64,000 nucleotides of DNA from Pseudothermotoga hypogea DSM 11164 = NBRC 106472 (lineage in GTDB: Bacteria > Thermotogota > Thermotogae > Thermotogales > DSM-5069). The notes below the pieces were generated by a model. That model saw nothing but the letters and a program-made list of their open reading frames with translations, had not been told where the DNA came from and did not search any database. Below are positions 1-64,000 of the stretch, piece by piece. The translations under genes were made by a program, and so were the position numbers. Location: assembly GCF_000816145.1 (NCBI RefSeq), contig NZ_CP007141.1, forward strand, positions 682,001 through 746,000, read 5' to 3'. Numbering within the stretch: the stretch's first letter is position 1; every line of letters starts with the position of its first letter.

Positions 1-520
1 ACGCAAGAGCCATTGCGATGACTGCTCTTTGTTTCATACCTCCGCTGTACTGGTGTGGGTACTGATCCATGCGCGACGGATCGAGACCAACGAGGGTGAA
101 CAGCTCTGCAACCTTCTCTCTGGCTTTGTCCAAGGGCATGTCGGGGAAATGGTTCTGAATGGCTTCGATGATTTGATCGCCCACCTTGTAAACGGGGTTC
201 AACGAGTTCATGGCGGCCTGGAATATCATCGAGATACCACGCCATCTGTACTTTCTCATCTCCGATTCGGGCAACTTCACCAGATCCACAGGCCCGTTGC
301 CCATATCGAACAGCACGCTACCGCCTTTGAACTCGGCGTTGTCGGGAAGCAGTCTGAGTATCGTCATAGATATAGAAGTTTTTCCGCAGCCAGATTCACC
401 GACTATGCCCAAGCTCTCCCCCTGATCCAGATCGAAGCTTATACCATCCACCGCCTTTACATAGCCCATCTTTGTCTTGTAATACATTCTCAGATCTCGC
501 ACCGACAGAAGCACCTGCAT
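1..520 (-). CDS. ABC transporter ATP-binding protein, OppD/DppD type (partial)
   Basis: This is the N-terminal part of the ATPase of a peptide/oligosaccharide-type (family 5) ABC importer. It couples ATP hydrolysis to transport on the cytoplasmic face of the membrane. The start is an ATG at 520, which overlaps the stop codon of the upstream permease (ATGA), so the two are translationally coupled. Walker A, GESGCGKT, is at about residues 41-48. The ABC signature appears as YSGGMKQR close to the window edge. Walker B, the H-loop and the C-terminal oligopeptide-type extension lie beyond base 1. It is the fourth gene of a leftward operon starting with the binding protein at 4577. The substrate cannot be read from this part. 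Confidence 0.93.
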   Translation of the reverse strand, partial: MQVLLSVRDLRMYYKTKMGYVKAVDGISFDLDQGESLGIVGESGCGKTSISMTILRLLPDNAEFKGGSVLFDMGNGPVDLVKLPESEMRKYRWRGISMIFQAAMNSLNPVYKVGDQIIEAIQNHFPDMPLDKAREKVAELFTLVGLDPSRMDQYPHQYSGGMKQRAVIAMALA

Positions 521-1500
521 CACCTCTTTCGCAATCTTGGATTGACGATCTCTTCAAGTCCGCGTCCAAGGAAATAGAAAGAAGAGCACAGCAGTGTGAT
601 GCAGACACCAGCAGGTAACCAAAGCCACCAGTACATTCCAATGCTGGCGCCCATGAGGTATCCGGAGGATTCTGCCATCTGGATGATCACACCCCAGCTC
701 ATGCGTATGTTGGCCAACCCAAGGAAGGAGAGCACCGCTTCGGTGAAAATGGCACCGGTGACGTTGAACATCATGTACAGAAAAGAGAGGGGCAAGATGT
801 TCGGTATGATGTGTCTGAATATGATGTAAGCATCGCTCGCACCAGTCGACTTCGCTGCGTCTATGAAAGGTCTCACCTTCACGGTCAACGCCTGAGCTTT
901 GAGAACGAGCGTTATGGAACCGAATCCCGCCAAAACCCCCATTATTAGTGCAAGCCTGAACAACGTCAGCTCTATGAAGGCACTCAGCACCATCAGCAAA
1001 GCCAGACTCGGGAACAGCATGACGATGTCCGCAAGCCTCATGAAGAACGTATCTATAACGCCACCGTAGTACGCCGCACTGGCACCTATGATCGTGCCTA
1101 TGATCACGGTGATGAGCGCCGCAGTGATACCCAGCACGAACTCCCTCGGTGTACTGTACATGATCATCGATAAGATGTCCCTACCGAGCGGATCGGTTCC
1201 CAGTGGATGTCTCAAAGAAGGAGGAGATGGATGACTCACTATGTCTGGATCGAAACCTATGATCGGATCGTATGGCATGAAGGTCTGATAACCGAAGGGA
1301 TCATCTTTCCAGAACAGATTTTTCATTATTACGGGATAAAGGGGATACAACAGGCCGAAGATGGCGAAGAATATGATCACACCTAGGCCGAACAGGGCGA
1401 GCTTCTTCTCTTTGAACAGCTCCCAGCCGGTCCTGAACGATCTGACCCAAAGCTTCAGTCTGATTTTCCATAGTGGTTCAGCAACGACCATTTCAGTCAC
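520..1500 (-). CDS. ABC transporter permease, DppC/OppC type
   Basis: Inner-membrane permease of a family-5 ABC importer, 326 aa. It has an N-terminal membrane anchor, a periplasmic stretch typical of DppC proteins (GTDPLGRD around residue 100), then about five more hydrophobic segments. The cytoplasmic EAA-type coupling loop contains AAKSTGASDAYIIFRHIIP. The GTG start at 1500 is preceded by a GAAGGAG ribosome binding site. It lies 14 bases after the DppB-type gene and overlaps the ATPase start by one base. In Thermotogae many such transporters carry oligosaccharides rather than peptides, so the ligand is left open. Confidence 0.93.
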   Translation of the reverse strand: MTEMVVAEPLWKIRLKLWVRSFRTGWELFKEKKLALFGLGVIIFFAIFGLLYPLYPVIMKNLFWKDDPFGYQTFMPYDPIIGFDPDIVSHPSPPSLRHPLGTDPLGRDILSMIMYSTPREFVLGITAALITVIIGTIIGASAAYYGGVIDTFFMRLADIVMLFPSLALLMVLSAFIELTLFRLALIMGVLAGFGSITLVLKAQALTVKVRPFIDAAKSTGASDAYIIFRHIIPNILPLSFLYMMFNVTGAIFTEAVLSFLGLANIRMSWGVIIQMAESSGYLMGASIGMYWWLWLPAGVCITLLCSSFYFLGRGLEEIVNPRLRKR

Positions 1501-1514
1501 TTTCGATCACTCCT

Positions 1515-2666
1515 TCAATACCTTATGCGCGGATCGAGGACCGCGTAGAGAACATCAGCAACCAAATGCGCGATCAAAACGAAGATACCCGTGAAGACCA
1601 AAAGGCCTATCAACAGGGGTGTATCTTGAGTGTTCAACGCCTCCAAATACGCGCGCCCGATGCCTGGCCAGGAGAACATCGTTTCCGTAATGATACCGCC
1701 ACCCACCGTGAATCCCAAGCTTATGACGAAGTTGGTGACCAAAGGCAAGAGCGCGTTCCTCGCAGCGTGCTTGTCCCTGACGACGTTGTCCGGTAAACCT
1801 TTCGCCTTAGCGGTGGTTATGTAGTCCTCCCTTATGACGTCCAGCATCGTGTCGCGCATGACGAGCATACTACCCGCAAAAGAGTAGAGGGTCAGTGTGA
1901 GCACTGGAAGCACCATGTGCTTTATGATATCCCAGGCGTAAACAGAATAGCCCGAGAGGATCCATATCACGATTGAAATAACGACAGTAATAGCTGAAGA
2001 AGTGTAAAGCACGGCTTTCTTAGCGGGAATCGTTTTGAGTCTGTTTGAGATCAGTAGGGCGATCAGAAAAACTACGAGAAACACCAAGGCCGTCAAGAGA
2101 AGCCTGATGAAGATCGTTTGTGCCGATAAAGGTGCGGTCTTCCACAGGTTCGGGTCAATGAACTGGTTGAGGGGCAAGATCTTCAGAATCACACCGAACA
2201 ACCAGATGTTGAAAATTGCAAGCAATGGTAAGAAAATCGTCCAAAAGACGATCCCAACGAACGTGGTCGTTTTATCGAGCAAACCACTCCTTTTCCACGC
2301 TGCCCTTTTTCCGAGGTTGTATCCAAGCAGATAAGAAACAAGCGTGGAAGTGACGAAAAGGAAAACTGTCCTCGGTAACCTTTCTGCTATGATCGTCGTC
2401 ACCCTGGTGGGAAAGTAAGAGAAGGAGATCCCCAGGTCCAGCGTTAGAAAGTTTTTCATATAGATCAGATATCTGATATGTGCGGGCTTGTCGAAGCCAA
2501 ACTGTCGTTTCAAATTCTCCCTGATCTCCGGCGTCAGCTTCGGATTGAGAAGGTACTGATCGACGAAACTGCCCGGCATCGCTTCGATCAACCAGTACAC
2601 CACCGTCACGTAGATGAACAGTAGTATGACTATTTGCAGCACTCTCTTTCCGAGAAACTTCAGCAC
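1515..2666 (-). CDS. ABC transporter permease, DppB/OppB type
   Basis: Inner-membrane permease partner of the DppC-type gene, 383 aa from the GTG at 2666. A reading frame continues 18 codons further upstream, but it would run through the hairpin at 2692-2717. The GTG at 2666 has a strong AAAGGAGG site, so it is the better start. The N-terminal helix begins VLKFLGKRVLQI, and the coupling loop (TTAKAKGLPDNVVRDKHAAR) sits before the last helices. The protein is longer than a typical DppB (about 310-340 aa) because of an extra hydrophobic segment around residues 190-260. It belongs to the operon with the binding protein at 2745-4577. Confidence 0.92.
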   Translation of the reverse strand: MLKFLGKRVLQIVILLFIYVTVVYWLIEAMPGSFVDQYLLNPKLTPEIRENLKRQFGFDKPAHIRYLIYMKNFLTLDLGISFSYFPTRVTTIIAERLPRTVFLFVTSTLVSYLLGYNLGKRAAWKRSGLLDKTTTFVGIVFWTIFLPLLAIFNIWLFGVILKILPLNQFIDPNLWKTAPLSAQTIFIRLLLTALVFLVVFLIALLISNRLKTIPAKKAVLYTSSAITVVISIVIWILSGYSVYAWDIIKHMVLPVLTLTLYSFAGSMLVMRDTMLDVIREDYITTAKAKGLPDNVVRDKHAARNALLPLVTNFVISLGFTVGGGIITETMFSWPGIGRAYLEALNTQDTPLLIGLLVFTGIFVLIAHLVADVLYAVLDPRIRY

Positions 2667-2686
2667 GCTCGATCTCCTCCTTTGTG

Positions 2687-2717
2687 AAAAACCCAACCGC
2701 CCAGACGGGCGGTTGGG
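2687..2717 (-). terminator. Intercistronic hairpin with U-run between binding protein and permeases
   Basis: On the minus strand an 11-bp perfect GC-rich stem (CCCAACCGCCC / GGGCGGTTGGG, loop GTCT) is followed by TTTTT. It lies between the binding-protein stop (2745) and the permease start (2666). This is the form of an intrinsic terminator. Because the permeases follow directly with no visible new promoter, it probably works as a partial terminator or mRNA stabiliser, keeping the binding protein in excess over the permeases. The function is inferred. Confidence 0.82.
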
Positions 2718-2744
2718 CACATTTACAGCGCTACGAAATCATCT

Positions 2745-4577
2745 TCATTGAGCAGTCTTGACGAGTGCAGGCACTCCGCCCACATATTGCAAACCAGACA
2801 GCGTTTGTTCGTACGGGAATACGATTTGATCGACCCTGTAGGCTTCCACGATTGGTGTGTCGAACAGAACGATGTACGGAAGGTCCTCTGCTAAGATTTC
2901 CTGAAGCTTGAAGCCGAGCTCCTTCGCCTTGTTTATGTCGGAAGCTGCTAAGAATTCATCGGCGAGTTTGTCGAACTCTGGGTTGTTGTAACCGGCCGCA
3001 TTGAAGTCGCCCACACCGGCGCGTTTGCTGTGGAAGAAGTCGGCCATGTGGTCTGGATAGTAGCCCAAACTCCAACCGAGCATGTAGATGTCGAAGTTGA
3101 ACGGCTCGTCCCAGACCCTCTGGACGATGTAGTTGAAGTCCACCAGGTTGGCCTTGATGGGTATGCCTATTTCGTTCGCCCATCTTTCGATGTAGAGCGC
3201 CATCGTGGCTCTCATTGGGTCGTATCCGGTGCCCGGAGCGAGCAACTCGATCTGTTCGATCCTCTGACCGTTCGGAGCGATGAGACCTCTACCCTGTCTC
3301 ACGACGTTGTTACCTTCGATCTTCGGTTCGACAACCCATTTGAAACCAGCCTTCTTCAGAAGATCTATCGCGAGTTTTCTTCTCTCACCGTAGCTCATAC
3401 CGTAACCTGGTGTGATTTCCGGAACCTTCGGGTTGTACCAGAAGGCGTTTCCAACGGGCACGACGCTGTACTGCGGGAAGGCCTGACCACCAAGGACCCT
3501 TGAGCAGAGGAACTCTCTGTCGATGAGCGCAGCTATGGCCTGTCTGAATTCCTTGATGCTCATCGGGTATCTTCTCATGTTGAAGCACATGTACCTGAAG
3601 CCGTTCGTCGTGTTGCTGATGACCTTCACGCCACTGGCCTTGGCAAGCTGGTCTGCCTCACCCTTCTGCAGACCGAGAGAGTTGAACACGAAGCTCACAT
3701 CGCCGTTTATCAACGCAGTGATCGCAGCCGCCCTGTTCAGGTATATCCTGTAAATGATGTCTTCCACGTAGGGACCAGTGACGAGCTCGAGCATCTTTTC
3801 ACCCGTGGGTTCACCGTAGCCAGCCCAATAGAAACCGGTATTGGGGTTCTTGATCTCAACCGCACCGTTCTTGTAGAGGATGAGAGTGCTTCCTTTGTCG
3901 AAGTAGTCTGGCCTGGCCTTCTGCTGGACGAACGCTCCCTTTTCCCATTTGACCAACTTGAACGGGCCTATGATGGGTTCATCAAAGTTGTCGTAGTTGT
4001 AGAGAGTCTGCAAGGGAGCTCCCGTCTTCAACGCTTCTTCAACTTTTGGTTCCCAGTATTTCTTGGACAGAATGGGGGCCATCAGGGCTCCGAAGTTCGC
4101 CTTCGCCAGACTCGGCTGAGTGAAGTAGATCTTCACCGTGAAATCATCGATTTTTTCTGCTTTGACGAAGTAGTCAGGATCGATCATGCTTGCCCAGTTT
4201 CCACCAAGACCGTATTCCTTGATCAATTTCATAACGGTGTTCATTGTCCAGACAACATCGTCCGCGGTGAACTGCGTCCCGTCAGACCAAAACACATCCT
4301 TTCTCAGAGGTACCGTGTACGCCCACAGATTCCCTTCCTGCTCGATCTTTGGAAGATCCGCTGCAAGGCTTGGAATCCAGTCGAACCTCACGTCAGAATA
4401 ACTGTACAGCGCTCCGTACCAAGTTCCGAGCACGTACGAGTTCCACACTGTGGCGTTTGGACCGTAGTGATTCCATGGATTCAGCGTCTTAGGTTCCTCC
4501 AACAGCGCCCAGTTGATAGTCTGTGCGAAGACTGAGAGCACAACCAGGATGCTGACAAACACGAACAGCTTTCTCAT
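2745..4577 (-). CDS. Family 5 extracellular solute-binding protein
   Basis: Secreted ligand-binding component of the adjacent ABC importer, about 610 aa. The ATG at 4577 is chosen over an in-frame start 12 codons upstream because it has a GGGAGG site and begins directly with a signal peptide (MRKLFVFVSILVVLSVFAQ). The mature protein shows SBP_bac_5 features: LRKDVFWSDGTQFTADDVVW near the N-terminus, the IGPFKLVKWEKG segment, and a C-terminal region ending in LPYIVLFDTPIVEAY. Family-5 proteins bind peptides, nickel or, in Thermotogae, often oligosaccharides. The sequence alone does not identify the ligand. It is the first gene of the leftward operon and has its own promoter at 4614-4644. Confidence 0.93.
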   Translation of the reverse strand: MRKLFVFVSILVVLSVFAQTINWALLEEPKTLNPWNHYGPNATVWNSYVLGTWYGALYSYSDVRFDWIPSLAADLPKIEQEGNLWAYTVPLRKDVFWSDGTQFTADDVVWTMNTVMKLIKEYGLGGNWASMIDPDYFVKAEKIDDFTVKIYFTQPSLAKANFGALMAPILSKKYWEPKVEEALKTGAPLQTLYNYDNFDEPIIGPFKLVKWEKGAFVQQKARPDYFDKGSTLILYKNGAVEIKNPNTGFYWAGYGEPTGEKMLELVTGPYVEDIIYRIYLNRAAAITALINGDVSFVFNSLGLQKGEADQLAKASGVKVISNTTNGFRYMCFNMRRYPMSIKEFRQAIAALIDREFLCSRVLGGQAFPQYSVVPVGNAFWYNPKVPEITPGYGMSYGERRKLAIDLLKKAGFKWVVEPKIEGNNVVRQGRGLIAPNGQRIEQIELLAPGTGYDPMRATMALYIERWANEIGIPIKANLVDFNYIVQRVWDEPFNFDIYMLGWSLGYYPDHMADFFHSKRAGVGDFNAAGYNNPEFDKLADEFLAASDINKAKELGFKLQEILAEDLPYIVLFDTPIVEAYRVDQIVFPYEQTLSGLQYVGGVPALVKTAQ

Positions 4578-4613
4578 TCCCTCTACCTCCCTTCTTGGGT
4601 TTTGGCATTTCAT

Positions 4614-4644
4614 ATTATACTATCATAAAATCGTGACTTGACAA
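4614..4644 (-). promoter_or_regulatory. Probable sigma-A promoter for the binding-protein operon
   Basis: On the minus strand, TTGTCA (4644-4639) and a perfect TATAAT (4619-4614) are separated by 19 bases. They lie 36 bases upstream of the binding-protein start at 4577 and just beyond the 3' end of kbl. The spacing is longer than the usual 17, so the -35 call is less sure than the -10. Confidence 0.6.
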
Positions 4645-4649
4645 GTGTT

Positions 4650-5888
4650 TCAGCCGTTCCATCGTTCCCTTTTGTATTTTTCCAAAACGTTCAAGACGTA
4701 GTCTATGTCAGCGGGTGTGTGGTCTGCGTTCACTTGGAACCTTATCGTTTCATCACCCTTCGGCACAACAGGATAGTTCAACCCAGTGGCGAGCACGCCA
4801 TGTTCGATCAGATAGTTCACCAAATCTGCCGTCCTTTTCGTGTCTCTCACCAGAAGTGGGACAATAGGATGTTCGCTCTCGATCGTCTCATAACCCAGCC
4901 TGACCAAACCTTCGCGGAATCTTCTCGCCAAGCCTCTCAGGTAAGAGAGCTTTTCTCTTCCCTCCTGACTGTCCAGGATTTGCAACACTTTCAAAGCACA
5001 GGCGGCCTCGGCCGGAGTGATGGGATTGGAATAGATGTACGTGATCGCCTTCTCTCTGAGGTAAGTGATCAGTATCTCACTCGAAACGACGTATCCTCCG
5101 TTGACACCGAAGGCTTTCCCAAGAGTTCCAATCAAAAGATCCGCCTTAGCGTTTGTGACTTCTTCGGTGCCTCTCCCCGTCTGACCGAAGGCTCCAACGC
5201 CGTGCGAATCGTCAACGATGGTGACGATGTTCTGAGGAAAATGTCGATCGTACTTTTCCGCCAGGCTCTGTATCACGTTCAAAGGAGCGTAATCTCCTCT
5301 CATGCTGAACACACCGTCCGTGACGATGATCAGCCTCTCTGCCTTACCGACGCTTTGAACGATCTTTTCCTCGAGATCCTTCATGTCGAGGTGTCTGTAT
5401 ATGAACCTTTCCTTCGGTCGTGCGAGCCTCACCGCATTTATGATGCAGTTGTGGTTCAACTCGTCACTGATGACTATAGTCTCTGGAGTTACGAGCGAGG
5501 CGATGACACCTATCACCGTCACGTACGCGGCACTGTAGATCATCGCCTCTTCTCTCGCGTGAAACCTCGCGAGGGCTTTCTCAAGCTCTCTGTGGGGTTG
5601 AAATGTCCCGCTTATGAACCTCACGGCGCCCGGTCCGACACCGAACTTGCGCGCGGTTTCCTCCTCCACCTTTATGATGTCCTCCCTCAGAGACATCCCC
5701 AAATACGAGTTCGAGTTCATCCTTATGAATTCTTTGTTGCCGAAGCCCTTCAACAAATACCTTGGACCCTTACCATCGGACGGTTTCTTCACATCGACGA
5801 TGATGAATTCCTTTCCCTTCGCCCTTCCCTCCCTCTTGAGCTGTTCCAGCTCTTGGAACAAAGCGTTTTCCAGTCTGTCTATCGCCAC
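4650..5888 (-). CDS. kbl: Glycine C-acetyltransferase (2-amino-3-ketobutyrate CoA ligase)
   Basis: PLP-dependent cytosolic enzyme that cleaves 2-amino-3-oxobutyrate with CoA to glycine and acetyl-CoA, the second step of threonine breakdown. The protein is 412 aa, against about 398 in E. coli. Alpha-oxoamine synthase features are clear: NSYLGM near residue 60, the DDSHGVGAFG motif, and the PLP lysine in GTLGKAFGVNGGYV. The fold alone would also allow BioF or another oxoamine synthase. The divergent tdh gene, which makes exactly this substrate, decides for kbl. The start is a GTG at 5888 behind AAGGGGGCG. Confidence 0.88.
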   Translation of the reverse strand: MAIDRLENALFQELEQLKREGRAKGKEFIIVDVKKPSDGKGPRYLLKGFGNKEFIRMNSNSYLGMSLREDIIKVEEETARKFGVGPGAVRFISGTFQPHRELEKALARFHAREEAMIYSAAYVTVIGVIASLVTPETIVISDELNHNCIINAVRLARPKERFIYRHLDMKDLEEKIVQSVGKAERLIIVTDGVFSMRGDYAPLNVIQSLAEKYDRHFPQNIVTIVDDSHGVGAFGQTGRGTEEVTNAKADLLIGTLGKAFGVNGGYVVSSEILITYLREKAITYIYSNPITPAEAACALKVLQILDSQEGREKLSYLRGLARRFREGLVRLGYETIESEHPIVPLLVRDTKRTADLVNYLIEHGVLATGLNYPVVPKGDETIRFQVNADHTPADIDYVLNVLEKYKRERWNG

Positions 5889-5911
5889 CGTTGTCGCCCC
5901 CTTCCATGGTC

Positions 5912-5952
5912 ATTATACAATGTTTTGTTTTTGTAGTGCTTTGTTGTACACT
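5912..5952. promoter_or_regulatory. Divergent promoter region between kbl and tdh
   Basis: On the minus strand a perfect TATAAT (5917-5912) lies 23 bases before the kbl GTG; its -35 is not recognisable. On the plus strand TTGTTT (5925-5930), a 16-base spacer and TACACT (5947-5952) point to tdh. The two cores overlap in about 40 bases, so the genes of one pathway share a compact divergent promoter. No operator palindrome was evident. Confidence 0.55.
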
Positions 5953-5985
5953 GTGATTTGGAAGAGACAGAAAGGAGGATGACAC

Positions 5986-7017
5986 ATGAAGGCTTTGGTG
6001 AAGACATCCATGGCGGAAGGTCTCACGATGATGCAGGTGCCGGATCCGGATGAACCGGGTCCGACGGAGGTTCTCATCAAGGTAAAAACGGCTTCCATAT
6101 GTGGTTCGGACGTGCACATCTACAGATGGGACAGTTGGGCGCAAAGCCGAATAAAACCACCACTCATAATCGGACACGAGTTCTCAGGAATCGTGGAGAA
6201 GGTTGGTGAAGCCGTCCAGACGGTGAAAGTTGGAGACTACGTCGCTTGTGAGACGCACATACCCTGTTTGAGTTGTGCACAGTGCCGAACGAACAGAATG
6301 CATGTCTGTCGGGACATGAAGATACTCGGTGTTGATGTCAACGGGGCGTTTGCCGAGTACGTGAAGGTTCCTCAGACCGTGGTGTGGAAGTTGTCGAAAG
6401 AAATCGATCCGACCTTCGCATCGGTGATGGAACCTTTCGGTAATGCCGTCCACACGGCAAGCGTCGAGGACCTCACGGGTAAGATCGTTTTGATCAGTGG
6501 CGTCGGACCCATAGGTGCCATGGCGATACAGGTGGCGAAGGCTTCGGGTGCGGCTTTCATAATCGCTTCGGAAATAAAGGAATTCAGAAAATCTCTCGCA
6601 CTCGCCAACGGTGCGGACATTGTCATAGATCCCACGAAGGAAAACCTTGAAAGTAGAGTGATGCAGCTGACCGATGGAAACGGTGTCGACGTGTTCCTGG
6701 AAATGTCCGGAAGCGTGGAAGCGCTCAAACAGGGTCTGAAGGTAACGACGAACGGAGGAGCCGTCTCGATCCTTGGACTCTACGGGAAGGAGGTTTCCAT
6801 CAACATCGACGAACTCATCACCTTCAAATCTCTCAGACTCTTCGGTATCACGGGAAGAAGAATGTTCGAAACATGGTATGTGGCGGACAGACTCCTGAAG
6901 CACAAAAAAGTGGACCTCTCGAAGGTCGTGACACACGTTATCAGATTCGATGAATGGAAATACGGTTTCGAACTGATGATGAAGGGAGAGTGTGGAAAGG
7001 TTGTCATGAGGCTCTGA
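5986..7017 (+). CDS. tdh: L-threonine 3-dehydrogenase (zinc, MDR family)
   Basis: Cytosolic medium-chain dehydrogenase that oxidises L-threonine to 2-amino-3-oxobutyrate with NAD+; kbl then finishes the conversion to glycine. The protein is 343 aa, the usual length. Catalytic zinc ligands are seen in ICGSDVH (Cys about residue 38) and GHEFSG. The structural zinc cysteines form CLSCAQCRTNRMHVC. The NAD-binding turn appears as ISGVGPIGAMAIQ. The ATG start has an AAAGGAGG site. The gene is divergent from kbl. Its stop codon abuts the stop of the convergent FakA gene with no spacer. Confidence 0.92.
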   Translation: MKALVKTSMAEGLTMMQVPDPDEPGPTEVLIKVKTASICGSDVHIYRWDSWAQSRIKPPLIIGHEFSGIVEKVGEAVQTVKVGDYVACETHIPCLSCAQCRTNRMHVCRDMKILGVDVNGAFAEYVKVPQTVVWKLSKEIDPTFASVMEPFGNAVHTASVEDLTGKIVLISGVGPIGAMAIQVAKASGAAFIIASEIKEFRKSLALANGADIVIDPTKENLESRVMQLTDGNGVDVFLEMSGSVEALKQGLKVTTNGGAVSILGLYGKEVSINIDELITFKSLRLFGITGRRMFETWYVADRLLKHKKVDLSKVVTHVIRFDEWKYGFELMMKGECGKVVMRL

Positions 7018-8619
7018 TCATTCGATCATCAGAAGGTACGGATAGTGTGGTTGACCTCCCTCTTGAACATCTATCTGAGGATTGTCCATAACGTTCTTGA
7101 AAACATTTTCTAAGATGGCCACATCGTCGTCTCTGGCGTCTTGACCCTTGAATATCGTGACGATCTCTCTTCCTCTCAGATCCAGTGCGAGCAACGCTCT
7201 GTGCAGCGCCTGCTTCAACGATTGACCGTGTGCGATCAGCGCTTTGCCTTTCAAGATCATGTATTCACCTTTCTTGATCTTCGTGCCGTTGTGCTTTGCG
7301 TCTCTGACGGCACGCGTGATGCTCAAGGCGATTATGTAGCTCGCGGCCTCCTTGAATTTTCTTGTCAACGCTTCTTCCGATTCGTTCGGATCGAAGGCCA
7401 TCATGGCTGAGATACACTCTTGGACGGTGTTCGTCGGTATGATGATCACCTTCTTGTCGTTGATTTGCTCCGCCGCCTGCTTGGCAGCCATATGGATGTT
7501 GGGATTGTTCGGAAACACGAAAACAACGTCGGCGTTGACCCTCTCGATCGCGATCTTCAAATCCGCCGTGCTGGGGTTCATAGTTTGTCCACCGCGAACG
7601 ATCTGGTCCACGCCGAGATTCCTCAGTATCGTGCTGATACCCTGGCCCGGTGAGACGGCGACGAAACCGTACTTTCTTCTCTGCTCGGCTTGTTGCACAA
7701 CGTGCTCATGCTGCAGTTTCATGTTGTCTATCTTCACCTTCAAGATCTCTCCGTACTTCAGTGCCTCTTCTATGACCAGACCGGGATTGTTCGTGTGCAC
7801 GTGCGTTTTCAGAATGGCCGAGTCGTGCACCACAACAGCAGAGTCTCCCATACCTTCAAGGAAACTCCTGAACAGTTCCACTTCCACATCGGAAAAGTTG
7901 TTCTCTCTCTTTATCATCACCTCTGTACAGTACTGAAAGGTCAGCTCCTCGATTGGAAGTTCGACCGTCACTTCACCATCCTTGCTCGTGAGTAGCTCCA
8001 AATTTGCTTTCTCCCCGAGCGCAGCGGCGTAGAAACCTTTGAATATGTAGAGCAATCCCTTCGCACCGGCGTCCACCACATTTGCCTCTCTGAGAACCGG
8101 CAAAAGTTTCGGAGTTTCTTTGACTGCTTCTTCGGCAACTTGGACTATCCACTTCAAGACTTCCGGAAAATCTTGAAAGTTTGCAGCTTCTTCGGAACGT
8201 TCGACGATTCTCCTCAACACGGTGAGGATCGTACCTTCAACCGGTTTCATGACGGCTTTGTACGCCACGTTCTTTGCTTCCTTTATCATTCCCAGGATAT
8301 CTCGGGGCTCTAAGGATTTCTTTTTCTCACAGTAAATCGCAAAACCTCTGAAAATTTGTGAAAGTATCACTCCGGAATTTCCACGTGCTCCCATCAATGT
8401 ACCATTCTTTATTGCTTCCATGACAGAACAAAGATCGGTCTTCGTCAGTTGCTCCAAGTACTTGCAACCCTCGCGCATGGTTGCGAGCATGTTCGATCCG
8501 GTGTCACCATCGGGAACGGGAAAGACGTTGAGGGCGTTCAACTCATCCACGTGGAGTGCGAGTTCCTCTGTCCCTTTCTCGAACGCGAGCTTCATGAATT
8601 TGCCATTCACTTTTGGCAA
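7018..8619 (-). CDS. fakA: DAK2/DegV-linked kinase, FakA family (fatty acid kinase catalytic subunit)
   Basis: Cytosolic kinase of the FakA/YloV family, which phosphorylates fatty acids bound to a FakB (DegV) partner for phospholipid synthesis. The protein is 533 aa from a TTG at 8619, chosen because GAGGAGGTG lies 8 bases upstream and the protein then begins LPKVNGKF as in the family. The DhaL/DAK2 nucleotide-binding signature NVFPVPDGDTGSNM is near residue 40, and the conserved GARGNSGVILSQIFRG near residue 80. The C-terminal half matches the FakA middle and C-terminal domains. No fakB is seen in the window. It follows an Asp23 protein, the common pairing. Confidence 0.88.
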   Translation of the reverse strand: MPKVNGKFMKLAFEKGTEELALHVDELNALNVFPVPDGDTGSNMLATMREGCKYLEQLTKTDLCSVMEAIKNGTLMGARGNSGVILSQIFRGFAIYCEKKKSLEPRDILGMIKEAKNVAYKAVMKPVEGTILTVLRRIVERSEEAANFQDFPEVLKWIVQVAEEAVKETPKLLPVLREANVVDAGAKGLLYIFKGFYAAALGEKANLELLTSKDGEVTVELPIEELTFQYCTEVMIKRENNFSDVEVELFRSFLEGMGDSAVVVHDSAILKTHVHTNNPGLVIEEALKYGEILKVKIDNMKLQHEHVVQQAEQRRKYGFVAVSPGQGISTILRNLGVDQIVRGGQTMNPSTADLKIAIERVNADVVFVFPNNPNIHMAAKQAAEQINDKKVIIIPTNTVQECISAMMAFDPNESEEALTRKFKEAASYIIALSITRAVRDAKHNGTKIKKGEYMILKGKALIAHGQSLKQALHRALLALDLRGREIVTIFKGQDARDDDVAILENVFKNVMDNPQIDVQEGGQPHYPYLLMIE

Positions 8620-8633
8620 GTCAGCACACCTCC

Positions 8634-8966
8634 TCAACGAACTCCCGTAACGTGCACGTTAACCTCAACGTCCTCGCAACCACCAACATTCTGCATGACG
8701 TGAGACACGTTTTCCATGATGTTCTTGGCCACCTCTGTGACCTTCACCCCGTACTCCACCTCTATGTAGATGTCCACAACGACCTTTCCGCTGTCATGTT
8801 CCTCGACTTTGATCCTTTCTTCTTCTTTCTCGCCAAAAAGCTTTCCAAAAAAGCTTTCCGATGAAATGTTCACAGGCCCATAGCTCTGAAGCGTGGCTAT
8901 GTACGCGAGTTTCTTGAGTGCTTTCAAACTCACTTCAAGATCTCCGCATTCCAACTTGATCACCAT
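8634..8966 (-). CDS. Asp23/Gls24 family (YloU-like) protein
   Basis: Small protein (110 aa) of the Asp23/Gls24 envelope-stress family. The typical core is visible in the second half, with VDIYIEVEYGVKVTEVAKNI followed by a hydrophilic strand and a terminal VNVHVTG. The role is not firmly known; in Gram-positive relatives it is membrane-associated and sits beside fakA as here. The ATG at 8966 has a GGAGGT site 8 bases upstream. The start lies inside the last 32 bases of dxs, implying translational coupling. Confidence 0.85.
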   Translation of the reverse strand: MVIKLECGDLEVSLKALKKLAYIATLQSYGPVNISSESFFGKLFGEKEEERIKVEEHDSGKVVVDIYIEVEYGVKVTEVAKNIMENVSHVMQNVGGCEDVEVNVHVTGVR

Positions 8967-10815
8967 AGGTTCCTACCTCCTTTCTCAAAAATAATACCAC
9001 ACGATCGCGAATGCTCTCTGGATCAAGCTTTTGCAACTTCAAGAGTTCCTCCCTACTACCGTGCGGTACGAAATCATCCTCGATCCCCATGAGAAGAACC
9101 TTTTTGACCAAGCCCCTGTCGTTCAGAAAATTCAAGACAGATTCCCCAAAACCTCCATTGATCACACCCTCTTCCACGGTGACGATCGATTCGTGAGTCT
9201 CAGCGATCCTCAAGAGCGTTTTTTCGTCCAGAGGCTTGACACAACGCACATGAACAACCGTGGCGTTCAAGTTTGCACTGAGAACGTTCTGCACCATCGT
9301 TCCGACAGCGAGAACAGCCACGTCCTTTCCCTCTTTGATGATCTCCCACTGGAACGGATCGATCAACTTCGATTGGTTCCAAAGTTCTTCGAAAATCCCT
9401 GCTTCCGTCTGTTTTGGGTACCTGATCGCCACAGTTCCGTTCACGTTCATTTCAACCACGGATCTCAGCACGTTCACAAGGTCTTGCAGGCTGCGCGGAG
9501 CAAATATTTTACTGTTCGGGACCGTTCTGAACAAAGCGATATCGAAAACCCCATGGTGCGTCGGACCATCCTCACCGACCAACCCCGCACGATCCACGGC
9601 GAAGATCACGTTCAGATCTTGAAGCGCCACATCGTGAACGATCTGATCGTACGCACGTTGCAGGAATGTCGAATAGATAGCCACAACTGGTCTCATGCCG
9701 ACGCTCGCGAGCCCCGCTGCGAAAGTCACACATGACTGTTCGGTGATACCCAGATCCACGAACCTGTCGGGCAGGCTTTCTGAAAACTTCCTCAGGCCGG
9801 TTCCGTCTGGCATCGCCGCCGTTATAGCGAACAACTTTTCGTCGGTCTGAGCCAGTCTTAACAGGGTTTCACCAAAGACCTCACTGTAGGAGAGCCAACC
9901 TTCCTTGAGGACGGGCTCGCCAGATTCTGGATCGAATTTCGGTGAGCTGTGGAAGAAAACACAGTTCTCCTCCGCCGGTTTGTAACCTCTACCCTTCTGT
10001 GTGACGACATGCACGACGACAGGATAATCGTAATCCCTTATTCTTTCGAATATCCCAACGAGGAGCCTCAGATCGTGGCCGTCCACGGGCCCGATGTGTT
10101 TCAAGCCGAGTGCCTCGAAGAAATCCACACCCTGAATGAATTGTTTCAGGCTCTCTCTGAGTCTTTTCAATTCTTCTTCGAGATTCTTTCCCAATGAGGA
10201 AATCGAGAGCGCCTTTTTGACCAGATTCTTGAAAGTGAGATACGCCTGGCTCGTACGCAATTTGGCGAAAGCTTCTGAGAGTGCTCCAACGTTTTGAGAA
10301 ATGGACATACCGTTGTCGTTGAGTACGATCTTCAATTTCGAATTCAAACTCTTCAACTGGTTCAAACTCTCGAGCGTTTCTCCATTCGTCAGTGCACCGT
10401 CACCGAGAACGACCACCACATTCTTCTTCTGACCGAGCAGGTTCAGCCCCTTCTCTATGCCCAGTGCGGCAGCCACCGCCGTACCAGCATGGCCTGCGCC
10501 AAACCTGTCCAGCGGGCTTTCCTTAGTGGTGTTGAAACCGCTTATGCCCCCAAACTTTCTGAGCGTTGAAAACTCGTTCCATCTGTAAGTCAAGAGCTTG
10601 TGCGCGTAGCACTGATGGGAGGTGTCCCAAACGATCACGTCTTGTCTCGGGTCGAACACTTTGTAGAGCGCCAATGTGAGCTCAACAACACCCAGATTGG
10701 AAGCCAGATGGCCTCCGTTCTGTGAAACGACCTCGATGATCCTCTTTCTTATCAAATCGGCGAATCTTTCTAAATCCTCAACCTTCGCGTCCTTCAGTTG
10801 ATCTATCGTCAGCAT
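8935..10815 (-). CDS. dxs: 1-deoxy-D-xylulose-5-phosphate synthase
   Basis: Thiamine-diphosphate enzyme of the non-mevalonate isoprenoid route, condensing pyruvate with glyceraldehyde 3-phosphate in the cytosol. It is about 626 aa from the ATG at 10815 (GAGGTG site); a further in-frame stretch upstream overlaps xseB and lacks a site. Family landmarks are GGHLASNLGVVELTLALY near residue 35, the ThDP motif GDGALTNG...N around residue 145, GHDL in the middle, and the transketolase-like AGLVGEDGPTHHG near residue 410. The start overlaps the xseB end by 38 bases and the gene overlaps the Asp23 start, so the whole string is one transcription unit. Confidence 0.96.
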   Translation of the reverse strand: MLTIDQLKDAKVEDLERFADLIRKRIIEVVSQNGGHLASNLGVVELTLALYKVFDPRQDVIVWDTSHQCYAHKLLTYRWNEFSTLRKFGGISGFNTTKESPLDRFGAGHAGTAVAAALGIEKGLNLLGQKKNVVVVLGDGALTNGETLESLNQLKSLNSKLKIVLNDNGMSISQNVGALSEAFAKLRTSQAYLTFKNLVKKALSISSLGKNLEEELKRLRESLKQFIQGVDFFEALGLKHIGPVDGHDLRLLVGIFERIRDYDYPVVVHVVTQKGRGYKPAEENCVFFHSSPKFDPESGEPVLKEGWLSYSEVFGETLLRLAQTDEKLFAITAAMPDGTGLRKFSESLPDRFVDLGITEQSCVTFAAGLASVGMRPVVAIYSTFLQRAYDQIVHDVALQDLNVIFAVDRAGLVGEDGPTHHGVFDIALFRTVPNSKIFAPRSLQDLVNVLRSVVEMNVNGTVAIRYPKQTEAGIFEELWNQSKLIDPFQWEIIKEGKDVAVLAVGTMVQNVLSANLNATVVHVRCVKPLDEKTLLRIAETHESIVTVEEGVINGGFGESVLNFLNDRGLVKKVLLMGIEDDFVPHGSREELLKLQKLDPESIRDRVVLFLRKEVGTYGDQVGMRRS

Positions 10816-11014
10816 ACGTTTGCACCTCGCTCCGATGCAACTGTGCGTACAGATCCTCAACCTCGATCTTTGCCTTGTTCAGCGCTTCCTGCAACCTTTT
10901 GTACATCTCGATGCCCCTTCTGTAGAACTCGAGTGATTCATCGAGTGACAAATTCTGAGAGTTCAGAAGCTCAACAATTCTCTCAAGCTCGTTCATCATA
11001 TCTTCTATCTTCAT
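10778..11014 (-). CDS. xseB: Exodeoxyribonuclease VII small subunit
   Basis: Small alpha-helical subunit (78 aa) that binds XseA to form the single-strand-specific exonuclease VII. The family signature is clear: LERIVELLNSQNLSLDESLE followed by FYRRGIEMYKRLQEALNKA. It overlaps the xseA end by 32 bases and the dxs start by 38 bases, so its expression is tied to both neighbours. Confidence 0.93.
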   Translation of the reverse strand: MKIEDMMNELERIVELLNSQNLSLDESLEFYRRGIEMYKRLQEALNKAKIEVEDLYAQLHRSEVQTYADDRSTEGREG

Positions 11015-12191
11015 CCACTATCACCCTCACCGACCCATCGTGGAATCTTATCACGAGCACATCTCCATGGGATAACTGGCTTTTCGATACCATTCTCACA
11101 CCATCCTTTTCCGCGATCACATAACCGCGCTTAAGTTCAGAGATCGGATCAAGAAGGTTCAGCTTGGCACCCAGTAGTTCCATCCTTTGGTTCAAAGAAT
11201 CGATCTTTCTATCGATCGCAGATTTCATCTCTTCGAGCCTTTGCTGTGAAAGTTTTCTGAAGTCTTCCAAAGACTCGATTACGCTGCCTTTCATCTCGAG
11301 CAGTAGCTCTTCGGAATGTTCCCTGACGTTGTTCAAGATTCTCAGCACGTTAGAATAGCACAACCCCAACGACTGTTGCACGCCGTTCATAACGTCTCGT
11401 ATGTCGGGTACCGCATACTGCGCAGCCGCGGTCGGTGTGTGGGCAGCCACATCGGCCACAAGATCAACGAGCACCGTGTCTATCTGGTGTCCGACTCCCG
11501 TGATCACAGGATGCCTCAGTTCATAAACGCTCATCACAACCTCCTCGTCGTTGAACAACCACAGATCTTCCTTCGCGCCTCCACCCCTCGCTATTATGAC
11601 AACGTCCAGTTCACGAAGGTTTGCATCGGACAGAGCCCTCAAAATCTCCTCCTTGGCTGACTCTCCCTGAACACTTGTGTGATAGAGCACCAGTTTGACG
11701 AATGGAAACCTCTCCGAAATCGTTCTCACTATGTCCTGAAAAGCTGCTGAATCCCTCGAGGTGATGACACCAATCAGCGAAGGAAATCTCGGCAACTTTT
11801 TCTTCGGTCTGGAGAACACACCCATCCTGTTCAGCTTCTCGTAGGTTTCTTTCAGCTTCAGAAACATGGCACCTCTGCCGGAAAGCAACTTCAATTTCTT
11901 GCACAGGAGTCTGTACTGACCTCTCGGGGCGTAAACTCTGACATCTCCGGTGACCTGAACCATCTGTCCGCTCTCCAGATGAACCTGCATGTGTGCCCCT
12001 CCAAACAGAATACAACCGATCGAAGCGTAATCATCCTTCAAAGAGAAGAACAGATGGTTGTTCCTCGTCCTGCAATCAATAACCTCGCCTGCGACCGTAA
12101 CGTCCGTCAGGTTTGGATCGCCTTCAAAGAGATTCTCTATGTAGAAGGTGATGTCGCTGACAGTGTAAACGCGCTCCTCATTCCAATCCAC
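10983..12191 (-). CDS. xseA: Exodeoxyribonuclease VII large subunit
   Basis: Catalytic subunit of exonuclease VII, which degrades single-stranded DNA from both ends. It is about 402 aa from the GTG at 12191, the point where similarity begins (YTVSDITFYIENLF) and where a GAGGAAG site is placed. The N-terminal OB-fold (VTVAGEVIDCRTRNNHLFFSLKD) is followed by the catalytic core with GVITSRDSAAFQDI, IIARGGGAKEDLWLFNDE and HPVITGVGHQIDT. A coiled coil then leads into the C-terminal tail. It overlaps the MutS-like gene upstream by 14 bases. Confidence 0.95.
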   Translation of the reverse strand: MDWNEERVYTVSDITFYIENLFEGDPNLTDVTVAGEVIDCRTRNNHLFFSLKDDYASIGCILFGGAHMQVHLESGQMVQVTGDVRVYAPRGQYRLLCKKLKLLSGRGAMFLKLKETYEKLNRMGVFSRPKKKLPRFPSLIGVITSRDSAAFQDIVRTISERFPFVKLVLYHTSVQGESAKEEILRALSDANLRELDVVIIARGGGAKEDLWLFNDEEVVMSVYELRHPVITGVGHQIDTVLVDLVADVAAHTPTAAAQYAVPDIRDVMNGVQQSLGLCYSNVLRILNNVREHSEELLLEMKGSVIESLEDFRKLSQQRLEEMKSAIDRKIDSLNQRMELLGAKLNLLDPISELKRGYVIAEKDGVRMVSKSQLSHGDVLVIRFHDGSVRVIVDEDRRYDERA

Positions 12192-13677
12192 AGTGCTTCC
12201 TCGCCTTCTCGACGATTTTTGAAGGCAAACCCAGTTTTTGCGCAAGTTTGAGACCGATTCTTTCAACCTGCTTGACGTTCGGAACGAGCGAATAATCGAA
12301 CATTTTGTGTGGATCTTCTTCCTCGAAGTTCTTTATCCTTCCACAGCTGTAAACGTTCTTAGCTTGCATGACAACACGTGGATAGTGCGTCGTCAGGAAA
12401 ACATGATCTGAAGAACCAAGCAAATGTTCCACGATAGCGAGTGCGAGCGCCTCTCCTTCAATTGGATTGGTGCTCGTTCCGAACTCGTCGAGCAACAGCA
12501 ACTTTCTTCCTTCGAGCTGAAGTGCTTGAACGAGCGAGCGGATCTCTTTGGCGAACGAACTGAAACCCATTTCTTCTCCTCTCGAAACAAAGCGTACGAA
12601 CTTGAAAATAGGACTCGAAAACTCTTCAGCTGGAACAGGATAACCGAGCTGAAACAGAAGCACAAATGAACCTATGGTCCTGAGCGCCGTCGTCTTTCCT
12701 CCCATGTTTGGCCCACACAGCACCGTCACACCCGGTCCTGTTTCCAGACTGATCGGATAGTACTCGTAACCGTTCTTTCTGCAGTAATTCAAAGTGGGAA
12801 CGAACCTGCCCTTTATCATCCTGAGGTTCTGTGAGAGTGTGGGTTCGCAACAACCATATTCGAAGTACATCCTGTAACGGGAAAGGTCCAGATCGACAGT
12901 CTCGACGGCACGCTCACACAAAATGAGTAAATCCACAAAATCTGCAATCTTTCTGCTGACATCCTTCAAAAGTTTTGAAGCCTCGAGTTCCATCTCCTCT
13001 TCTAAACGCTCCAGATCGTTCTTCAGCGACGTTGTCCACTCGGTATCAACCAGGCGCAGGTGCCAACGTTCACCGTAATCCTTCACAATCTGTGCCAGTC
13101 TCGATTCGACGAGTTTCTCTCCGACCTGTGCAGAAACTGTGAACTCCTCACCACGAGGCCTCAGGCCCACTAAGGTTTGTATTTCGTCGCACAGCCGGTT
13201 GAGTTCCATCTTCAATTTCTTTGATGTCTCAAGGTGTGCTTTCCTCAGCGCAACGAGTCTTTCAGACTGAAGCTGCAGAGTTTCTCCATCGCCAAAGTAG
13301 TGCGACAGAACCTTCCAAAGGCCGTTGATCTCTGGTAGGTCCCAAGTCTGATCTGCAATCCTTCGAAGAGACAAGAAATTGAAGACGAACCTTTTGAGCT
13401 TCGCAAAATCCGATATCTCCAGAAAGCCACTCTCTAACTGATGACTCAGATCCGGAATCCTCTCCAGAATCTTCTCCAGACTCAGCACGAGCTCGTTGCT
13501 CAGTTTCAAAACCCTTCTCAACCTGTTCCAGTGGGAGGAAAATTGTTCCTCAGAGTTCATGATGCAAGAAAAATCCTCCAAGGCCCTCCTACCGTACACA
13601 GTCTTTGGTAAGAAAGGCCCCAGAATCTCATCGATCATCGTGAAGGATCTCGTTGGTCCGTCCACGAAATCGCTCAT
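12178..13677 (-). CDS. MutS-family ATPase, short form
   Basis: Protein of 499 aa ending in a MutS ATPase domain. Walker A is GPNMGGKTTALR (about residue 330) and Walker B is KLLLLDEFGTSTNPIEG, followed by the LTTHYPRV switch. The N-terminal 300 residues are helical and lever-like. The mismatch-recognition domain of MutS1 and the C-terminal Smr nuclease of MutS2 are both absent. It is therefore a short MutS2-like or MutS-related protein, and a role in mismatch repair should not be assumed. It lies between hppA and xseA on the same strand, with GGTGA before the ATG. Confidence 0.8.
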   Translation of the reverse strand: MSDFVDGPTRSFTMIDEILGPFLPKTVYGRRALEDFSCIMNSEEQFSSHWNRLRRVLKLSNELVLSLEKILERIPDLSHQLESGFLEISDFAKLKRFVFNFLSLRRIADQTWDLPEINGLWKVLSHYFGDGETLQLQSERLVALRKAHLETSKKLKMELNRLCDEIQTLVGLRPRGEEFTVSAQVGEKLVESRLAQIVKDYGERWHLRLVDTEWTTSLKNDLERLEEEMELEASKLLKDVSRKIADFVDLLILCERAVETVDLDLSRYRMYFEYGCCEPTLSQNLRMIKGRFVPTLNYCRKNGYEYYPISLETGPGVTVLCGPNMGGKTTALRTIGSFVLLFQLGYPVPAEEFSSPIFKFVRFVSRGEEMGFSSFAKEIRSLVQALQLEGRKLLLLDEFGTSTNPIEGEALALAIVEHLLGSSDHVFLTTHYPRVVMQAKNVYSCGRIKNFEEEDPHKMFDYSLVPNVKQVERIGLKLAQKLGLPSKIVEKARKHCGLE

Positions 13678-13681
13678 TCTT

Positions 13682-15733
13682 TCACCGACTCACCATCAAC
13701 AGTAACAAAGGAGCGAAGACTTCTGCGACCAATGACATCACCGTGATCATCGTGTTGAGGGATGGACCTGCGGTGTCTTTGAACGGATCTCCAACGGTGT
13801 CTCCAACGACGGCCGCTTTGTGTGCCTCAGAACCTTTACCCCCGAGGTGGCCTTCCTCTATGTACTTCTTCGCGTTGTCCCAAGCACCTCCAGAGTTGGC
13901 CATGAAGAGTGCGAAGATTATGCCGCTCACGATACTACCCGCGAGGAATCCCGCCAGCGATTCTCGGCCAAGAACAACGAGCGTCAGCGCCGGAGCCACG
14001 ATCGCGACTATGCCTGGAAGGAGCAATTCTTTGAGTGCACCTGCCGTAGCGATGTCAACACACTTCGCATAATCGGGCTTCGCCTTTCCCTCAGCAAGGC
14101 CGGGTATCTCACGGAACTGCCTTCTTATTTCCTCTATCATTCTTTCGGAGTTTCTGCTCACCGCCAAAATCAACATCGCAGAGAGCAGTGGCGGCATCAT
14201 GGCACCTATAAAGACGCCTGCGATCACTTGGGGGGACATCAAGTCCAGCGTTTTTATATCGACAAGGTGTGTGTAAGCTGCGAACAACGCCAGCACGGTG
14301 AGGGCCGCTGAACCTATGGCGAATCCCTTCGTTATAGCTTTGGATGTGTTCCCGGCCGCATCGAGCATGTCCGTCACCGCGATGACTTCTTCACCCAAAC
14401 CGGATTGCTCCGCTACACCTTTGGCGTTGTCAGAGATCGGTCCGTAGGCGTCTGCAGAAATTATGGTACCCACGATTGAGAGCATTCCGAGCGCGGCGGA
14501 CGCGACACCGTAGAACGGATCTATTCCAAAGGCTCTGGCCAGATACCAAGATGCGATCGTCGCCGCGGCGATACAAAGGATGGGTGGAACGATGCTGACC
14601 AGTCCGTACGAGAATCCCATGAGTATGTTGATCGCAGTGCCCGTTACCGATGCCTCGGCGATCGTTTTCGTCGGCTTCTTCTCTATTGAAGTGAAGTAAT
14701 CCGAAGTCAGTCCTATCACTATGCCGGCGCCGAGGCCCGCGAGCGTCGGTAAGAACACACCCAGCCACGAATTTCCCTCAAGACCTGAAAAACGTGTGAC
14801 CAAGAACAGGAGCGCAATGAAGATGAAACACGTCAAGAACGTTCCGAGGTTCAAAGCCCTCCCCGGACTCTTCTTGATGCTGCGCGCGACGAAGAGCAAG
14901 GCCAACATCGAGGAGAGCAATCCCGCCGCAGCTATGGTTAAGGGCAACACAGTGAGCGTTTCACTCGCAATCTCCGCACCGATGATCATCGTCGCAACGA
15001 CGCTCGCAATGTAGGAATCTGTGAGATCCGCACCCATGCCGGCAACGTCTCCAACGTTGTCCCCGACGTTGTCCGCTATCACCGCAGGGTTCCTCGGATC
15101 GTCCTCCGCTATCCCAAGTTCCACCTTACCGACCAGATCGGCACTGATGTCCGCCGTCTTGGTGTAGATGCCTCCACCCGCCTTCGCGAACAATGCCAAA
15201 GCGCTCGCTCCAAAGCTGAAACCAAGGACGACGCTCGCCGCGTCTGGATCAGACCAACCCAATAACACCTTGAAGACAAAGAACAAGACCGAGATTCCCA
15301 TCAACGATATACCGACCACGAACAAGCCCATGACCGCTCCGCCGTAGTACGCCACCGGGAACGCCGCTTTGAGTCCCTTCTGTGCTGCGGCCGCCACCCT
15401 CACGTTGGCTTCCACGGCGGCTCTCATACCCACGTAGGCGGCAAGTGTGGTGCATGCCGAACCGAGTGCGTAGGCGATCGCCATCGCAAAACCCATCGTC
15501 GTTCCTTTGAGAAAACTCGTGACAGCTCCCAGCACGATCGCCATGACCAGAACGAAAACAGCCAGAGTTCTGTTCTGCCTTCTCAGATAGGCGAGCGCCC
15601 CTTCTTTGATTGCGTCGTGGATCTGCTTCATCTTCTCGTTGCCCGCATTCTTTCTTAAAACGTAAATCATAAGCGCGAGCGCCAAGACCATCGAGACCGC
15701 ACCAACCAAAAGGCTCAGTGCGAACCAGCTCAC
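13682..15733 (-). CDS. hppA: Membrane-bound ion-translocating pyrophosphatase
   Basis: Integral membrane enzyme with about 16 helices that couples PPi hydrolysis to ion export. It is about 683 aa from the GTG at 15733, which lies 8 bases after GAGGAGG; a GTG three codons earlier falls inside that site. The catalytic loops are present as KTADISADLVGKVE, DNVGDNVGDVAGMGADL and SDNAKGVAEQSG. At about residue 460 the sequence is GNTSKAITKG. In this family Lys at that alanine position, with Thr three residues later, marks the potassium-independent, proton-pumping group, whereas GNTTAA marks potassium-dependent pumps. The ion call is therefore H+ by inference. Confidence 0.94.
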   Translation of the reverse strand: MSWFALSLLVGAVSMVLALALMIYVLRKNAGNEKMKQIHDAIKEGALAYLRRQNRTLAVFVLVMAIVLGAVTSFLKGTTMGFAMAIAYALGSACTTLAAYVGMRAAVEANVRVAAAAQKGLKAAFPVAYYGGAVMGLFVVGISLMGISVLFFVFKVLLGWSDPDAASVVLGFSFGASALALFAKAGGGIYTKTADISADLVGKVELGIAEDDPRNPAVIADNVGDNVGDVAGMGADLTDSYIASVVATMIIGAEIASETLTVLPLTIAAAGLLSSMLALLFVARSIKKSPGRALNLGTFLTCFIFIALLFLVTRFSGLEGNSWLGVFLPTLAGLGAGIVIGLTSDYFTSIEKKPTKTIAEASVTGTAINILMGFSYGLVSIVPPILCIAAATIASWYLARAFGIDPFYGVASAALGMLSIVGTIISADAYGPISDNAKGVAEQSGLGEEVIAVTDMLDAAGNTSKAITKGFAIGSAALTVLALFAAYTHLVDIKTLDLMSPQVIAGVFIGAMMPPLLSAMLILAVSRNSERMIEEIRRQFREIPGLAEGKAKPDYAKCVDIATAGALKELLLPGIVAIVAPALTLVVLGRESLAGFLAGSIVSGIIFALFMANSGGAWDNAKKYIEEGHLGGKGSEAHKAAVVGDTVGDPFKDTAGPSLNTMITVMSLVAEVFAPLLLLMVSR

Positions 15734-15746
15734 GTTCTCCACCTCC

Positions 15747-17051
15747 TCACAGCACCACGATGTTCGGACTCGAGAGTTTGAAACTCTTCAGAACGTTCTT
15801 CGTGTCAAAAATGAGCGAGCAGTTCTCCACCAAAATTCTGTAGTCGATGCGCTTTCTGTGCGCAGTTGTTATGATGGCTATATCGGCCCAGCGGGCGAGC
15901 TCCACCGTCAAATGCTGAGTCTTCCTTTCTGAACCTCTCCACTTGAAGGATTCCACGTACGGATCCACGACCACGACCTCTGCTTGTTCCTCCTCCAAGA
16001 GCTTGAGCACCTTCAGCGCTGGTGATTCCCTTACGTCGTCCACATCACCTTTGTACGCTATTCCAACGAGCAGAACGTGTGCACCGTTGAGACATTTTTT
16101 CCTCTGGTTGAGCAACTTCATAACCCTGTTCACAACATAGCCTGGCATCGAGTCGTTTATCTCACCGGCAAGTTCGATGAGCCTGGTGTGGTAATCGTAC
16201 TGTCTCGCCTTGTAGGTCAGGTAGAACGGATCGATCGGGATACAGTGACCACCGACACCCGGACCGGGATAGAAGGGCATGAAACCGAAAGGCTTTGTAG
16301 AGGCTGCCTCTATGACTTCCCATATGTTTATCCCCATCTTCTCGGCGATGATTGCCATTTCGTTAGCCAACGCGATGTTGACGATTCTGAAAGTGTTCTC
16401 CAGTATCTTTGTCATCTCCGCAGCCTTCGCCGAGGAAACTACGAAAACAGGTGCTTCGAGCACGCTCTCGTACAGCAACTTCGCAAGTTCTGAAGACTTT
16501 TTACCAACACCCCCAACAACCTTTGGGGTGTTCTTGGTCTTGTATAGTAAGTTTCCTGGATCGACTCGCTCTGGGCTAAAGGCCAGATAGAAGTCTTCCT
16601 CACACTTCAATCCACTCGACTCGAGTATCGGCTTGATAACTTCCTCCGTCGTACCAGGATACGTGGTGGACTCAAGCACAACGAGCATGTCTCTGTGCAA
16701 CCTCAAGGCGATCTCCTTGGCGGTGTTCACCACGTACGTGAGATCGGGTTGTTTGTATTCGTCCAACGGCGTGGGCACGCATATGCTCACCACATCGCAC
16801 TCTCTGAGCCTTTCATAATCAACCGTCGCGGAAAGCTTGCCATCCCTCACGAGTCTCTCCAGATCTTCTGACACGACGTCACCAATGTAGTTCTCACCGC
16901 GGTTCACCTTATCCACACGTTCTTTCTGTATGTCGAAACCCACGACGGTGAAACCTGCCTTCGCCTTCTCAACGGCAAGCGGAAGTCCCACATAACCGAG
17001 CCCTATCACACCAACGATCGCAGTTTTGTTGATGAGCTTGTCTCTCAACAT
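15747..17051 (-). CDS. Nucleotide-sugar 6-dehydrogenase (UDP-ManNAc/UDP-GlcNAc type)
   Basis: UDP-glucose/GDP-mannose dehydrogenase superfamily enzyme, 434 aa, oxidising C6 of a UDP-N-acetylhexosamine to the uronate with two NAD+. The ATG at 17051 follows GGGGGAG. Features are the Rossmann turn GVIGLGYVGLPLAVEKAKAG, the ESTTYPGTTEE segment, the central EMTKILENTFRIVNIALANE helix, and the catalytic cysteine in PGPGVGGHCIPIDPFYL. The C-terminal region (GIAYKGDVDDVRESPAL) is typical of the WecC/WbpA branch. It overlaps the DegT aminotransferase, which could act on the product. Together they suggest synthesis of an amino-uronic acid surface sugar. Confidence 0.9.
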   Translation of the reverse strand: MLRDKLINKTAIVGVIGLGYVGLPLAVEKAKAGFTVVGFDIQKERVDKVNRGENYIGDVVSEDLERLVRDGKLSATVDYERLRECDVVSICVPTPLDEYKQPDLTYVVNTAKEIALRLHRDMLVVLESTTYPGTTEEVIKPILESSGLKCEEDFYLAFSPERVDPGNLLYKTKNTPKVVGGVGKKSSELAKLLYESVLEAPVFVVSSAKAAEMTKILENTFRIVNIALANEMAIIAEKMGINIWEVIEAASTKPFGFMPFYPGPGVGGHCIPIDPFYLTYKARQYDYHTRLIELAGEINDSMPGYVVNRVMKLLNQRKKCLNGAHVLLVGIAYKGDVDDVRESPALKVLKLLEEEQAEVVVVDPYVESFKWRGSERKTQHLTVELARWADIAIITTAHRKRIDYRILVENCSLIFDTKNVLKSFKLSSPNIVVL

Positions 17052-18202
17052 GCACACTCCCCCTCGAAGTAGTCTTTGATGCACTTCACAACATACTCGA
17101 CTTCTTCTTCACGAAGCTCAGGAAACATGGGCAACGCGAGGACTTCTGCACAGGCTCTATCCGTTTTTTCAAGCTCCACACGAGGTAAATGAGCGAAGCA
17201 CTTCTGCCTGTGCATACCCAACGGATAGTAGATTGCCGTTTCGACGCCGCGCGATTCAAGGTAGGACTTCAATCTGTCCCTGTGTCCATGTTTTACCCTC
17301 ACCACGTACTGGTGGAACACACATTCAAAACCTTCTCCCAACGGTGGACAAACGACGTGGTTCGTCAAATCGTACTTCTCGAACAACTCGTTGTACAGCT
17401 TTGCGAGATCTCTCCTGCGCTGATGAAAACTATCGAGCCTTTTGAGCTTCACACGCAGTATGGCCGCCTGCACTTCGTCCAGTCTGCTGTTGACACCCTC
17501 CATCTCATGGAAGTATTTCACCTTAGCACCGTGCACCCTGAAGATCCGACAGAACTCTGCCAAATGCTCATCGTTCGTGAGTATCATGCCGGCATCCCCA
17601 TGGGCTCCAAGATTCTTGGTTGGAAAGAAAGAGAGTATCGAGACATCACCCACGCTACCGCTCTTCTTCACTGTGCCATCTGAAAACTGCCACGTGGACC
17701 CCACGGATTGGGCACAGTCTTCGAGGATCTTCACGCCATACTGCTGTCTGATGTACTCGAGTCTTTCCAAGTCCACCGTTCGTCCGAAGAGATGAACCGG
17801 TATTATGGCCCTGATTTTATTTCGGGCTGGATGGTCCTTCAGAACCTTCTCCACCTGATCCAGATCGATATTGAATGTGTTCTCATCGATATCGACGAAG
17901 ATCGGTGTGCCACCGTTTCTGGTTACGCAACTCACGGTGGCAAAGAAGGTGAACGCCGTCGTGATGACAAAGTCTCCATCCTTGATGCCAAGAGACCTGG
18001 CAGCTATGTACAACGCGTCCGAGCCGTTTGCGACTCCTATCGCGTGTTTCACATTCAAATAGTTTTGCATCTCTTCTTCGAATCTTTTGACGTTCTCCCC
18101 CATGATCAATCTGCCAGATTTGAAAACCGAGTCGACAACGTTTAGAATCTCGTCTCTGAGCGATTCGTACTGCCTGGTCATGTCAAAGAGCGGAACTTTC
18201 AT
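17045..18202 (-). CDS. DegT/DnrJ/EryC1/StrS aminotransferase
   Basis: PLP-dependent sugar aminotransferase, about 385 aa. The PLP lysine lies in SFFPTKNLGAHGDAGM. Other family blocks are GVANGSDALYIAARSLGIKD near residue 60, PVHLFGRTVDLE and LEDCAQSVGS (the PLP-contacting Asp), and the C-terminal GVETAIYYPLGMH. It probably transaminates a keto nucleotide sugar made from the product of the next gene, as in WbpE-type pathways. This pairing is inferred from the 7-base overlap. A GTG two codons before the ATG at 18202 is an alternative start. It is the first gene of the long leftward string. Confidence 0.88.
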   Translation of the reverse strand: MKVPLFDMTRQYESLRDEILNVVDSVFKSGRLIMGENVKRFEEEMQNYLNVKHAIGVANGSDALYIAARSLGIKDGDFVITTAFTFFATVSCVTRNGGTPIFVDIDENTFNIDLDQVEKVLKDHPARNKIRAIIPVHLFGRTVDLERLEYIRQQYGVKILEDCAQSVGSTWQFSDGTVKKSGSVGDVSILSFFPTKNLGAHGDAGMILTNDEHLAEFCRIFRVHGAKVKYFHEMEGVNSRLDEVQAAILRVKLKRLDSFHQRRRDLAKLYNELFEKYDLTNHVVCPPLGEGFECVFHQYVVRVKHGHRDRLKSYLESRGVETAIYYPLGMHRQKCFAHLPRVELEKTDRACAEVLALPMFPELREEEVEYVVKCIKDYFEGECAC

Positions 18203-18248
18203 CTTCACTCACTCCTCTCACTGGAATGAATTTTACAATATCATGCTG

Positions 18249-18277
18249 TTGAACTTTGCAGAAGGTTGCTCTAAAAT
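18249..18277 (+). promoter_or_regulatory. Sigma-A promoter for the cyclophilin-like/sirtuin/pyrG string
   Basis: TTGAAC (18249-18254), a 17-base spacer and TAAAAT (18272-18277) lie 23 bases upstream of the ATG at 18301. A GGGAGGTGA ribosome binding site falls between them. This is the first plus-strand gene after the divergent DegT string. Confidence 0.68.
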
Positions 18278-18300
18278 CTTTGAACGGGAGGTGACGTGGT

Positions 18301-18675
18301 ATGAAACTCAGATTCATCTTCGGTCAAGTCGAGTGCGTGGCGGAGCTGGACGAAAAGAAGGCACCTCTCACGATTGAAGCCATAAGGAAAGAACTTCCGA
18401 TCAGATCGGTCGCTAACCGCTGGGGCGACGAGATATACTTCGAAACGCCCGTTCGTCTGACCATCGAGGAGAACAGCAAAGATGTGGTGGAAGAGGGCGA
18501 CGTGGCCTTCTGGATACCTGGAAGGGCCATCTGCATCTTCTTCGGCAAAACTCCCATCAGTGATGACAAGATTAGACCGGCGAGTGCGGTGAACGTTATC
18601 GGTAAGGTCAAAGAGGGCTTGGACTTGCTGAAAAACGTCAGGTCTGGTACAAAAGTCGTGGTCCAGATCGAGTGA
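18301..18675 (+). CDS. Cyclophilin-like fold protein (TM1367 type)
   Basis: Small protein of 124 aa resembling the T. maritima TM1367-type cyclophilin-like family (DUF369). The family-like features are a beta-rich fold, the NRWGDEIYFETPV block near residue 40, and the run DVAFWIPGRAICIFFGKTP near residue 75. The fold resembles peptidyl-prolyl isomerases, but the proline-isomerase active-site residues are not evident and the function is unknown. The ATG start has GGGAGGTGA upstream. It begins a rightward string continuing through the sirtuin and pyrG genes. Confidence 0.8.
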   Translation: MKLRFIFGQVECVAELDEKKAPLTIEAIRKELPIRSVANRWGDEIYFETPVRLTIEENSKDVVEEGDVAFWIPGRAICIFFGKTPISDDKIRPASAVNVIGKVKEGLDLLKNVRSGTKVVVQIE

Positions 18676-18705
18676 TTGTGTTAACATATCTTGGGAGGTA
18701 AGGAA

Positions 18706-19287
18706 TTGAACCAGCGAACGTTACTCTACCTATTGATCGCTTTTGTACTGTTTTTCACCGTGATGCAACTCATCGGTGTGTTTTTGCAGCGGCCGGCCTT
18801 CGAGGTCGTTTACTACAGAAGTAGGATGGAGTACGATTATTCGGGCGCTGCCACGTTCACAACCACGGCCGGCCTTTTCTTCAAAGATGCATCCAAGCAG
18901 CAGCAGTATTTGCAGAATTATAGACAGAGTTCGCTCGAGCAGTTCAAACAGTACTTTGCGGAGGTCAGCAAAAGGCTCGGAAGGCAGATTGAGGTCATAT
19001 CGATGGAATCAACGGTGACAGAACGGTCTGGCATTCTCGAGGTGATGGAGAAAGCAGTGCTCTCGAATGTGGCAGTCGTCGAGCAAGACGTTGTGGATAC
19101 CAGTCTCAGAGACGTGTCGATCAACGCCGTCGCCGATTCCGAGATCGTCGTGGTCATTCCCGAAGACGCCGTGGTGCTGTCGGTGGAACCGACGCCCGTC
19201 AGGACCTTAGACAACCAGATTTATTGGAAACCAACAGGTTCAATGACTTTTCCCCGAGTCGTGTTCAGAAAAGGTGAACCAAGGTGA
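18706..19287 (+). CDS. Uncharacterised single-pass membrane protein
   Basis: Protein of 193 aa of unknown function. The TTG at 18706 is taken as start because the GGGAGGT site lies just before it; an in-frame TTG five codons earlier overlaps that site. One N-terminal membrane segment (LLYLLIAFVLFFTVMQLIGV) is followed by an extracytoplasmic domain of about 160 aa with no cysteines and a mixed helix/strand pattern. It resembles small proteins restricted to Thermotogae (possibly DUF4897). Its stop overlaps the GTG of the sirtuin gene (GTGA), so the two are co-translated. Confidence 0.75.
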   Translation: MNQRTLLYLLIAFVLFFTVMQLIGVFLQRPAFEVVYYRSRMEYDYSGAATFTTTAGLFFKDASKQQQYLQNYRQSSLEQFKQYFAEVSKRLGRQIEVISMESTVTERSGILEVMEKAVLSNVAVVEQDVVDTSLRDVSINAVADSEIVVVIPEDAVVLSVEPTPVRTLDNQIYWKPTGSMTFPRVVFRKGEPR

Positions 19288-20021
19288 CCGAACGGGAACT
19301 TCTTGAGAAGATCAAAGCTTCACACCACGTTGTCGCTCTCACCGGTGCGGGTGTGAGTACCGAGAGTGGCATTCCGGACTTCCGAGGCCCGAACGGTTTG
19401 TATTCGAAGTACCCAGAGAACATCTTCGACATCGATTATTTATACGCTGAGCCAGAGGGCTTCTATCGTTTCTGGAGAGAAGCGTTGCTTCCCATGAGCG
19501 AAGCTCAACATAACGATGCGCACACTCTGCTCGCAGAGCTCGAAAGTCGAAGTTTGCTTGAGGCCGTCATCACACAGAACATCGATGGGCTTCATCAAAA
19601 AGCAGGCAGTAAGAACGTTATAGAACTTCACGGAAACATTTTCGAGTACTATTGCACCAGGTGTGGAAAAGTTCGAAGTCTCGAAAGTGTGAAAAAGTTG
19701 CTCGAGTCGAACCCCGTGCCAAGGTGCGACTGTGGAGGTTTGATCAGGCCGAACATAGTGTTCTTTGGCGAGAGTCTGCCCATGCATGCACTGAGCGAAG
19801 CGACGCGGCATGCTCGAGAATGCGATTTGATGATCGTACTCGGCAGTTCCCTCGTCGTGTACCCTGCGGCGCAGCTTCCCATCATTGCGAAGGAACATGG
19901 AGCGAAGCTCATCATCGTTAACAAAGGAAAGACGGGACTGGACGATCTTGCAGACTTCAAGTTCGATAGGAACCTCAGCGACTTTGCAAGAGAGTTGATC
20001 AAACACCTTCACTCAACATAA
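19284..20021 (+). CDS. cobB: NAD-dependent protein deacylase, Sir2 family
   Basis: Cytosolic sirtuin that removes acyl groups from protein lysines using NAD+, giving O-acyl-ADP-ribose and nicotinamide. The protein is 245 aa, the typical bacterial length and very similar in plan to the T. maritima enzyme. Motifs are GAGVSTESGIPDFRG (NAD binding), TQNIDGLH, the catalytic His in ELHGNIFEYYC, the zinc ligands CTRCGK and CDCGG, and GSSLVVYPAAQLP. The GTG start overlaps the stop of the membrane-protein gene. Being class U/M-like, it may accept several acyl groups. Confidence 0.95.
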   Translation: MTERELLEKIKASHHVVALTGAGVSTESGIPDFRGPNGLYSKYPENIFDIDYLYAEPEGFYRFWREALLPMSEAQHNDAHTLLAELESRSLLEAVITQNIDGLHQKAGSKNVIELHGNIFEYYCTRCGKVRSLESVKKLLESNPVPRCDCGGLIRPNIVFFGESLPMHALSEATRHARECDLMIVLGSSLVVYPAAQLPIIAKEHGAKLIIVNKGKTGLDDLADFKFDRNLSDFARELIKHLHST

Positions 20022-20045
20022 GATCACAAAAAGGGAGAGAAGCAC

Positions 20046-22977
<2,932 letters not shown>

Positions 22978-22985
22978 TTGACACT

Positions 22986-23007
22986 CCCAATCCCCTGAAG
23001 GGGATGG
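22986..23007 (-). repeat. Right-end subterminal hairpin of the insertion sequence
   Basis: A near-perfect inverted repeat (CCCAATCCCC / GGGGATGGG, loop TGAA, one bulged A) lies just inside the right end of the element. In IS200/IS605 elements such a hairpin is recognised by TnpA and also forms the 3' part of the omega RNA used by TnpB. A partial relative, CCCATCCCCTGAAG, is at about 24668-24681 near the other end. Confidence 0.7.
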
Positions 23008-23023
23008 GATTCTTAGCAGCTCC

Positions 23024-24241
23024 TTAGGCTGCCTTCCATGGAGCGTTTGATACTCCATGGCCACAGAGGTGTGGTTTAAACCTTACACCTCTGACGGGTG
23101 CCAATCCCGCTACTACTTGGGACTTCTTCCCAAGATACCTCTGCCAGATGTTTATCGCTCCTACTCCGTCCCTGTGATAACTAAATCCACAACTTTTACA
23201 CTCATAGTTGCGACCAACCGCATGATTCTTGCTACCACATACAGGACAGACCTGACTCGTATATTCTTCTGAAGCAAGTTTCACTTCAATCCCCAGTAGC
23301 TGTGCTTTGTAGGTTATCATGTCCACCATCTTTCTGAAACACCACTGATGAACTTTTTGATTAAAGTTATCGTTCCCTTCTACACGCTCTCGAATATTTG
23401 TGATATCTCCAATTACAATAGTCCCATACCCTTTCTGTAAACACATCTTAAGAAAGTTGCTGGTTATCTTGTGCAGTATGTCCGTTATTTGATGTTTTGT
23501 TCGTTTCAGCATTCGCTGCTTTGCTTTCAACAGTTTTCTATACCTCTTGGAACCTTTCTTGCATTTGCTTAACGTTTGCTGAAAGTCTGCCAACTTCTTG
23601 TTGCGATATCTGATTAGACTGTTGAGAACACCACCGTGATACGAAATCACTTCAGAGCCATCAAAGCAAGTTATTGGACGGAGTATGCCAAGGTCTACAG
23701 ACATAACTTCAACAGACTGTTTCTTCTTATGCTCATTCTTCACCTCTATTGCAAGGTGAAGATAATATTTCTCAGCCTCATACACAAGTCTTACTTGCCT
23801 AATTGTTGTACCGGCTGGCAGTGTCGTTTGTATCAAAATTGGCTCCTGACTACTACCCATTGAAAGTCTCAGAACCCCTTCTGGTGAAAGTTTTATAGCA
23901 GTATCTTTCCAGATGAACGGCATAAACCTTTTCTTCTTATGTGGTGGTTTCAACTGTGGGTTTGTCTTGACTGCAGTAAAGTAACTGTTAAGCGCCTGAA
24001 AGTATTGCTGAACTATAGCCTGTTTGGAATGGGTATGGATATTGATAGTGCTACTCCAACGCAGGATATATTTTTGTGTTGCTCCTGGTGAAAGCCAGAA
24101 ACCTTTCTTGCTTTTTACTTTCTTGACCAGCGACATGGTTTTGTTGTAGATTCGACCAGCGAGCCTGTTCAGCTCAGAACACAGAGGATACAATTCTCTC
24201 GGAACAGGCACTTTATAAGTTCTGACTATATATCTTGACAT
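23024..24241 (-). CDS. tnpB: TnpB-family RNA-guided nuclease of the insertion sequence
   Basis: OrfB/TnpB protein, 405 aa from the ATG at 24241 (an in-frame ATG 24 codons upstream lies within tnpA). TnpB proteins are RuvC-type nucleases guided by an RNA from the element end. RuvC-I Asp is in SVDLGILRP (about residue 183). At the usual RuvC-II position the sequence is IVIGDITN, so the common Glu is Gly. Glu residues at about 325-326 (ASEEYTSQ) stand where an alternative catalytic Glu is known in some TnpB and Fanzor proteins. The zinc ribbon is CPVCGS...CKSCG, and RuvC-III Asp is in HRDGVGAINI. The frame is intact. Confidence 0.92.
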   Translation of the reverse strand: MSRYIVRTYKVPVPRELYPLCSELNRLAGRIYNKTMSLVKKVKSKKGFWLSPGATQKYILRWSSTINIHTHSKQAIVQQYFQALNSYFTAVKTNPQLKPPHKKKRFMPFIWKDTAIKLSPEGVLRLSMGSSQEPILIQTTLPAGTTIRQVRLVYEAEKYYLHLAIEVKNEHKKKQSVEVMSVDLGILRPITCFDGSEVISYHGGVLNSLIRYRNKKLADFQQTLSKCKKGSKRYRKLLKAKQRMLKRTKHQITDILHKITSNFLKMCLQKGYGTIVIGDITNIRERVEGNDNFNQKVHQWCFRKMVDMITYKAQLLGIEVKLASEEYTSQVCPVCGSKNHAVGRNYECKSCGFSYHRDGVGAINIWQRYLGKKSQVVAGLAPVRGVRFKPHLCGHGVSNAPWKAA

Positions 24242-24616
24242 TCTTCGATGTACCTCCTGATAGTCTCTTCTGAAACCGTTCCTGCTGAGCCAACATAATA
24301 TGTTCTGCTCCATAATCCTTCCTTTGTTCTTAGATGTGGAAACTTCTCAAGAAGTTTTTTAGAAGACACTCCTTTAAACAAATTGGCTATTTGAGCTGGG
24401 GATAAGCGCGGTGGTGCTGAAACAAAAAGATGGACATGGTCTGGCTGAACTGATAGAGATAGGACTTCAATCCCATGTTTTTTGGCGATTTCAAAAATAA
24501 GTTTCTCGAGCTCTTGCCTAACGCTATCTACCAGAATCTTTTTGCGGTATTTAGGCTATCCACACAAAATGATAGTTCAAATTATAAAGACTCCATCTTG
24601 TTTTTCTTAATTGCAT
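24226..24616 (-). pseudogene. tnpA: IS200/IS605 transposase tnpA, frameshifted
   Basis: Y1 HUH transposase gene with one extra base. Reading from the ATG at 24616 gives MQLRKTRWSLYNLNYHFVWI, then a stop. Dropping a single G after codon 20 restores PKYRKKILVDSVRQELEKLI and continues to the end, including the HUH motif QPDHVHLF and the catalytic Tyr in ETIRRYIEEC. Apart from this +1 shift the gene is complete (about 130 codons). A GGGTGAAA site and an extended -10 (TATAAT at 24639-24634) precede it. The 3' end overlaps tnpB by 16 bases. Confidence 0.85.
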
Positions 24617-24701
24617 AGCTTTCACCCTATACAATTATAACACATGCTAATAACGAACAAGCTCCTTACCCATCCCCTGAAGAAGAAGGGCTTGCAGAAC
24701 A

Positions 24702-25040
24702 CTATTTTCTGTCATTGAGTTGAGCAACATCCAGTGCACCGAATAGATCCCAGACGAGGTTCAGGACCTCACGCTCGGTGTCAGACAGCTCGTCTTCGTC
24801 AAAGATTCTGTTCTCGAGCTTGAAGTTTCTCAGGTTCAACGAATACAGAATCTCGTGTCCGCTTCTGCGGCAGAGTTCACGGTTTATAGTTCTTCCATAC
24901 CTGCGTAGGTGTTCCCTGTCCGACAGGTACGTGAGTAAAGCTATTTTTTCAACGTCCGTACAGCCCTTACCGAGGAACCACTGGCAAACGATGGTTAATT
25001 TCTTTTTAGCTTCACTCGGCATCTCCTGCACTCTTTCCAA
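24702..25040 (-). CDS. Panacea (DUF4065/SocA-like) domain protein, probably shortened
   Basis: Protein of at most 112 aa. It resembles the Panacea/DUF4065 domain: VEKIALLTYLSDREHLRRYG, a middle part without the usual YGPV motif, and LSDTEREVLNLVWDLFGAL. Panacea proteins often act as antitoxins. The family's C-terminal His-containing tail is absent. The stop at 24702 lies about 12-20 bases from the insertion-sequence end, so insertion may have removed the tail. The start is uncertain (TTG at 25040, or ATG at 25022). A TATAAT lies just upstream of 25040. No toxin gene is adjacent. Confidence 0.5.
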   Translation of the reverse strand: MERVQEMPSEAKKKLTIVCQWFLGKGCTDVEKIALLTYLSDREHLRRYGRTINRELCRRSGHEILYSLNLRNFKLENRIFDEDELSDTEREVLNLVWDLFGALDVAQLNDRK

Positions 25041-25112
25041 ATTATACCCTTTGGTCTGCCAAAATCGAGAAGACCACGCTGAAAAGTGAAAATCATCCTC
25101 GACTGTCTCAGC

Positions 25113-25567
25113 TCATATCTTGAAATGATTCATATGCTCTCGCAGAATCTGAGATAGTTCCACCAAATGTTTACTTGCTTCGCTTATTTGATCGCTGATC
25201 TTCAATTGATCTGTAACGGATTCACCCACCTTTTCAACTTTGTCTAAGATAGAGTTCATCGATTGTTCGAGAGATTTCACCGCGGCACTCATCTCTTCAG
25301 CTGATGCACTCTGTTGTTGTGCACTTGCGGCAAGACTGTCCGCCATGGACGCAATTTCGTTCACATGTTGTGCCATCTTGTTGAGCGATGTCAAGACTGT
25401 TCCAGACTCTTGACTCATGTGCTGAACCGATGTGACCATGTCCTTGGTTGCGTTGGAGGCTTTCTCAGCCTCCTGCTTTATCCCCCCGAGGATCTGGCTT
25501 ATCTTCTCCGTTGAAAGCTTACTCTGTTCTGCGAGTTTCCTTATCTCATCGGCAACGACGGCGAACC
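25113..25567 (-). pseudogene. Methyl-accepting chemotaxis protein, C-terminal stump
   Basis: Only the signalling-domain end of a chemoreceptor remains. It starts inside the conserved hairpin tip (FAVVADEIRKLAEQS) and runs through the second methylation-helix coiled coil (QQQSASAEEMSAAVKSLEQS) to a normal stop after HMNHFKI. The sensor domain, membrane helices, HAMP and the first half of the signalling hairpin are gone. The break is exactly where homology ends at about 25567, with a fragment of an opposite-strand gene on the other side. The piece lacks the methylation, membrane and CheA-coupling parts needed for function. Confidence 0.82.
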
Positions 25568-25642
25568 GACTACGAAACAATCGAAAAGCACGGTTTCAAG
25601 AAGCGAGTCTTCTTCAAAGAAGATGGATTCGTACTGATATAG
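25568..25642 (+). pseudogene. C-terminal fragment of an unidentified plus-strand gene
   Basis: After the chemoreceptor break the plus strand reads DYETIEKHGFKKRVFFKEDG and four more residues to a TAG at 25640-25642, followed at once by a good intrinsic terminator. Protein-like composition plus the terminator suggest the true 3' end of a gene whose 5' part was deleted together with that of the chemoreceptor gene. I do not recognise the family. Confidence 0.45.
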
Positions 25643-25646
25643 ACCG

Positions 25647-25675
25647 AGCCCTTTCTTTCAAAGATGGGGCTTTTT
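25647..25675 (+). terminator. Intrinsic terminator
   Basis: On the plus strand AGCCC...TCTTT pairs with AAAGA...GGGCT, followed by TTTTT (25671-25675). It lies 5 bases after the stop of the plus-strand fragment. The DUF4438 gene on the other strand ends at 25679. Confidence 0.7.
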
Positions 25676-25678
25676 GTC

Positions 25679-26560
25679 TCAATCACGATACCTTCCTATC
25701 CTCAGGATCTTTCCGATGTTCGCATCTGGATTCAAAACGGGCTCAATCAAAGGTTTAGCAGAAGTCATAAATATGGTCACACCAGGACCATGGCCTGCAT
25801 ATTTGCAGTCGCTGTGGATCACAACTCCGATGCTTGCAGCACCTTTTCTGTAGCATCGACCATAACTGTTGTCATAGTCTTTGATGTAAACGATGTCGCC
25901 AAAGCGAAGATCCAAGAGTCCATGCTCCTTCAAAACGTCTTGATCAGCCGTCATGATGTCGTAATCACCCGTACCCATGCTCGTGGAACCTATGCCCGAA
26001 CCCATCAAGTAAGACGGTACAACCGCCACGACGGGAACGAAGAGTTTTCCATCTTTCTCTTCGATGCCGAGTTTTTCGAACAGGTTCGGATCTATGTTGT
26101 ACACGTGAACATCGGGATAATCCAGAAGTTCCAACCCTTGACCGAAAGACTTTATCAAGATCTTGTCGTCCAGCGTTAGCTTCTCAAGAACTTCATCTGG
26201 AAAATCTATCAGGACATGTTCTGCGCCACCATGGTGCCCCGTGACGATTCCCTTGGCACCCTTTGCATCTCCACTGACGACTCGAGCTTCGTTTCCAATA
26301 CAAGCGTAGAAATTGTAACCCCTGTTCTGTCCGGAATCACGCTTTTCCTGGTCCAGAATCGTCGAAACACCCGGCTCAACGTGGTCTGCCGCCCAGCCAA
26401 AGACGGGATCTCCCACCTTGACGTTGTACGTGATTCCACCTGTTCCAGGGAGCATGAAGGGCTTTCCATCGTGCGCGACCGCGTGCCTTCCACTGTGCTC
26501 GGGTTTGACGATCGTTCCCTGAACGGAAATCATGACCAGCCTTTCCTTGTTGATTCTCAT
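25679..26560 (-). CDS. DUF4438 family protein
   Basis: Protein of 293 aa of the DUF4438 family, found in Thermotogae and some Firmicutes; the biochemical role is unknown. It has no signal peptide or membrane segment. Conserved-looking stretches rich in Gly, His and Asp are GRHAVAHDGKPFMLPGTGG near residue 25, TGHHGGAEHVLIDFP near residue 108, and GVVIHSDCKYAGHGPGVTIF near the end. These could form a metal or ligand site, which is inference only. The ATG lies 17 bases from the divergent glycosylase-like gene, so the two probably share a short promoter region. Confidence 0.82.
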   Translation of the reverse strand: MRINKERLVMISVQGTIVKPEHSGRHAVAHDGKPFMLPGTGGITYNVKVGDPVFGWAADHVEPGVSTILDQEKRDSGQNRGYNFYACIGNEARVVSGDAKGAKGIVTGHHGGAEHVLIDFPDEVLEKLTLDDKILIKSFGQGLELLDYPDVHVYNIDPNLFEKLGIEEKDGKLFVPVVAVVPSYLMGSGIGSTSMGTGDYDIMTADQDVLKEHGLLDLRFGDIVYIKDYDNSYGRCYRKGAASIGVVIHSDCKYAGHGPGVTIFMTSAKPLIEPVLNPDANIGKILRIGRYRD

Positions 26561-26577
26561 CTTCTCACCCCTCTGCT

Positions 26578-27264
26578 ATGATAACATTCAAAGACTGGGA
26601 GGAATCAAGCTTGGACCTTGTCGCGGAAATCTATCGAAGACTGTACGAAGCTTACGGGCCACAGAGCTGGTGGCCAGCCCAAACGTGGTTTGAAGTTGTC
26701 GTCGGCGCCGTGCTCACCCAGAACACCGCGTGGAAGAACGTCGAAAGGGCCATTGGGAATTTGAAGCGAGCCGGGTTGCTCGAACCGAGGAAGCTTTACG
26801 AAACGAACGATGAATTCGTAGAGATGCTGATCAAGCCTGCAGGTTTTTGGAAATTGAAAACGAGAAGACTGAAGAATCTCTTGCAAAAGCTTGCCGAGCA
26901 TGATTTCGATTTCTATCGCCTCAGAGAATCTCTCACGAGGGACGAGCTACTCTCGGTCGCCGGAATCGGTCCAGAAACCGCCGATTCTATTCTTCTGTAC
27001 GCCTTCGAGCAACCAGTATTCGTCGTCGACAACTACACGAGGCGAATTCTCACCAGAGTCGGAATTCTCAATGGTAAAGAAAGCTATCCGCAGATCCAAT
27101 CGATGTTTCACCGTGCTATCAAAGACATAGAAACCATGAAGGAATACCACGCGTTATTGGTCGAACACGCAAAGAGGGTTTGTAAAAAGAGAGAGCCCAA
27201 ATGCGACTTTTGCGTTTTGAAAGATCTATGCAGAACCTGCAACAAAATTCGAACTGAATCCTGA
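26578..27264 (+). CDS. HhH-GPD base-excision DNA glycosylase, endonuclease III-related
   Basis: DNA repair enzyme of 228 aa, cytosolic. It has the helix-hairpin-helix LLSVAGIGPETADSILLYA (about residue 125), the catalytic Asp in FVVDNYTRRILTRVG, and a C-terminal 4Fe-4S loop CKKREPKCDFCVLKDLC (C-x6-C-x2-C-x5-C). The N-terminal WWPAQTWFEVVVGAVLTQNT is typical of the Ndh3/MagIII-like subgroup rather than classical Nth, where a catalytic Lys precedes the hairpin. The likely activity is alkylated or oxidised base removal; the lesion is not determined. Confidence 0.88.
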   Translation: MITFKDWEESSLDLVAEIYRRLYEAYGPQSWWPAQTWFEVVVGAVLTQNTAWKNVERAIGNLKRAGLLEPRKLYETNDEFVEMLIKPAGFWKLKTRRLKNLLQKLAEHDFDFYRLRESLTRDELLSVAGIGPETADSILLYAFEQPVFVVDNYTRRILTRVGILNGKESYPQIQSMFHRAIKDIETMKEYHALLVEHAKRVCKKREPKCDFCVLKDLCRTCNKIRTES

Positions 27265-27276
27265 GGTGTTTGAAGG

Positions 27277-27300
27277 AAAACCCCGTCCGGGTGGACGGGG
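27277..27300 (-). terminator. Intrinsic terminator at the end of the arabinose operon
   Basis: Eight-bp perfect stem CCCCGTCC / GGACGGGG with a 4-base loop. On the minus strand it is followed by TTTT. It lies 8 bases after the FGGY kinase stop (27309) and between convergent genes, so it may also slow plus-strand transcripts from the glycosylase gene, although the T-run is on the minus side. Confidence 0.8.
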
Positions 27301-27308
27301 ATCTTTAT

Positions 27309-28829
27309 TCATAGAGCTTCCATTAGGTCCTTCGTTCTTTCGTAAAGTTGTAGATAGATCTGATAGTATCTGTCGTAAACCTTCTTGTTCTCAGATCTTG
27401 GTTCCACAGGTTCTTTGTACTTCACCCACTCCTTGATGCGTTCGGGTTTGTCTATCACTCCAGTGCCGAGGCCCGCCAAGAACGCATCACCAAAGGGCGC
27501 TTCTACGAGACTCGCCACCTGTCTCATCTTGAATCCTGTCACATCGGCGAAGATCTGTACCCAGACGGAAGATCTTGCGACGCCTCCGACGATCCAACAT
27601 TCATCGTTCAGTTTCAACCCCGCGTTCAATCCAGCTTCTATGTTGTGTCTCAACGCGTATGCGCCTGCTTCCATGAAGGCTTTGTAAATGTGAGCTCTCT
27701 TGTGATAGAGCGTGACACCAAAAATGACGCCACGTGCGTTGGGATCCCAGATTGGAGATCTTTCGCCCATGAAGTAAGGTAAAACAATTATCCCATCACT
27801 TCCTGCGGGTATGGACTTAACCTCCTGATCGAGCAGTTGGTAGGCAGATACCCCCATTCTTTCTCCAACGACCGTTTCTGATTCTGCGAATTGCTCTTTG
27901 AACCAGCGCGCGAGGGCACCAGTGGTCGCAGAGCCTCCAAAGGTGTAGATCCTTTCTGTGTCGTAAACCACGTAAGGATAGCTCACCAGACCAAAGGCAA
28001 GTTTGCTCCCATCGTGCACCGTCCCCCAGCACGTGGAGGTTCCCACCATCGCAACGTGTTCTCCTTCTTGCAATGCACCCGCAGAAAGCTGTGCTACAGG
28101 TGCGTCTATTCCTCCAGCCACGACAGGAGTGCCTTCCAATAGACCACAGAGCTCAGAAGCTTCCTTACTGATCTTTCCAACCACGTCGGAAGACTTGACG
28201 ATCCGTTCCGGGAGATATTCGATTGGTATGCCCAGAACGTCACACATCTCTTTCGACCAGGTGAGTTTTCTGATGTCAAAAACACCGCCGAGGTTTCCCG
28301 CAGACGAGTAGTCTATCACCAATTGATTCGTCATCTTGTAGATGACGTAGTCCTTCGGCGTAACGAACTTGTAGATCTTCTTCCATATTTCTGGTTCGTT
28401 GTTCCTGATCCACATGATTTTCGTGAAACCGAAGTAAGAATCGACGTAATTACCAGTTATGGAGAAGATCTGCTCCTTTGGTACGTTTTTCTTGACCCAT
28501 TCAGTCTCTTTCACGGCGCGCCTGTCCATCCATATCAAACAGGGTCTCAACGGTTGCATGTTCCTGTCGACGGGAACACCAGAACCACCATAGAGACCAC
28601 TTATGGCTATGCCCGCAATCTGCTTCTTGGGTACGTTGGCCTTTTCGACGACCTCTTTCACCGTTTCGAAGACTGCCTTCACCCACACTTCCGGCCACTG
28701 TTCGGCCCAGTTGGGTTTTGGAGTGATCACATCGTATTCTCTTGAAGCTTCAGCGAGGACAATTCCTTTCTCATCCACAAGCACCGTCTTGGTTCCTTGC
28801 GTTCCTATGTCCGTGCCGAGCAAGTACAT
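27309..28829 (-). CDS. FGGY-family pentulose kinase (probable L-ribulokinase)
   Basis: Sugar kinase of 506 aa phosphorylating a pentulose with ATP in the cytosol. The N-terminal ATP/sugar motif GTDIGTQGTKTVLVD and the second FGGY domain, with GGSATTGALARWFKEQF, PYFMGERSPIWDPNARG and WIVGGVARSSVWVQIFADVT, are clear. General similarity is to XylB-type kinases, but its place beside araD, an isomerase-family protein and arabinofuranosidase suggests L-ribulose as substrate, as for the T. maritima arabinose kinase. The gene is the last of the leftward operon and is followed by a terminator. Confidence 0.85.
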   Translation of the reverse strand: MYLLGTDIGTQGTKTVLVDEKGIVLAEASREYDVITPKPNWAEQWPEVWVKAVFETVKEVVEKANVPKKQIAGIAISGLYGGSGVPVDRNMQPLRPCLIWMDRRAVKETEWVKKNVPKEQIFSITGNYVDSYFGFTKIMWIRNNEPEIWKKIYKFVTPKDYVIYKMTNQLVIDYSSAGNLGGVFDIRKLTWSKEMCDVLGIPIEYLPERIVKSSDVVGKISKEASELCGLLEGTPVVAGGIDAPVAQLSAGALQEGEHVAMVGTSTCWGTVHDGSKLAFGLVSYPYVVYDTERIYTFGGSATTGALARWFKEQFAESETVVGERMGVSAYQLLDQEVKSIPAGSDGIIVLPYFMGERSPIWDPNARGVIFGVTLYHKRAHIYKAFMEAGAYALRHNIEAGLNAGLKLNDECWIVGGVARSSVWVQIFADVTGFKMRQVASLVEAPFGDAFLAGLGTGVIDKPERIKEWVKYKEPVEPRSENKKVYDRYYQIYLQLYERTKDLMEAL

Positions 28830-28832
28830 GGT

Positions 28833-30266
28833 TCATTCCTCCCTGTGACATTCGCAACCATCCACTGTGAATATTTCCCAGTCGAGATAATTGTCGAGAG
28901 CCTCAACGACGGCCTCCTTAACCAAGCTCTTGTTCGCCGCGACGTGATGTTCGAATCCGTACTTGGTGATCAACCTTAGGAGTGATCTGAGATTCTCAAT
29001 CCTTGCAACGCCGTAACCACCAAAAGTTTCGATTGGATCATCCGTGAACTCTCCCTCCGCCACGAATCCAGCGATGATACCTTCGTCATCGAACGTCGAA
29101 AGCCTCAAGAACGTTACAGGACCTGGCGAGATCCTGCCAACGCATGTTCCATACGCGTTCTCCGCCCCAACCGTGCCTGCGATTATTTCCTGATAAGACA
29201 TCTCACAACTCTTGAAGAACGAAACGGGCAGGTTGCTGCAGTGGAACATCACCGCTTTTTCTGGATCGTTTCCGTAGTTGTTGTTCCAATCCAACAGTGC
29301 AGAAGGTTTGCCAGACGCGAGCTGGAGTATGTACATTGACAAAGCACCCATAACGTCTGTCTCACACGCACTGGGTAACAACGATTCCGATAGCAAACTC
29401 ATCACCGCACACGGTACGACCCCGTACAGCAATTCCAACGCTGTCCAGCATTGCAACGCTATCGCTTGAACCTTGTTCTGTTCGATCCATTCGTTTATTG
29501 CGGCGGCCAGACGAGCCATCCTTTCGAGAGCTTCGCTTGGAACTTTGTTAACGTTGAACGTTTTTTCCAGTTTCTCAAGCTCATGTACTACTTTATCCGA
29601 CTTCGACTCGAAAGCTTTGGCACGTGCGATGATTTCCGAGAGATCGACCGTCACGACGCTGATGCCGTGTCTTTCCAGTATCTTCTCGCTGAACCTCACC
29701 GTGTTGAACGCAGCGGGTCTCGCGCCTATAGCTCCGATCTTGAGTCCCTTCAGGCCTTTCACTATACGGCACACAGCCAGGAACTTCTCCAGATCCTTTT
29801 TGAACTCATCACTCTCAGGTGACTCCACGTGGAACGTTGTGTCCGTGAAGGAAATTCCGTACTGCACGAGATTGTTGCACAGAGAAATCTTTCCGCAGAA
29901 CGAATCGCGCCTGTGGCTGATGTCCATCTTACCCAGCTCGTCGGGAAAGGCGTGGACCAAGACAGGAACGTTCAAGTTCGACATGCGTATCGCGAGTGCA
30001 GCCGAACCTTCGTCACCGAAATTTGGCAAGGTCACAAGAATACCATCGATCTCGTGCGCGTGTTCTCTGAAAAGTCTTGCACACTTTTCAGCGTCCTGAA
30101 GGTTCTCAACGGCTCCATATTTTGTATCTTCCGTAGACAAAGTGACAACGTTGACGTTCATATCTTCCAGAACCTTGAGGATCCTCTTCCTGCCCTCCTC
30201 GACGAGCGAGCCTGGGAAGAATCCTCTGTTACCCACGAGAAGACCCAGCGTCACTTTCTCTGTCAT
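28833..30266 (-). CDS. L-fucose/L-arabinose isomerase family protein
   Basis: Ketol isomerase-family protein, 477 aa, cytosolic. It contains the Glu and Asp of a metal site in LLPSACETDVMGALSMYILQ and a late His pair in KYGFEHHVAANKS. This arrangement matches the fucose-isomerase superfamily rather than classical AraA (about 500 aa with a different N-terminus). In this operon it most simply converts L-arabinose to L-ribulose, replacing AraA; alternative substrates such as D-arabinose or L-fucose remain possible. It is 4 bases from the kinase gene. Confidence 0.75.
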   Translation of the reverse strand: MTEKVTLGLLVGNRGFFPGSLVEEGRKRILKVLEDMNVNVVTLSTEDTKYGAVENLQDAEKCARLFREHAHEIDGILVTLPNFGDEGSAALAIRMSNLNVPVLVHAFPDELGKMDISHRRDSFCGKISLCNNLVQYGISFTDTTFHVESPESDEFKKDLEKFLAVCRIVKGLKGLKIGAIGARPAAFNTVRFSEKILERHGISVVTVDLSEIIARAKAFESKSDKVVHELEKLEKTFNVNKVPSEALERMARLAAAINEWIEQNKVQAIALQCWTALELLYGVVPCAVMSLLSESLLPSACETDVMGALSMYILQLASGKPSALLDWNNNYGNDPEKAVMFHCSNLPVSFFKSCEMSYQEIIAGTVGAENAYGTCVGRISPGPVTFLRLSTFDDEGIIAGFVAEGEFTDDPIETFGGYGVARIENLRSLLRLITKYGFEHHVAANKSLVKEAVVEALDNYLDWEIFTVDGCECHREE

Positions 30267-30303
30267 TCTTCACACCTCCGAAAAATTTTTATTCATGTAC
30301 ATT

Positions 30304-30948
30304 TTAACCTTTATTCTGTCCATACTTCGTATGGTACTGCAGATACAGCCTCTCGACTTCGTCCTTAGCCAGTGGCACGGGAACGGTCATCATTTGAGCA
30401 AAATAAGCGATCCTTGCAACCTCTTCCAGAAAGATAGCCTTCTTGATGGCGTCATCCAAAGAGCTGCCGACAACCATAACGCCGTGTTTCCGCAGTAGTA
30501 CCACACCAGATTTTCCAAGCACTTTGAACACGGCCTTCGCTATCGCCTCAGACCCCACAGGCGCGTACTCGCTCAGCGGAATTTCCTCGCCGAAAACGTC
30601 CGCGTGCGCCGTGCACAAAACTGGGATAGGCTTCTCCGCGACGGCCCAAACGGTGGCAAAAGTCGAGTGTGTGTGTATGATCGATTTTGCCCATTCGATG
30701 CCCCTGTACAGATGTAGATGTGTTGCAGTGTCAATGGATGGCTTTTTGTTCCCTTCGATGATGTTTCCGTCCAGATCAACGACGACGTAATCTTCAGGCC
30801 TCAAGAGCGAATAAGGTACTCCCGAAGGCTTGATAATCACGTGCTCGTTCACTTTCACACTCACATTTCCACTCGTGTACGCCACCAAGCCGTACTTCTC
30901 GAGCGTCAGGTGAGCCTCGTGAAGCTGTTTCCTCATTTCCTCGTACAA
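30304..30948 (-). CDS. araD: L-ribulose-5-phosphate 4-epimerase
   Basis: Zinc-dependent class II aldolase-fold epimerase (214 aa) converting L-ribulose 5-phosphate to D-xylulose 5-phosphate. Motifs are the phosphate loop YTSGNVSVK, PSGVPYSLLRPEDYVVVDLD, the zinc histidines in SIIHTHSTFAT and the later KHGVMVVG. The CTAHADVFGEEIP block is typical of epimerases, but fuculose aldolases share the fold. The TTG at 30948 is preceded by GAGGTG at a good distance. Context among arabinose genes supports the call. Confidence 0.9.
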   Translation of the reverse strand: MYEEMRKQLHEAHLTLEKYGLVAYTSGNVSVKVNEHVIIKPSGVPYSLLRPEDYVVVDLDGNIIEGNKKPSIDTATHLHLYRGIEWAKSIIHTHSTFATVWAVAEKPIPVLCTAHADVFGEEIPLSEYAPVGSEAIAKAVFKVLGKSGVVLLRKHGVMVVGSSLDDAIKKAIFLEEVARIAYFAQMMTVPVPLAKDEVERLYLQYHTKYGQNKG

Positions 30949-30968
30949 TGCTCTTCACCTCTTCTTTT

Positions 30969-32420
30969 TCAGTCTCGTTCGATTTCAATCACTGTGCATG
31001 AGAAGGGTTTAAACGTGTGGGTGAACTGTGAACCGACTTTGATCTGTTCACACACGATGTCGACGACGTTCGGATGATCCATCGAGTTGCGGGCGTGCAC
31101 ATCTGGCCCGCTCAGCACGTAAGCGCGTGCGATTTTCTCCCCCATACCTTTGATCGTGATCGAGACTTTTACCGCATCTTCTTTCTTGTAGTTCACCACA
31201 GCTAAGTACAGCTTCTTACCGTCCACACTCACCGTTGCTGAGGCATCAATGTAAGGTACATCCCTAAGTTCAAACGGCGTTTTCGTGAAGAACATTCTCC
31301 CATCTATGTCGTAGGTTTCGGTTTCAATGTGCGTTTCGACCAAGTTCTGCCCAGAATGGTTCGCCAACAGTTCAAACGCTTTGTACACTGGTGTCAAGTA
31401 CAGACCATCGCTTTCCGTGTGTATTGCGCCAAGCGCGTTCACAAGTTGTGCCAGGTTCGCTATTGGAACGATGTCGCTCATCTTCTGTAGAGTGATCAGT
31501 ACCCCACACGCGAAGAGTCCATCTTTCAGTTCGTAGGGTTCTTCAAGTCCTTCTTCCGCGACCCTGTACCAAACGTTCCACTCGTCTAAAGCAATCTTTA
31601 TCTGTCTCTTTTGTGAAACACGAGACATGTCGATCAGCTTCTTCAAGCCCAGCAATCTCTCTTTGAGCAGATAAACGGTGGAGACTGTTTCGTAGTAATC
31701 TTCTGAACCCGTATAGAAATGGTAGGAAATGTAGTCAATGTGTGGTCCAGACACATCGAGGACCCTCAGATTCCATTCTGGATCGTCGCATCCCACCGCG
31801 ACAGTCTTTATGGAAGGATCGAGAACCTTCATCCATTTCGCGTACTCCTTTGCAATCTTGGCATACTCATCGGCGTTCATGTGGTTCACTTGCCATTCAC
31901 CGTACATCTCGTTGCCTATGCCCCAGAATTTCACACCGTACGGTTCCATATGCCCATATTTCCTTCTGAGATTCACATAGTAGGTATTCTCTTCACCGTT
32001 GCAGTACTCAAGCCAACGCAAAGCTTCATCGAGTGTTCCTGTACCCAGATTCACGCAGATGTATGGCTCTGCACCTATCTCTCTGCAGTATTCGATGTAT
32101 TCGTCCGTGCCGAACCTGTTCGTTTCCACGCTCCGCCAAGCAAGATCGAACCTCGCAGGCCTTTGATCCTTCGGACCAATTCCATCTTCCCAATGATAGT
32201 TTGAAGCGAAGTTCCCGCCAGGCCATCTGAGTATTGGGACCTTGAGTTCCTTCACCGCCTCCATCACGTCTTTTCTGAAACCGCGTTCATCGGAGAGAGG
32301 AGAACCTTCCTCGTAGATGCCACCGTAGATGCACCTGCCCAGATGCTCAATGAAGTGACCATAAATGTACCTGCTCACCGCTTTCGTTATCTTGCCGGGA
32401 TTCACCATCACGCTGTACAA
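30969..32420 (-). CDS. abfA: Alpha-L-arabinofuranosidase, GH51
   Basis: Glycoside hydrolase family 51 enzyme, 483 aa, releasing terminal alpha-L-arabinofuranosyl units. Without a signal peptide it should act in the cytosol on imported arabino-oligosaccharides. The acid/base Glu is in KFWGIGNEMYGEWQ and the nucleophile Glu in IALDEWNVWY. The N-terminal FIEHLGRCIYGGIYEEGSP and PILRWPGGNFASNYHWEDG are hallmark GH51 blocks. The TTG start at 32420 has AAGGTGG upstream; an ATG four codons later is an alternative. It lies between araD and the ABC permease genes. Confidence 0.94.
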   Translation of the reverse strand: MYSVMVNPGKITKAVSRYIYGHFIEHLGRCIYGGIYEEGSPLSDERGFRKDVMEAVKELKVPILRWPGGNFASNYHWEDGIGPKDQRPARFDLAWRSVETNRFGTDEYIEYCREIGAEPYICVNLGTGTLDEALRWLEYCNGEENTYYVNLRRKYGHMEPYGVKFWGIGNEMYGEWQVNHMNADEYAKIAKEYAKWMKVLDPSIKTVAVGCDDPEWNLRVLDVSGPHIDYISYHFYTGSEDYYETVSTVYLLKERLLGLKKLIDMSRVSQKRQIKIALDEWNVWYRVAEEGLEEPYELKDGLFACGVLITLQKMSDIVPIANLAQLVNALGAIHTESDGLYLTPVYKAFELLANHSGQNLVETHIETETYDIDGRMFFTKTPFELRDVPYIDASATVSVDGKKLYLAVVNYKKEDAVKVSITIKGMGEKIARAYVLSGPDVHARNSMDHPNVVDIVCEQIKVGSQFTHTFKPFSCTVIEIERD

Positions 32421-32450
32421 AGATCACACCACCTTCACGTGACACTCTCA

Positions 32451-33302
32451 TCAACCTTTGACCGCTCCGAACGTGAGACCTCTTATCAGATATCGCTGTG
32501 CCAAGATTGCGAACACCACGACAGGCAACATCGTGACGATTCCTGCTGCCGAGAGCGGACCCCAGGCAACACGCCAGCCTGTGATGTACCTACCCAGGAA
32601 TATCGGCAACGTCTGCGCCCTTGCATCGTTCGTGAGCACCAGAGCGAGGAGGAATTCACCCCAACTCTGTATCAGCGAAAGCACCGCCACAGCTGCCAAG
32701 CCAGGTGCGCTCAGCGGAAAGATAACGTAGAAAAATGTCTGGAAAGTGCTTGCGCCATCGACGTAGGCCGCTTCGTCTATCTCTCTCGGGATCTCTCTGA
32801 AGAAACTGATGAGCAACCAGACTCCCAACGGAACCACGATGACAAGGTGTGACAGAATCAGCGCCCACCAGGTGTTGATGAGTCTCAATCGTGAGAAGAT
32901 GACGTACAAAGGCACGGCAGAAACGATGGGAGGAAGCATCCTGATGGAAATGATCCATTCGGCCAAGAAGGCACCACCAACTTTGTACCTCGCTATCGCG
33001 TAAGCGGCTGAGGCACTTATGATCGTCGCAATCAACGAGACAGATATACCGACGATGATGCTGTTTCTGAGGTAAGGAAAGATGTTTTCTATCGAGCCGG
33101 TGGTACCACCAAACACCTCAGTTTCCTTAGCTCCAAGGAAGTTCGAGAACGTCAGCTGGGTGGGCCAGAACCTTGGTGGCGACGTGAACCATTCGTTCGA
33201 TGGCTTGAACGCCGTTATCACAAGCCAATAGACTGGGAAAAGGAAGAATATCAAGCAGAAGACGATCAAGATGTATCTAAACACCCTCAAGATTGCTTTC
33301 AT
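32451..33302 (-). CDS. Sugar ABC transporter permease, MalG/AraQ type
   Basis: Inner-membrane permease of a carbohydrate (CUT1) ABC importer, 283 aa with six predicted helices. The N-terminal helix ends FFLFPVYWLVITAFKPSNEW, typical of MalG-type proteins, and the EAA loop is EIDEAAYVDGASTFQTFFYV. It overlaps the partner permease by 4 bases. No ATPase gene is in the operon; Thermotogae often use a shared MsmK-type ATPase encoded elsewhere. The likely substrate is an arabino-oligosaccharide or arabinose, by context. Confidence 0.92.
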   Translation of the reverse strand: MKAILRVFRYILIVFCLIFFLFPVYWLVITAFKPSNEWFTSPPRFWPTQLTFSNFLGAKETEVFGGTTGSIENIFPYLRNSIIVGISVSLIATIISASAAYAIARYKVGGAFLAEWIISIRMLPPIVSAVPLYVIFSRLRLINTWWALILSHLVIVVPLGVWLLISFFREIPREIDEAAYVDGASTFQTFFYVIFPLSAPGLAAVAVLSLIQSWGEFLLALVLTNDARAQTLPIFLGRYITGWRVAWGPLSAAGIVTMLPVVVFAILAQRYLIRGLTFGAVKG

Positions 33303-34189
33303 CTTTCTTCACCCCCGAAACCAAGCTGTTGCCTCATTCTCACCAATCTGAACACGACGTTCACGAGTAACATGCTCACCAGCAAGAGCAAAACACTTAG
33401 CGCGGAGGCGTATCCGATGTTCCAGCCGAATGAAATGCCGACTTTGTAGATGTAGAAGCTGTACGTGTGCGTCGCAGCTCCAGGTCCACCCCAGGTCGTC
33501 ATGAACACGATGTCGAAGGTCTTAAGACAGTCGATGATTCTCAACACGAGAGCTACGAGTATCAAAGGTCGAAGCAGTGGGAATTCCACATGGAGAAACA
33601 CTTTACCCCAGTCGGCGCCGTCAACCCTCGCCGCGTCTATCAAATCCTGAGGCACAGATTGGAGGCCTGCGTAAATCATGAGAAATACGAAGGGCGTCCA
33701 CTGCCAGATATCAATGAGAATGATTCCCAGCTGAGCGTAGTTCATATCACCCAGCCAAGATATCTTGGGAACTCCGAACAATGAGAGAAACCAATTGACA
33801 GGACCGAACGCGTAGTTGTAGAGCATCTTCCAGGCCACACCCGAAACTGCAGCGGGAACCATCATAGGTACCAGCAGGGAAGAGCGTATGATTTTCTCAC
33901 CACGTACACCCCTGATCAGAAACGCCACACCTATTCCCAGCATGAGCTCGATCGGAACGGCGATGGCCAAGAGCTTGGCTGTGAACTTGAAAGATTCGAT
34001 CGCCGTACTGTCCGAAAATATCTGAAAGTAGTTGGCAAGACCTATGAAACGTGTTTCTGCACCTTTCGATAGGTCATAGTGCCTGAAAGAAGCCCATATC
34101 ATGAAGGCAAAAGGGTAAATAGTCATGGAGAGAAAGAGGGCCAAGACCGGCAGGACCATCAACCAAGGGACCAATCTCTTGTTCTTCAT
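33299..34189 (-). CDS. Sugar ABC transporter permease, MalF/AraP type
   Basis: Second inner-membrane permease of the CUT1 importer, 296 aa with six helices. The N-terminal VLPVLALFLSMTIYPFAFMI and the EAA loop LIDAARVDGADWGKVFLHVE identify the family. The gene directly follows a hairpin at 34197-34217 that separates it from the binding-protein gene, and overlaps the second permease by 4 bases. Substrate assignment follows the operon (arabinose or arabinan oligomers). Confidence 0.92.
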   Translation of the reverse strand: MKNKRLVPWLMVLPVLALFLSMTIYPFAFMIWASFRHYDLSKGAETRFIGLANYFQIFSDSTAIESFKFTAKLLAIAVPIELMLGIGVAFLIRGVRGEKIIRSSLLVPMMVPAAVSGVAWKMLYNYAFGPVNWFLSLFGVPKISWLGDMNYAQLGIILIDIWQWTPFVFLMIYAGLQSVPQDLIDAARVDGADWGKVFLHVEFPLLRPLILVALVLRIIDCLKTFDIVFMTTWGGPGAATHTYSFYIYKVGISFGWNIGYASALSVLLLLVSMLLVNVVFRLVRMRQQLGFGGEER

Positions 34190-34196
34190 TACAAAT

Positions 34197-34217
34197 GAGG
34201 GGGCTCAGCGCCCCCTC
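34197..34217 (-). terminator. Intercistronic hairpin between binding protein and permeases
   Basis: Eight-bp perfect stem GAGGGGGC / GCCCCCTC with a 5-base loop, followed on the minus strand by ATTTGTAA. It sits 10 bases after the binding-protein stop and just before the permease start. The U-run is weak, so partial termination or 3'-end protection of the binding-protein mRNA is more likely than full termination. The same arrangement occurs at 2687-2717. Confidence 0.7.
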
Positions 34218-34227
34218 TTCACCCCCT

Positions 34228-35544
34228 TCACTTTCCAAGTACTTCTTGCCACTTCTTTGCTAGGTCGTTCAACGTGTCCATAGAGAGTGGCAAAGTTCCA
34301 GCGAGTATCTTCGAGAACGTTTCGACCGTTATGTCTTCCAGACGTGGTTCCTCAGGAATTCTTGGTCTGTGAGTCTGAGACACGTAGGTGACTTCCAGTG
34401 CTGGAACCCTTGGGTCAGCCGCCCTGACCTCTGGATCTTTGAGCGTCGACATCCTCGCAGGTGCAACAGCGAATCTGAGGAACTTCTGCTTGTCTGCCCA
34501 TTTACTGGTTGCGAAGGTTATGAATTTGAAGGCCGCAACCTTCTTGTCTTCAGGTATGAACTTGTTGATGGCAAGTGCCCACTGACCGCTCACGGACCTG
34601 CCGGGCATCGGTATGATGCCAACTTTGTCCGCTCCAATCGTCGATTTGAAGATCAAGTATGGTCCGGTCCATTGAGGTACCATCGCAACGAGACCCTGGT
34701 TGAAGTACTCGATCGTTTCACCGTAATCCGATCCGAGTGGGTCTGGGCTGTAGGGCATGAGTTTCTTCATCATTTCGAGAGCCTTCAAACCTTCCTCGCT
34801 GTTGAACGCAGGCTTGTGGTCAGCGGTGAAGTATTCACCATACTCAAGATCCGCCGTTCCATGCCTCATGATACCGAGTGGTGCGTTTCTGTACTCACCG
34901 AAGAACAACAGGTACATGTAGAACAGCGTGTGCGTTCGTGGGAACATGAGCGCGATTCCATACTCGGTCGGGGAGTTCTTATTGAATTTCTTCGTGAAGA
35001 ATTCAGCTATTTCTTTGACCTCTTCCCAGGTGACTGGCAGAGTCAGTTCCCTACCGTACTTCTCCTTGAACGCCTGCTTCAGTTTCGGATCTTCGAGAAG
35101 ATCTTTGCGGTAATAGAACAGCATCGTGTTGTTGTAAAAGGGTAGACCGATCAATTTGCCCTGCCATTTGCCGGATTCCTCAAGAACCTGTGGTATGAAA
35201 TCGTCGATATCGAAATCGGCCGGCAACAAGTTTGCATACTTCTTCATGAACTCTCCAAGGTCCTCAAGTCCAAAGGAAACCGCGCCAGTCGTCATGACGT
35301 CGTAGGTGAACGCTTCGAACGAGCCGGCTTGGGATCTCAGATCCTGCAACAGCTTTGGATAGAGAACCTCCCAGGACAGTGGCACGATCTCGACCTGAAT
35401 GTCTGGATTCTGCTTCATGAACTCGCCTGCGAGCCACTTCAGAGCGTCCGCGTTGTCGGGAGAGCACAAAACGGAAATTTTGACTGCGGCGAAAGCTGCC
35501 ACGGCAAGCAAGGCTACAACGATCGTCAGAAACTTCCGCACCAT
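34228..35544 (-). CDS. Sugar ABC transporter substrate-binding protein
   Basis: Extracytoplasmic binding protein of family 1 (MalE-like), 438 aa from the ATG at 35544, which has a GAAGGAGGGG site and starts the signal peptide MVRKFLTIVVALLAVAAFAA; a start 7 codons upstream is less likely. The mature protein begins VKISVLCSPDNADALKWLAG and contains typical SBP_bac_1 blocks (FNQGLVAMVPQWTGPY, FITFATSKWADKQKFL). In this operon it should deliver arabinose or arabino-oligosaccharides to the two permeases. Transcription probably starts at the consensus promoter 35627-35655. Confidence 0.92.
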   Translation of the reverse strand: MVRKFLTIVVALLAVAAFAAVKISVLCSPDNADALKWLAGEFMKQNPDIQVEIVPLSWEVLYPKLLQDLRSQAGSFEAFTYDVMTTGAVSFGLEDLGEFMKKYANLLPADFDIDDFIPQVLEESGKWQGKLIGLPFYNNTMLFYYRKDLLEDPKLKQAFKEKYGRELTLPVTWEEVKEIAEFFTKKFNKNSPTEYGIALMFPRTHTLFYMYLLFFGEYRNAPLGIMRHGTADLEYGEYFTADHKPAFNSEEGLKALEMMKKLMPYSPDPLGSDYGETIEYFNQGLVAMVPQWTGPYLIFKSTIGADKVGIIPMPGRSVSGQWALAINKFIPEDKKVAAFKFITFATSKWADKQKFLRFAVAPARMSTLKDPEVRAADPRVPALEVTYVSQTHRPRIPEEPRLEDITVETFSKILAGTLPLSMDTLNDLAKKWQEVLGK

Positions 35545-35626
35545 GAAACACCCCTCCTTCGGCAAAGTTGAAGCCCCCTACGGTCACGATTGTCGTCTTA
35601 GGTACAGTCAATTACTTTACGTTATC

Positions 35627-35655
35627 ATTATAAACCCTTATCGTGTTGGTGTCAA
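35627..35655 (-). promoter_or_regulatory. Consensus sigma-A promoter of the arabinose operon
   Basis: On the minus strand a perfect TTGACA (35655-35650) and a perfect TATAAT (35632-35627) are separated by exactly 17 bases. Transcription should start near 35620, about 75 bases before the binding-protein ATG. A promoter this strong in front of a catabolic operon is expected to need repression, consistent with the AraR-type operator core 71 bases upstream of the -35. Confidence 0.85.
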
Positions 35656-35725
35656 GAGCTTGAGAAGCAAGCATTAGAAGACCACATTAGAGCATCGTTC
35701 AAGGAGAGGAAGTCGCACGGCTTTT

Positions 35726-35737
35726 GTACGTACGTTT
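35726..35737. promoter_or_regulatory. Probable AraR operator (copy 1)
   Basis: GTACGTACGTTT, identical over 12 bases to the site at 36818-36829 next to the araR start. The core GTACGTAC is palindromic, and the flanks (TTTT on the left, TTTC on the right) resemble AraR operators known in Bacillus (TTGTACGTAC-type). It lies between the araR stop and the binding-protein promoter. Binding is inferred from the repeat and context. Confidence 0.68.
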
Positions 35738-35743
35738 CACTAC

Positions 35744-36802
35744 TCAAGCCCGTGGAGGTGCCACGGATGATCTTTCGATGAACTCTGGTTGAAAGACATA
35801 CTTTTCTGCTTCTCCACCAGAAAGCATCTTCAGAAGTATCTCGGCAGCTTTTCTTCCCACATCCTCCTTGGGATGGGCAAAGGAGGTGAGTACGTCTCTG
35901 AAATCACCTATGGGTGCGTCGTCGAAGCCTATGACGGACAGATCGTCCGGAATAGTCAGACCTAATCTCTTCGCAACCAACTGTAGTTGCAGGGCTGTCG
36001 CGTCGTTGTAGCAGAAAACTGCGGTTGGTCGAAGTTGTTTGGGCATGGTGAGAAGTTCGTAGGCCATTTGCATCGGCACGCCCGTGAACTCCGACACATT
36101 GAAAGACTTTTCGTAGATCTTCTCAAAACCAAGCTCACGCGCTCGTTGAATGAAGCTCATCGCTCTGGCGAAGCTTGGCAGGTGTATCGACTTGTAGAGC
36201 ACCGCCACCCTCTTGTGCCCGTGTTGATGAAAGACCTCGGCAGCTTTTGTGCCACCGTACGTGTCGTCCAAGACCACACAACCTGCTCCTTCTATGTTCC
36301 AGTCGCTGTGCACCAAAACCACTTTGATACCTTGCTTGACGAGTGATTTCATGTAGTCCCTGTTACAACGTCTCGTGGCGCTGTAAACAGGATCCACTAT
36401 CAAGCCTGTGACACCAGATTCAACCCACTCCTCTATGATCTGCTTCTCTCGGGAGGGATCCTCCGAAGCGTTACCAAGCAACAACTTGTAACCGTTTCTG
36501 AAGAGATAATCCTCTGCTCCAAAAACGACGTAGGGAAATATGTAACTGGTTATCTGCTGAACGATTATGCCAACCAGGTGATTGGTCTTTTCCGAATTGA
36601 CGAAAGATCCCACGCCCGGCTTTCTGACTATGATGCCTCTCACCACGAGACGATCCAGGGCCTTTCTCACGGTTTCTCTGCTCGCCCCAAACTTTTCCAT
36701 GAGCTCTTGTTCTGTTGGTAATCTCGTGCCGGGCCCGTACTTTCCAGATTTTATTTGTGAAAGCAGGAACTGCTCGATGAGTCTGTACTTGGGTGCGATC
36801 AG
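35744..36802 (-). CDS. araR: GntR-LacI type arabinose repressor
   Basis: Transcriptional regulator of about 352 aa. The N-terminal GntR winged helix (SGKYGPGTRLPTEQELMEKF then SRETVRKALDRLVVRGIIVR) is joined to a LacI/periplasmic-binding-like effector domain (VGIIVQQITSYIFPYVVFGA to VIGFDDAPIGDFRDVLTSFA). This architecture is that of AraR, which releases DNA on binding L-arabinose. No ATG, GTG or TTG is placed suitably; a CTG at 36802, 6 bases after GGGAGG, gives a full wHTH and is the likely start. It is autoregulated in all likelihood: an operator core lies in its leader. It heads the arabinose block. Confidence 0.87.
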   Translation of the reverse strand: MIAPKYRLIEQFLLSQIKSGKYGPGTRLPTEQELMEKFGASRETVRKALDRLVVRGIIVRKPGVGSFVNSEKTNHLVGIIVQQITSYIFPYVVFGAEDYLFRNGYKLLLGNASEDPSREKQIIEEWVESGVTGLIVDPVYSATRRCNRDYMKSLVKQGIKVVLVHSDWNIEGAGCVVLDDTYGGTKAAEVFHQHGHKRVAVLYKSIHLPSFARAMSFIQRARELGFEKIYEKSFNVSEFTGVPMQMAYELLTMPKQLRPTAVFCYNDATALQLQLVAKRLGLTIPDDLSVIGFDDAPIGDFRDVLTSFAHPKEDVGRKAAEILLKMLSGGEAEKYVFQPEFIERSSVAPPRA

Positions 36803-36817
36803 ATGATACCTCCCTAT

Positions 36818-36829
36818 GTACGTACGTTT
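36818..36829. promoter_or_regulatory. Probable AraR operator (copy 2, araR leader)
   Basis: GTACGTACGTTT, the same 12 bases as at 35726-35737. It lies between the predicted araR transcription start (about 36835) and the ribosome binding site (GGGAGG at about 36809-36814), so a bound repressor would block elongation or clearance and give autoregulation. It could also affect the divergent MFS gene. Confidence 0.68.
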
Positions 36830-36841
36830 AATCCTGATCCT

Positions 36842-36870
36842 ATTCTACGCCGTTGCCTCCACCCAGTCAA
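36842..36870 (-). promoter_or_regulatory. Sigma-A promoter of araR
   Basis: On the minus strand TTGACT (36870-36865), a 17-base spacer and TAGAAT (36847-36842). The predicted start near 36835 leaves a leader of about 32 bases containing the operator core and the GGGAGG site before the CTG at 36802. Confidence 0.65.
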
Positions 36871-36911
36871 GCAGACTCCTGAAAACTACGAGTTCCTTAA
36901 CGACCGCGTGT

Positions 36912-36940
36912 ACGACAGTTCACACCCACGTGTTTATAAT
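36912..36940 (+). promoter_or_regulatory. Promoter of the MFS gene, possibly leaderless
   Basis: ACGACA (36912-36917), a 17-base spacer and a perfect TATAAT (36935-36940). The predicted start is at about 36947, only one or two bases before the GTG at 36949, and no ribosome binding site is visible. The transcript may therefore be leaderless. Confidence 0.55.
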
Positions 36941-36948
36941 CGACAGTT

Positions 36949-38100
36949 GTGGACAGCTCGAGGTATGTCTTCTACAGTTTCGCTTTCTTGACGGGTTTCG
37001 CTGGACAAGCATACGGGATAATCTTCAACTTACACATGCGCGGGCAACACTTCACAAACGCGCAGATAGGTGCCATCGTATCCAGCAGCCTCTGGGGAAG
37101 CGCTGTGCTTGGATTGATCCTTGCCTTAGTTTTGAACAAGTTTGAAAAGCGAAGAATTCTATTCTTCTCGAGTCTTCTGACGGGTATCCTAATGATCTTG
37201 AGGACTCTGATTTTGTCTTTCCCTGCACAAATCCTTCTCGCTTTCGTTTTCGGTGCCTTTTCGAGCCTGTCGGGCATGGCTTTCACGGTATCTCTTTTGG
37301 CAAAAACCGAACTGAAGAAAAGATATTCGGTGTTCGGTTCTCAGTTCTCGGTTACGATGACAGCGAGCGTTCTGGGAAACATTCTTGGTGGTACCATGGC
37401 TGACAACCTGGGTTACTCTTTCAGCCTCCTGTTCGCCGCAAGTTTGCAACTGTGCTCAGCATTCCTGATCCGAAAGATTGGCAGTGTCAGGAACGTTTCT
37501 CCCCTTTTGAAAGGTTTTTCGCTTGATTCTGTCCAGAAGCGCGTGCTCACGTATTACATTCTTTCAAACGTACTGATTGGCTTTGGAGCGGGACTCTTTT
37601 TGAACTTCAGCAACCTGATGTTCTACGATCTTTTCAATCTGCCGCTGGGTCATGTCGGTCTGATCATGGCCCTGGCGCAGTTGATGACAGCTCTGGGAAG
37701 TTTCAGCAGTGGTGCTCTGCAAAAAAGATTCGGTACGCTCAGAGTTCTCTTGACATGTCATACAGTTGTGGTACCTCTCATGCTTTCACTCTCGTTCACG
37801 AGAAATCTGATAGCCTTCACCAGTCTTTACGTTGTGAGGTTCATGTTGATGAACATGGTGAACCCATCCCTTACGGTGCTGGTGTTCAGCAACCTGCCTG
37901 AACAGTTGATCATGTCAGCCAACGGATTCGGCAATCTGTTGAACAGTTCTTCGCGTGCATTGGCGGCTTATCTGTACGGCTGGATCGTTGAAGGCCCAAA
38001 GGATTACACCAGACTCCTGTTGATCAGTACGTTGTTCTATGGGTTGAACGCATTGCTGACTTGGTGGTTCAAGAAACGTCTTGAAAAGTTGGTATCATAG
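36949..38100 (+). CDS. Major facilitator superfamily transporter
   Basis: Twelve-helix membrane transporter of 383 aa. Hydrophobic segments alternate with short basic loops such as LNKFEKRRILFF between helices 2 and 3, the MFS A-motif position, here degenerate. The substrate is not recognisable. It is divergent from araR, with the araR operator core about 120 bases upstream, so a link to sugar efflux or uptake is possible but unproven. The GTG at 36949 lacks a ribosome binding site; see the promoter entry. A secreted beta-propeller gene follows 16 bases later. Confidence 0.82.
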   Translation: MDSSRYVFYSFAFLTGFAGQAYGIIFNLHMRGQHFTNAQIGAIVSSSLWGSAVLGLILALVLNKFEKRRILFFSSLLTGILMILRTLILSFPAQILLAFVFGAFSSLSGMAFTVSLLAKTELKKRYSVFGSQFSVTMTASVLGNILGGTMADNLGYSFSLLFAASLQLCSAFLIRKIGSVRNVSPLLKGFSLDSVQKRVLTYYILSNVLIGFGAGLFLNFSNLMFYDLFNLPLGHVGLIMALAQLMTALGSFSSGALQKRFGTLRVLLTCHTVVVPLMLSLSFTRNLIAFTSLYVVRFMLMNMVNPSLTVLVFSNLPEQLIMSANGFGNLLNSSSRALAAYLYGWIVEGPKDYTRLLLISTLFYGLNALLTWWFKKRLEKLVS

Positions 38101-38116
38101 AACTGAGGTGTGACGT

Positions 38117-40048
38117 GTGAAACATGTTCTGATCGTGCTGCTGTTTTTTTCACAGATGGTCCTTCCTGCAAGTTTGTTTGTTGTTAAGGAAGGAACGATC
38201 GAGCTCTACGATGTCTCTGTTCCACTCATACCGGTCAAATCGGGATCGATCGATGTTTCAAACGCTGTGAAAATCTTGTCCAGTGACAGTCTTGTCTACG
38301 TCCTGGGAACGATGAGAATCGAGGCCTTCGATCTGAACTTACGACCAGTCAGCAAGATCGAGCTGAACCGCAGGATCATTGACGCCGTTCTTTTGGAGGA
38401 CCTCTACGTTGTACATGACTATTCAATCAGTGTGTTTGACAGGAATTTGAACCTCAAGGCTTCCTACACGTTGAACGAGAGGTTGGACAGAATAAGTGCT
38501 TATTCGAATCTCTTGATTGCGCTTTCTGGTGGAAGAATCATCGCATTCGACCGAAATCTCAAGCGATTCTGGGAGATCTCGGCGCCGAGTTCCATCATCA
38601 GCGCACAGGTTGTCGGAAGCTATCTGATGTTTTCGACGAACAAAGAATTCTACATCATGAACATTTCTCAAGGCATACCCGTGCTCGAATCGAAGCACAA
38701 ATTCGCTCTGAACTTTCAGCAGATCCTCTCTGTGAGAAACAATCTCGTCGCGTTGTTGGATGATAAATCCATCCTGATGCTCTCGAGGGCAGATCTGTCC
38801 GTCATCGACAGATTGAACATTTCGGCAGTTTCGATCACCAGCTACAAAGATTATCTCTATGTTGTCACCGACAAAGGTACAATTGTAGTTGCAAGCGTGC
38901 TTCCAAGCTCAATCAAGCTTTTCCAGACCATCGCAACGAACGTGAAGTGGGCAGGTATGAGCGAGACGGGTTTGCTGAAGACAACTACCGTGGCTGAAGT
39001 TCAAACAACCACCGAAACGACAAGCTATCAAGAGAAACACGAAGAAGAGAAACTTTTGAGTTTCCTCGGGGATGTGAAGCTACCACAAAAAGTGAGTACG
39101 ACCCTGGCGATCGGCAGGGAGCTCTATTTGTCTACTCTGGATGGCAACTTACTCAGAGTGGATCCGAATAGCCTCAAGGTTTATCCAACGAAGGTGGCGT
39201 TCATACTCACTGCGGATCCAGTTGTCATGGATGATGGGTCCATCGTACTGGGTTCCTGGGACAAAAACATCTGTGTGGTCACTGACAGAATAGCCAAAAT
39301 GGGCACCGATTCGTCCATCTCTTTGGCTGTGGCAAAAACTCCGTACGGTTTTGTCGCCGTCGACGACGATGGAACCTTGTACATATTTGACTCAAGAAGG
39401 AGTGGAGACCCGATCAAAGTACGTCTAACAGGTTGGTTCGTGTGTCCACCCGCGGTACATGAAGATTACGGAATATTCGTCCTGGATTGGCTTGGGATAC
39501 TGCACCTTGTGGACTTTTCTGGAAAAGGGATCTGGTCATCCATCACAGAATCGACAAAGTCGGCAGAGATCGTCGTGACAAGCGAACTGATCTTTGTAGT
39601 CACTCAAAGATCAGTTTGGTGCCTGCAGATCAAAGACGGAAAGACAAGATGGACAGAACATTTCGAAAACGCAGAATTGCTGCAGGCAGTCAGTGATGGT
39701 GAAACTCTGTATCTCTGTGACGCTGTCGGGAACGTTTATGCGCTGGATTTCTCGGGCAGGACGATCTGGATGAGGGAAAATCTTTCCGCAAGAACGATTC
39801 TGTCGACGCAAACAGGTCTAATCGCCGCCGGTGAAAAGTTGTATCTGCTCTCGTCGAAAGATGGTTCGATCCTTTTGGAGGAGTCTTTACCAGTTTCGAC
39901 AACGGGCAAGATGAAGTTGTCTGACTCGGGTTTGTTGACCCTGATGGCAGAAGATAGAATACTCCTCTACAAGTTGAAGAGTTCACCCACAGCAGGTTGG
40001 CCGATGTACCTCAGAGATGCTATGAACTCAAGCCTTTTCCGAAAATGA
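38117..40048 (+). CDS. Secreted PQQ-like double beta-propeller protein
   Basis: Unrecognised protein of 643 aa with an N-terminal signal peptide (MKHVLIVLLFFSQMVLPAS). The rest is a series of short beta repeats of the PQQ/WD type (for example SNLLIALSGGRIIAFDRNLK, GETLYLCDAVGNVYALDFSG). A Thr/Glu-rich linker around residues 290-320 divides it into two propeller-like halves. It ends in WPMYLRDAMNSS, the short closing motif common in PQQ-like propellers. The function is unknown; such proteins usually bind other proteins or polymers at the cell surface. The GTG start has GAGGTGTGAC. It shares its 3' end with trkH (21-base convergent overlap). Confidence 0.8.
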   Translation: MKHVLIVLLFFSQMVLPASLFVVKEGTIELYDVSVPLIPVKSGSIDVSNAVKILSSDSLVYVLGTMRIEAFDLNLRPVSKIELNRRIIDAVLLEDLYVVHDYSISVFDRNLNLKASYTLNERLDRISAYSNLLIALSGGRIIAFDRNLKRFWEISAPSSIISAQVVGSYLMFSTNKEFYIMNISQGIPVLESKHKFALNFQQILSVRNNLVALLDDKSILMLSRADLSVIDRLNISAVSITSYKDYLYVVTDKGTIVVASVLPSSIKLFQTIATNVKWAGMSETGLLKTTTVAEVQTTTETTSYQEKHEEEKLLSFLGDVKLPQKVSTTLAIGRELYLSTLDGNLLRVDPNSLKVYPTKVAFILTADPVVMDDGSIVLGSWDKNICVVTDRIAKMGTDSSISLAVAKTPYGFVAVDDDGTLYIFDSRRSGDPIKVRLTGWFVCPPAVHEDYGIFVLDWLGILHLVDFSGKGIWSSITESTKSAEIVVTSELIFVVTQRSVWCLQIKDGKTRWTEHFENAELLQAVSDGETLYLCDAVGNVYALDFSGRTIWMRENLSARTILSTQTGLIAAGEKLYLLSSKDGSILLEESLPVSTTGKMKLSDSGLLTLMAEDRILLYKLKSSPTAGWPMYLRDAMNSSLFRK

Positions 40049-41518
40049 TCTGAACAAGTTCGAAAAGATCTTCGCAAGTGCGTACACGACTACGAGGAAC
40101 TCAAGCCTTCCCATGAACATCCCGATTGTCAGCGTCCACATCGCACCGAGTGGCATGGTCGATGATGTGATTCCACACGAAAGTCCTACACCGGCCAATG
40201 CGGAGGCGAACTCGAACATGGCCTCTTCCAAAGTGTAACCAAAGAGAGTGAGGATGATCGTTCCCAGAGCATGGGAAATAACGTAAACTGCGCTCGTTAG
40301 AAACGCTTCCTTGATCAGTTGTGGATCGAGATACTTTTTTGTAGAACCCTTCCAGATCTCAACGTAGACAACGGAACTCTTGGGTAACAGAAACCTTCTG
40401 AGTGAGATCTTGAACGCCTTGATGAGCACGGAGAGCCTGTACTGCTTTATGCCACCGGACGTCGAATCCATGCAACCTCCAAGTAGCATCAGGACTATCA
40501 GTACAAAGAGCCCTGTCGGGAAAAACAACCACGATGTGAGATCAACGGTCGAAAAACCAGTCCCGGTGAGAGCAGAAATTATCTGAAAGAGGGAGTGTCT
40601 GAGGGCGTCCGCCGGCGTTGAAAAAACTTTACCAACGCCCGCGAGAGATACGCACACTGTGCCCAAAAAGATGAGCACCAACATTTGTTTGGGTTCACTG
40701 TTCTTCTTCAAAGCGTGCCAATCTCTGCTCCAGAAGGTGTGGTGAATCCCAAACCCCATAGATCCGAGGAACATGAGAAACATCAGTATCAACTCGACCG
40801 ACAATTTGTTGAAGGATGCGATGCTATTGTTTTTGGTTGAGAATCCTCCTGTGGCAAGGGCTGTGAAGGAATGGTTCAGCGCGTCGAAGAAGCTCAGACC
40901 TGCGAACTTCAAAGCGATCGTTCCAAAGAGAGCGTAGAGAAGATAGTAAGTGACTATGAGTCTTGTCGAATGTCTTATGTTCGGTGCTATGTTATCGACA
41001 CGACCTTCAGCCTGGTAGAAACCCAAACCTGTTGGACCTATGATTGTGCTCATCATGATGACAGCAAAACCGGCCCCCCCGAGGTACTGGGTAAAGCTTC
41101 TCCAGAACAGGATTGGTTTGGGTAAGCCTTCAACGTCTTGAAACATCGTTAGACCCGTGGTAGTCCACCCGCTCGTTGCCTCGAAGATCGCTTGGGAGAA
41201 GTTCAAAAGCCCGTAGATAATGTAAGGCAGTGCGGAGATCACGACGGCCGATGCCCAGGAAAAGGTTACGATCACTGCTCCTTCTTTGACCGTTATGACC
41301 TCTTCCTTTTCAGCTTTCGACAAACGACTAACGATCAAACCGATCGTGAGCGATATGAGGGAGGGCAACACAAAGGATATCAAACAGTGAGTGACGCTTG
41401 TTTCTTCAAAAATCCAGACGAGAGGAACGAGGAGCACCAAAGAAAAGAACACCAGGAGTCGACCCACTGTACGAAATACGACACCGTATTCATGCATCGA
41501 AGATATCATATCATTCAC
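40028..41518 (-). CDS. trkH: Potassium uptake protein, TrkH/KtrB family
   Basis: Membrane subunit of a Trk/Ktr potassium transporter, 496 aa, close to TrkH length. It has the fourfold selectivity-filter repeats, seen as ATSGWTTTGLTMFQ, ALATGGFSTKNNS, ALTGTGFSTVDL and ALAGVGLSCGITS. The GGCMDSTSGGIKQYRL segment between repeats is typical. It works with the cytosolic RCK proteins encoded immediately upstream and overlaps the second of them by 8 bases. Ion gating by nucleotide is expected from the family. Confidence 0.93.
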   Translation of the reverse strand: MNDMISSMHEYGVVFRTVGRLLVFFSLVLLVPLVWIFEETSVTHCLISFVLPSLISLTIGLIVSRLSKAEKEEVITVKEGAVIVTFSWASAVVISALPYIIYGLLNFSQAIFEATSGWTTTGLTMFQDVEGLPKPILFWRSFTQYLGGAGFAVIMMSTIIGPTGLGFYQAEGRVDNIAPNIRHSTRLIVTYYLLYALFGTIALKFAGLSFFDALNHSFTALATGGFSTKNNSIASFNKLSVELILMFLMFLGSMGFGIHHTFWSRDWHALKKNSEPKQMLVLIFLGTVCVSLAGVGKVFSTPADALRHSLFQIISALTGTGFSTVDLTSWLFFPTGLFVLIVLMLLGGCMDSTSGGIKQYRLSVLIKAFKISLRRFLLPKSSVVYVEIWKGSTKKYLDPQLIKEAFLTSAVYVISHALGTIILTLFGYTLEEAMFEFASALAGVGLSCGITSSTMPLGAMWTLTIGMFMGRLEFLVVVYALAKIFSNLFRSFSEKA

Positions 41519-42170
41519 CGACGAGTAAGTTTATCACTTGCGATTGAACCGCTGGTTCACAGAGCACCATGACCCTGTCCTCAGCCAGCAGTTCCGTTTC
41601 TCCGCGTGGTATCACGACAGCATTGTTTCTGATGATCGCACCGATGACACAGTTGTTCGGTAGTGGTATATCCTTCAGCTTTTTGCCGACAGAGGGCGAG
41701 GTTCTGGGTATCTCGAGACGCAAAAAAACAAGTCTTCCTTCCTCAACGGGTGAAAACTCCTCCATCTCATCGACAAGCAAAAGACCCTGGATCGTCTGTA
41801 ACAACAGGTTCGTTGGGCTGACCGCTGCTTTCACACCGAGACGATAAAAGATCTCTATGTCTTCCGGATCGTTGACGAGCGTAACTATGCGCTCTACCCC
41901 GTAATAGTGTCGAAGCATTTGGGATATTATGAGGTTATCACGATCCGTGTTCGTCAACACCACGACCAGATCCTCACCACTGAGATCGAGCTGATCGAGC
42001 ACACTCTTCTTGCTCCCATCGCCTAAGATGACAACCGCTGAAAGGTTCTTAGCGAGGCTCTCGCAAGCGCGTGGGTCTTTGTTCACTATGTACACGTGAT
42101 AGCCTTTTGAAATCATCATGCGTGCCAAATGATAAGCGATTTTCTGCCCACCTATGATTACGAACTTCAA
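41511..42170 (-). CDS. TrkA/KtrA potassium channel regulatory protein (RCK N + C)
   Basis: Cytosolic gating protein of 219 aa. It has one complete RCK unit: a Rossmann domain starting MKFVIIGGQKIAYHLARMMI and a TrkA-C ligand domain from about residue 140 (LEIPRTSPSVGKKLKDIPLP). The first Gly-rich loop is IGGQKIA, less canonical than the GxGxxG in the neighbouring protein. The TTG start overlaps the stop of the upstream trkA-like gene (TTGA). It resembles half of the tandem TrkA of E. coli. Confidence 0.9.
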   Translation of the reverse strand: MKFVIIGGQKIAYHLARMMISKGYHVYIVNKDPRACESLAKNLSAVVILGDGSKKSVLDQLDLSGEDLVVVLTNTDRDNLIISQMLRHYYGVERIVTLVNDPEDIEIFYRLGVKAAVSPTNLLLQTIQGLLLVDEMEEFSPVEEGRLVFLRLEIPRTSPSVGKKLKDIPLPNNCVIGAIIRNNAVVIPRGETELLAEDRVMVLCEPAVQSQVINLLVGE

Positions 42171-42592
42171 GTTTCTCGCACCCCTAATTCTCGCAGAATA
42201 CTCATCGCAGTGAGTCGTGTGGGTGATACGATGTCGATGTCGAATTCTTTGAATATGTCCTCGTTCGATGGATCGTTGACTCGCGCTATCACTCGCTTGA
42301 CTCCGAAGAACCTTTTGGCCACCGTTGAGACCATGAAATTGGTGTTGTCGTCACCCGTCAACGCGACCAACACGTCAGCTTTATCGAGTCGAGCCTCTCT
42401 CAAAACGGAGATCTCAGTCACGTCTCCGTTGATCTTGAACCCGGTGAACTCTTCAGGAAGATTCTCGAGCGCTGTTTCATCCGTATCGATCACTACAACG
42501 TTGCTTCCAGAAACTGAGAGGCTCGTCGCCACGATCGAACCAATTCTTCCACAACCTGCTATGACCACATACAAAGATTCAGTTTTCTTCAT
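42167..42592 (-). CDS. TrkA-N domain protein (RCK N-terminal domain only)
   Basis: Short RCK protein of about 141 aa with the NAD-binding signature VVIAGCGRIGSIVATSLSVS and the acidic VVVIDTDETALENLPEE that contacts the ribose. It lacks the TrkA-C domain and so probably forms a mixed ring with the adjacent RCK protein. The ATG at 42592 (10 bases after AAAGGAG) is preferred over codons inside the site. It overlaps the response regulator end by 14 bases. The pair of RCK genes plus trkH matches the arrangement known from T. maritima. Confidence 0.9.
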   Translation of the reverse strand: MKKTESLYVVIAGCGRIGSIVATSLSVSGSNVVVIDTDETALENLPEEFTGFKINGDVTEISVLREARLDKADVLVALTGDDNTNFMVSTVAKRFFGVKRVIARVNDPSNEDIFKEFDIDIVSPTRLTAMSILRELGVRET

Positions 42593-43190
42593 ACTTTGCA
42601 ATCTCCTTTAACGCCTTCTTGTGGTCTGGATCGAGCGCCAACGCGGCCTTCAGGTACTTGTGCGCAAGTGTCTTGTTGCCAAGCTTTTCCATCACCATTG
42701 CGTAAATGACGTGCGCTTCTGCATCAGGTCGTATTGAGAAGAGTTCACGGGCAAGTTTCTCGGCTGTGGTCAGCTTGCCTTGCTCCAGCTTTTCCTCCAC
42801 CAGACGAGCGAGTCTTTCAAAGCTCAGTTGCTCTCTGTTGAGTAGCTCTTCTACCTTCTTCACAAGATCCTGAGCCGAAAAAGGTTTGGAGAGATAGTCT
42901 CCAGCACCCTGCTTCAGAGCTTCAACTACGGGTGTGGCATTGGTAACCGCTGAAACTATCAGGGCGGGCACCTCTATGCCTTCCTGTTTCATACGCTTCA
43001 ACAACTCAGTACCCGACATACCCGGCAATCTCAAGTCGAGTATGAGCAGATCAAACTTCACTTTACGTAGTTCTACAAGCGCTTCCTCGCCAGTAGCAAT
43101 TGTCGTCACACTGTGATCGTTTTCCTCGAGGATCTTTTTGATGAGATTTCTGACGTTCCGCTCATCGTCCACTACCAAAATGTTAGCCAT
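42579..43190 (-). CDS. Response regulator with C-terminal TPR-like helices
   Basis: Cytosolic two-component receiver of 203 aa. The REC domain has the acidic pair in VVDDERNV, the phospho-Asp in LLILDLRLPGMSG (about residue 53), and the switch Lys in DYLSKPFS. There is no DNA-binding domain; instead the C-terminal 80 residues are helical repeats (AEKLARELFSIRPDAEAHVI, ALDPDHKKALKEIAKYE) resembling TPR. It therefore probably acts by protein-protein contact. No histidine kinase is adjacent. It lies between glnA and the trk genes on one transcript, so it may link the two. Confidence 0.88.
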   Translation of the reverse strand: MANILVVDDERNVRNLIKKILEENDHSVTTIATGEEALVELRKVKFDLLILDLRLPGMSGTELLKRMKQEGIEVPALIVSAVTNATPVVEALKQGAGDYLSKPFSAQDLVKKVEELLNREQLSFERLARLVEEKLEQGKLTTAEKLARELFSIRPDAEAHVIYAMVMEKLGNKTLAHKYLKAALALDPDHKKALKEIAKYEEN

Positions 43191-43221
43191 ACGCTTTCAC
43201 ATTTTCATAGTGTATCACTCT

Positions 43222-44541
43222 TCACACGTTCAAGTACCTTCTGATCTCCCAATCGGTTACACTGATACTGAATTCTCTCCATTCTCTTCTCTTCAGTTCC
43301 AGGAATTTTCTGAAAATGTGCTCTCCGAGAACTTCTTTGACGAGAGTGGAGTTTTTCATTTCCTCCAATGCGTCCTTCAGCGAACCGGGCAACGATTCTA
43401 TCTTTATCTGAGCCTTCTTCTCATCGCTCATCGTGTAGATGTTTTCCTCGATCGGCAGAGGTGGGTCGGTACGTTTTTCGATTCCATCCAGGCCCGCTGC
43501 CACCATCACGGCGAGTGCCAGATAGGTGTTGCAGCTGGGATCTGGTGCTCTGTACTCAATCCTCGTCGATTTGCCCCTGGCAGCTGGAACCCTTATCAGA
43601 GCACTCCTGTTCGCCTTCGACCAGGCGATGTTCACGGGAGCCTCATAACCTGGTACCAAGCGTTTGTAACTGTTCACTGTTGGGTTCGTGATTGCGGTGA
43701 TCTCCTTGGCGTGTGCGATCAAACCACCAACGAAGTAATACAGCGTCTTTGAAAGGCCGTCCGAAGCGCTGGGATCATGGAAAGCGTTTTCTCCGTCCCT
43801 GAAGAGACTCAAGTGCGTGTGCATCCCCGAACCGTTGATCCCAAAGAAGGGTTTCGGCATGAACGTGACGTGCAAGTTGTACTTTATGGCGATCGTCTTC
43901 AAAACCAACTTCACAGTCTGTGTGTTGTCTGCTGTCCTGACCAGTTCATCGTAACGAAAATCGACCTCGTGCTGTGAGGGTGCCCCTTCATGGTGTGAAG
44001 CCTCAACGTCGATGCCCATCGTTCTAAGGGCCACGGCCGCTTCGCTTCTCAGAGATTCAACCTGGTTGAGGGGCAACAGGTCAAAGTAACTTCCCCGATC
44101 GAGCGTCTCTGCCACGGGGAAACCTTTCGAGTCTCTTGGTACAACGAAGAATTCCAGTTCAGGCCCGGCATAGGGGACAAAGCCCATCTTCTTTGCCTTT
44201 TCGACGACGAGTTTCAGTCTGTATCGCGGATCCCCCTCAAACGGTGTTCCGTCAGGTTTGTACACATCACAGATCAACCTCGCGCTCTTGATACCGTCGG
44301 TTGTCCAAGGCAGAATGGCGAAAGTTTCTGGATCGGGCCTCAGGTACATGTCCGATTCTTCGATTCTCACAAAACCTTCGATGGACGATCCATCGAACAT
44401 GATACCCCTTTCAAAGGCCCTGGGTAGCTCTTGAGTGGGTATCTCCACGTTCTTGACGTTCCCGTTGATGTCCGAAAACTGCAATCTCACGAACTGGATA
44501 CTTTCTTCCTCCACGAGCTTCAGAACATCCTCCGCTTTCAT
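43222..44541 (-). CDS. glnA: Glutamine synthetase, type I
   Basis: ATP-dependent ammonia assimilation enzyme, 439 aa, forming a dodecamer in the cytosol. Length and sequence suit the GSI-alpha group. Motifs are FDGSSIEGFVRIEESDMYLR (latch and first Glu), GPELEFFVV, ASHHEGAPSQHEVDFRYDEL, the ATP loop KPFFGINGSGMHTHLSLF, and RSALIRVPAARGKSTRIEYR. The Tyr adenylylation loop of the GSI-beta type is not evident, so feedback control is more likely than adenylylation. It heads a leftward string with the regulator and trk genes. The ATG is preceded by a G-rich GAGGGGGA site. Confidence 0.96.
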   Translation of the reverse strand: MKAEDVLKLVEEESIQFVRLQFSDINGNVKNVEIPTQELPRAFERGIMFDGSSIEGFVRIEESDMYLRPDPETFAILPWTTDGIKSARLICDVYKPDGTPFEGDPRYRLKLVVEKAKKMGFVPYAGPELEFFVVPRDSKGFPVAETLDRGSYFDLLPLNQVESLRSEAAVALRTMGIDVEASHHEGAPSQHEVDFRYDELVRTADNTQTVKLVLKTIAIKYNLHVTFMPKPFFGINGSGMHTHLSLFRDGENAFHDPSASDGLSKTLYYFVGGLIAHAKEITAITNPTVNSYKRLVPGYEAPVNIAWSKANRSALIRVPAARGKSTRIEYRAPDPSCNTYLALAVMVAAGLDGIEKRTDPPLPIEENIYTMSDEKKAQIKIESLPGSLKDALEEMKNSTLVKEVLGEHIFRKFLELKRREWREFSISVTDWEIRRYLNV

Positions 44542-44613
44542 TTCGATTCCCCCTCGCGACTCTTATATGCATGTATTTTATGACGAGTAATTTTTCGCGT
44601 TCGTTAAGGGAAA

Positions 44614-45294
44614 TTAAGTGGAAGAGACGAGTCGGTTCATTTTTCTCAGAACCGATAAGAAGCGCTGCGAATCCTTTGAAACGATCTTAGCGAGCAGTTC
44701 TTCGGTGAGCATTTCCAGAACGGGTTTGAACGTGAGTCTGTGAAACTCTGTCGGGCCATAACGACGAAGATTCTCAAGGTGTTCTCTGGTTGGGTAGCCT
44801 TTGTGTTTGTAAAAACCATAATCAGGATAGCGCTCGTGGAACATTTCCATGAGGTGATCTCGCGTCACTTTCGCAACTATCGATGCCGCGGCGATGGAAG
44901 CACTCTTTCGGTCTCCTTTCACCACGCACGTGCCCTGTTGAGAAAGTTTCAACGATTTTCCATCGACCAAAACAAAAGCGCCCGGATAGTGGAGATTCTC
45001 GAGGGCGCGGTTCATGGCGATTCTTGTTGCGTTCAGGATGTTGTACGTGTCTATCTCCTCTTCGGACGCGATACCAACTCCAACCTCGGCGCATTTCTGT
45101 ATCTCTTCAAAGAGACGCTCCCTCTGTCCTGGACTCAATTGCTTTGAATCGTACACGTCCAGCGGTTCGAGCAACACAACCGCGGCGGCGACCACAGGTC
45201 CCGCTATGCAACCTCTCCCTGCTTCATCCACCCCTATGATGGTGCCAAAACTTGATCTGTAAAACTCGTCAAAAAGGAACAACTCTCTTCTCAT
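44614..45294 (-). CDS. rnhB: Ribonuclease HII
   Basis: Endoribonuclease removing RNA from RNA-DNA hybrids and single ribonucleotides from DNA, 226 aa from the ATG at 45294. The active-site Asp-Glu pair is in IIGVDEAGRGCIAGPVVAAA and the third and fourth acids in FVLVDGKSLK and AKVTRDHLMEMF. The C-terminal extension of about 30 residues matches the T. maritima-type enzyme, where it helps bind DNA. It stands alone between glnA and the ATP-grasp gene. Confidence 0.94.
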   Translation of the reverse strand: MRRELFLFDEFYRSSFGTIIGVDEAGRGCIAGPVVAAAVVLLEPLDVYDSKQLSPGQRERLFEEIQKCAEVGVGIASEEEIDTYNILNATRIAMNRALENLHYPGAFVLVDGKSLKLSQQGTCVVKGDRKSASIAAASIVAKVTRDHLMEMFHERYPDYGFYKHKGYPTREHLENLRRYGPTEFHRLTFKPVLEMLTEELLAKIVSKDSQRFLSVLRKMNRLVSST

Positions 45295-45375
45295 CAAGGA
45301 TCTATATTACTACAGCTTCATCTCGTGTGACGCTCCAGCACGAACCTTCAAAGATCCGTCAACAAAGGTGCCACT

Positions 45376-46293
45376 TCAAAGTTTTCGTGAACAACGCACG
45401 GCGTCGTCGAATATCTTGATAATCAATTCCTCGTAACTCAACTTCGCGGCTTCCGCCATCTTGATTATGTCGGAATAGTTTGGAGTGAGCATCGGAAGTG
45501 AGTTCACGTCGAGAAAGTAAACCTCGTTTCCCCTTACACGCAGATCCATGCGAGTGTAATTTCTCAGGTTCAAAGCCTTGAAAGCCATTCGTGCGTAATG
45601 TTCTATCTTTCTTCTCAGATCTTCATCGATGCGCGCAGGACAGAAGTAACGCGTCTGCTCACCATAGTAATGTTTAACCCTGTAGGAATAAAACCGCTCG
45701 AGCCCGTCTGGCAGTGTGGAAAAATCTATCTCGAGAATGGGTAGCACTTCATTCGCCACGATACCCACACTGAGTTCTTTTCCTTCTATGAACTCTTCCA
45801 CCAGTGCAGGTTCGTTGAACTCTTCGTGAACCCTCTTCACAGCCTTTTTGAGTGCTTCCACACTCTCGACCACCGAATCCGCATCGATTCCCTTTGCACT
45901 ACCTTGTCTCGAAGGTTTCACTATGGCGGGACGAAAATCCATCGTCTTTGGCTCTTCACCGACCGGTACGACGAAGAAATTCGGCGTTGGTATTCCGTAA
46001 TGCTGAAGAACGATCTTGGTCATGATCTTGTCGGTGCAGAGAGCGTGTGCGAGTGCAGAAGAACCCGTATAGGGTATTCTCAAGACGTCGAGTACAGCAG
46101 GAACATGCATTTGAAGATGTGCAGTCGACAGATTGAAGACCGCATCGAAAGTCTTGACGCGTTCGATGAAGTCATCACCAAATGGAAGCTTTTCAACGTC
46201 GTGATGTTTCGACAAAGCCTCGCAAACGCTGTCGATCATTTTGACACGTGACTCGTCGAGATTTTCAAGATCGTAGACGACGGCAACTTTCAT
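45376..46293 (-). CDS. ATP-grasp ligase related to D-Ala-D-Ala ligase
   Basis: ATP-grasp enzyme of 305 aa, shaped like Ddl. Motifs are VAVVYDLEN at the N-terminus, TGSSALAHALCTDKIMTKIV, the ATP lid region PSRQGSAKGIDADSVVES, EEFIEGKELSVGIVAN, and the Mg-binding end FLDVNSLPMLTPNYSDIIKM. Ddl normally reads EVNTLPG(F/M)T, so this is a divergent member and the substrate is probably another amino acid or carboxylate. The ATG overlaps the stop of the B12 protein (ATGA). The three genes from 49003 to 45376 are coupled, so its role lies in that unknown pathway and not clearly in the cell wall. Confidence 0.82.
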   Translation of the reverse strand: MKVAVVYDLENLDESRVKMIDSVCEALSKHHDVEKLPFGDDFIERVKTFDAVFNLSTAHLQMHVPAVLDVLRIPYTGSSALAHALCTDKIMTKIVLQHYGIPTPNFFVVPVGEEPKTMDFRPAIVKPSRQGSAKGIDADSVVESVEALKKAVKRVHEEFNEPALVEEFIEGKELSVGIVANEVLPILEIDFSTLPDGLERFYSYRVKHYYGEQTRYFCPARIDEDLRRKIEHYARMAFKALNLRNYTRMDLRVRGNEVYFLDVNSLPMLTPNYSDIIKMAEAAKLSYEELIIKIFDDAVRCSRKL

Positions 46294-47924
46294 TCATGTG
46301 ACCTCCCCAGAATTTTTGCAAGTCTTTCTTTCTCACTAATTACTCTTCCATTTTCATCAACGCATCTGCACTGTCCATCTATTATCGCAGTTCTGACCTC
46401 GCCTTTCGCCACGGAGAAACCTTTGAGTGCCGGAGCGTCCAGTATTCCGATCTTAACGGCTTCGAAGAGTAGGTCTGGGTTAAGTAAATCTTCATCGGAG
46501 CCACCACCGAGTGACTTGATGGCTTCAATTATCTGCAAGGCTTCTTCTTTGATTCGCTCCTTTTCCCCTCGTATCCAAGGATCCGCCAGAGGATCTGAAA
46601 GACCGCGCAGTGCAACGTTTATGGCCCTTCTGGCAATCTTGACGCTCTCTATGATCTCCTTTGCCGTAGCTCTCTTCACAGATTCACAATAGGCGACGAC
46701 GTGCACTATGTGCGGTTCAAGCGCCATCCCGTAGAACATGGAGACGCCTATCTGTCCCTTTGCCGCATCGGGGTCTGCTGGCATAGACATCAGACCTGTT
46801 CTTATCATTCGATAAACTTTGAAATTTTCATCTGCGAGGCTTTCAACAAGTTCCCTTTTCGCCATCATCTTGGCGATGTCACCTTTCGGCGATAAACCCA
46901 TGGGTGTTTCCAGCATGAACTGTTGCACGTACTCCTTCACACCAAGCTTCTTCGCGGCAAAGGTGGCGAGGTACGCCGCGGCGACCTCCACGGCATCGTG
47001 GGCTAATCTCAAGGCCCACTGGTGAGAGTCGGTCACTTCAACCGGCACATCGTTCTCACCGTTCCAGCGTATCGCCTCCATGTTCTCCTTGATCGCTTCA
47101 AGCAAAGGCCTGTCGGAGCGTCTGTCGAGGTCGCTGTACCACATGAGCGGTATCGCCGCCCACGCATTGTTAAGTGTCTCCTTCAGCAGTTTTGAAAACT
47201 CCACCATGTGTCTCGTGCCTGCGTAGCACCTGACGAGCGGATAATTTCCTCTTCTGCTTGCTTGGTACGATCTCACGAAGTCTTCTTTTGTTCTTATCGG
47301 TGCCCCACCGGCACCATCTTGCTTTGGATCCATCTTCTCCGGTTCGAAAAAGAACTGTTGACAGTTCTGATCAGGTGCAATGGATATGACGTCCAGCAGT
47401 TGAGAATCCGCCATTTTTTCGATCTCTTTTATGGTCTCTTCGAGCGTTTGTAACCCTATGTGATGTCGTATGAGAGGAAAAGGGCTTTTGAATTTTATTC
47501 TTTCACCCAGCCTCTGCGGGTAAATCTCCATTCTTTGTAATTTCCGCGCCTCTCCTCTCAAGAACATGACGATTTCATCCATCTCTTCGGTCCCATCGAA
47601 GACCTTACTTATAAAATTGAACGTTCTCGCGACACTGGCCGTCTCCACCGTACCACCGAATATGTATGTCTTATTCAGAAGACCACGTTCTTTCAACAGA
47701 TGTTCCAAGGTTTGCAGAAGATTTCTCAGTGCTTCCGCACCGAGTCTGTAACTCATCGCGACGACATCAGGATCGTGCTTCTCTATCTCTTCCACGAGTT
47801 TCTCTATCGGTACGGCGGAACCTATGTACAGTGTTTCGTAACCGTTCTCCTTCGCCAAGTTGAGAAAATTGAGCAAACCAACGTTGTGAACGCAGCTTCC
47901 TATGGAGGCACCGATCATCTTCAT
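46290..47924 (-). CDS. B12-dependent mutase-like protein (fused MutS/MutE-type)
   Basis: Protein of about 544 aa not found in textbook pathways. Residues 1-140 look like a cobalamin-binding domain: GSCVHNVG corresponds to the DxHxxG motif (Cys in place of Asp, His kept), followed by NGYETLYIGSAVPIEKLVEE and DVVAMSYRLG. The remaining 400 residues resemble the TIM-barrel E chain of glutamate mutase; the end (LFEAVKIGILDAPALKGFSV then GRVISEKERL) fits the MutE tail. It would then be a one-chain adenosylcobalamin mutase. Methyl-transfer or a sensor role cannot be excluded. The start is uncertain among three close ATGs (47930, 47924, 47918). It overlaps both neighbours by 4 bases. Confidence 0.7.
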   Translation of the reverse strand: MKMIGASIGSCVHNVGLLNFLNLAKENGYETLYIGSAVPIEKLVEEIEKHDPDVVAMSYRLGAEALRNLLQTLEHLLKERGLLNKTYIFGGTVETASVARTFNFISKVFDGTEEMDEIVMFLRGEARKLQRMEIYPQRLGERIKFKSPFPLIRHHIGLQTLEETIKEIEKMADSQLLDVISIAPDQNCQQFFFEPEKMDPKQDGAGGAPIRTKEDFVRSYQASRRGNYPLVRCYAGTRHMVEFSKLLKETLNNAWAAIPLMWYSDLDRRSDRPLLEAIKENMEAIRWNGENDVPVEVTDSHQWALRLAHDAVEVAAAYLATFAAKKLGVKEYVQQFMLETPMGLSPKGDIAKMMAKRELVESLADENFKVYRMIRTGLMSMPADPDAAKGQIGVSMFYGMALEPHIVHVVAYCESVKRATAKEIIESVKIARRAINVALRGLSDPLADPWIRGEKERIKEEALQIIEAIKSLGGGSDEDLLNPDLLFEAVKIGILDAPALKGFSVAKGEVRTAIIDGQCRCVDENGRVISEKERLAKILGRSHE

Positions 47925-49003
47925 TGCCATCCCTCCTCCATGATTCGCTTGACCTCTTCGAGGGTTTTCCCCTTGAGATGAAGCCTCTCAAAGTTCCTAC
48001 CCTCTTTGAAGAAGTCGATGCCCATCATGATCGAGGCGAGCTTGACGATGGCATCGATCGTGGGTGTTTTCACCTTAACCAACTTTCCGAAGGCTGATAT
48101 GGGCACCAAACTTGTGGGCACGTCCTCCAAGATGTATCTGTTCTCGAGGCTCGTGGGCGCCTGTATGCCCCTGTAACCTTCGTTGTTGTGTATCGCATCG
48201 TACAGATCCTTCCCCTTCACATCGTACGCGTAGGATAACCACTGCACGGCCGTCATGGGTTCAATGCCAAACTTCCTTGCGACTGCGCACCTTTCTTCGT
48301 CGATCGCTTGCAGAACCTTCGCCACAGATGGGCTTATGCCCTCAAAGTAGAACTCAAACTTTCCGAACGTCGTTTCCACCCAACCTGCGTTCAAGACAAT
48401 TGTGGCAGGATGAAAAACTGCACCTATGTTGTTGAAACTCGTGTAAAGCGTGTTCGGCGCGAGTTCAAACTCGGGCATGACCTTCAGAAGGGTTTCTTCC
48501 AGGTCTTTGTTTCTCGCCGCAGGGAGAGCCGCAACCGGCACGGCGTTCTTGATTCTGAAGATTCGTACCACGCCAGGATTAGACATGCGTGATGCGAAGA
48601 CGAATGTTTGGGCCTCAGCGATGACAACGTCTTTCTGCACACCCTTTTCCTTCAACACGTTGGCGAACTCCAGAGCTCCAGCCGTTCTTCCTGGATTGAG
48701 CACGATGATTTGACCATCTTCGAGCAGTGGGGCGAGCTTTTCGGCCACTTCACGGTGTGCGTTGGCTGGAACGACGACCATGAGGAGTTTTCTACCCTTG
48801 ATCGCTTCTGCCAAATCCGTCGTTGCAAAAGAAATCTGCGCCGTTGCGTTGACTTCACCCTCGAGCTTGATCTTCCTCGTCTTCAAAATGGGTGCGATCC
48901 TTTTTTCGGATCTGTTGTACAGTGAAACGTCATACCCTTTTAGAGCAAGATACCCTGCAAGAGCTTGCCCACCATTGCCTGCGCCAATTACGCATATTTT
49001 CAC
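47921..49003 (-). CDS. NAD(P)-dependent octopine/nopaline dehydrogenase family protein
   Basis: Cytosolic oxidoreductase of about 360 aa. The N-terminal Rossmann turn is VKICVIGAGNGGQALAGYLA; the C-terminal half is the helical octopine-dehydrogenase domain, with HPATIVLNAGWVETTFGKFE and RGIQAPTSLENRYILEDVPT carrying the conserved His/Asn/Asp region. Opine dehydrogenases join or split an amino acid and a keto acid; relatives act on other amino or hydroxy acids. The GTG at 49003 lies 8 bases after GGAGG. It is the first gene of the three-gene unit, with a promoter at 49034-49062. Confidence 0.84.
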   Translation of the reverse strand: MKICVIGAGNGGQALAGYLALKGYDVSLYNRSEKRIAPILKTRKIKLEGEVNATAQISFATTDLAEAIKGRKLLMVVVPANAHREVAEKLAPLLEDGQIIVLNPGRTAGALEFANVLKEKGVQKDVVIAEAQTFVFASRMSNPGVVRIFRIKNAVPVAALPAARNKDLEETLLKVMPEFELAPNTLYTSFNNIGAVFHPATIVLNAGWVETTFGKFEFYFEGISPSVAKVLQAIDEERCAVARKFGIEPMTAVQWLSYAYDVKGKDLYDAIHNNEGYRGIQAPTSLENRYILEDVPTSLVPISAFGKLVKVKTPTIDAIVKLASIMMGIDFFKEGRNFERLHLKGKTLEEVKRIMEEGWQ

Positions 49004-49033
49004 ATACATCACCTCCGTATCGGTACTATTGCA

Positions 49034-49062
49034 ATCTTAACACATGTTACGGTCCGATTCAA
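49034..49062 (-). promoter_or_regulatory. Promoter of the dehydrogenase/B12/ATP-grasp unit
   Basis: On the minus strand TTGAAT (49062-49057), a 17-base spacer and TAAGAT (49039-49034). It lies about 30 bases upstream of the GTG at 49003. The divergent intergenic region is only 137 bases, too short for a cobalamin riboswitch, so B12 control at RNA level is unlikely here. Confidence 0.55.
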
Positions 49063-49112
49063 GATGCGGAGGATATCAATCAAAGTTACTTATAAATTTC
49101 TTACTGTTTATT

Positions 49113-49121
49113 TGGTATAAT
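49113..49121 (+). promoter_or_regulatory. Extended -10 promoter of the Nudix-folP pair
   Basis: TGGTATAAT is a perfect extended -10 (TGnTATAAT), 20 bases before the TTG start at 49141. No convincing -35 is seen, as allowed for extended -10 promoters. Confidence 0.6.
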
Positions 49122-49140
49122 CACTCCTGGTGAAGAAACT

Positions 49141-49659
49141 TTGCTGTCCGTGGTTGCGGTCCCCATAGTCTTCATCTTCAATGAACCATACATGGTCTTC
49201 ATACGCAGAGCTCACCACTTGAGCAGACACGCGAATCAAGTTGCCTTTCCGGGAGGCTTAGTCGAAGACGGTGAAACACTCGTAGAAGCTATGTTTCGGG
49301 AGCTCGAAGAAGAAATTGGTGTTGCAAAAGATCGCTGCAGCTTACTTGGTACGTTGTCCTCGACTGTGACGGGAAAGTCAAACCTCTTGGTTCAAGCGTT
49401 CCTCGTTCAAATTGATCGGCCCCATTTCAGACTTAACAAATCTGAGGTGCAGGATCTTTACCTCGTCAGTTTATCGTTGTTCGATAGAATTTCGTGTGAC
49501 GAGATCGTGCTTCCAAGCGGTGGCAGAACGTGCAGATTCGTCATCGATGGGATCGTGATATGGGGTGCGACGGCAAGGATCATCAGAGATTCTCTGGAGA
49601 AAATGAAACGATTACTGGAGGGATTCAAAGATGAACTTTCTGATCGCCCGGGTGACTGA
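49141..49659 (+). CDS. Nudix hydrolase, CoA-pyrophosphatase-like
   Basis: Cytosolic Nudix enzyme of 172 aa. The Nudix box GGLVEDGETLVEAMFRELEE continues EIGV (GX5EX7REUXEEXGU). It is preceded by the RRAHHLSRHANQVAFPGG block of the CoA diphosphatase (NudL) group. Likely substrates are CoA or related dinucleotides; dihydroneopterin triphosphate is a possible alternative because the next gene is folP. The TTG start with GGTGAAG is the only good choice. The 3' end overlaps folP by 29 bases. Confidence 0.83.
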   Translation: MLSVVAVPIVFIFNEPYMVFIRRAHHLSRHANQVAFPGGLVEDGETLVEAMFRELEEEIGVAKDRCSLLGTLSSTVTGKSNLLVQAFLVQIDRPHFRLNKSEVQDLYLVSLSLFDRISCDEIVLPSGGRTCRFVIDGIVIWGATARIIRDSLEKMKRLLEGFKDELSDRPGD

Positions 49660-50818
49660 TCCTGTTGAACATCTTTCGCGAGTCGGCGTCGATCCTGCGT
49701 CGATACCGATCTTCAAAAACAAGGGTGAGTTCGTCAGCTTGCTCATCTACGACGTTCCAGCGATCAGCGCGAACGTGATCAAACAAGAAATGCTCGCCGC
49801 TGGTGGAGATGCAGCCGTTCACAAACACTCGATCACGCTGAAGGTCCAGTCTACCCATGTTCTGACGATGGGAACGCTCGCACAGCACAAAAAACTCGTT
49901 GAAAAACTTTCCTTGATGCACTACTGGAACCTCGATGAGATCGCACGGGACATAAAGAACTGTCTCTTCGAGACCAAAGTTCGTGCCATAGAGCTTCCAT
50001 CGGGTCGAAGATTGGAGTTCGAGAAACCTTTGATCATGGGCATCGTTAACGTCACACCGGACTCTTTCTATGCTGCGAGTCGTGTTGAGAAAGATAAACT
50101 GATCGATCTTGCCGCGAGAATGGTTAAAGAAGGTGTGGACATCATCGACATCGGTGGCGAATCGACCAGACCCGGTTCTGAAAGGGTCAGCGAGGATGAA
50201 GAACTCAACAGAGTCGTACCCGCCGTCGAGACCGTGCGGAAAAACTTTGATGTTTTCATTTCTGTTGACACCTACAAAGCGAAGGTCGCAGAAGAAGCGC
50301 TGAAGAACGGTGCAGAGATCGTGAACGACGTGAGCGCGCTCAGGTTCGATCCAGAGATGATAAATGTTCTCAAGACCTACAAACCCGCGGTGGTGTTGAT
50401 GCACATGAAAGGTGAGCCAAAGACGATGCAGGAGAATCCCTATTACGAAGATGTCGTCAAAGAGGTCCTCTACTTCTTCAAAGAGAGAATCGAGAAACTT
50501 CGCGAAATCGGTCTGGAAGACAAAATCATAATCGATCCTGGCATCGGTTTTGGAAAAAGGCTCGTTGACAATCTGGAGATAATAAAACGAATTTCCGAAT
50601 TCAAGAGTTTGGGGAAACCCGTGCTCGTGGGGGCTTCAAGAAAGTCTTTCATAGGCCAGGTTCTGGGCAACGTGCCTCCCGAAGAAAGACTGTACGGTAC
50701 CCTCGCGGTGACAGCTTACTGTGTTCTGAACGGTGTTGACATCGTCAGAGTTCACGATGTTAAGGAAAATCTGCACGTTGTCAAGCTGATCCGGGCGATT
50801 CAGCCGCAAAGTAGATGA
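49631..50818 (+). CDS. folP: Dihydropteroate synthase with N-terminal extension
   Basis: Folate-pathway enzyme joining p-aminobenzoate and dihydropterin pyrophosphate. The DHPS barrel spans about residues 135-395, with IMGIVNVTPDSFYAASR, IDIGGESTRPGSE, VSVDTYKAKVAEEAL-like SVDTYKAKV, and PVLVGASRKSFIG plus the final RVHDV. Ahead of it is an unusual 130-residue domain (MNFLIARVTDPVEHLSRVGV...) absent from E. coli FolP (282 aa) but known in some archaeal and thermophile homologues; its job is unknown. The ATG overlaps the Nudix gene. Confidence 0.92.
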   Translation: MNFLIARVTDPVEHLSRVGVDPASIPIFKNKGEFVSLLIYDVPAISANVIKQEMLAAGGDAAVHKHSITLKVQSTHVLTMGTLAQHKKLVEKLSLMHYWNLDEIARDIKNCLFETKVRAIELPSGRRLEFEKPLIMGIVNVTPDSFYAASRVEKDKLIDLAARMVKEGVDIIDIGGESTRPGSERVSEDEELNRVVPAVETVRKNFDVFISVDTYKAKVAEEALKNGAEIVNDVSALRFDPEMINVLKTYKPAVVLMHMKGEPKTMQENPYYEDVVKEVLYFFKERIEKLREIGLEDKIIIDPGIGFGKRLVDNLEIIKRISEFKSLGKPVLVGASRKSFIGQVLGNVPPEERLYGTLAVTAYCVLNGVDIVRVHDVKENLHVVKLIRAIQPQSR

Positions 50819-50872
50819 AGTTGGTTGAAAACTGTGCAGTATCGGTTCGCAACACTCATCAGTAAACCCGCG

Positions 50873-50902
50873 TTGTTTTGTGCCTAAATCTTATGGTACA
50901 AT
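50873..50902 (+). promoter_or_regulatory. Promoter of the orphan binding-protein gene
   Basis: TTGTTT (50873-50878), an 18-base spacer and TACAAT (50897-50902) with TG one base ahead (TGGTACAAT). It lies about 30 bases before the GTG at 50933, with GGGGAGGTG between. Confidence 0.62.
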
Positions 50903-50932
50903 ATTACAAACTTTGAAGGGGAGGTGTGTCTG

Positions 50933-52468
50933 GTGAAGAAGTTTCTGTTCTTCTCTCTGGTTCTCATCGCAGTCCTCTCGTTCTCCGCTAAGTACGGTGG
51001 AGTTGCTCGCTACGTGATGGGTGCCGACGCGGTCAGTTTGTTACCAGCCAACCAGACCGACAACATCAGCGGAACGGTGTGCCGCCATATCTTCGACGGT
51101 CTTGTCGAGTTTGACGAGAAGTTGAACATCACACCTGCGCTTGCGGAAAGGTGGGAGATTTCACAAGATGGTACTGAGTACACCTTCTACCTCAGAAAAG
51201 GTGTGAAGTTCCACGATGGAGCCGACTTCAACGCCCAGGCGGTCAAAAAGTACTACGACTATGTTCTGAACAGCTCTCTCAGAAGAACCGGTTTGTTCAA
51301 AGGCATCGTGAAAGAGATTGTCGTCGTCGATGACTACACAGTGAAGTTCATTCTTGAAAAGCCGTATTCTCCGTTCTTGAACAGGCTCGCTCACGAAGCC
51401 GCCCTGATAGTCTCTCCAAAGGCTATCGATGCATATGGCAGCGATCCAGCCAAACTCGGTAAAAATCCTGTTGGAACAGGCCCATTCATGCTCAAAGAAT
51501 GGAAGATCGGAGAAAGGATAGAACTTGTCAAGAACCCGAATTACTGGAGAGAGGGTCAACCTTACCTGGACGGTATCGTCTTCACAATCGTTCCGGAAGA
51601 TGTTTCGAGGGTCACACAGCTGAGGGCCGGCGATGTGGATGTGATGTTCAACCCACCACCTGCACTCGTGCCCGTTCTTCAAAAGGACGAAAAACTCGTC
51701 GTGAGGGTTGAACCGAGCCTGAGGGTGATCTACATCGGATTCAACACGAGGAAAGCCCCACTGAGCGATGTTAGAGTTAGACAAGCACTCAACTATGCGA
51801 TCGACAAGCAGAAGCTCTGCGCCACGATCATGAGAAACCTTGCGATCCCATCCGATTCACCGCTTGCTAAATACACCTTTGGCTATTACTCAACTGGAGG
51901 TTATCCCTACGATCCAGCGAAGGCGAAGCAGTTGTTGAAGGAAGCTGGTGTCGAGAATCTCAAACTTGAGCTGTTGACACCGAAGGGCAGATACCTCAAC
52001 GATTACGAAGTCGCGGTCGCCGTGCAGGGCATGTTGAAAGAAGTGGGAGTCACGGTGGACGTGAAACCAATGGAGTGGGCGAGTTACATAAACAAGCTGT
52101 TCTCGAGCAACCCGGCAGACTGGGACTACGAGCTCTTCCTGCTCGGTTGGGCCCCTTCGACTGGCGAAGGACACTGGGTGCTCTATCCGCTTTTCCACTC
52201 TGACAACATGAATCCTAACGGTACGGGAGACAACAACACTTTCTACAGCAACCCGAAGGTCGACGAGCTCATAGACAAAATCGCCCACGAGCTTGACAAA
52301 GAAAAGCTTCTGCAGTACTATGCGGAGGTACAAAAGATCATCGTGCAAGACGCACCTTGGATCTTCCTCTACAATATGACTAACATCGTGGCGCACAAGA
52401 AACAGTTGAAAAACGTCTGGCTGCTGCCTACAGAGTTCGTCATTCTCAAGTACGCTTGGTTCGAATGA
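50933..52468 (+). CDS. Family 5 extracellular solute-binding protein (orphan)
   Basis: Secreted binding protein of 511 aa; the GTG at 50933 follows GGGGAGGTG and opens a signal peptide (VKKFLFFSLVLIAVLSFSA). SBP_bac_5 features are clear: LAERWEISQDGTEYTFYLRK, GVKFHDGADFNAQAVKKYYD, GTGPFMLKEWKIGERIELVK and APWIFLYNMTNIVAHKK. Its size and pattern are closer to dipeptide/glutathione-type proteins than to the long one at 2745-4577. The gene has its own promoter and terminator and no permease or ATPase nearby, so it must share a transporter encoded elsewhere. Confidence 0.93.
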   Translation: MKKFLFFSLVLIAVLSFSAKYGGVARYVMGADAVSLLPANQTDNISGTVCRHIFDGLVEFDEKLNITPALAERWEISQDGTEYTFYLRKGVKFHDGADFNAQAVKKYYDYVLNSSLRRTGLFKGIVKEIVVVDDYTVKFILEKPYSPFLNRLAHEAALIVSPKAIDAYGSDPAKLGKNPVGTGPFMLKEWKIGERIELVKNPNYWREGQPYLDGIVFTIVPEDVSRVTQLRAGDVDVMFNPPPALVPVLQKDEKLVVRVEPSLRVIYIGFNTRKAPLSDVRVRQALNYAIDKQKLCATIMRNLAIPSDSPLAKYTFGYYSTGGYPYDPAKAKQLLKEAGVENLKLELLTPKGRYLNDYEVAVAVQGMLKEVGVTVDVKPMEWASYINKLFSSNPADWDYELFLLGWAPSTGEGHWVLYPLFHSDNMNPNGTGDNNTFYSNPKVDELIDKIAHELDKEKLLQYYAEVQKIIVQDAPWIFLYNMTNIVAHKKQLKNVWLLPTEFVILKYAWFE

Positions 52469-52470
52469 AA

Positions 52471-52496
52471 AGGTGCGGCTCACGCCGCACCTTTTT
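52471..52496 (+). terminator. Intrinsic terminator of the orphan binding-protein gene
   Basis: Nine-bp perfect stem AGGTGCGGC / GCCGCACCT with a 4-base loop, followed by TTTTT, starting 3 bases after the stop codon. It makes this a one-gene transcription unit. Confidence 0.92.
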
Positions 52497-52574
52497 CTCT
52501 CATTGAAGCTTTTCTCTTCACAGGCAAGGCCTCTTTCGTAATGAGTTCAAAGCATCTGAACAAGGGAGCTTTTT

Positions 52575-53753
52575 TCAAACGATTGAGTCGGGAGATGATC
52601 GCTTCCGCCTTCGTTCTCCTTTTTTCATAACCGTCACGAGGTACAGCACTGCAGCTGAAGGCTGTAGGATCACTTCGATGTGCCCGTCACTCACTTTGAT
52701 CCTTCCGTTCCTCTGAACCATCGCTCGGGAATCCTTAGACTCGAGCACATTCTTCAACTCTTCCAAGCTCACGCCTCTCTCAATCATTCTCTCGTACGCA
52801 TGCGGAGTCAGAAGAAGGTTCTTTCCCAACAGATTCACGTGGATAACCGTGTTTACGTTATCGTGCGTCACTTTGCGTCGATTAAAAAATTCCGTCTTTG
52901 TCTGACGACTTCTGTAGGTGATCGCAAAGAGTGATGCGAGTACGATCGTGACCCCAAGGATCTGCTCGGAGCCTATTCTTTCGCCTCTGAAAATCACACC
53001 AGCTAAGCACGCAACAACCGTGGTCAGGTTCGAAAACAGGCTGGTCAGAATGGGCGAAGCGTGTTTCACCATGTAGTTGAGTAGGAAGAAGGCCACGGCC
53101 GATGAAAGTATTCCAAGATACAGCGCCGCCGAGACAGTATGGACATTGAGCAGGAGTTTGAACTGACCTGTGAGTGTGCTGAGAAGAGTGAAAAAGACGA
53201 ATCCAGACAGCATCATGAAAAAGCTTATCTCCTCTGGGGTGAACTCTTTCGAGAACTTTCTCGCGTTGATTGTGTACAGTGCCGCCGAAAAAACCGCAAG
53301 CAACATCAACAGTTTACCGAACAGGTTCTGAGCCGTCATGTTGAACCCAACTATGAGTACACTACCAAGAAAGCTTGTAAGCAACAGAGCGTAGTGGATA
53401 CTATCGCCGCGTTCCTTGAGCATGAAGATCGCAAGAACGTTCACAACGATGGGTATCAGTGCAACGATCATGCCAGCTTCAGAAGAGTTGATCCTCGCAA
53501 CTCCCATCGTTTCGAAAAGAAAATACAGGATGGGCTGAAAAATGATCAATCTCCAGAGCTTCCAGTATGGCTTTTTCTCGAACCTGATCACACCGAAAAA
53601 TTTGAGCGCTACGAACAAAACGCTCGCGACGAAAAAACGGTACGAAAGGAATGTCAAAGGATTCAAATGATCCAGCGCGTTCTTGGTGAAAAGGAATGAG
53701 AAGCCGAAAATCAATGAGACACAAAAGCCTGCTAAAACGACCTGCCAACTCAC
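52575..53753 (-). CDS. EamA/DMT transporter fused to a DUF4258-like domain
   Basis: Protein of 392 aa. Residues 1-285 are a ten-helix drug/metabolite transporter (two EamA repeats; FTKNALDHLNPLTFLSYRFF and SSAVAFFLLNYMVKHASPIL). After a short basic linker, residues 305-385 form a soluble domain with LLTPHAYERMIERGVSLEEL, a central RNGRIKVSDGHIEVILQP and LYLVTVM, resembling DUF4258, a RelE-like fold. The joining frame is open throughout and no good internal ribosome binding site was seen. Typical EamA proteins stop near 300 aa, so this is a fusion. The cargo is unknown. The GTG start follows GGAGTGATCGG. Confidence 0.82.
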   Translation of the reverse strand: MSWQVVLAGFCVSLIFGFSFLFTKNALDHLNPLTFLSYRFFVASVLFVALKFFGVIRFEKKPYWKLWRLIIFQPILYFLFETMGVARINSSEAGMIVALIPIVVNVLAIFMLKERGDSIHYALLLTSFLGSVLIVGFNMTAQNLFGKLLMLLAVFSAALYTINARKFSKEFTPEEISFFMMLSGFVFFTLLSTLTGQFKLLLNVHTVSAALYLGILSSAVAFFLLNYMVKHASPILTSLFSNLTTVVACLAGVIFRGERIGSEQILGVTIVLASLFAITYRSRQTKTEFFNRRKVTHDNVNTVIHVNLLGKNLLLTPHAYERMIERGVSLEELKNVLESKDSRAMVQRNGRIKVSDGHIEVILQPSAAVLYLVTVMKKGERRRKRSSPDSIV

Positions 53754-53765
53754 CCGATCACTCCT

Positions 53766-54524
53766 TCAGGACTTCAGCCACTCCAGAACCGCATCTGTCA
53801 CCGCTTCCTTCTCCACGTCGTTGGAAAGTACGTGCCCCGACTTTTCGAAGATCAAGAGTTTTCTCTTCTCAGAGCGCACGTTGTCGTAGATGAACTGTGC
53901 GGCTTTCAGAGGCACCAGTTCATCGTTTCGCGCCGCGACGACGAGCGTTTCAGAAACTATTTGTCGCACAGCCTTTCTCGACATCTTGATCAACTTGTAG
54001 AGTTCTGCGCCCTGCTTGGGCCATTCGTAGGACCAATACTCTCTGTTGAGAGTCTCCATCGCGGGATCTTCGTACGTCTGCGATTTTTGCTTTGGGAGCT
54101 TGTCCCTGAAGAGAGCGACGAACTTGGCAAATTTTATTCTGTTGCTGGTCAGGTGAGTGGCTGCCGCTAAAGTCACAAGTTTTTTCGGTTTCAAAACGGA
54201 CGCCATGATGATCGCTATAACCCCACCCATGGACAGACCGACTATGTGTACATCCTTACAGATCGCTTTCAGATCGTAATAGGCATCGAACGCCCGACGG
54301 AGCCAGTCGTGTGCCTTGGTGGTTAGGAAATCTTCACCGCATGTACCGTGCCCGGGCAAGCGGGGAACTGAGACCGTAAAGCCAGCTTCATAGGTCTTCT
54401 TCGCCATGTAAGTGAAATCGTGGGGTGAACCCGTGAAACCGTGGACGAACAGAACCCCCACTTCGCCGTTGATTTGAAAAACTGGCAGCGAGCAACTTGC
54501 AGTCTTGCAATCAACGAAACGCAC
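53766..54524 (-). CDS. Alpha/beta hydrolase, Est30-type carboxylesterase
   Basis: Cytosolic serine hydrolase of 252 aa. The oxyanion region is VLFVHGFTGSPHDF, the nucleophile elbow GLSMGG (about residue 95), the acid in AARNDELVPLKAA and the His in FEKSGHVLSND. The order and size match Est30/monoacylglycerol-lipase-like thermophile esterases. The GTG at 54524 lies 8 bases after GGGAGG; an in-frame GTG three codons earlier overlaps that site. It is 12 bases upstream of the DMT gene on the same strand. Confidence 0.87.
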   Translation of the reverse strand: MRFVDCKTASCSLPVFQINGEVGVLFVHGFTGSPHDFTYMAKKTYEAGFTVSVPRLPGHGTCGEDFLTTKAHDWLRRAFDAYYDLKAICKDVHIVGLSMGGVIAIIMASVLKPKKLVTLAAATHLTSNRIKFAKFVALFRDKLPKQKSQTYEDPAMETLNREYWSYEWPKQGAELYKLIKMSRKAVRQIVSETLVVAARNDELVPLKAAQFIYDNVRSEKRKLLIFEKSGHVLSNDVEKEAVTDAVLEWLKS

Positions 54525-54596
54525 GCCGTTCACCTCCCATCCCTTCTCAGAAACATTCTATCCCAGCACGAAGTGGAAGCGCCACCATCAACCTCG

Positions 54597-55964
54597 TCAA
54601 GATGAAGGCTCTTGCGTTTGCAAATTTTTCTTGAGCCATTCAACGGTCTTCAACAAGTGGTCGCGGAACTCTTCGATTTCCTCGTTCGTCAGTCTCTCGT
54701 TGCCGTAACGGAGCTTAACGTAGATGTCCGTAAGCCTTCCGAACGGTTCGAACGAGCCTTTCATTTTCAGGACCTCATATGGGGTGAGATGATTAAAGCC
54801 AGCAAAGAATTTGTTCCTCAACCACCAGTATCCCTCAACGACGAAATGTTCGGAAGGATCGAATTTCAGAGATTCTTCGTGCCGTGAGTCTTCTTCCGCG
54901 ACTGGCCCGGCAGCTTTATGTTCTTCGATCAGAGTACCGACATTCTTTGAAACGTAAACGGTCAGATAAATCATGAAGACGCCTGCAAAGATCAGCAAGG
55001 TCAGTGAAGCCCAGTTCAGAAAATCTACAATTCTTCTCGAATCACGCCGCGTCTCGGTCACTCTCACGGGCGTCGATTCCACAAACTCGATCTCAGTTTG
55101 TGAAGCTTCCGTTGCAACTGTGTCCTGTGTCAACTGTGCTCGCGTTAGTTCGAACCTGGGCTTTATGATTGAAAAAACAAGGGAAAGTAGAGACATCACC
55201 ACAGCAAAGGTCACTGCGCCGAGGAGTAAGAGCAGAAGTGTGCCTTTCAATTTGAACAGTTTCAGGCTCAGCGTGAGCAGGAACACGCCGAAGAGGATCA
55301 AAAAGACCGGAAAGAATATCTTTTCCAGTGCGATATCGAACATGCGGGAACGATTCTGTGATTCGTTTGAACCTTCTTCAACGCCGCGTTCCACCGGCGT
55401 GATCTGAACCGTTTGCTTTTCTTCCTGCACACTTTTTTGTGGAATCAGTCTGAGTATCTGCGCCGCTATCGAGTAGTTGAGATTGACAAGAAGCAGAGCA
55501 CAGAGGATCGAAGCAAACAAGAGAGCAAAAAACCTTCGTCTTTCGAGCCGAACCTTCGACCACACAACAGCAAGCAGAACGATCACGAACAACGTTGCCG
55601 CTTGCCACTTTTCCATCCACGAAGAAGAATTCAATGCGACACCCAGAAAGATGAGCCAAAGCCACGTCAAGTTAGTCTTTGAAGCCAACGCGTTCACAAG
55701 GGTAGCGAGACACAGGGCGAACAGAAACGACTGCAAACTGTCTTTCGACGTTGCGTAAAACAAGATCCAATTCGAAAGAAAGAGCATCCCAGACAACAAA
55801 AGAGTAACGCAGCCTGAACGTTGGCTCGACAGTAGCGAGACAAAAAACACCGCGCCCGGTACCACCAGATACGCCCACAACGGACGATCCAGGCCAACAA
55901 GCAAAAGCGATAGCAACGACGCAGCGAAGCTCAAAAGCCAGTCAGCGAACCTCGTCGATCTCAT
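54597..55964 (-). CDS. Membrane protein with DUF4129-like C-terminus
   Basis: Uncharacterised protein of 455 aa with about eight hydrophobic segments: six in the first 165 residues, one or two near residues 215-260, and one near 325-345. A cytoplasmic tail follows. The tail (GFNHLTPYEVLKMKGSFEPF, YVKLRYGNERLTNEEIEEFR) resembles DUF4129 proteins, which accompany MoxR and DUF58 genes. The transglutaminase domain often fused in such operons is absent. It overlaps the DUF58 gene by 23 bases and is the last gene of that operon. Confidence 0.7.
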   Translation of the reverse strand: MRSTRFADWLLSFAASLLSLLLVGLDRPLWAYLVVPGAVFFVSLLSSQRSGCVTLLLSGMLFLSNWILFYATSKDSLQSFLFALCLATLVNALASKTNLTWLWLIFLGVALNSSSWMEKWQAATLFVIVLLAVVWSKVRLERRRFFALLFASILCALLLVNLNYSIAAQILRLIPQKSVQEEKQTVQITPVERGVEEGSNESQNRSRMFDIALEKIFFPVFLILFGVFLLTLSLKLFKLKGTLLLLLLGAVTFAVVMSLLSLVFSIIKPRFELTRAQLTQDTVATEASQTEIEFVESTPVRVTETRRDSRRIVDFLNWASLTLLIFAGVFMIYLTVYVSKNVGTLIEEHKAAGPVAEEDSRHEESLKFDPSEHFVVEGYWWLRNKFFAGFNHLTPYEVLKMKGSFEPFGRLTDIYVKLRYGNERLTNEEIEEFRDHLLKTVEWLKKNLQTQEPSS

Positions 55965-57219
55965 AAAAGACCTCCTGAAGTGTCTGATTGGGCTTGATGA
56001 TCCTCACGATGATCTGTTCCTGTTCCAGCAGTTTCGCTTTCTCTCTGAGCTTCACCATGTCCAGAGGATACATCTCGTAGGTTCTTCCGGCTCTGTATTT
56101 TGGATCTCTGTAGCCGTAGGGTAGCAAAAAGATCATGACACGCGAACATCTTGCCCTTGTTTCGAGTAAGACTGGCAAGATCGAATCGGTCAGGTACATC
56201 GAGAGCACGACCACCGTTGAAGTGAACGTGAGCTTCGGCACCTGTGAGAAGAGCACTTCGCTGAGCTGTGGCCCATCTTCTGCGCCCTCCGCGAGCGCCA
56301 ACATCTCCACCGCCCTCACCCAACCATCCCGTGATGCCCAGTCCATTTCGAGAACCTGCTTTCCAACCACGGTCATGTTTATCGTGTCGTTTCCCTGAGA
56401 GAGCCAGTACAGAATGGCCGTCGCTGCACGCACGGCCTCTTCTTCGTAACTGGTTCGAATCTGAGCCCAGACGTTTCTCGCGAAGATCTCCTTCGCCATG
56501 TTCAGATCCACGAACATGAAGACCTTGCTGATCGCCGTGCTTTCGTATTCTTTCACCAAGAGTTTTCCAAATTTCGCCGACGCCTTCCAGTGAACCTTCT
56601 TAATCGGATCGTTAGAATATTCTCTCAAGCCCTTGATCCTCAACGGATCTTCGAAGAGTTTGAAATCAGAGATTCGCCCCGGTAACGGTTCTCTCAGACG
56701 TGCCGGAAAGAACTCCAAAGGCATCAACCTTGGCAGCACGAGCACCTCCTGTGGCGCGTTGAACTGCGCCCAGATCTTGAACAAACCCAGAGGATGTTCG
56801 TAATAGCAGACCAAGTTCTTCAGAACCTTTCTACCTCTGGTTGGGAAAGAAGTCTTCACATCGATTCGCACAGGTTCAGGCCCAACAAAGACATCTCTCT
56901 CGAACAGGTTGTACGTCAGTGAAGATCCCACCTCGATCTGCCCCAAGAGAGTAACCTTCAAACGCTTCGATGACGCGACGCTGTGGTGGAACGAGACATC
57001 CTGGTTCGTGAACGCCCTCTCAGTTGAGATTTTTCTTTCAATTTGTAGCCTTGAGATGTCTCGTTTCGTTTCCAAAAAATGCGACCACAGAAAACCACAC
57101 AACAAAGCGAAAAGAACGCTGAAAACGCTCATATTCAGGATCAACCAGACGATCGAGGCCACGGACAGGACGATTAACGGTTGAACGTTCCAGCTGATCG
57201 ATCTGAGCTTCAGTTTCAC
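55942..57219 (-). CDS. DUF58 domain (vWA-like) membrane protein
   Basis: Protein of 425 aa with two N-terminal membrane helices (residues 15-50) and a large cytoplasmic part. The DUF58 signature GLREYSNDPIKKVHWKASAK is at about residue 200, followed by a vWA-like strand FMFVDLNMAKE with Asp of a partial MIDAS site. DUF58 proteins work with MoxR AAA+ ATPases in assembling or activating target complexes. The GTG start overlaps the MoxR stop (GTGA). Confidence 0.88.
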   Translation of the reverse strand: MKLKLRSISWNVQPLIVLSVASIVWLILNMSVFSVLFALLCGFLWSHFLETKRDISRLQIERKISTERAFTNQDVSFHHSVASSKRLKVTLLGQIEVGSSLTYNLFERDVFVGPEPVRIDVKTSFPTRGRKVLKNLVCYYEHPLGLFKIWAQFNAPQEVLVLPRLMPLEFFPARLREPLPGRISDFKLFEDPLRIKGLREYSNDPIKKVHWKASAKFGKLLVKEYESTAISKVFMFVDLNMAKEIFARNVWAQIRTSYEEEAVRAATAILYWLSQGNDTINMTVVGKQVLEMDWASRDGWVRAVEMLALAEGAEDGPQLSEVLFSQVPKLTFTSTVVVLSMYLTDSILPVLLETRARCSRVMIFLLPYGYRDPKYRAGRTYEMYPLDMVKLREKAKLLEQEQIIVRIIKPNQTLQEVFYEIDEVR

Positions 57220-58157
57220 CCTCTTATCGGTGCCTCCTCGCTGTTGAGTATTTCCTCCACGATCTCTTGCTTGGTCTTTCGCATCAATCTGGCTTCCGGC
57301 TTGAGTATCAATCTGTGTGCGAGTACATCCAGAGCGATACTCTTCACATCGTCGGGTAAGACGAAGTTTCGCTCGCTCATCGCGGCCAGAGCTCTGGACA
57401 GATGCACCAACGCGATACTTCCCCTTGGGCTGGATCCGAGCGCGACATCCGGATGAGTCCTCGTCCTGGCCACGATCCTGACGGCGTAATCCATGACGGA
57501 ATCATCAACGTAGACTTCTTTTACGAGTTCTTTCATCCTCGAAAGTTCGCCTGCTTCACACACAGGTTCGAGCGACTCTATGGGATGAGATCTTTCCAAT
57601 CTTCTCAGTAGTTCTATCTCCTGGTCCCTCTCGAGGTACCCAAGGCTCAGACAAATCGCGAATCGATCCAGCTGCGCCTCGGGCAACGGGAACGTTCCTT
57701 CGAACTCCACAGGATTCTGTGTCGCTATCACGAAGAAATGTTCGCTCAGCTGGTACGTCACCCCATCGATACTCACCTGTTTTTCAGCCATGGCTTGAAG
57801 CAAGGCCGACTGTGTCCTCGGTGTGGCCCTGTTTATCTCGTCCACCAACAGAACGTCCGTGAAGAGAACTCCCTTCTTGAAGCTGAACTGTCCGGTTCTC
57901 GGATCGAGCACGTTGAATCCTGTGATGTCGGAAGGTGTGAGATCTGGGGTGCACTGCACTCTGCTGAAGTTCAAGCCGAGTGAGATGGCGAAAGATCTTG
58001 CAAGCATGGTCTTTCCCACACCGGGTACGTCGTTGATGAGCACGTGCGCCGAGCTCAGAAAAGCTGCCAGTATCTTTTTTATGACCTCGTCTTTACCAAC
58101 GATGACACGAGAGACATTCTTCAGAACGCGTTCAGCAAAGTCAGCAACCTGTTTCAT
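57216..58157 (-). CDS. MoxR-family AAA+ ATPase
   Basis: Cytosolic chaperone-like ATPase of 313 aa. Walker A is GVPGVGKTMLARSFA, Walker B LLVDEINRATPRTQ, the sensor region TQNPVEFEGTFPLPEAQLDR, and the C-terminal lid SPRGSIALVHLSRALAAMSE. MoxR ATPases remodel or insert cofactors into partners, usually together with a DUF58 vWA protein as here. The ATG at 58157 lies 8 bases after GGAGG and overlaps the DUF6062-like stop (ATGA). Confidence 0.93.
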   Translation of the reverse strand: MKQVADFAERVLKNVSRVIVGKDEVIKKILAAFLSSAHVLINDVPGVGKTMLARSFAISLGLNFSRVQCTPDLTPSDITGFNVLDPRTGQFSFKKGVLFTDVLLVDEINRATPRTQSALLQAMAEKQVSIDGVTYQLSEHFFVIATQNPVEFEGTFPLPEAQLDRFAICLSLGYLERDQEIELLRRLERSHPIESLEPVCEAGELSRMKELVKEVYVDDSVMDYAVRIVARTRTHPDVALGSSPRGSIALVHLSRALAAMSERNFVLPDDVKSIALDVLAHRLILKPEARLMRKTKQEIVEEILNSEEAPIRG

Positions 58158-58804
58158 TTCAAACGCCTCCAATGATGAAGATTCTTCGCAATGAGTTTCC
58201 CTACAGTTTTTCTCGCCACAATTTCCTCAGGAGTGAAGCTCTCTTTGTTTCTGTAATCGTGCTTGTTGACAAACGAGTTCAGCAATCCTATCAGATGCCT
58301 GTGCTTCGAGAGTTGAATCGCCTTGAAAGTCTCTCTGAGAGAGTTCTTGAGCCTTGAGAAGACGAAGGCGTAATGGTCGAAACACAACACAGATTCTGAA
58401 GATTTGTACAGATCGAGCAGTTCACCAAGGTTGTTCAGAAACGCCTTCAGGTACAGCGACTCGAAGGTCCTTTCCTTCTCGCACAAGAAACAGCTGGAGC
58501 CACGATCCAAATCGAAGTGGTTTTCCAACAGTTTGGTGAGATGATCCAGAACGTCAGAATAGATTATCGCCAAGCCCATGTATCCCAGTTCCATGTGTTT
58601 TGACAGATACGTTTCTATCCTCGCAACGTGCCCACGACACAATCCTTTGGATCGAAGCTCGGACCTAACAGTTACGTCGTTCACCATTTCGTACAGAAGG
58701 CTGTCGATGGTTGAATCTAAAGCCTTATCTATGAGTAAGCATATTGGACATTCCAGTCGCGCTTGAGCGATCGCATCCTTCAAGCTGATCTCAACAAGAC
58801 CCAT
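58154..58804 (-). CDS. DUF6062-like cysteine/histidine-rich protein
   Basis: Cytosolic protein of 216 aa, first gene of the MoxR operon. It has four paired metal-ligand motifs: CPICL (residue ~17), CRGH (~57), CFLC (~104) and CFDHY (~140), consistent with zinc binding. The rest is helical. It resembles DUF6062 proteins, whose function is not known; the coupling to moxR suggests it is a partner or substrate of that complex. The ATG at 58804 is preferred; a GTG three codons earlier is an alternative. Confidence 0.7.
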   Translation of the reverse strand: MGLVEISLKDAIAQARLECPICLLIDKALDSTIDSLLYEMVNDVTVRSELRSKGLCRGHVARIETYLSKHMELGYMGLAIIYSDVLDHLTKLLENHFDLDRGSSCFLCEKERTFESLYLKAFLNNLGELLDLYKSSESVLCFDHYAFVFSRLKNSLRETFKAIQLSKHRHLIGLLNSFVNKHDYRNKESFTPEEIVARKTVGKLIAKNLHHWRRLK

Positions 58805-58819
58805 TCGTCCCACCCAAAC

Positions 58820-58847
58820 AAAAAACTCCTACCCTCATGGTAGGAGT
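58820..58847 (-). terminator. Intrinsic terminator between MATE gene and MoxR operon
   Basis: Nine-bp perfect stem ACTCCTACC / GGTAGGAGT with a 5-base loop, followed on the minus strand by TTTTTGTTT. It ends the MATE transcript 50 bases after its stop and only 15 bases before the DUF6062-like start, so a promoter for the MoxR operon must lie within or upstream of the hairpin, or expression depends on read-through. Confidence 0.85.
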
Positions 58848-58897
58848 CATCAGCCCATTGGGCGATTGTGGCGGACTCCATCGCCAAGAAGATTTTA

Positions 58898-60262
58898 TCA
58901 TATCACCCGATAGCTCTTCCATTTACCTTTGAAAAACACAGCAGATGCGTAGGATATCTCCCCGATCTCAGCGAACAGAAAAGAAAACCACAAAAACTTG
59001 ATCGGCAGTTTCAACACAAGCGCCACCAACACGGAATAAGGAACCTGGACGAACCATCTTCCCACGATGCTCGAAAACATCGCCGCCTTGGTGTAACCCG
59101 CACCAAAGAACGCACTCATGAGAGAGATGGAAAAACCTGCGATGAGCACTGCCCAAGAACCGAGTCTTATCGCGAAGGCACCTTCACGAACAACAGCTTG
59201 ATCCTTCGTGAAGAACTCGATGACCAGTTGTGGCGATATGTTCGCGAGCACAACAAGAGCTGAAAGGAAAAGCGCATTGTAGAGTGCGGCAAGCAACACC
59301 GTTTGCTCTGCCCTCTCGATCTTGTTCGCTCCAAGGCACTGTCCAACTATGGTGCTCGTCCCGATGGAAAAACCCATCAAGGGAACAAACGCAAGTCCTA
59401 TCATGCGGTCGACGATGCCTATCGCCGCCAGCACGGTCGAACCGTACATGCTGAACAGTTTCACCATGATCATGTTCGAAAGGTTTCTCAGAAACATTTC
59501 GATCCCACTCGGTAACCCCACCACCAAAAGTTTTTTGTCTATCGACCAATCGAGTTTGAAAAGCCCAGCAGGTGTTATTTTGATCACACCCTGGCCTCGA
59601 AACAGCACGATCAGACCCCAAACGAACACCACGGACGAAGCCACAACGGTAGCGATCGCAGCACCTTTGACTCCAAGTCCTAAACCTCTTATGTTGAGAC
59701 CAGGTACACGTGTGAACATGAATATGGGATCCAAAACCATGTTCGTAACCGCACCGACCGCCATCATGATGTTGGGCAGTTTGGATTCACCTGTGGTCCG
59801 CAAAGCTGTGTAAATCGAATAGGTGGCAAAGAAAATGGGCAGAAAGAATATTCTCCAAAAACCATAATCGATCCCTGCAGCAATAACTTCCTCATCCTTG
59901 CTGAAGAACATCATCAAAGGTTTGAGAAAAAGGATCAACAGAATTGTCGCGATCAGCGCGACGAAGATCTTGAACACTATCGTCTGCTCGATCGTTCGAT
60001 TCACGCGTGCGTAATCTTTAGCCCCGTACGCCTGAGATATCATGGAGACCGAACCTGTGCCAATGATCTCGTTCAGAACTGAGATGAGCCAGAAAATTGA
60101 GGAAAACACCGCCACCCCAGCTATCGCACGCGAAGAGATCTTACCGATCCAGAACATGTCCACGATATCGTAGAGCACCTGAACGGCAAAACCACCCATC
60201 GTGGGCACAGCCATGTACAAAAGATTCTTGCTGAGGCTTCCCTCGGTCAAATCTCTCGGCAT
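58898..60262 (-). CDS. MATE family efflux transporter
   Basis: Twelve-helix multidrug/sodium or proton antiporter of 454 aa from the ATG at 60262 (AAAGGAG 8 bases upstream). The two MATE repeats are visible (VPTMGGFAVQVLYDIVDMFW and VGLPSGIEMFLRNLSNMIMV), with the conserved AQAYGAKDYARVNR and GQCLGANKIERAEQ loops that follow helices 2 and 8. It lies in the NorM/DinF-like group; the substrate is unknown. It is monocistronic, ending in the terminator at 58820-58847. Confidence 0.92.
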   Translation of the reverse strand: MPRDLTEGSLSKNLLYMAVPTMGGFAVQVLYDIVDMFWIGKISSRAIAGVAVFSSIFWLISVLNEIIGTGSVSMISQAYGAKDYARVNRTIEQTIVFKIFVALIATILLILFLKPLMMFFSKDEEVIAAGIDYGFWRIFFLPIFFATYSIYTALRTTGESKLPNIMMAVGAVTNMVLDPIFMFTRVPGLNIRGLGLGVKGAAIATVVASSVVFVWGLIVLFRGQGVIKITPAGLFKLDWSIDKKLLVVGLPSGIEMFLRNLSNMIMVKLFSMYGSTVLAAIGIVDRMIGLAFVPLMGFSIGTSTIVGQCLGANKIERAEQTVLLAALYNALFLSALVVLANISPQLVIEFFTKDQAVVREGAFAIRLGSWAVLIAGFSISLMSAFFGAGYTKAAMFSSIVGRWFVQVPYSVLVALVLKLPIKFLWFSFLFAEIGEISYASAVFFKGKWKSYRVI

Positions 60263-60305
60263 GTGCGAAGCTCCTTTCAATCCGAAGACTATTATATAGA
60301 ATTCC

Positions 60306-60872
60306 TCAGCTCGCGAATGGCAAAAAAGGAGGCGTGTTCAACAAAAGTTTCATTCCCACGTATTCTAAAGCCTCTCTAAAGGCTGTGTTGATGTCTCTCC
60401 TCTGAACGGCAAGATAAGGATCGATATCGTACAGTCGATCGAAATAGGCCTGAGCTTCCACCAATCGATCTATTTTCTTTGAAAGGTCTGCCTTCAAGAA
60501 TCGGCAAGATAGAATTTCTACATTGTTTTTTCTTCTGACGTAACTTGCAGAAAACAGTCGGCACACGAGTGGTCTGTATCGATGTAAGGAACATCCACCT
60601 TCTATCTTGATCGATTCATCCGCGAAAAGCACACACCGATCGTTCGGCGTCGCTGTTTGCACTTTTGTGAACCAAAAGTCGAACTGCTCAGATTCAACCA
60701 GGTGAAGAGCAAGCGGAACAAACTCCAAAATCGTTGCTTCAATGTTGCGCGCTGCCGTTTTGCAACACTCTCTACAGCCGTTGCAACTGGCATCGAGCGC
60801 ATCATGCAATGAATCTAGTTCTTCATAGATGTTCGATACCTGACGCGAGAGCGATTCCAATTGTCGCCACAT
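60306..60872 (-). CDS. YkgJ-family cysteine cluster protein
   Basis: Protein of 188 aa with the N-terminal cluster CNGCRECCK (residues 30-38), a mid Cys in GGCSLHRYRPLVCRLFSASY, and the typical HxxRPxxCR element. Family members bind a metal, zinc or an iron-sulfur cluster. The function is unknown. The ATG at 60872 lacks a strong ribosome binding site (GTGGTG only). It lies 43 bases upstream of the MATE start and may be transcribed with it. Confidence 0.82.
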   Translation of the reverse strand: MWRQLESLSRQVSNIYEELDSLHDALDASCNGCRECCKTAARNIEATILEFVPLALHLVESEQFDFWFTKVQTATPNDRCVLFADESIKIEGGCSLHRYRPLVCRLFSASYVRRKNNVEILSCRFLKADLSKKIDRLVEAQAYFDRLYDIDPYLAVQRRDINTAFREALEYVGMKLLLNTPPFLPFAS

Positions 60873-60922
60873 ACATAAACACCACTGATATCAAATAGCA
60901 GGAAGATGTGACAACAAAGTTG

Positions 60923-60934
60923 TTCGTACGAACG
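60923..60934. repeat. 12-bp palindrome upstream of the YkgJ gene
   Basis: GTTCGTACGAAC is a perfect palindrome 51 bases upstream of the YkgJ start, in a 365-base region without a convincing gene (60873-61237). It could be an operator. The core resembles, but does not match, the AraR sites elsewhere in the window. The rest of the region holds a 7-bp inverted repeat at 60987-61010 without a U-run and the lipoprotein promoter. Confidence 0.4.
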
Positions 60935-61174
60935 AGAGTGTTTCGCCGGTTTTTCGAATTGTGGTCTGGATCCGTACGTGTGGCCCGTGAATCTGTCTTG
61001 GTTGATTCACCATCGTGAGTTAACTTTAGATTAATGAGTCCGTCCAGTCTTCAAAGTGAGTGAGAACTTTGGCAATGATCGAGACGCTCAGGGCATATCG
61101 AAAGTGTGATAAGAACATCATCAAGATTCTACAGATCGATGCTTTCAGCGTCAGATCAGAATCAATTTACCACG

Positions 61175-61204
61175 TTGACAATGCGTACTTTGTTTTAGTA
61201 TAAT
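61175..61204 (+). promoter_or_regulatory. Sigma-A promoter of the lipoprotein-protease pair
   Basis: A perfect TTGACA (61175-61180), an 18-base spacer and a perfect TATAAT (61199-61204), 33 bases upstream of the ATG at 61238, with a GGGGGGTGG site between. This is among the strongest promoters in the window. Confidence 0.82.
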
Positions 61205-61237
61205 GAAATTTGAGATTATCCGCAGGGGGGTGGATTG

Positions 61238-63094
61238 ATGAGAAAAGTTTTCTTCGTGGTGTTAGCCCTGGTAGCTTTCATACTCAGTTCTTGCATAGGT
61301 CCCACACCGCTGGTGCCACCAAACATCCCCACAGATGCTCCAATTCAGGACGGCCAAACGAACGTTGATGTGGATGGTGTGCTGCTCCAGTGGGCTGCGA
61401 CGGGTGAAAACTTGACTTACGATCTCTACCTCAGAAGAGTCACAAGAAGCGTTGGAACATGGCAACTCGTTGCGTCCAATTTGACTGAACCGAGATACGT
61501 CCTGACGAACCTCGAGCCAAATTCCAAGTACGAATGGAAAGTGCTGTCGAGGGACCCAAGGGGTAGGACGGTCGAAAGCCCCATCTTCAGTTTCGAAACC
61601 GCACCGCACCTGTACGTGGTTCAAGCCGTGGAATACAACTCTGGAGGACCAGTCGAAGGTGTTTTGGTCTGCTTCTTCGACGAATCGGAGCTACTCGTTC
61701 AAAAAACGACGAACGCCGAAGGCTTGGTGAAATTCGCCACCGATCGTGAAAGCCTCAAGATCGTCATGAAGAAGTACGCTAGAGGCGTGAGTATCGTTGA
61801 AGGGCTCAAACCGACTGGCAAAGAAGCCAAGACCGTGCCCATAAGGCTTGCCACAAACCACCCAGATCCAAACGATCCTATCAACAGTAACTTGGCTTTG
61901 AACGTCGAAATCCTCGATCTGTCGAACAACCCGATCGACATCACACAACCGATAACCGCTAACTTCAAAGTGCAGATCACTTTCAACACTCAGCACCTTC
62001 CAAGGCTCATCTATTCGAAACTTGGTTCCATCCCAGGTGCAGGTACGATAACCAATCCAAGATCAAGCGCTTCAAACGTTTACCTAGCCACGTTCACGAT
62101 GGGCATCGCCGGGTTCAAAGGCGAAGTTCCACTCTACGTGGTCGCCTACGATGCGAACGACAACAGATACGAAAAGATCATCTACCTCACCATCCAACAG
62201 AGCACCTATGCGCTGGACAACCTCTACAGACCTGAAAAGGACCTGTTGATGGCCATCACGCGCAGGCGCGGGATTGAGTTTTACTCGTTACCAGGCCTTG
62301 AGAACATCTTGCCGGAGGTGGCTCCGGAAGGTTCGAACCTGTTGGTCTTGATCAGATGGAAACTGTGGTCTGCGGCTAGCGGAAAGGACAGACCGGACGC
62401 CTACAACGTCTACAGATCCTTCGACGGAGAGAACTATACCCTCATAGCCACTGTCCCGTACAGCACAACGTACAACTACGCCTACGACTTTTCATCGGAA
62501 CTTTCACCGGGCAAGAGAGTTTGGTACGCTGTGAGCGCGGTCAAGGGCGACTTTGAGACGGAGTTGGTCGACTTTGGAAGCGTCGTTCCGCTGGATGTTT
62601 TCAACGTTCAGTTGATCAGTCCAGCCGATAAAGAAACAAATGTTTCGAGAAGACCGATCTTCAAGTTCAAACCGACCAAACAGCTCTTTTCTCCGGAAGG
62701 TACTGTAACTTACAACTTCAACGTTGCCATCTATCCCTGGGTGCAAAGCGAGACATACCCAATGACTGCCTTTGATGAAGAAGGCAATTTAGTTAACTTC
62801 TCCACAACCAACACGAATGTTGTAGAAGTTTCATTCGCCGAGCACAAATGGTACATGTTCTGGGTTGCCAGCGGAGTAGTCAGCCCACTCTTTGAATGTC
62901 CAGACATGCTCGAGGCTGGGCAGACGTACGATTGGACGGTTGGGTATGCCTATGCGATCGTTGAGGACGAAGATAGCGTCGCTATCTCCGTGGCGTGCGA
63001 TTGGATATATTCCTCTCTGCGATACAGATTTGATCCAATATCCTACATGGAACAGGACGCGTTCAACCAGTTCACGGTAGGTTCTGGACTGTGA
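61238..63094 (+). CDS. Surface lipoprotein with fibronectin type III-like domains
   Basis: Secreted lipoprotein of 618 aa. The signal peptide ends in the lipobox AFILSSC (Cys 19). An FN3-like domain follows (about residues 35-115; YDLYLRRV... YEWKVLSRDPRGR), then a segment like a carboxypeptidase regulatory domain (EYNSGGPVEGVLVCFFDESE), a cadherin- or Ig-like beta region, and a second FN3-like unit around residues 370-450 (YNVYRSFDGENYTLIATVPY). No catalytic motif was found. It probably binds polysaccharide or protein at the outer sheath. It is 16 bases upstream of a lipoprotein protease gene and is transcribed with it. Confidence 0.82.
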   Translation: MRKVFFVVLALVAFILSSCIGPTPLVPPNIPTDAPIQDGQTNVDVDGVLLQWAATGENLTYDLYLRRVTRSVGTWQLVASNLTEPRYVLTNLEPNSKYEWKVLSRDPRGRTVESPIFSFETAPHLYVVQAVEYNSGGPVEGVLVCFFDESELLVQKTTNAEGLVKFATDRESLKIVMKKYARGVSIVEGLKPTGKEAKTVPIRLATNHPDPNDPINSNLALNVEILDLSNNPIDITQPITANFKVQITFNTQHLPRLIYSKLGSIPGAGTITNPRSSASNVYLATFTMGIAGFKGEVPLYVVAYDANDNRYEKIIYLTIQQSTYALDNLYRPEKDLLMAITRRRGIEFYSLPGLENILPEVAPEGSNLLVLIRWKLWSAASGKDRPDAYNVYRSFDGENYTLIATVPYSTTYNYAYDFSSELSPGKRVWYAVSAVKGDFETELVDFGSVVPLDVFNVQLISPADKETNVSRRPIFKFKPTKQLFSPEGTVTYNFNVAIYPWVQSETYPMTAFDEEGNLVNFSTTNTNVVEVSFAEHKWYMFWVASGVVSPLFECPDMLEAGQTYDWTVGYAYAIVEDEDSVAISVACDWIYSSLRYRFDPISYMEQDAFNQFTVGSGL

Positions 63095-63110
63095 AAGGGG
63101 GTGAAGGGAG

Positions 63111-64000
63111 ATGAAAAGAATTGTAATTGTTGCTGTTCTGTTGGCCTTCTTAATGTTTGGATGCGTTTCGTTCAACCCGAACTCAACCCGTGATAGCGCC
63201 AAGAACCCAATAAACATCGTTGAACCGTTCGAGGCGGAGTACAGAGAGGGAGAAGTCCTGGTAGGCTACAGGACGTTGGAGGATTTGGAGAAATTGGCAC
63301 AGGCGATAGGAGCACAGATAGACGTCGTGGTGCCGCAGATAAAGGCAGCTTCCTTGAAATTCAGCGGAAGAACGGTCAAGCAAGTGGTCAACGAAATAAG
63401 AAAGCTCAAACTGAGCGGGATAGATTATGTCGAGCCGAGCTATGAAAGAAAGCTCCCCGTTCTTCCTCTGGAAGATCAGACGATCTCTTCGGTGTTTTTG
63501 AAATCAGCGCCGACCTCGCAAGATGATTGGTTCATATATCAATATCCACACAGGCTCTTCGATTCTCAATCCATCTGGTCCGCTGGCTACAAAGGCACCG
63601 GTGTGATCGTCGCGGTGATAGACACGGGTGTGAATGGAACCCATCCGGACCTTGTTGGCAGAGTTCTGACTGGTTACAATGCGAGAACCGGAGGCACTTT
63701 CCAGCCAGATTCTAACAGCGACACGCACGGCCATGGAACTCACTGCGCTGGAATCATAGCCGCGGCGATAGGCGGCGGTAAGGTCGTCGGTCTAGCACCG
63801 GAAGTTTACGTAATGCCGGTGAGGATATTCGATCCATCTTATGTTGGTGATATCAACACGGCAGCTGGTATAGTGTGGGCTGTGGAAAACGGCGCGCAGG
63901 TTCTGTCGAACAGCTGGGGTGGACCGGGTTATTCTGAGACTATCAAACGTGCTATAGACTATGCTCTCAGAAGGAACGTAGTGGTTGTCTTCTCGGCTGG
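63111..64000 (+). CDS. Subtilisin-like (S8) lipoprotein protease, partial
   Basis: First 296 codons of a secreted serine protease. The lipobox is FLMFGC (Cys 18). A propeptide of the fervidolysin/inhibitor I9 type follows (residues 45-110, EGEVLVGYRTLEDLEKLAQA). The catalytic domain starts near residue 140, with the Asp in VIDTGVNGTHPDL (171) and the His in DTHGHGTHCAGI (208). The structural SNSWGGPG loop is present. The catalytic Ser block lies beyond base 64000. The ATG has a GGGGGTGAAGGGAG site. Similar thermophile enzymes degrade extracellular protein. Confidence 0.93.
   Translation, partial: MKRIVIVAVLLAFLMFGCVSFNPNSTRDSAKNPINIVEPFEAEYREGEVLVGYRTLEDLEKLAQAIGAQIDVVVPQIKAASLKFSGRTVKQVVNEIRKLKLSGIDYVEPSYERKLPVLPLEDQTISSVFLKSAPTSQDDWFIYQYPHRLFDSQSIWSAGYKGTGVIVAVIDTGVNGTHPDLVGRVLTGYNARTGGTFQPDSNSDTHGHGTHCAGIIAAAIGGGKVVGLAPEVYVMPVRIFDPSYVGDINTAAGIVWAVENGAQVLSNSWGGPGYSETIKRAIDYALRRNVVVVFSA

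Follow-up and report, generated by a model that had tools for sequence, protein, structure and literature searches.

Organization of the locus

The analyzed window, i.e. the whole stretch of 64 kb from a bacterium of hot environments, contains three consecutive open reading frames on the minus strand, which encode an opine dehydrogenase-like protein (ODH, 47921–49012), a single-chain B12 mutase (46290–47930), and a Ddl-like ATP-grasp ligase (45376–46293, 305 aa). These identities, given in an original prediction made from the sequence, were borne out by matches to PF02317, to PF02310/PF06368, and to PF07478, respectively. The ODH gene ends at a stop codon at 47921, and two start codons are candidates, an ATG at 49009 and a GTG at 49003, which together with a Shine-Dalgarno motif GGAGG (49016–49012) occupy positions 49003–49016 of the minus strand. 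The GTG is better spaced from the motif than the ATG and is also the end coordinate used in the original prediction; it is the likely start of a protein of 360 aa. The mutase gene ends at 46290 and has a first ATG at 47930, but the second ATG at 47924 has a more favorable Shine-Dalgarno spacing and is the likely start of a protein of 544 aa. With this start codon, the stop of the ODH gene and the start of the mutase gene overlap by 4 bp (47921–47924, minus strand), and a second 4-bp stop/start overlap joins the mutase gene to the ligase gene (46290–46293, minus strand). Both overlaps had been predicted.

A promoter shared by the three genes had also been claimed. The 4-bp overlaps fit this claim, but no sigma-70-like site was found upstream of 49016, and such sites were no more common in the region than in its shuffled versions. 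A cobalamin riboswitch was not found within the 64-kb window. No peptidoglycan gene adjoins the trio in the window, as had been stated. Two genes downstream, at 43222–44541, lies a gene that, judged from its sequence, encodes a putative glutamine synthetase, and it is separated from the trio by what is presumably an RNase HII gene. This downstream neighborhood is common only to close relatives. In one group of Thermotogota, the trio lies between hrcA-grpE-dnaJ-nadE-glycerate kinase genes and YjbQ/regulator/glgA/galT genes, while in others it is flanked by UDP-sugar-dehydrogenase-like, homoserine/threonine, or other unrelated genes. The flanking genes were therefore rejected as a clue to function, because no consistent extra partner occurs across lineages.

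Conservation of the ODH-mutase pair

The gene neighborhoods of 89 mutase loci were surveyed (75 classified and 14 further loci, including some near-duplicates). An ODH gene adjoins the mutase gene in all 89: in 68 of the 75 classified loci it was detected by ORF calling and in the remaining seven by tblastn, and it was present in 14 of the 14 further loci. The module is kept in Thermotogota and in at least five other phyla, i.e. in at least six bacterial phyla. Within Thermotogota, 65 of 103 genomes contain the mutase, and the identical 65 carry the ODH side by side with it. The ligase gene adjoins the pair in 46 of the 75 classified loci and is otherwise located elsewhere in the genome or absent, e.g. 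in eight related pair-bearing genomes of one family (f10), so the core can do without it. What stays constant is the pairing of ODH and mutase, which the ligase often joins as a third gene. High-scoring ligase family members are encoded by 54 of the 65 Thermotogota genomes with the mutase versus 2 of the 38 without it (Fisher p 1e-15, which is indicative because the genomes are related).

The coupling of the trio genes is conserved, and the gene order occurs in three versions, ODH-mutase-ligase, ligase-ODH-mutase, and ODH-ligase-mutase. In one genome (G057), the ODH and the ligase are 80% and 70% identical to those of the window, and the mutase is a distant form of 634 aa with 30% identity; judged by these identities, the mutase is displaced in place inside the same operon. 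A gene-neighborhood comparison had been proposed as a check, and it found the trio genes recurrently adjacent across phyla and not rarely so. The idea of a single pathway gained from this recurrence, but it had to be narrowed, as only the pair is constant and the amino acid is not a generic one (see below). Housekeeping genes at the flanks and the occasional location of the ligase gene elsewhere would fit three genes without a common task, brought together in one operon by chance or for the sake of expression. This is hardly credible in view of the adjacency of ODH and mutase in every locus and in several phyla, the three orders of the trio, and the displacement of the mutase in place. No full-length relative of the mutase was found in plasmid and viral collections, and a scan of genome contigs reached only close relatives. 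A literature search revealed no account of an ODH-mutase pair.

The ODH and its predicted substrates

The ODH matches PF02317 (octopine_DH) with 5.9e-49, and its closest relative of solved structure is 1BG6 (3.6e-78). It has the Rossmann and octopine_DH domains as well as the His-Asp dyad and the Trp by which PF02317 enzymes are recognized. The respective residues in the window are His201/Asp297 and Trp258, together with Arg292; at the two positions linked to acidic substrates, 111 and 198 in 1BG6 (ArODH numbering), the alignment places Arg109 and Gly197. Among 82 ODHs with a partner mutase, Arg is present at position 111 in all and Gly at position 198 in 80 (Ala in two), and His202, Trp258, and Arg292 are likewise found in 82 of 82 and Asp297 in 78 (Glu in four). 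Arg and Gly did not occur together in any of 10 plasmid ODHs without a partner.

For ODHs from hot springs, it was shown experimentally that the Arg/Gly pair sets the specificity for acidic L-amino acids and pyruvate, and swapping the pair toggled the preference between L-Phe and L-Asp (PMC10787698). Pyruvate was the preferred keto acid, the new center had the (R) configuration, and the enzymes were slow on L-Asp, with KM values of 0.5–25 mM (PMC10787698). L-Asp may thus not be the native substrate. The Arg/Gly signature in the pocket indicates that the amino acid is probably similar to Asp or Glu. As far as can be read from these residues, a specificity for acidic L-amino acids and pyruvate is well supported.

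The B12 mutase

The mutase matches PF02310 (B12-binding, 1.3e-11) and, weakly and just below its cut-off, PF06368 (MutE, 3.9e-06). Its cobalamin-binding domain (CxHxxG/DxHxxG, His15) lies at the N-terminus and is followed in the same chain by a barrel similar to glutamate mutase epsilon. His15 and Gly18 are invariant in 75 mutases, of which 51 have Cys and 24 have Asp at the first position of the DxHxxG motif. A structural comparison with MutS/MutE had been suggested, and the best PDB match of the predicted structure (pLDDT 93.9) was indeed glutamate mutase epsilon, 1cb7_B (Foldseek, E 9.6e-17, TM 0.59/0.66). A search of the PDB sequences with an HMM profile of the mutase matched only the B12 half. 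A second MutE-like match in the genome turned out to be a methylmalonyl-CoA-mutase-like gene.

The arginine claw of glutamate mutase is formed by R66, R100, and R149 (PMC10947579). Based on a weak alignment and on conservation, R66 corresponds to His157 and R100 to Gln191; R149 is perhaps, with uncertainty, Arg234, the region of E171 aligns unconvincingly, and the position of E330 is kept as Glu416. Two of the three claw arginines thus appear to be altered, and without a conserved substrate pocket, binding of free L-glutamate in the manner of GlmE is unlikely. This also weakens a scheme in which a true glutamate mutase forms 3-methylaspartate and the ODH is a methylaspartate dehydrogenase that yields a keto acid, e.g. 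towards 2-oxobutyrate. The nearest fold and an ODH pocket that fits acidic amino acids agree with it, but the ODH retains the opine-type dyad, Arg, and Trp, and the ligase would have no explanation, so that we regard this scheme as improbable.

In three other phyla, the mutase is fused to the reactivase GlmL/MutL (PF13941, 5e-86; NF040745) and adjoins the ODH. This fusion supports adenosylcobalamin radical chemistry of the mutase, and the mutase of the window's organism would presumably use adenosylcobalamin as well. A MutL protein was not found in the family to which the window belongs (f1), this genome included; reactivation of the mutase is unexplained there, which counts against the reading preferred below. 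MutL was rejected as an obligatory partner, because it does not track the ODH-mutase pair in Thermotogota.

The loci with the MutL fusion are neighbored by TRAP-TAXI transporters, a peptide-type ABC transporter, GntR/RpiR regulators, and a D-glutamate-cyclase-like protein, the gene for which lies beside the fused mutase in two phyla. The importers and the cyclase-like gene suggest catabolism at these loci. More generally, the ODH could oxidatively split an opine (or its lactam), releasing pyruvate and an acidic amino acid that would enter central metabolism through the mutase, with a side role for the ligase. Such catabolism of opines or N-substituted glutamate would also mirror the fermentation of ornithine and lysine, in which a mutase is followed by an NAD-dependent dehydrogenase. 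However, no transporter, regulator, or downstream catabolic gene is conserved beside the trio in Thermotogota, where most of the flanking genes are housekeeping genes and vary with the lineage, and an ATP-spending ligase suits biosynthesis better. Catabolism as the general function is therefore rather unlikely.

The ATP-grasp ligase

The ligase matches the D-ala_D-ala ligase C-terminus (PF07478, 8.4e-31), and its fold is that of DdlA (Foldseek 3.4e-27), with a TM of about 0.8 to DdlA/DdlB. The ATP/Mg residues K207, R248, D250, and N264 are kept, but the D-Ala-binding positions are changed. We take E15, Y216, and S281-L282 to be the substrate residues of DdlB. The ligase has no conserved Glu for E15, Y216 is replaced by His208, which is variable, and L282 by an invariant Asp275. 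In a phylogenetic tree, the true Ddl proteins, including that of the genome itself (L158 clade), formed one separate clade with a support of 100/100, and the trio ligases fell on several branches outside of it, consistent with repeated recruitment. Methyltransferase-ATP-grasp fusions (L093, L094, L097) that resemble a fused trio member belong to another branch of the tree.

A dehydrogenase next to a protein with the Ddl fold is reminiscent of vanHAX, and the trio might accordingly modify the peptidoglycan terminus. This is very improbable, as the genome has its separate true Ddl, no dipeptidase gene lies alongside the trio, the B12 mutase would have no obvious role, and the positions of E15, Y216, and L282 are not kept.

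A proposed B12-dependent opine pathway

We consider it reasonably probable that the module represents a B12-dependent pathway around N-[(R)-1-carboxyethyl] derivatives of acidic amino acids (opines), with a rearrangement of the glutamate mutase type and an amidation where the ligase is present. The ODH would join an acidic L-amino acid, which could be Asp, Glu, or a branched relative like 3-methylaspartate, reductively to pyruvate and so yield an N-[(R)-1-carboxyethyl]-amino acid, or would catalyze the reverse reaction. The mutase would perform an adenosylcobalamin-dependent 1,2-rearrangement of the carbon skeleton of the acidic partner, either free before the ODH reaction or as opine after it. 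The ligase would then activate a carboxylate, in the simplest case the one on the newly formed (R)-carboxyethyl half (an N-substituted D-alanine), and form an amide with another amine. We infer the mutase substrate, the order and direction of the steps, the ligase partners, and the end product of the pathway; the same applies to two elements of the original prediction, the isomerization of an amino acid by the mutase as the first step and the molecule attached by the ligase.

A more specific version is tentative: the product of this widespread adenosylcobalamin pathway might be a novel small molecule, namely a branched acidic amino acid with an N-[(R)-1-carboxyethyl] group that is subsequently amidated by the Ddl-like ligase, e.g. 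a metal chelator, an osmolyte, or a cofactor of anaerobic bacteria. The substrate of the mutase would then be the opine or its precursor instead of glutamate.

Few reactions of B12 carbon-skeleton mutases are known. A conserved mutase subfamily whose claw appears to be altered, linked to an ODH whose specificity can be deduced from residues examined by experiment, therefore opens a new B12 reaction to direct testing. If true, the proposal would suggest a physiological role for the acidic opine dehydrogenases of hot springs, hitherto studied as biocatalysts, and it would explain why a "D-alanine ligase-like" gene distinct from Ddl recurs.

Comparison with known systems

The metagenomic ODHs from hot springs (mODHs) and ArODH/CENDH (1BG6) share the Arg/Gly pair for acidic substrates, the His-Asp dyad, and the Trp with the ODH of the window. 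The mODHs were studied as biocatalysts, and the literature search yielded nothing on a partner mutase or a physiological role. The pathways of opine metallophores (staphylopine, pseudopaline) likewise contain an opine-type dehydrogenase that couples an amino acid and a keto acid, but the trio includes a B12 mutase, and no nicotianamine-synthase-like gene was recognized in its neighborhoods. At one locus (L131), an MFS transporter gene adjoins the mutase-ODH pair, which may be compared with these pathways.

Glutamate mutase (GlmE/MutE and GlmS/MutS) and the trio mutase have a common predicted fold and the invariant B12 His, but the sequence similarity is marginal. The sigma and epsilon chains are separate in the former, whereas the trio mutase is a single polypeptide that starts with the B12 domain, and no methylaspartase was seen alongside. 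The pathways of ornithine 4,5-aminomutase and lysine 5,6-aminomutase also link a B12 mutase to an NAD-dependent dehydrogenase, but these aminomutases are PLP-dependent, the dehydrogenase is of another type, and there is no ligase. Ligases of the Ddl/VanA type, finally, have the same ATP-grasp fold and ATP/Mg residues as the trio ligase, but the latter belongs to another clade and differs at the D-Ala positions.

The gene trio and its conservation

The trio of genes for an opine dehydrogenase-like protein (ODH), a B12 mutase-like protein and a Ddl-like ATP-grasp ligase lies on the minus strand at 49003-45376 of the window. The host genome is a single contig of 2,165,416 bp, with other Pseudothermotoga as close relatives. 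When the start codons with the most favorable Shine-Dalgarno spacing are taken, the noted 4-base overlaps are confirmed at both junctions. No promoter for the trio could be demonstrated upstream in the window, and a search of the window revealed no riboswitch for it. A fluoride riboswitch (RF01734, 55 bits) is present at 58834-58894 (minus strand); it lies directly ahead of a gene for 219 aa (58154-58813) and an operon of the MoxR/DUF58 type, not of an obvious fluoride exporter.

Among 103 Thermotogota genomes, 65 contained the mutase gene, and in the same 65 the ODH gene touched it. The search was widened to a broader genome sample, which reached other phyla, and then to phylum-wide searches. 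The module was certain in six phylum-level groups, those besides Thermotogota being counted but not named. The ODH gene was found beside the mutase gene in 68 of 75 loci by ORF calling, in the remaining 7 by tblastn, and in all 14 further loci. The ATP-grasp gene was the third neighbor in 46 of the 75 loci (41 by ORF calling and 5 in which the ODH was the sole gene overlooked); the locus counts include near-duplicates and related species and are not independent. The original idea of a single pathway is supported in outline, the constant unit being the ODH-mutase pair and the ligase a frequent third member.

The gene order was not uniform. Most Thermotogota have ODH-mutase-ligase, one Thermotogota family and a second phylum have ligase-ODH-mutase, one genome (G057) has ODH-ligase-mutase, and a third phylum has mutase-ODH without the ligase. 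The flanking genes vary between lineages. In G057, the mutase has been exchanged for a longer, 30%-identical form, while the ODH and the ligase stay close to those of the window. The retained association despite reordering, the differing flanks and this exchange argue for functional coupling.

Several loci had additional features. The operon mutase is displaced by a distant form of about 634 aa at L073 (G057, 4910-8829) and L074 (G054), and a similar 632-aa form occurs with an ODH and an MFS transporter at L131 (G229). The genome at L064 (G025) has two copies of the ODH-mutase locus about 10 kb apart, each with the upstream homoserine/threonine genes. At L134 (3135-4736, plus strand), an N-terminal PTS EIIA type-2 domain (PF00359) is fused to the ODH, ahead of the mutase. 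The two members sampled from one phylum (L127, 1680-4971, and L135, 7868-11164, both minus strand) have the mutase gene overlapped by genes for a CBS-domain protein and a Na+/H+ exchanger, a hint of a connection with ion balance.

Opine dehydrogenase

The window ODH is clearly homologous to N-(1-D-carboxylethyl)-L-norvaline dehydrogenase from Arthrobacter (1BG6). Six hot-spring ODHs with about 40% or less identity to that enzyme favor L-Asp and L-Glu with pyruvate and form (R) products; they carry Arg110/Gly198 instead of Ala111/Asn198, and double mutants showed that this pair controls the choice (PMC10787698). The published pair corresponds to Arg109 and Gly197 in the window ODH. All 82 partnered ODHs, including the divergent neighbors of MutL fusions, have Arg at the first position, and 80 have Gly at the second (Ala in two). 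None of the 82 lacks the catalytic His; Asp297 is found in 78 and replaced by Glu in four. Arg and Gly never occurred together in 10 PF02317 proteins outside the mutase context, a small, plasmid-only control set. From these residues, we predict that the partnered ODHs use an acidic L-amino acid and pyruvate. As several of the hot-spring enzymes are slow with L-Asp (PMC10787698), the native acid may be a different one, e.g., a mutase product.

B12 mutase

The mutase was modeled by AlphaFold2 as a confident single chain (pLDDT 93.9). Its nearest solved structure was glutamate mutase epsilon (GlmE), followed by ornithine and lysine aminomutases and methylmalonyl-CoA mutase. Across 75 mutase sequences, the B12 motif always keeps His15 and Gly18, and the rest of the protein shows full or nearly full conservation of Arg155, His157, Gln191, Arg234 (one Lys), Tyr236, Arg271, Glu298, Arg308, Gln337, Arg377, His410 and Glu416. 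In a weak profile match to GlmE, E330 corresponds to Glu416, but R66 and R100, part of the substrate-binding arginine claw of glutamate mutase (PMC10947579), align with His157 and Gln191. The protein therefore looks like a mutase with glutamate-mutase-like chemistry and a substrate other than free glutamate bound the same way.

Mutases from three other phylum-level groups carry an entire GlmL/MutL reactivase domain as a fusion, which gives good support for adenosylcobalamin-dependent radical catalysis in the family. These fusions of about 1216-1264 aa lie beside an ODH (L138-L141, L157, L180 and L181; L157 is a contig-end fragment), and L138 and L181 also carry a D-glutamate-cyclase-like gene (PF14336). 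A search of the host genome for MutL found none. However, the genome appears from its sequence to encode methylmalonyl-CoA mutase and its chaperone, making the use of adenosylcobalamin plausible.

ATP-grasp ligase

The window ligase has the Ddl fold (TM about 0.8). The true Ddl proteins of the genomes form a separate clade in the tree (100/100). The partnered ligases are spread over a main and a second Thermotogota branch, a second-phylum branch and one stray. Repeated recruitment is likely, the deep order being uncertain owing to long branches. High-scoring family members, sometimes away from the pair, were found in 54 of 65 pair-bearing Thermotogota genomes versus 2 of 38 others, and eight related genomes keep the pair without the ligase. 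At the substrate positions of DdlB, L282 is replaced by an invariant Asp275 and Y216 by a variable position, and the window ligase family has no equivalent of Glu15. Judging from these differences, D-Ala itself need not be either substrate.

Related genes occur in other contexts. Methyltransferase-ATP-grasp (Ddl-like) fusions of about 637-660 aa (L093, L094 and L097) form a branch separate from the trio ligase. At L083, L085, L087 and L088, an ATP-grasp gene of the trio clade lies apart from the pair and adjoins a dihydropyrimidinase-like amidohydrolase gene, and in three of these four also an APS-kinase-like gene. Another Ddl-like ATP-grasp gene of the L079 genome (6865-7869, minus strand; genome 1528891-1529811) neighbors CoA-binding-protein-like and TctC-like transporter genes.

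A possible pathway and comparison with known systems

The opine built by the ODH would have an N-substituted D-alanine as its new half. This half would be a natural target for activation by a Ddl-like ligase, and an acidic amino acid would pair naturally with a glutamate-mutase-type enzyme. The mutase would rearrange either free glutamate, which the ODH would then couple, or the opine itself. Both routes are plausible; the altered claw favors action on the opine or on a non-glutamate acid over the glutamate-first route. At the MutL-fusion loci, the related ODH-mutase pair may instead work in catabolism, because it adjoins TRAP-TAXI or peptide-type transporters, GntR/RpiR regulators and a D-glutamate-cyclase-like gene.

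Taken together, the pathway idea is supported in outline and can be stated more sharply: the ODH and the B12 mutase form a conserved pair, frequently joined by a ligase that is not a Ddl, with acidic amino acids and pyruvate as the predicted substrates. No earlier description of such a module was found in the literature searched. Compared with glutamate mutase, the chemistry seems alike, but the substrate is seemingly not free glutamate held identically. Compared with Ddl, the trio ligase shares the fold, but it falls outside the true Ddl clade and its substrate positions are changed.
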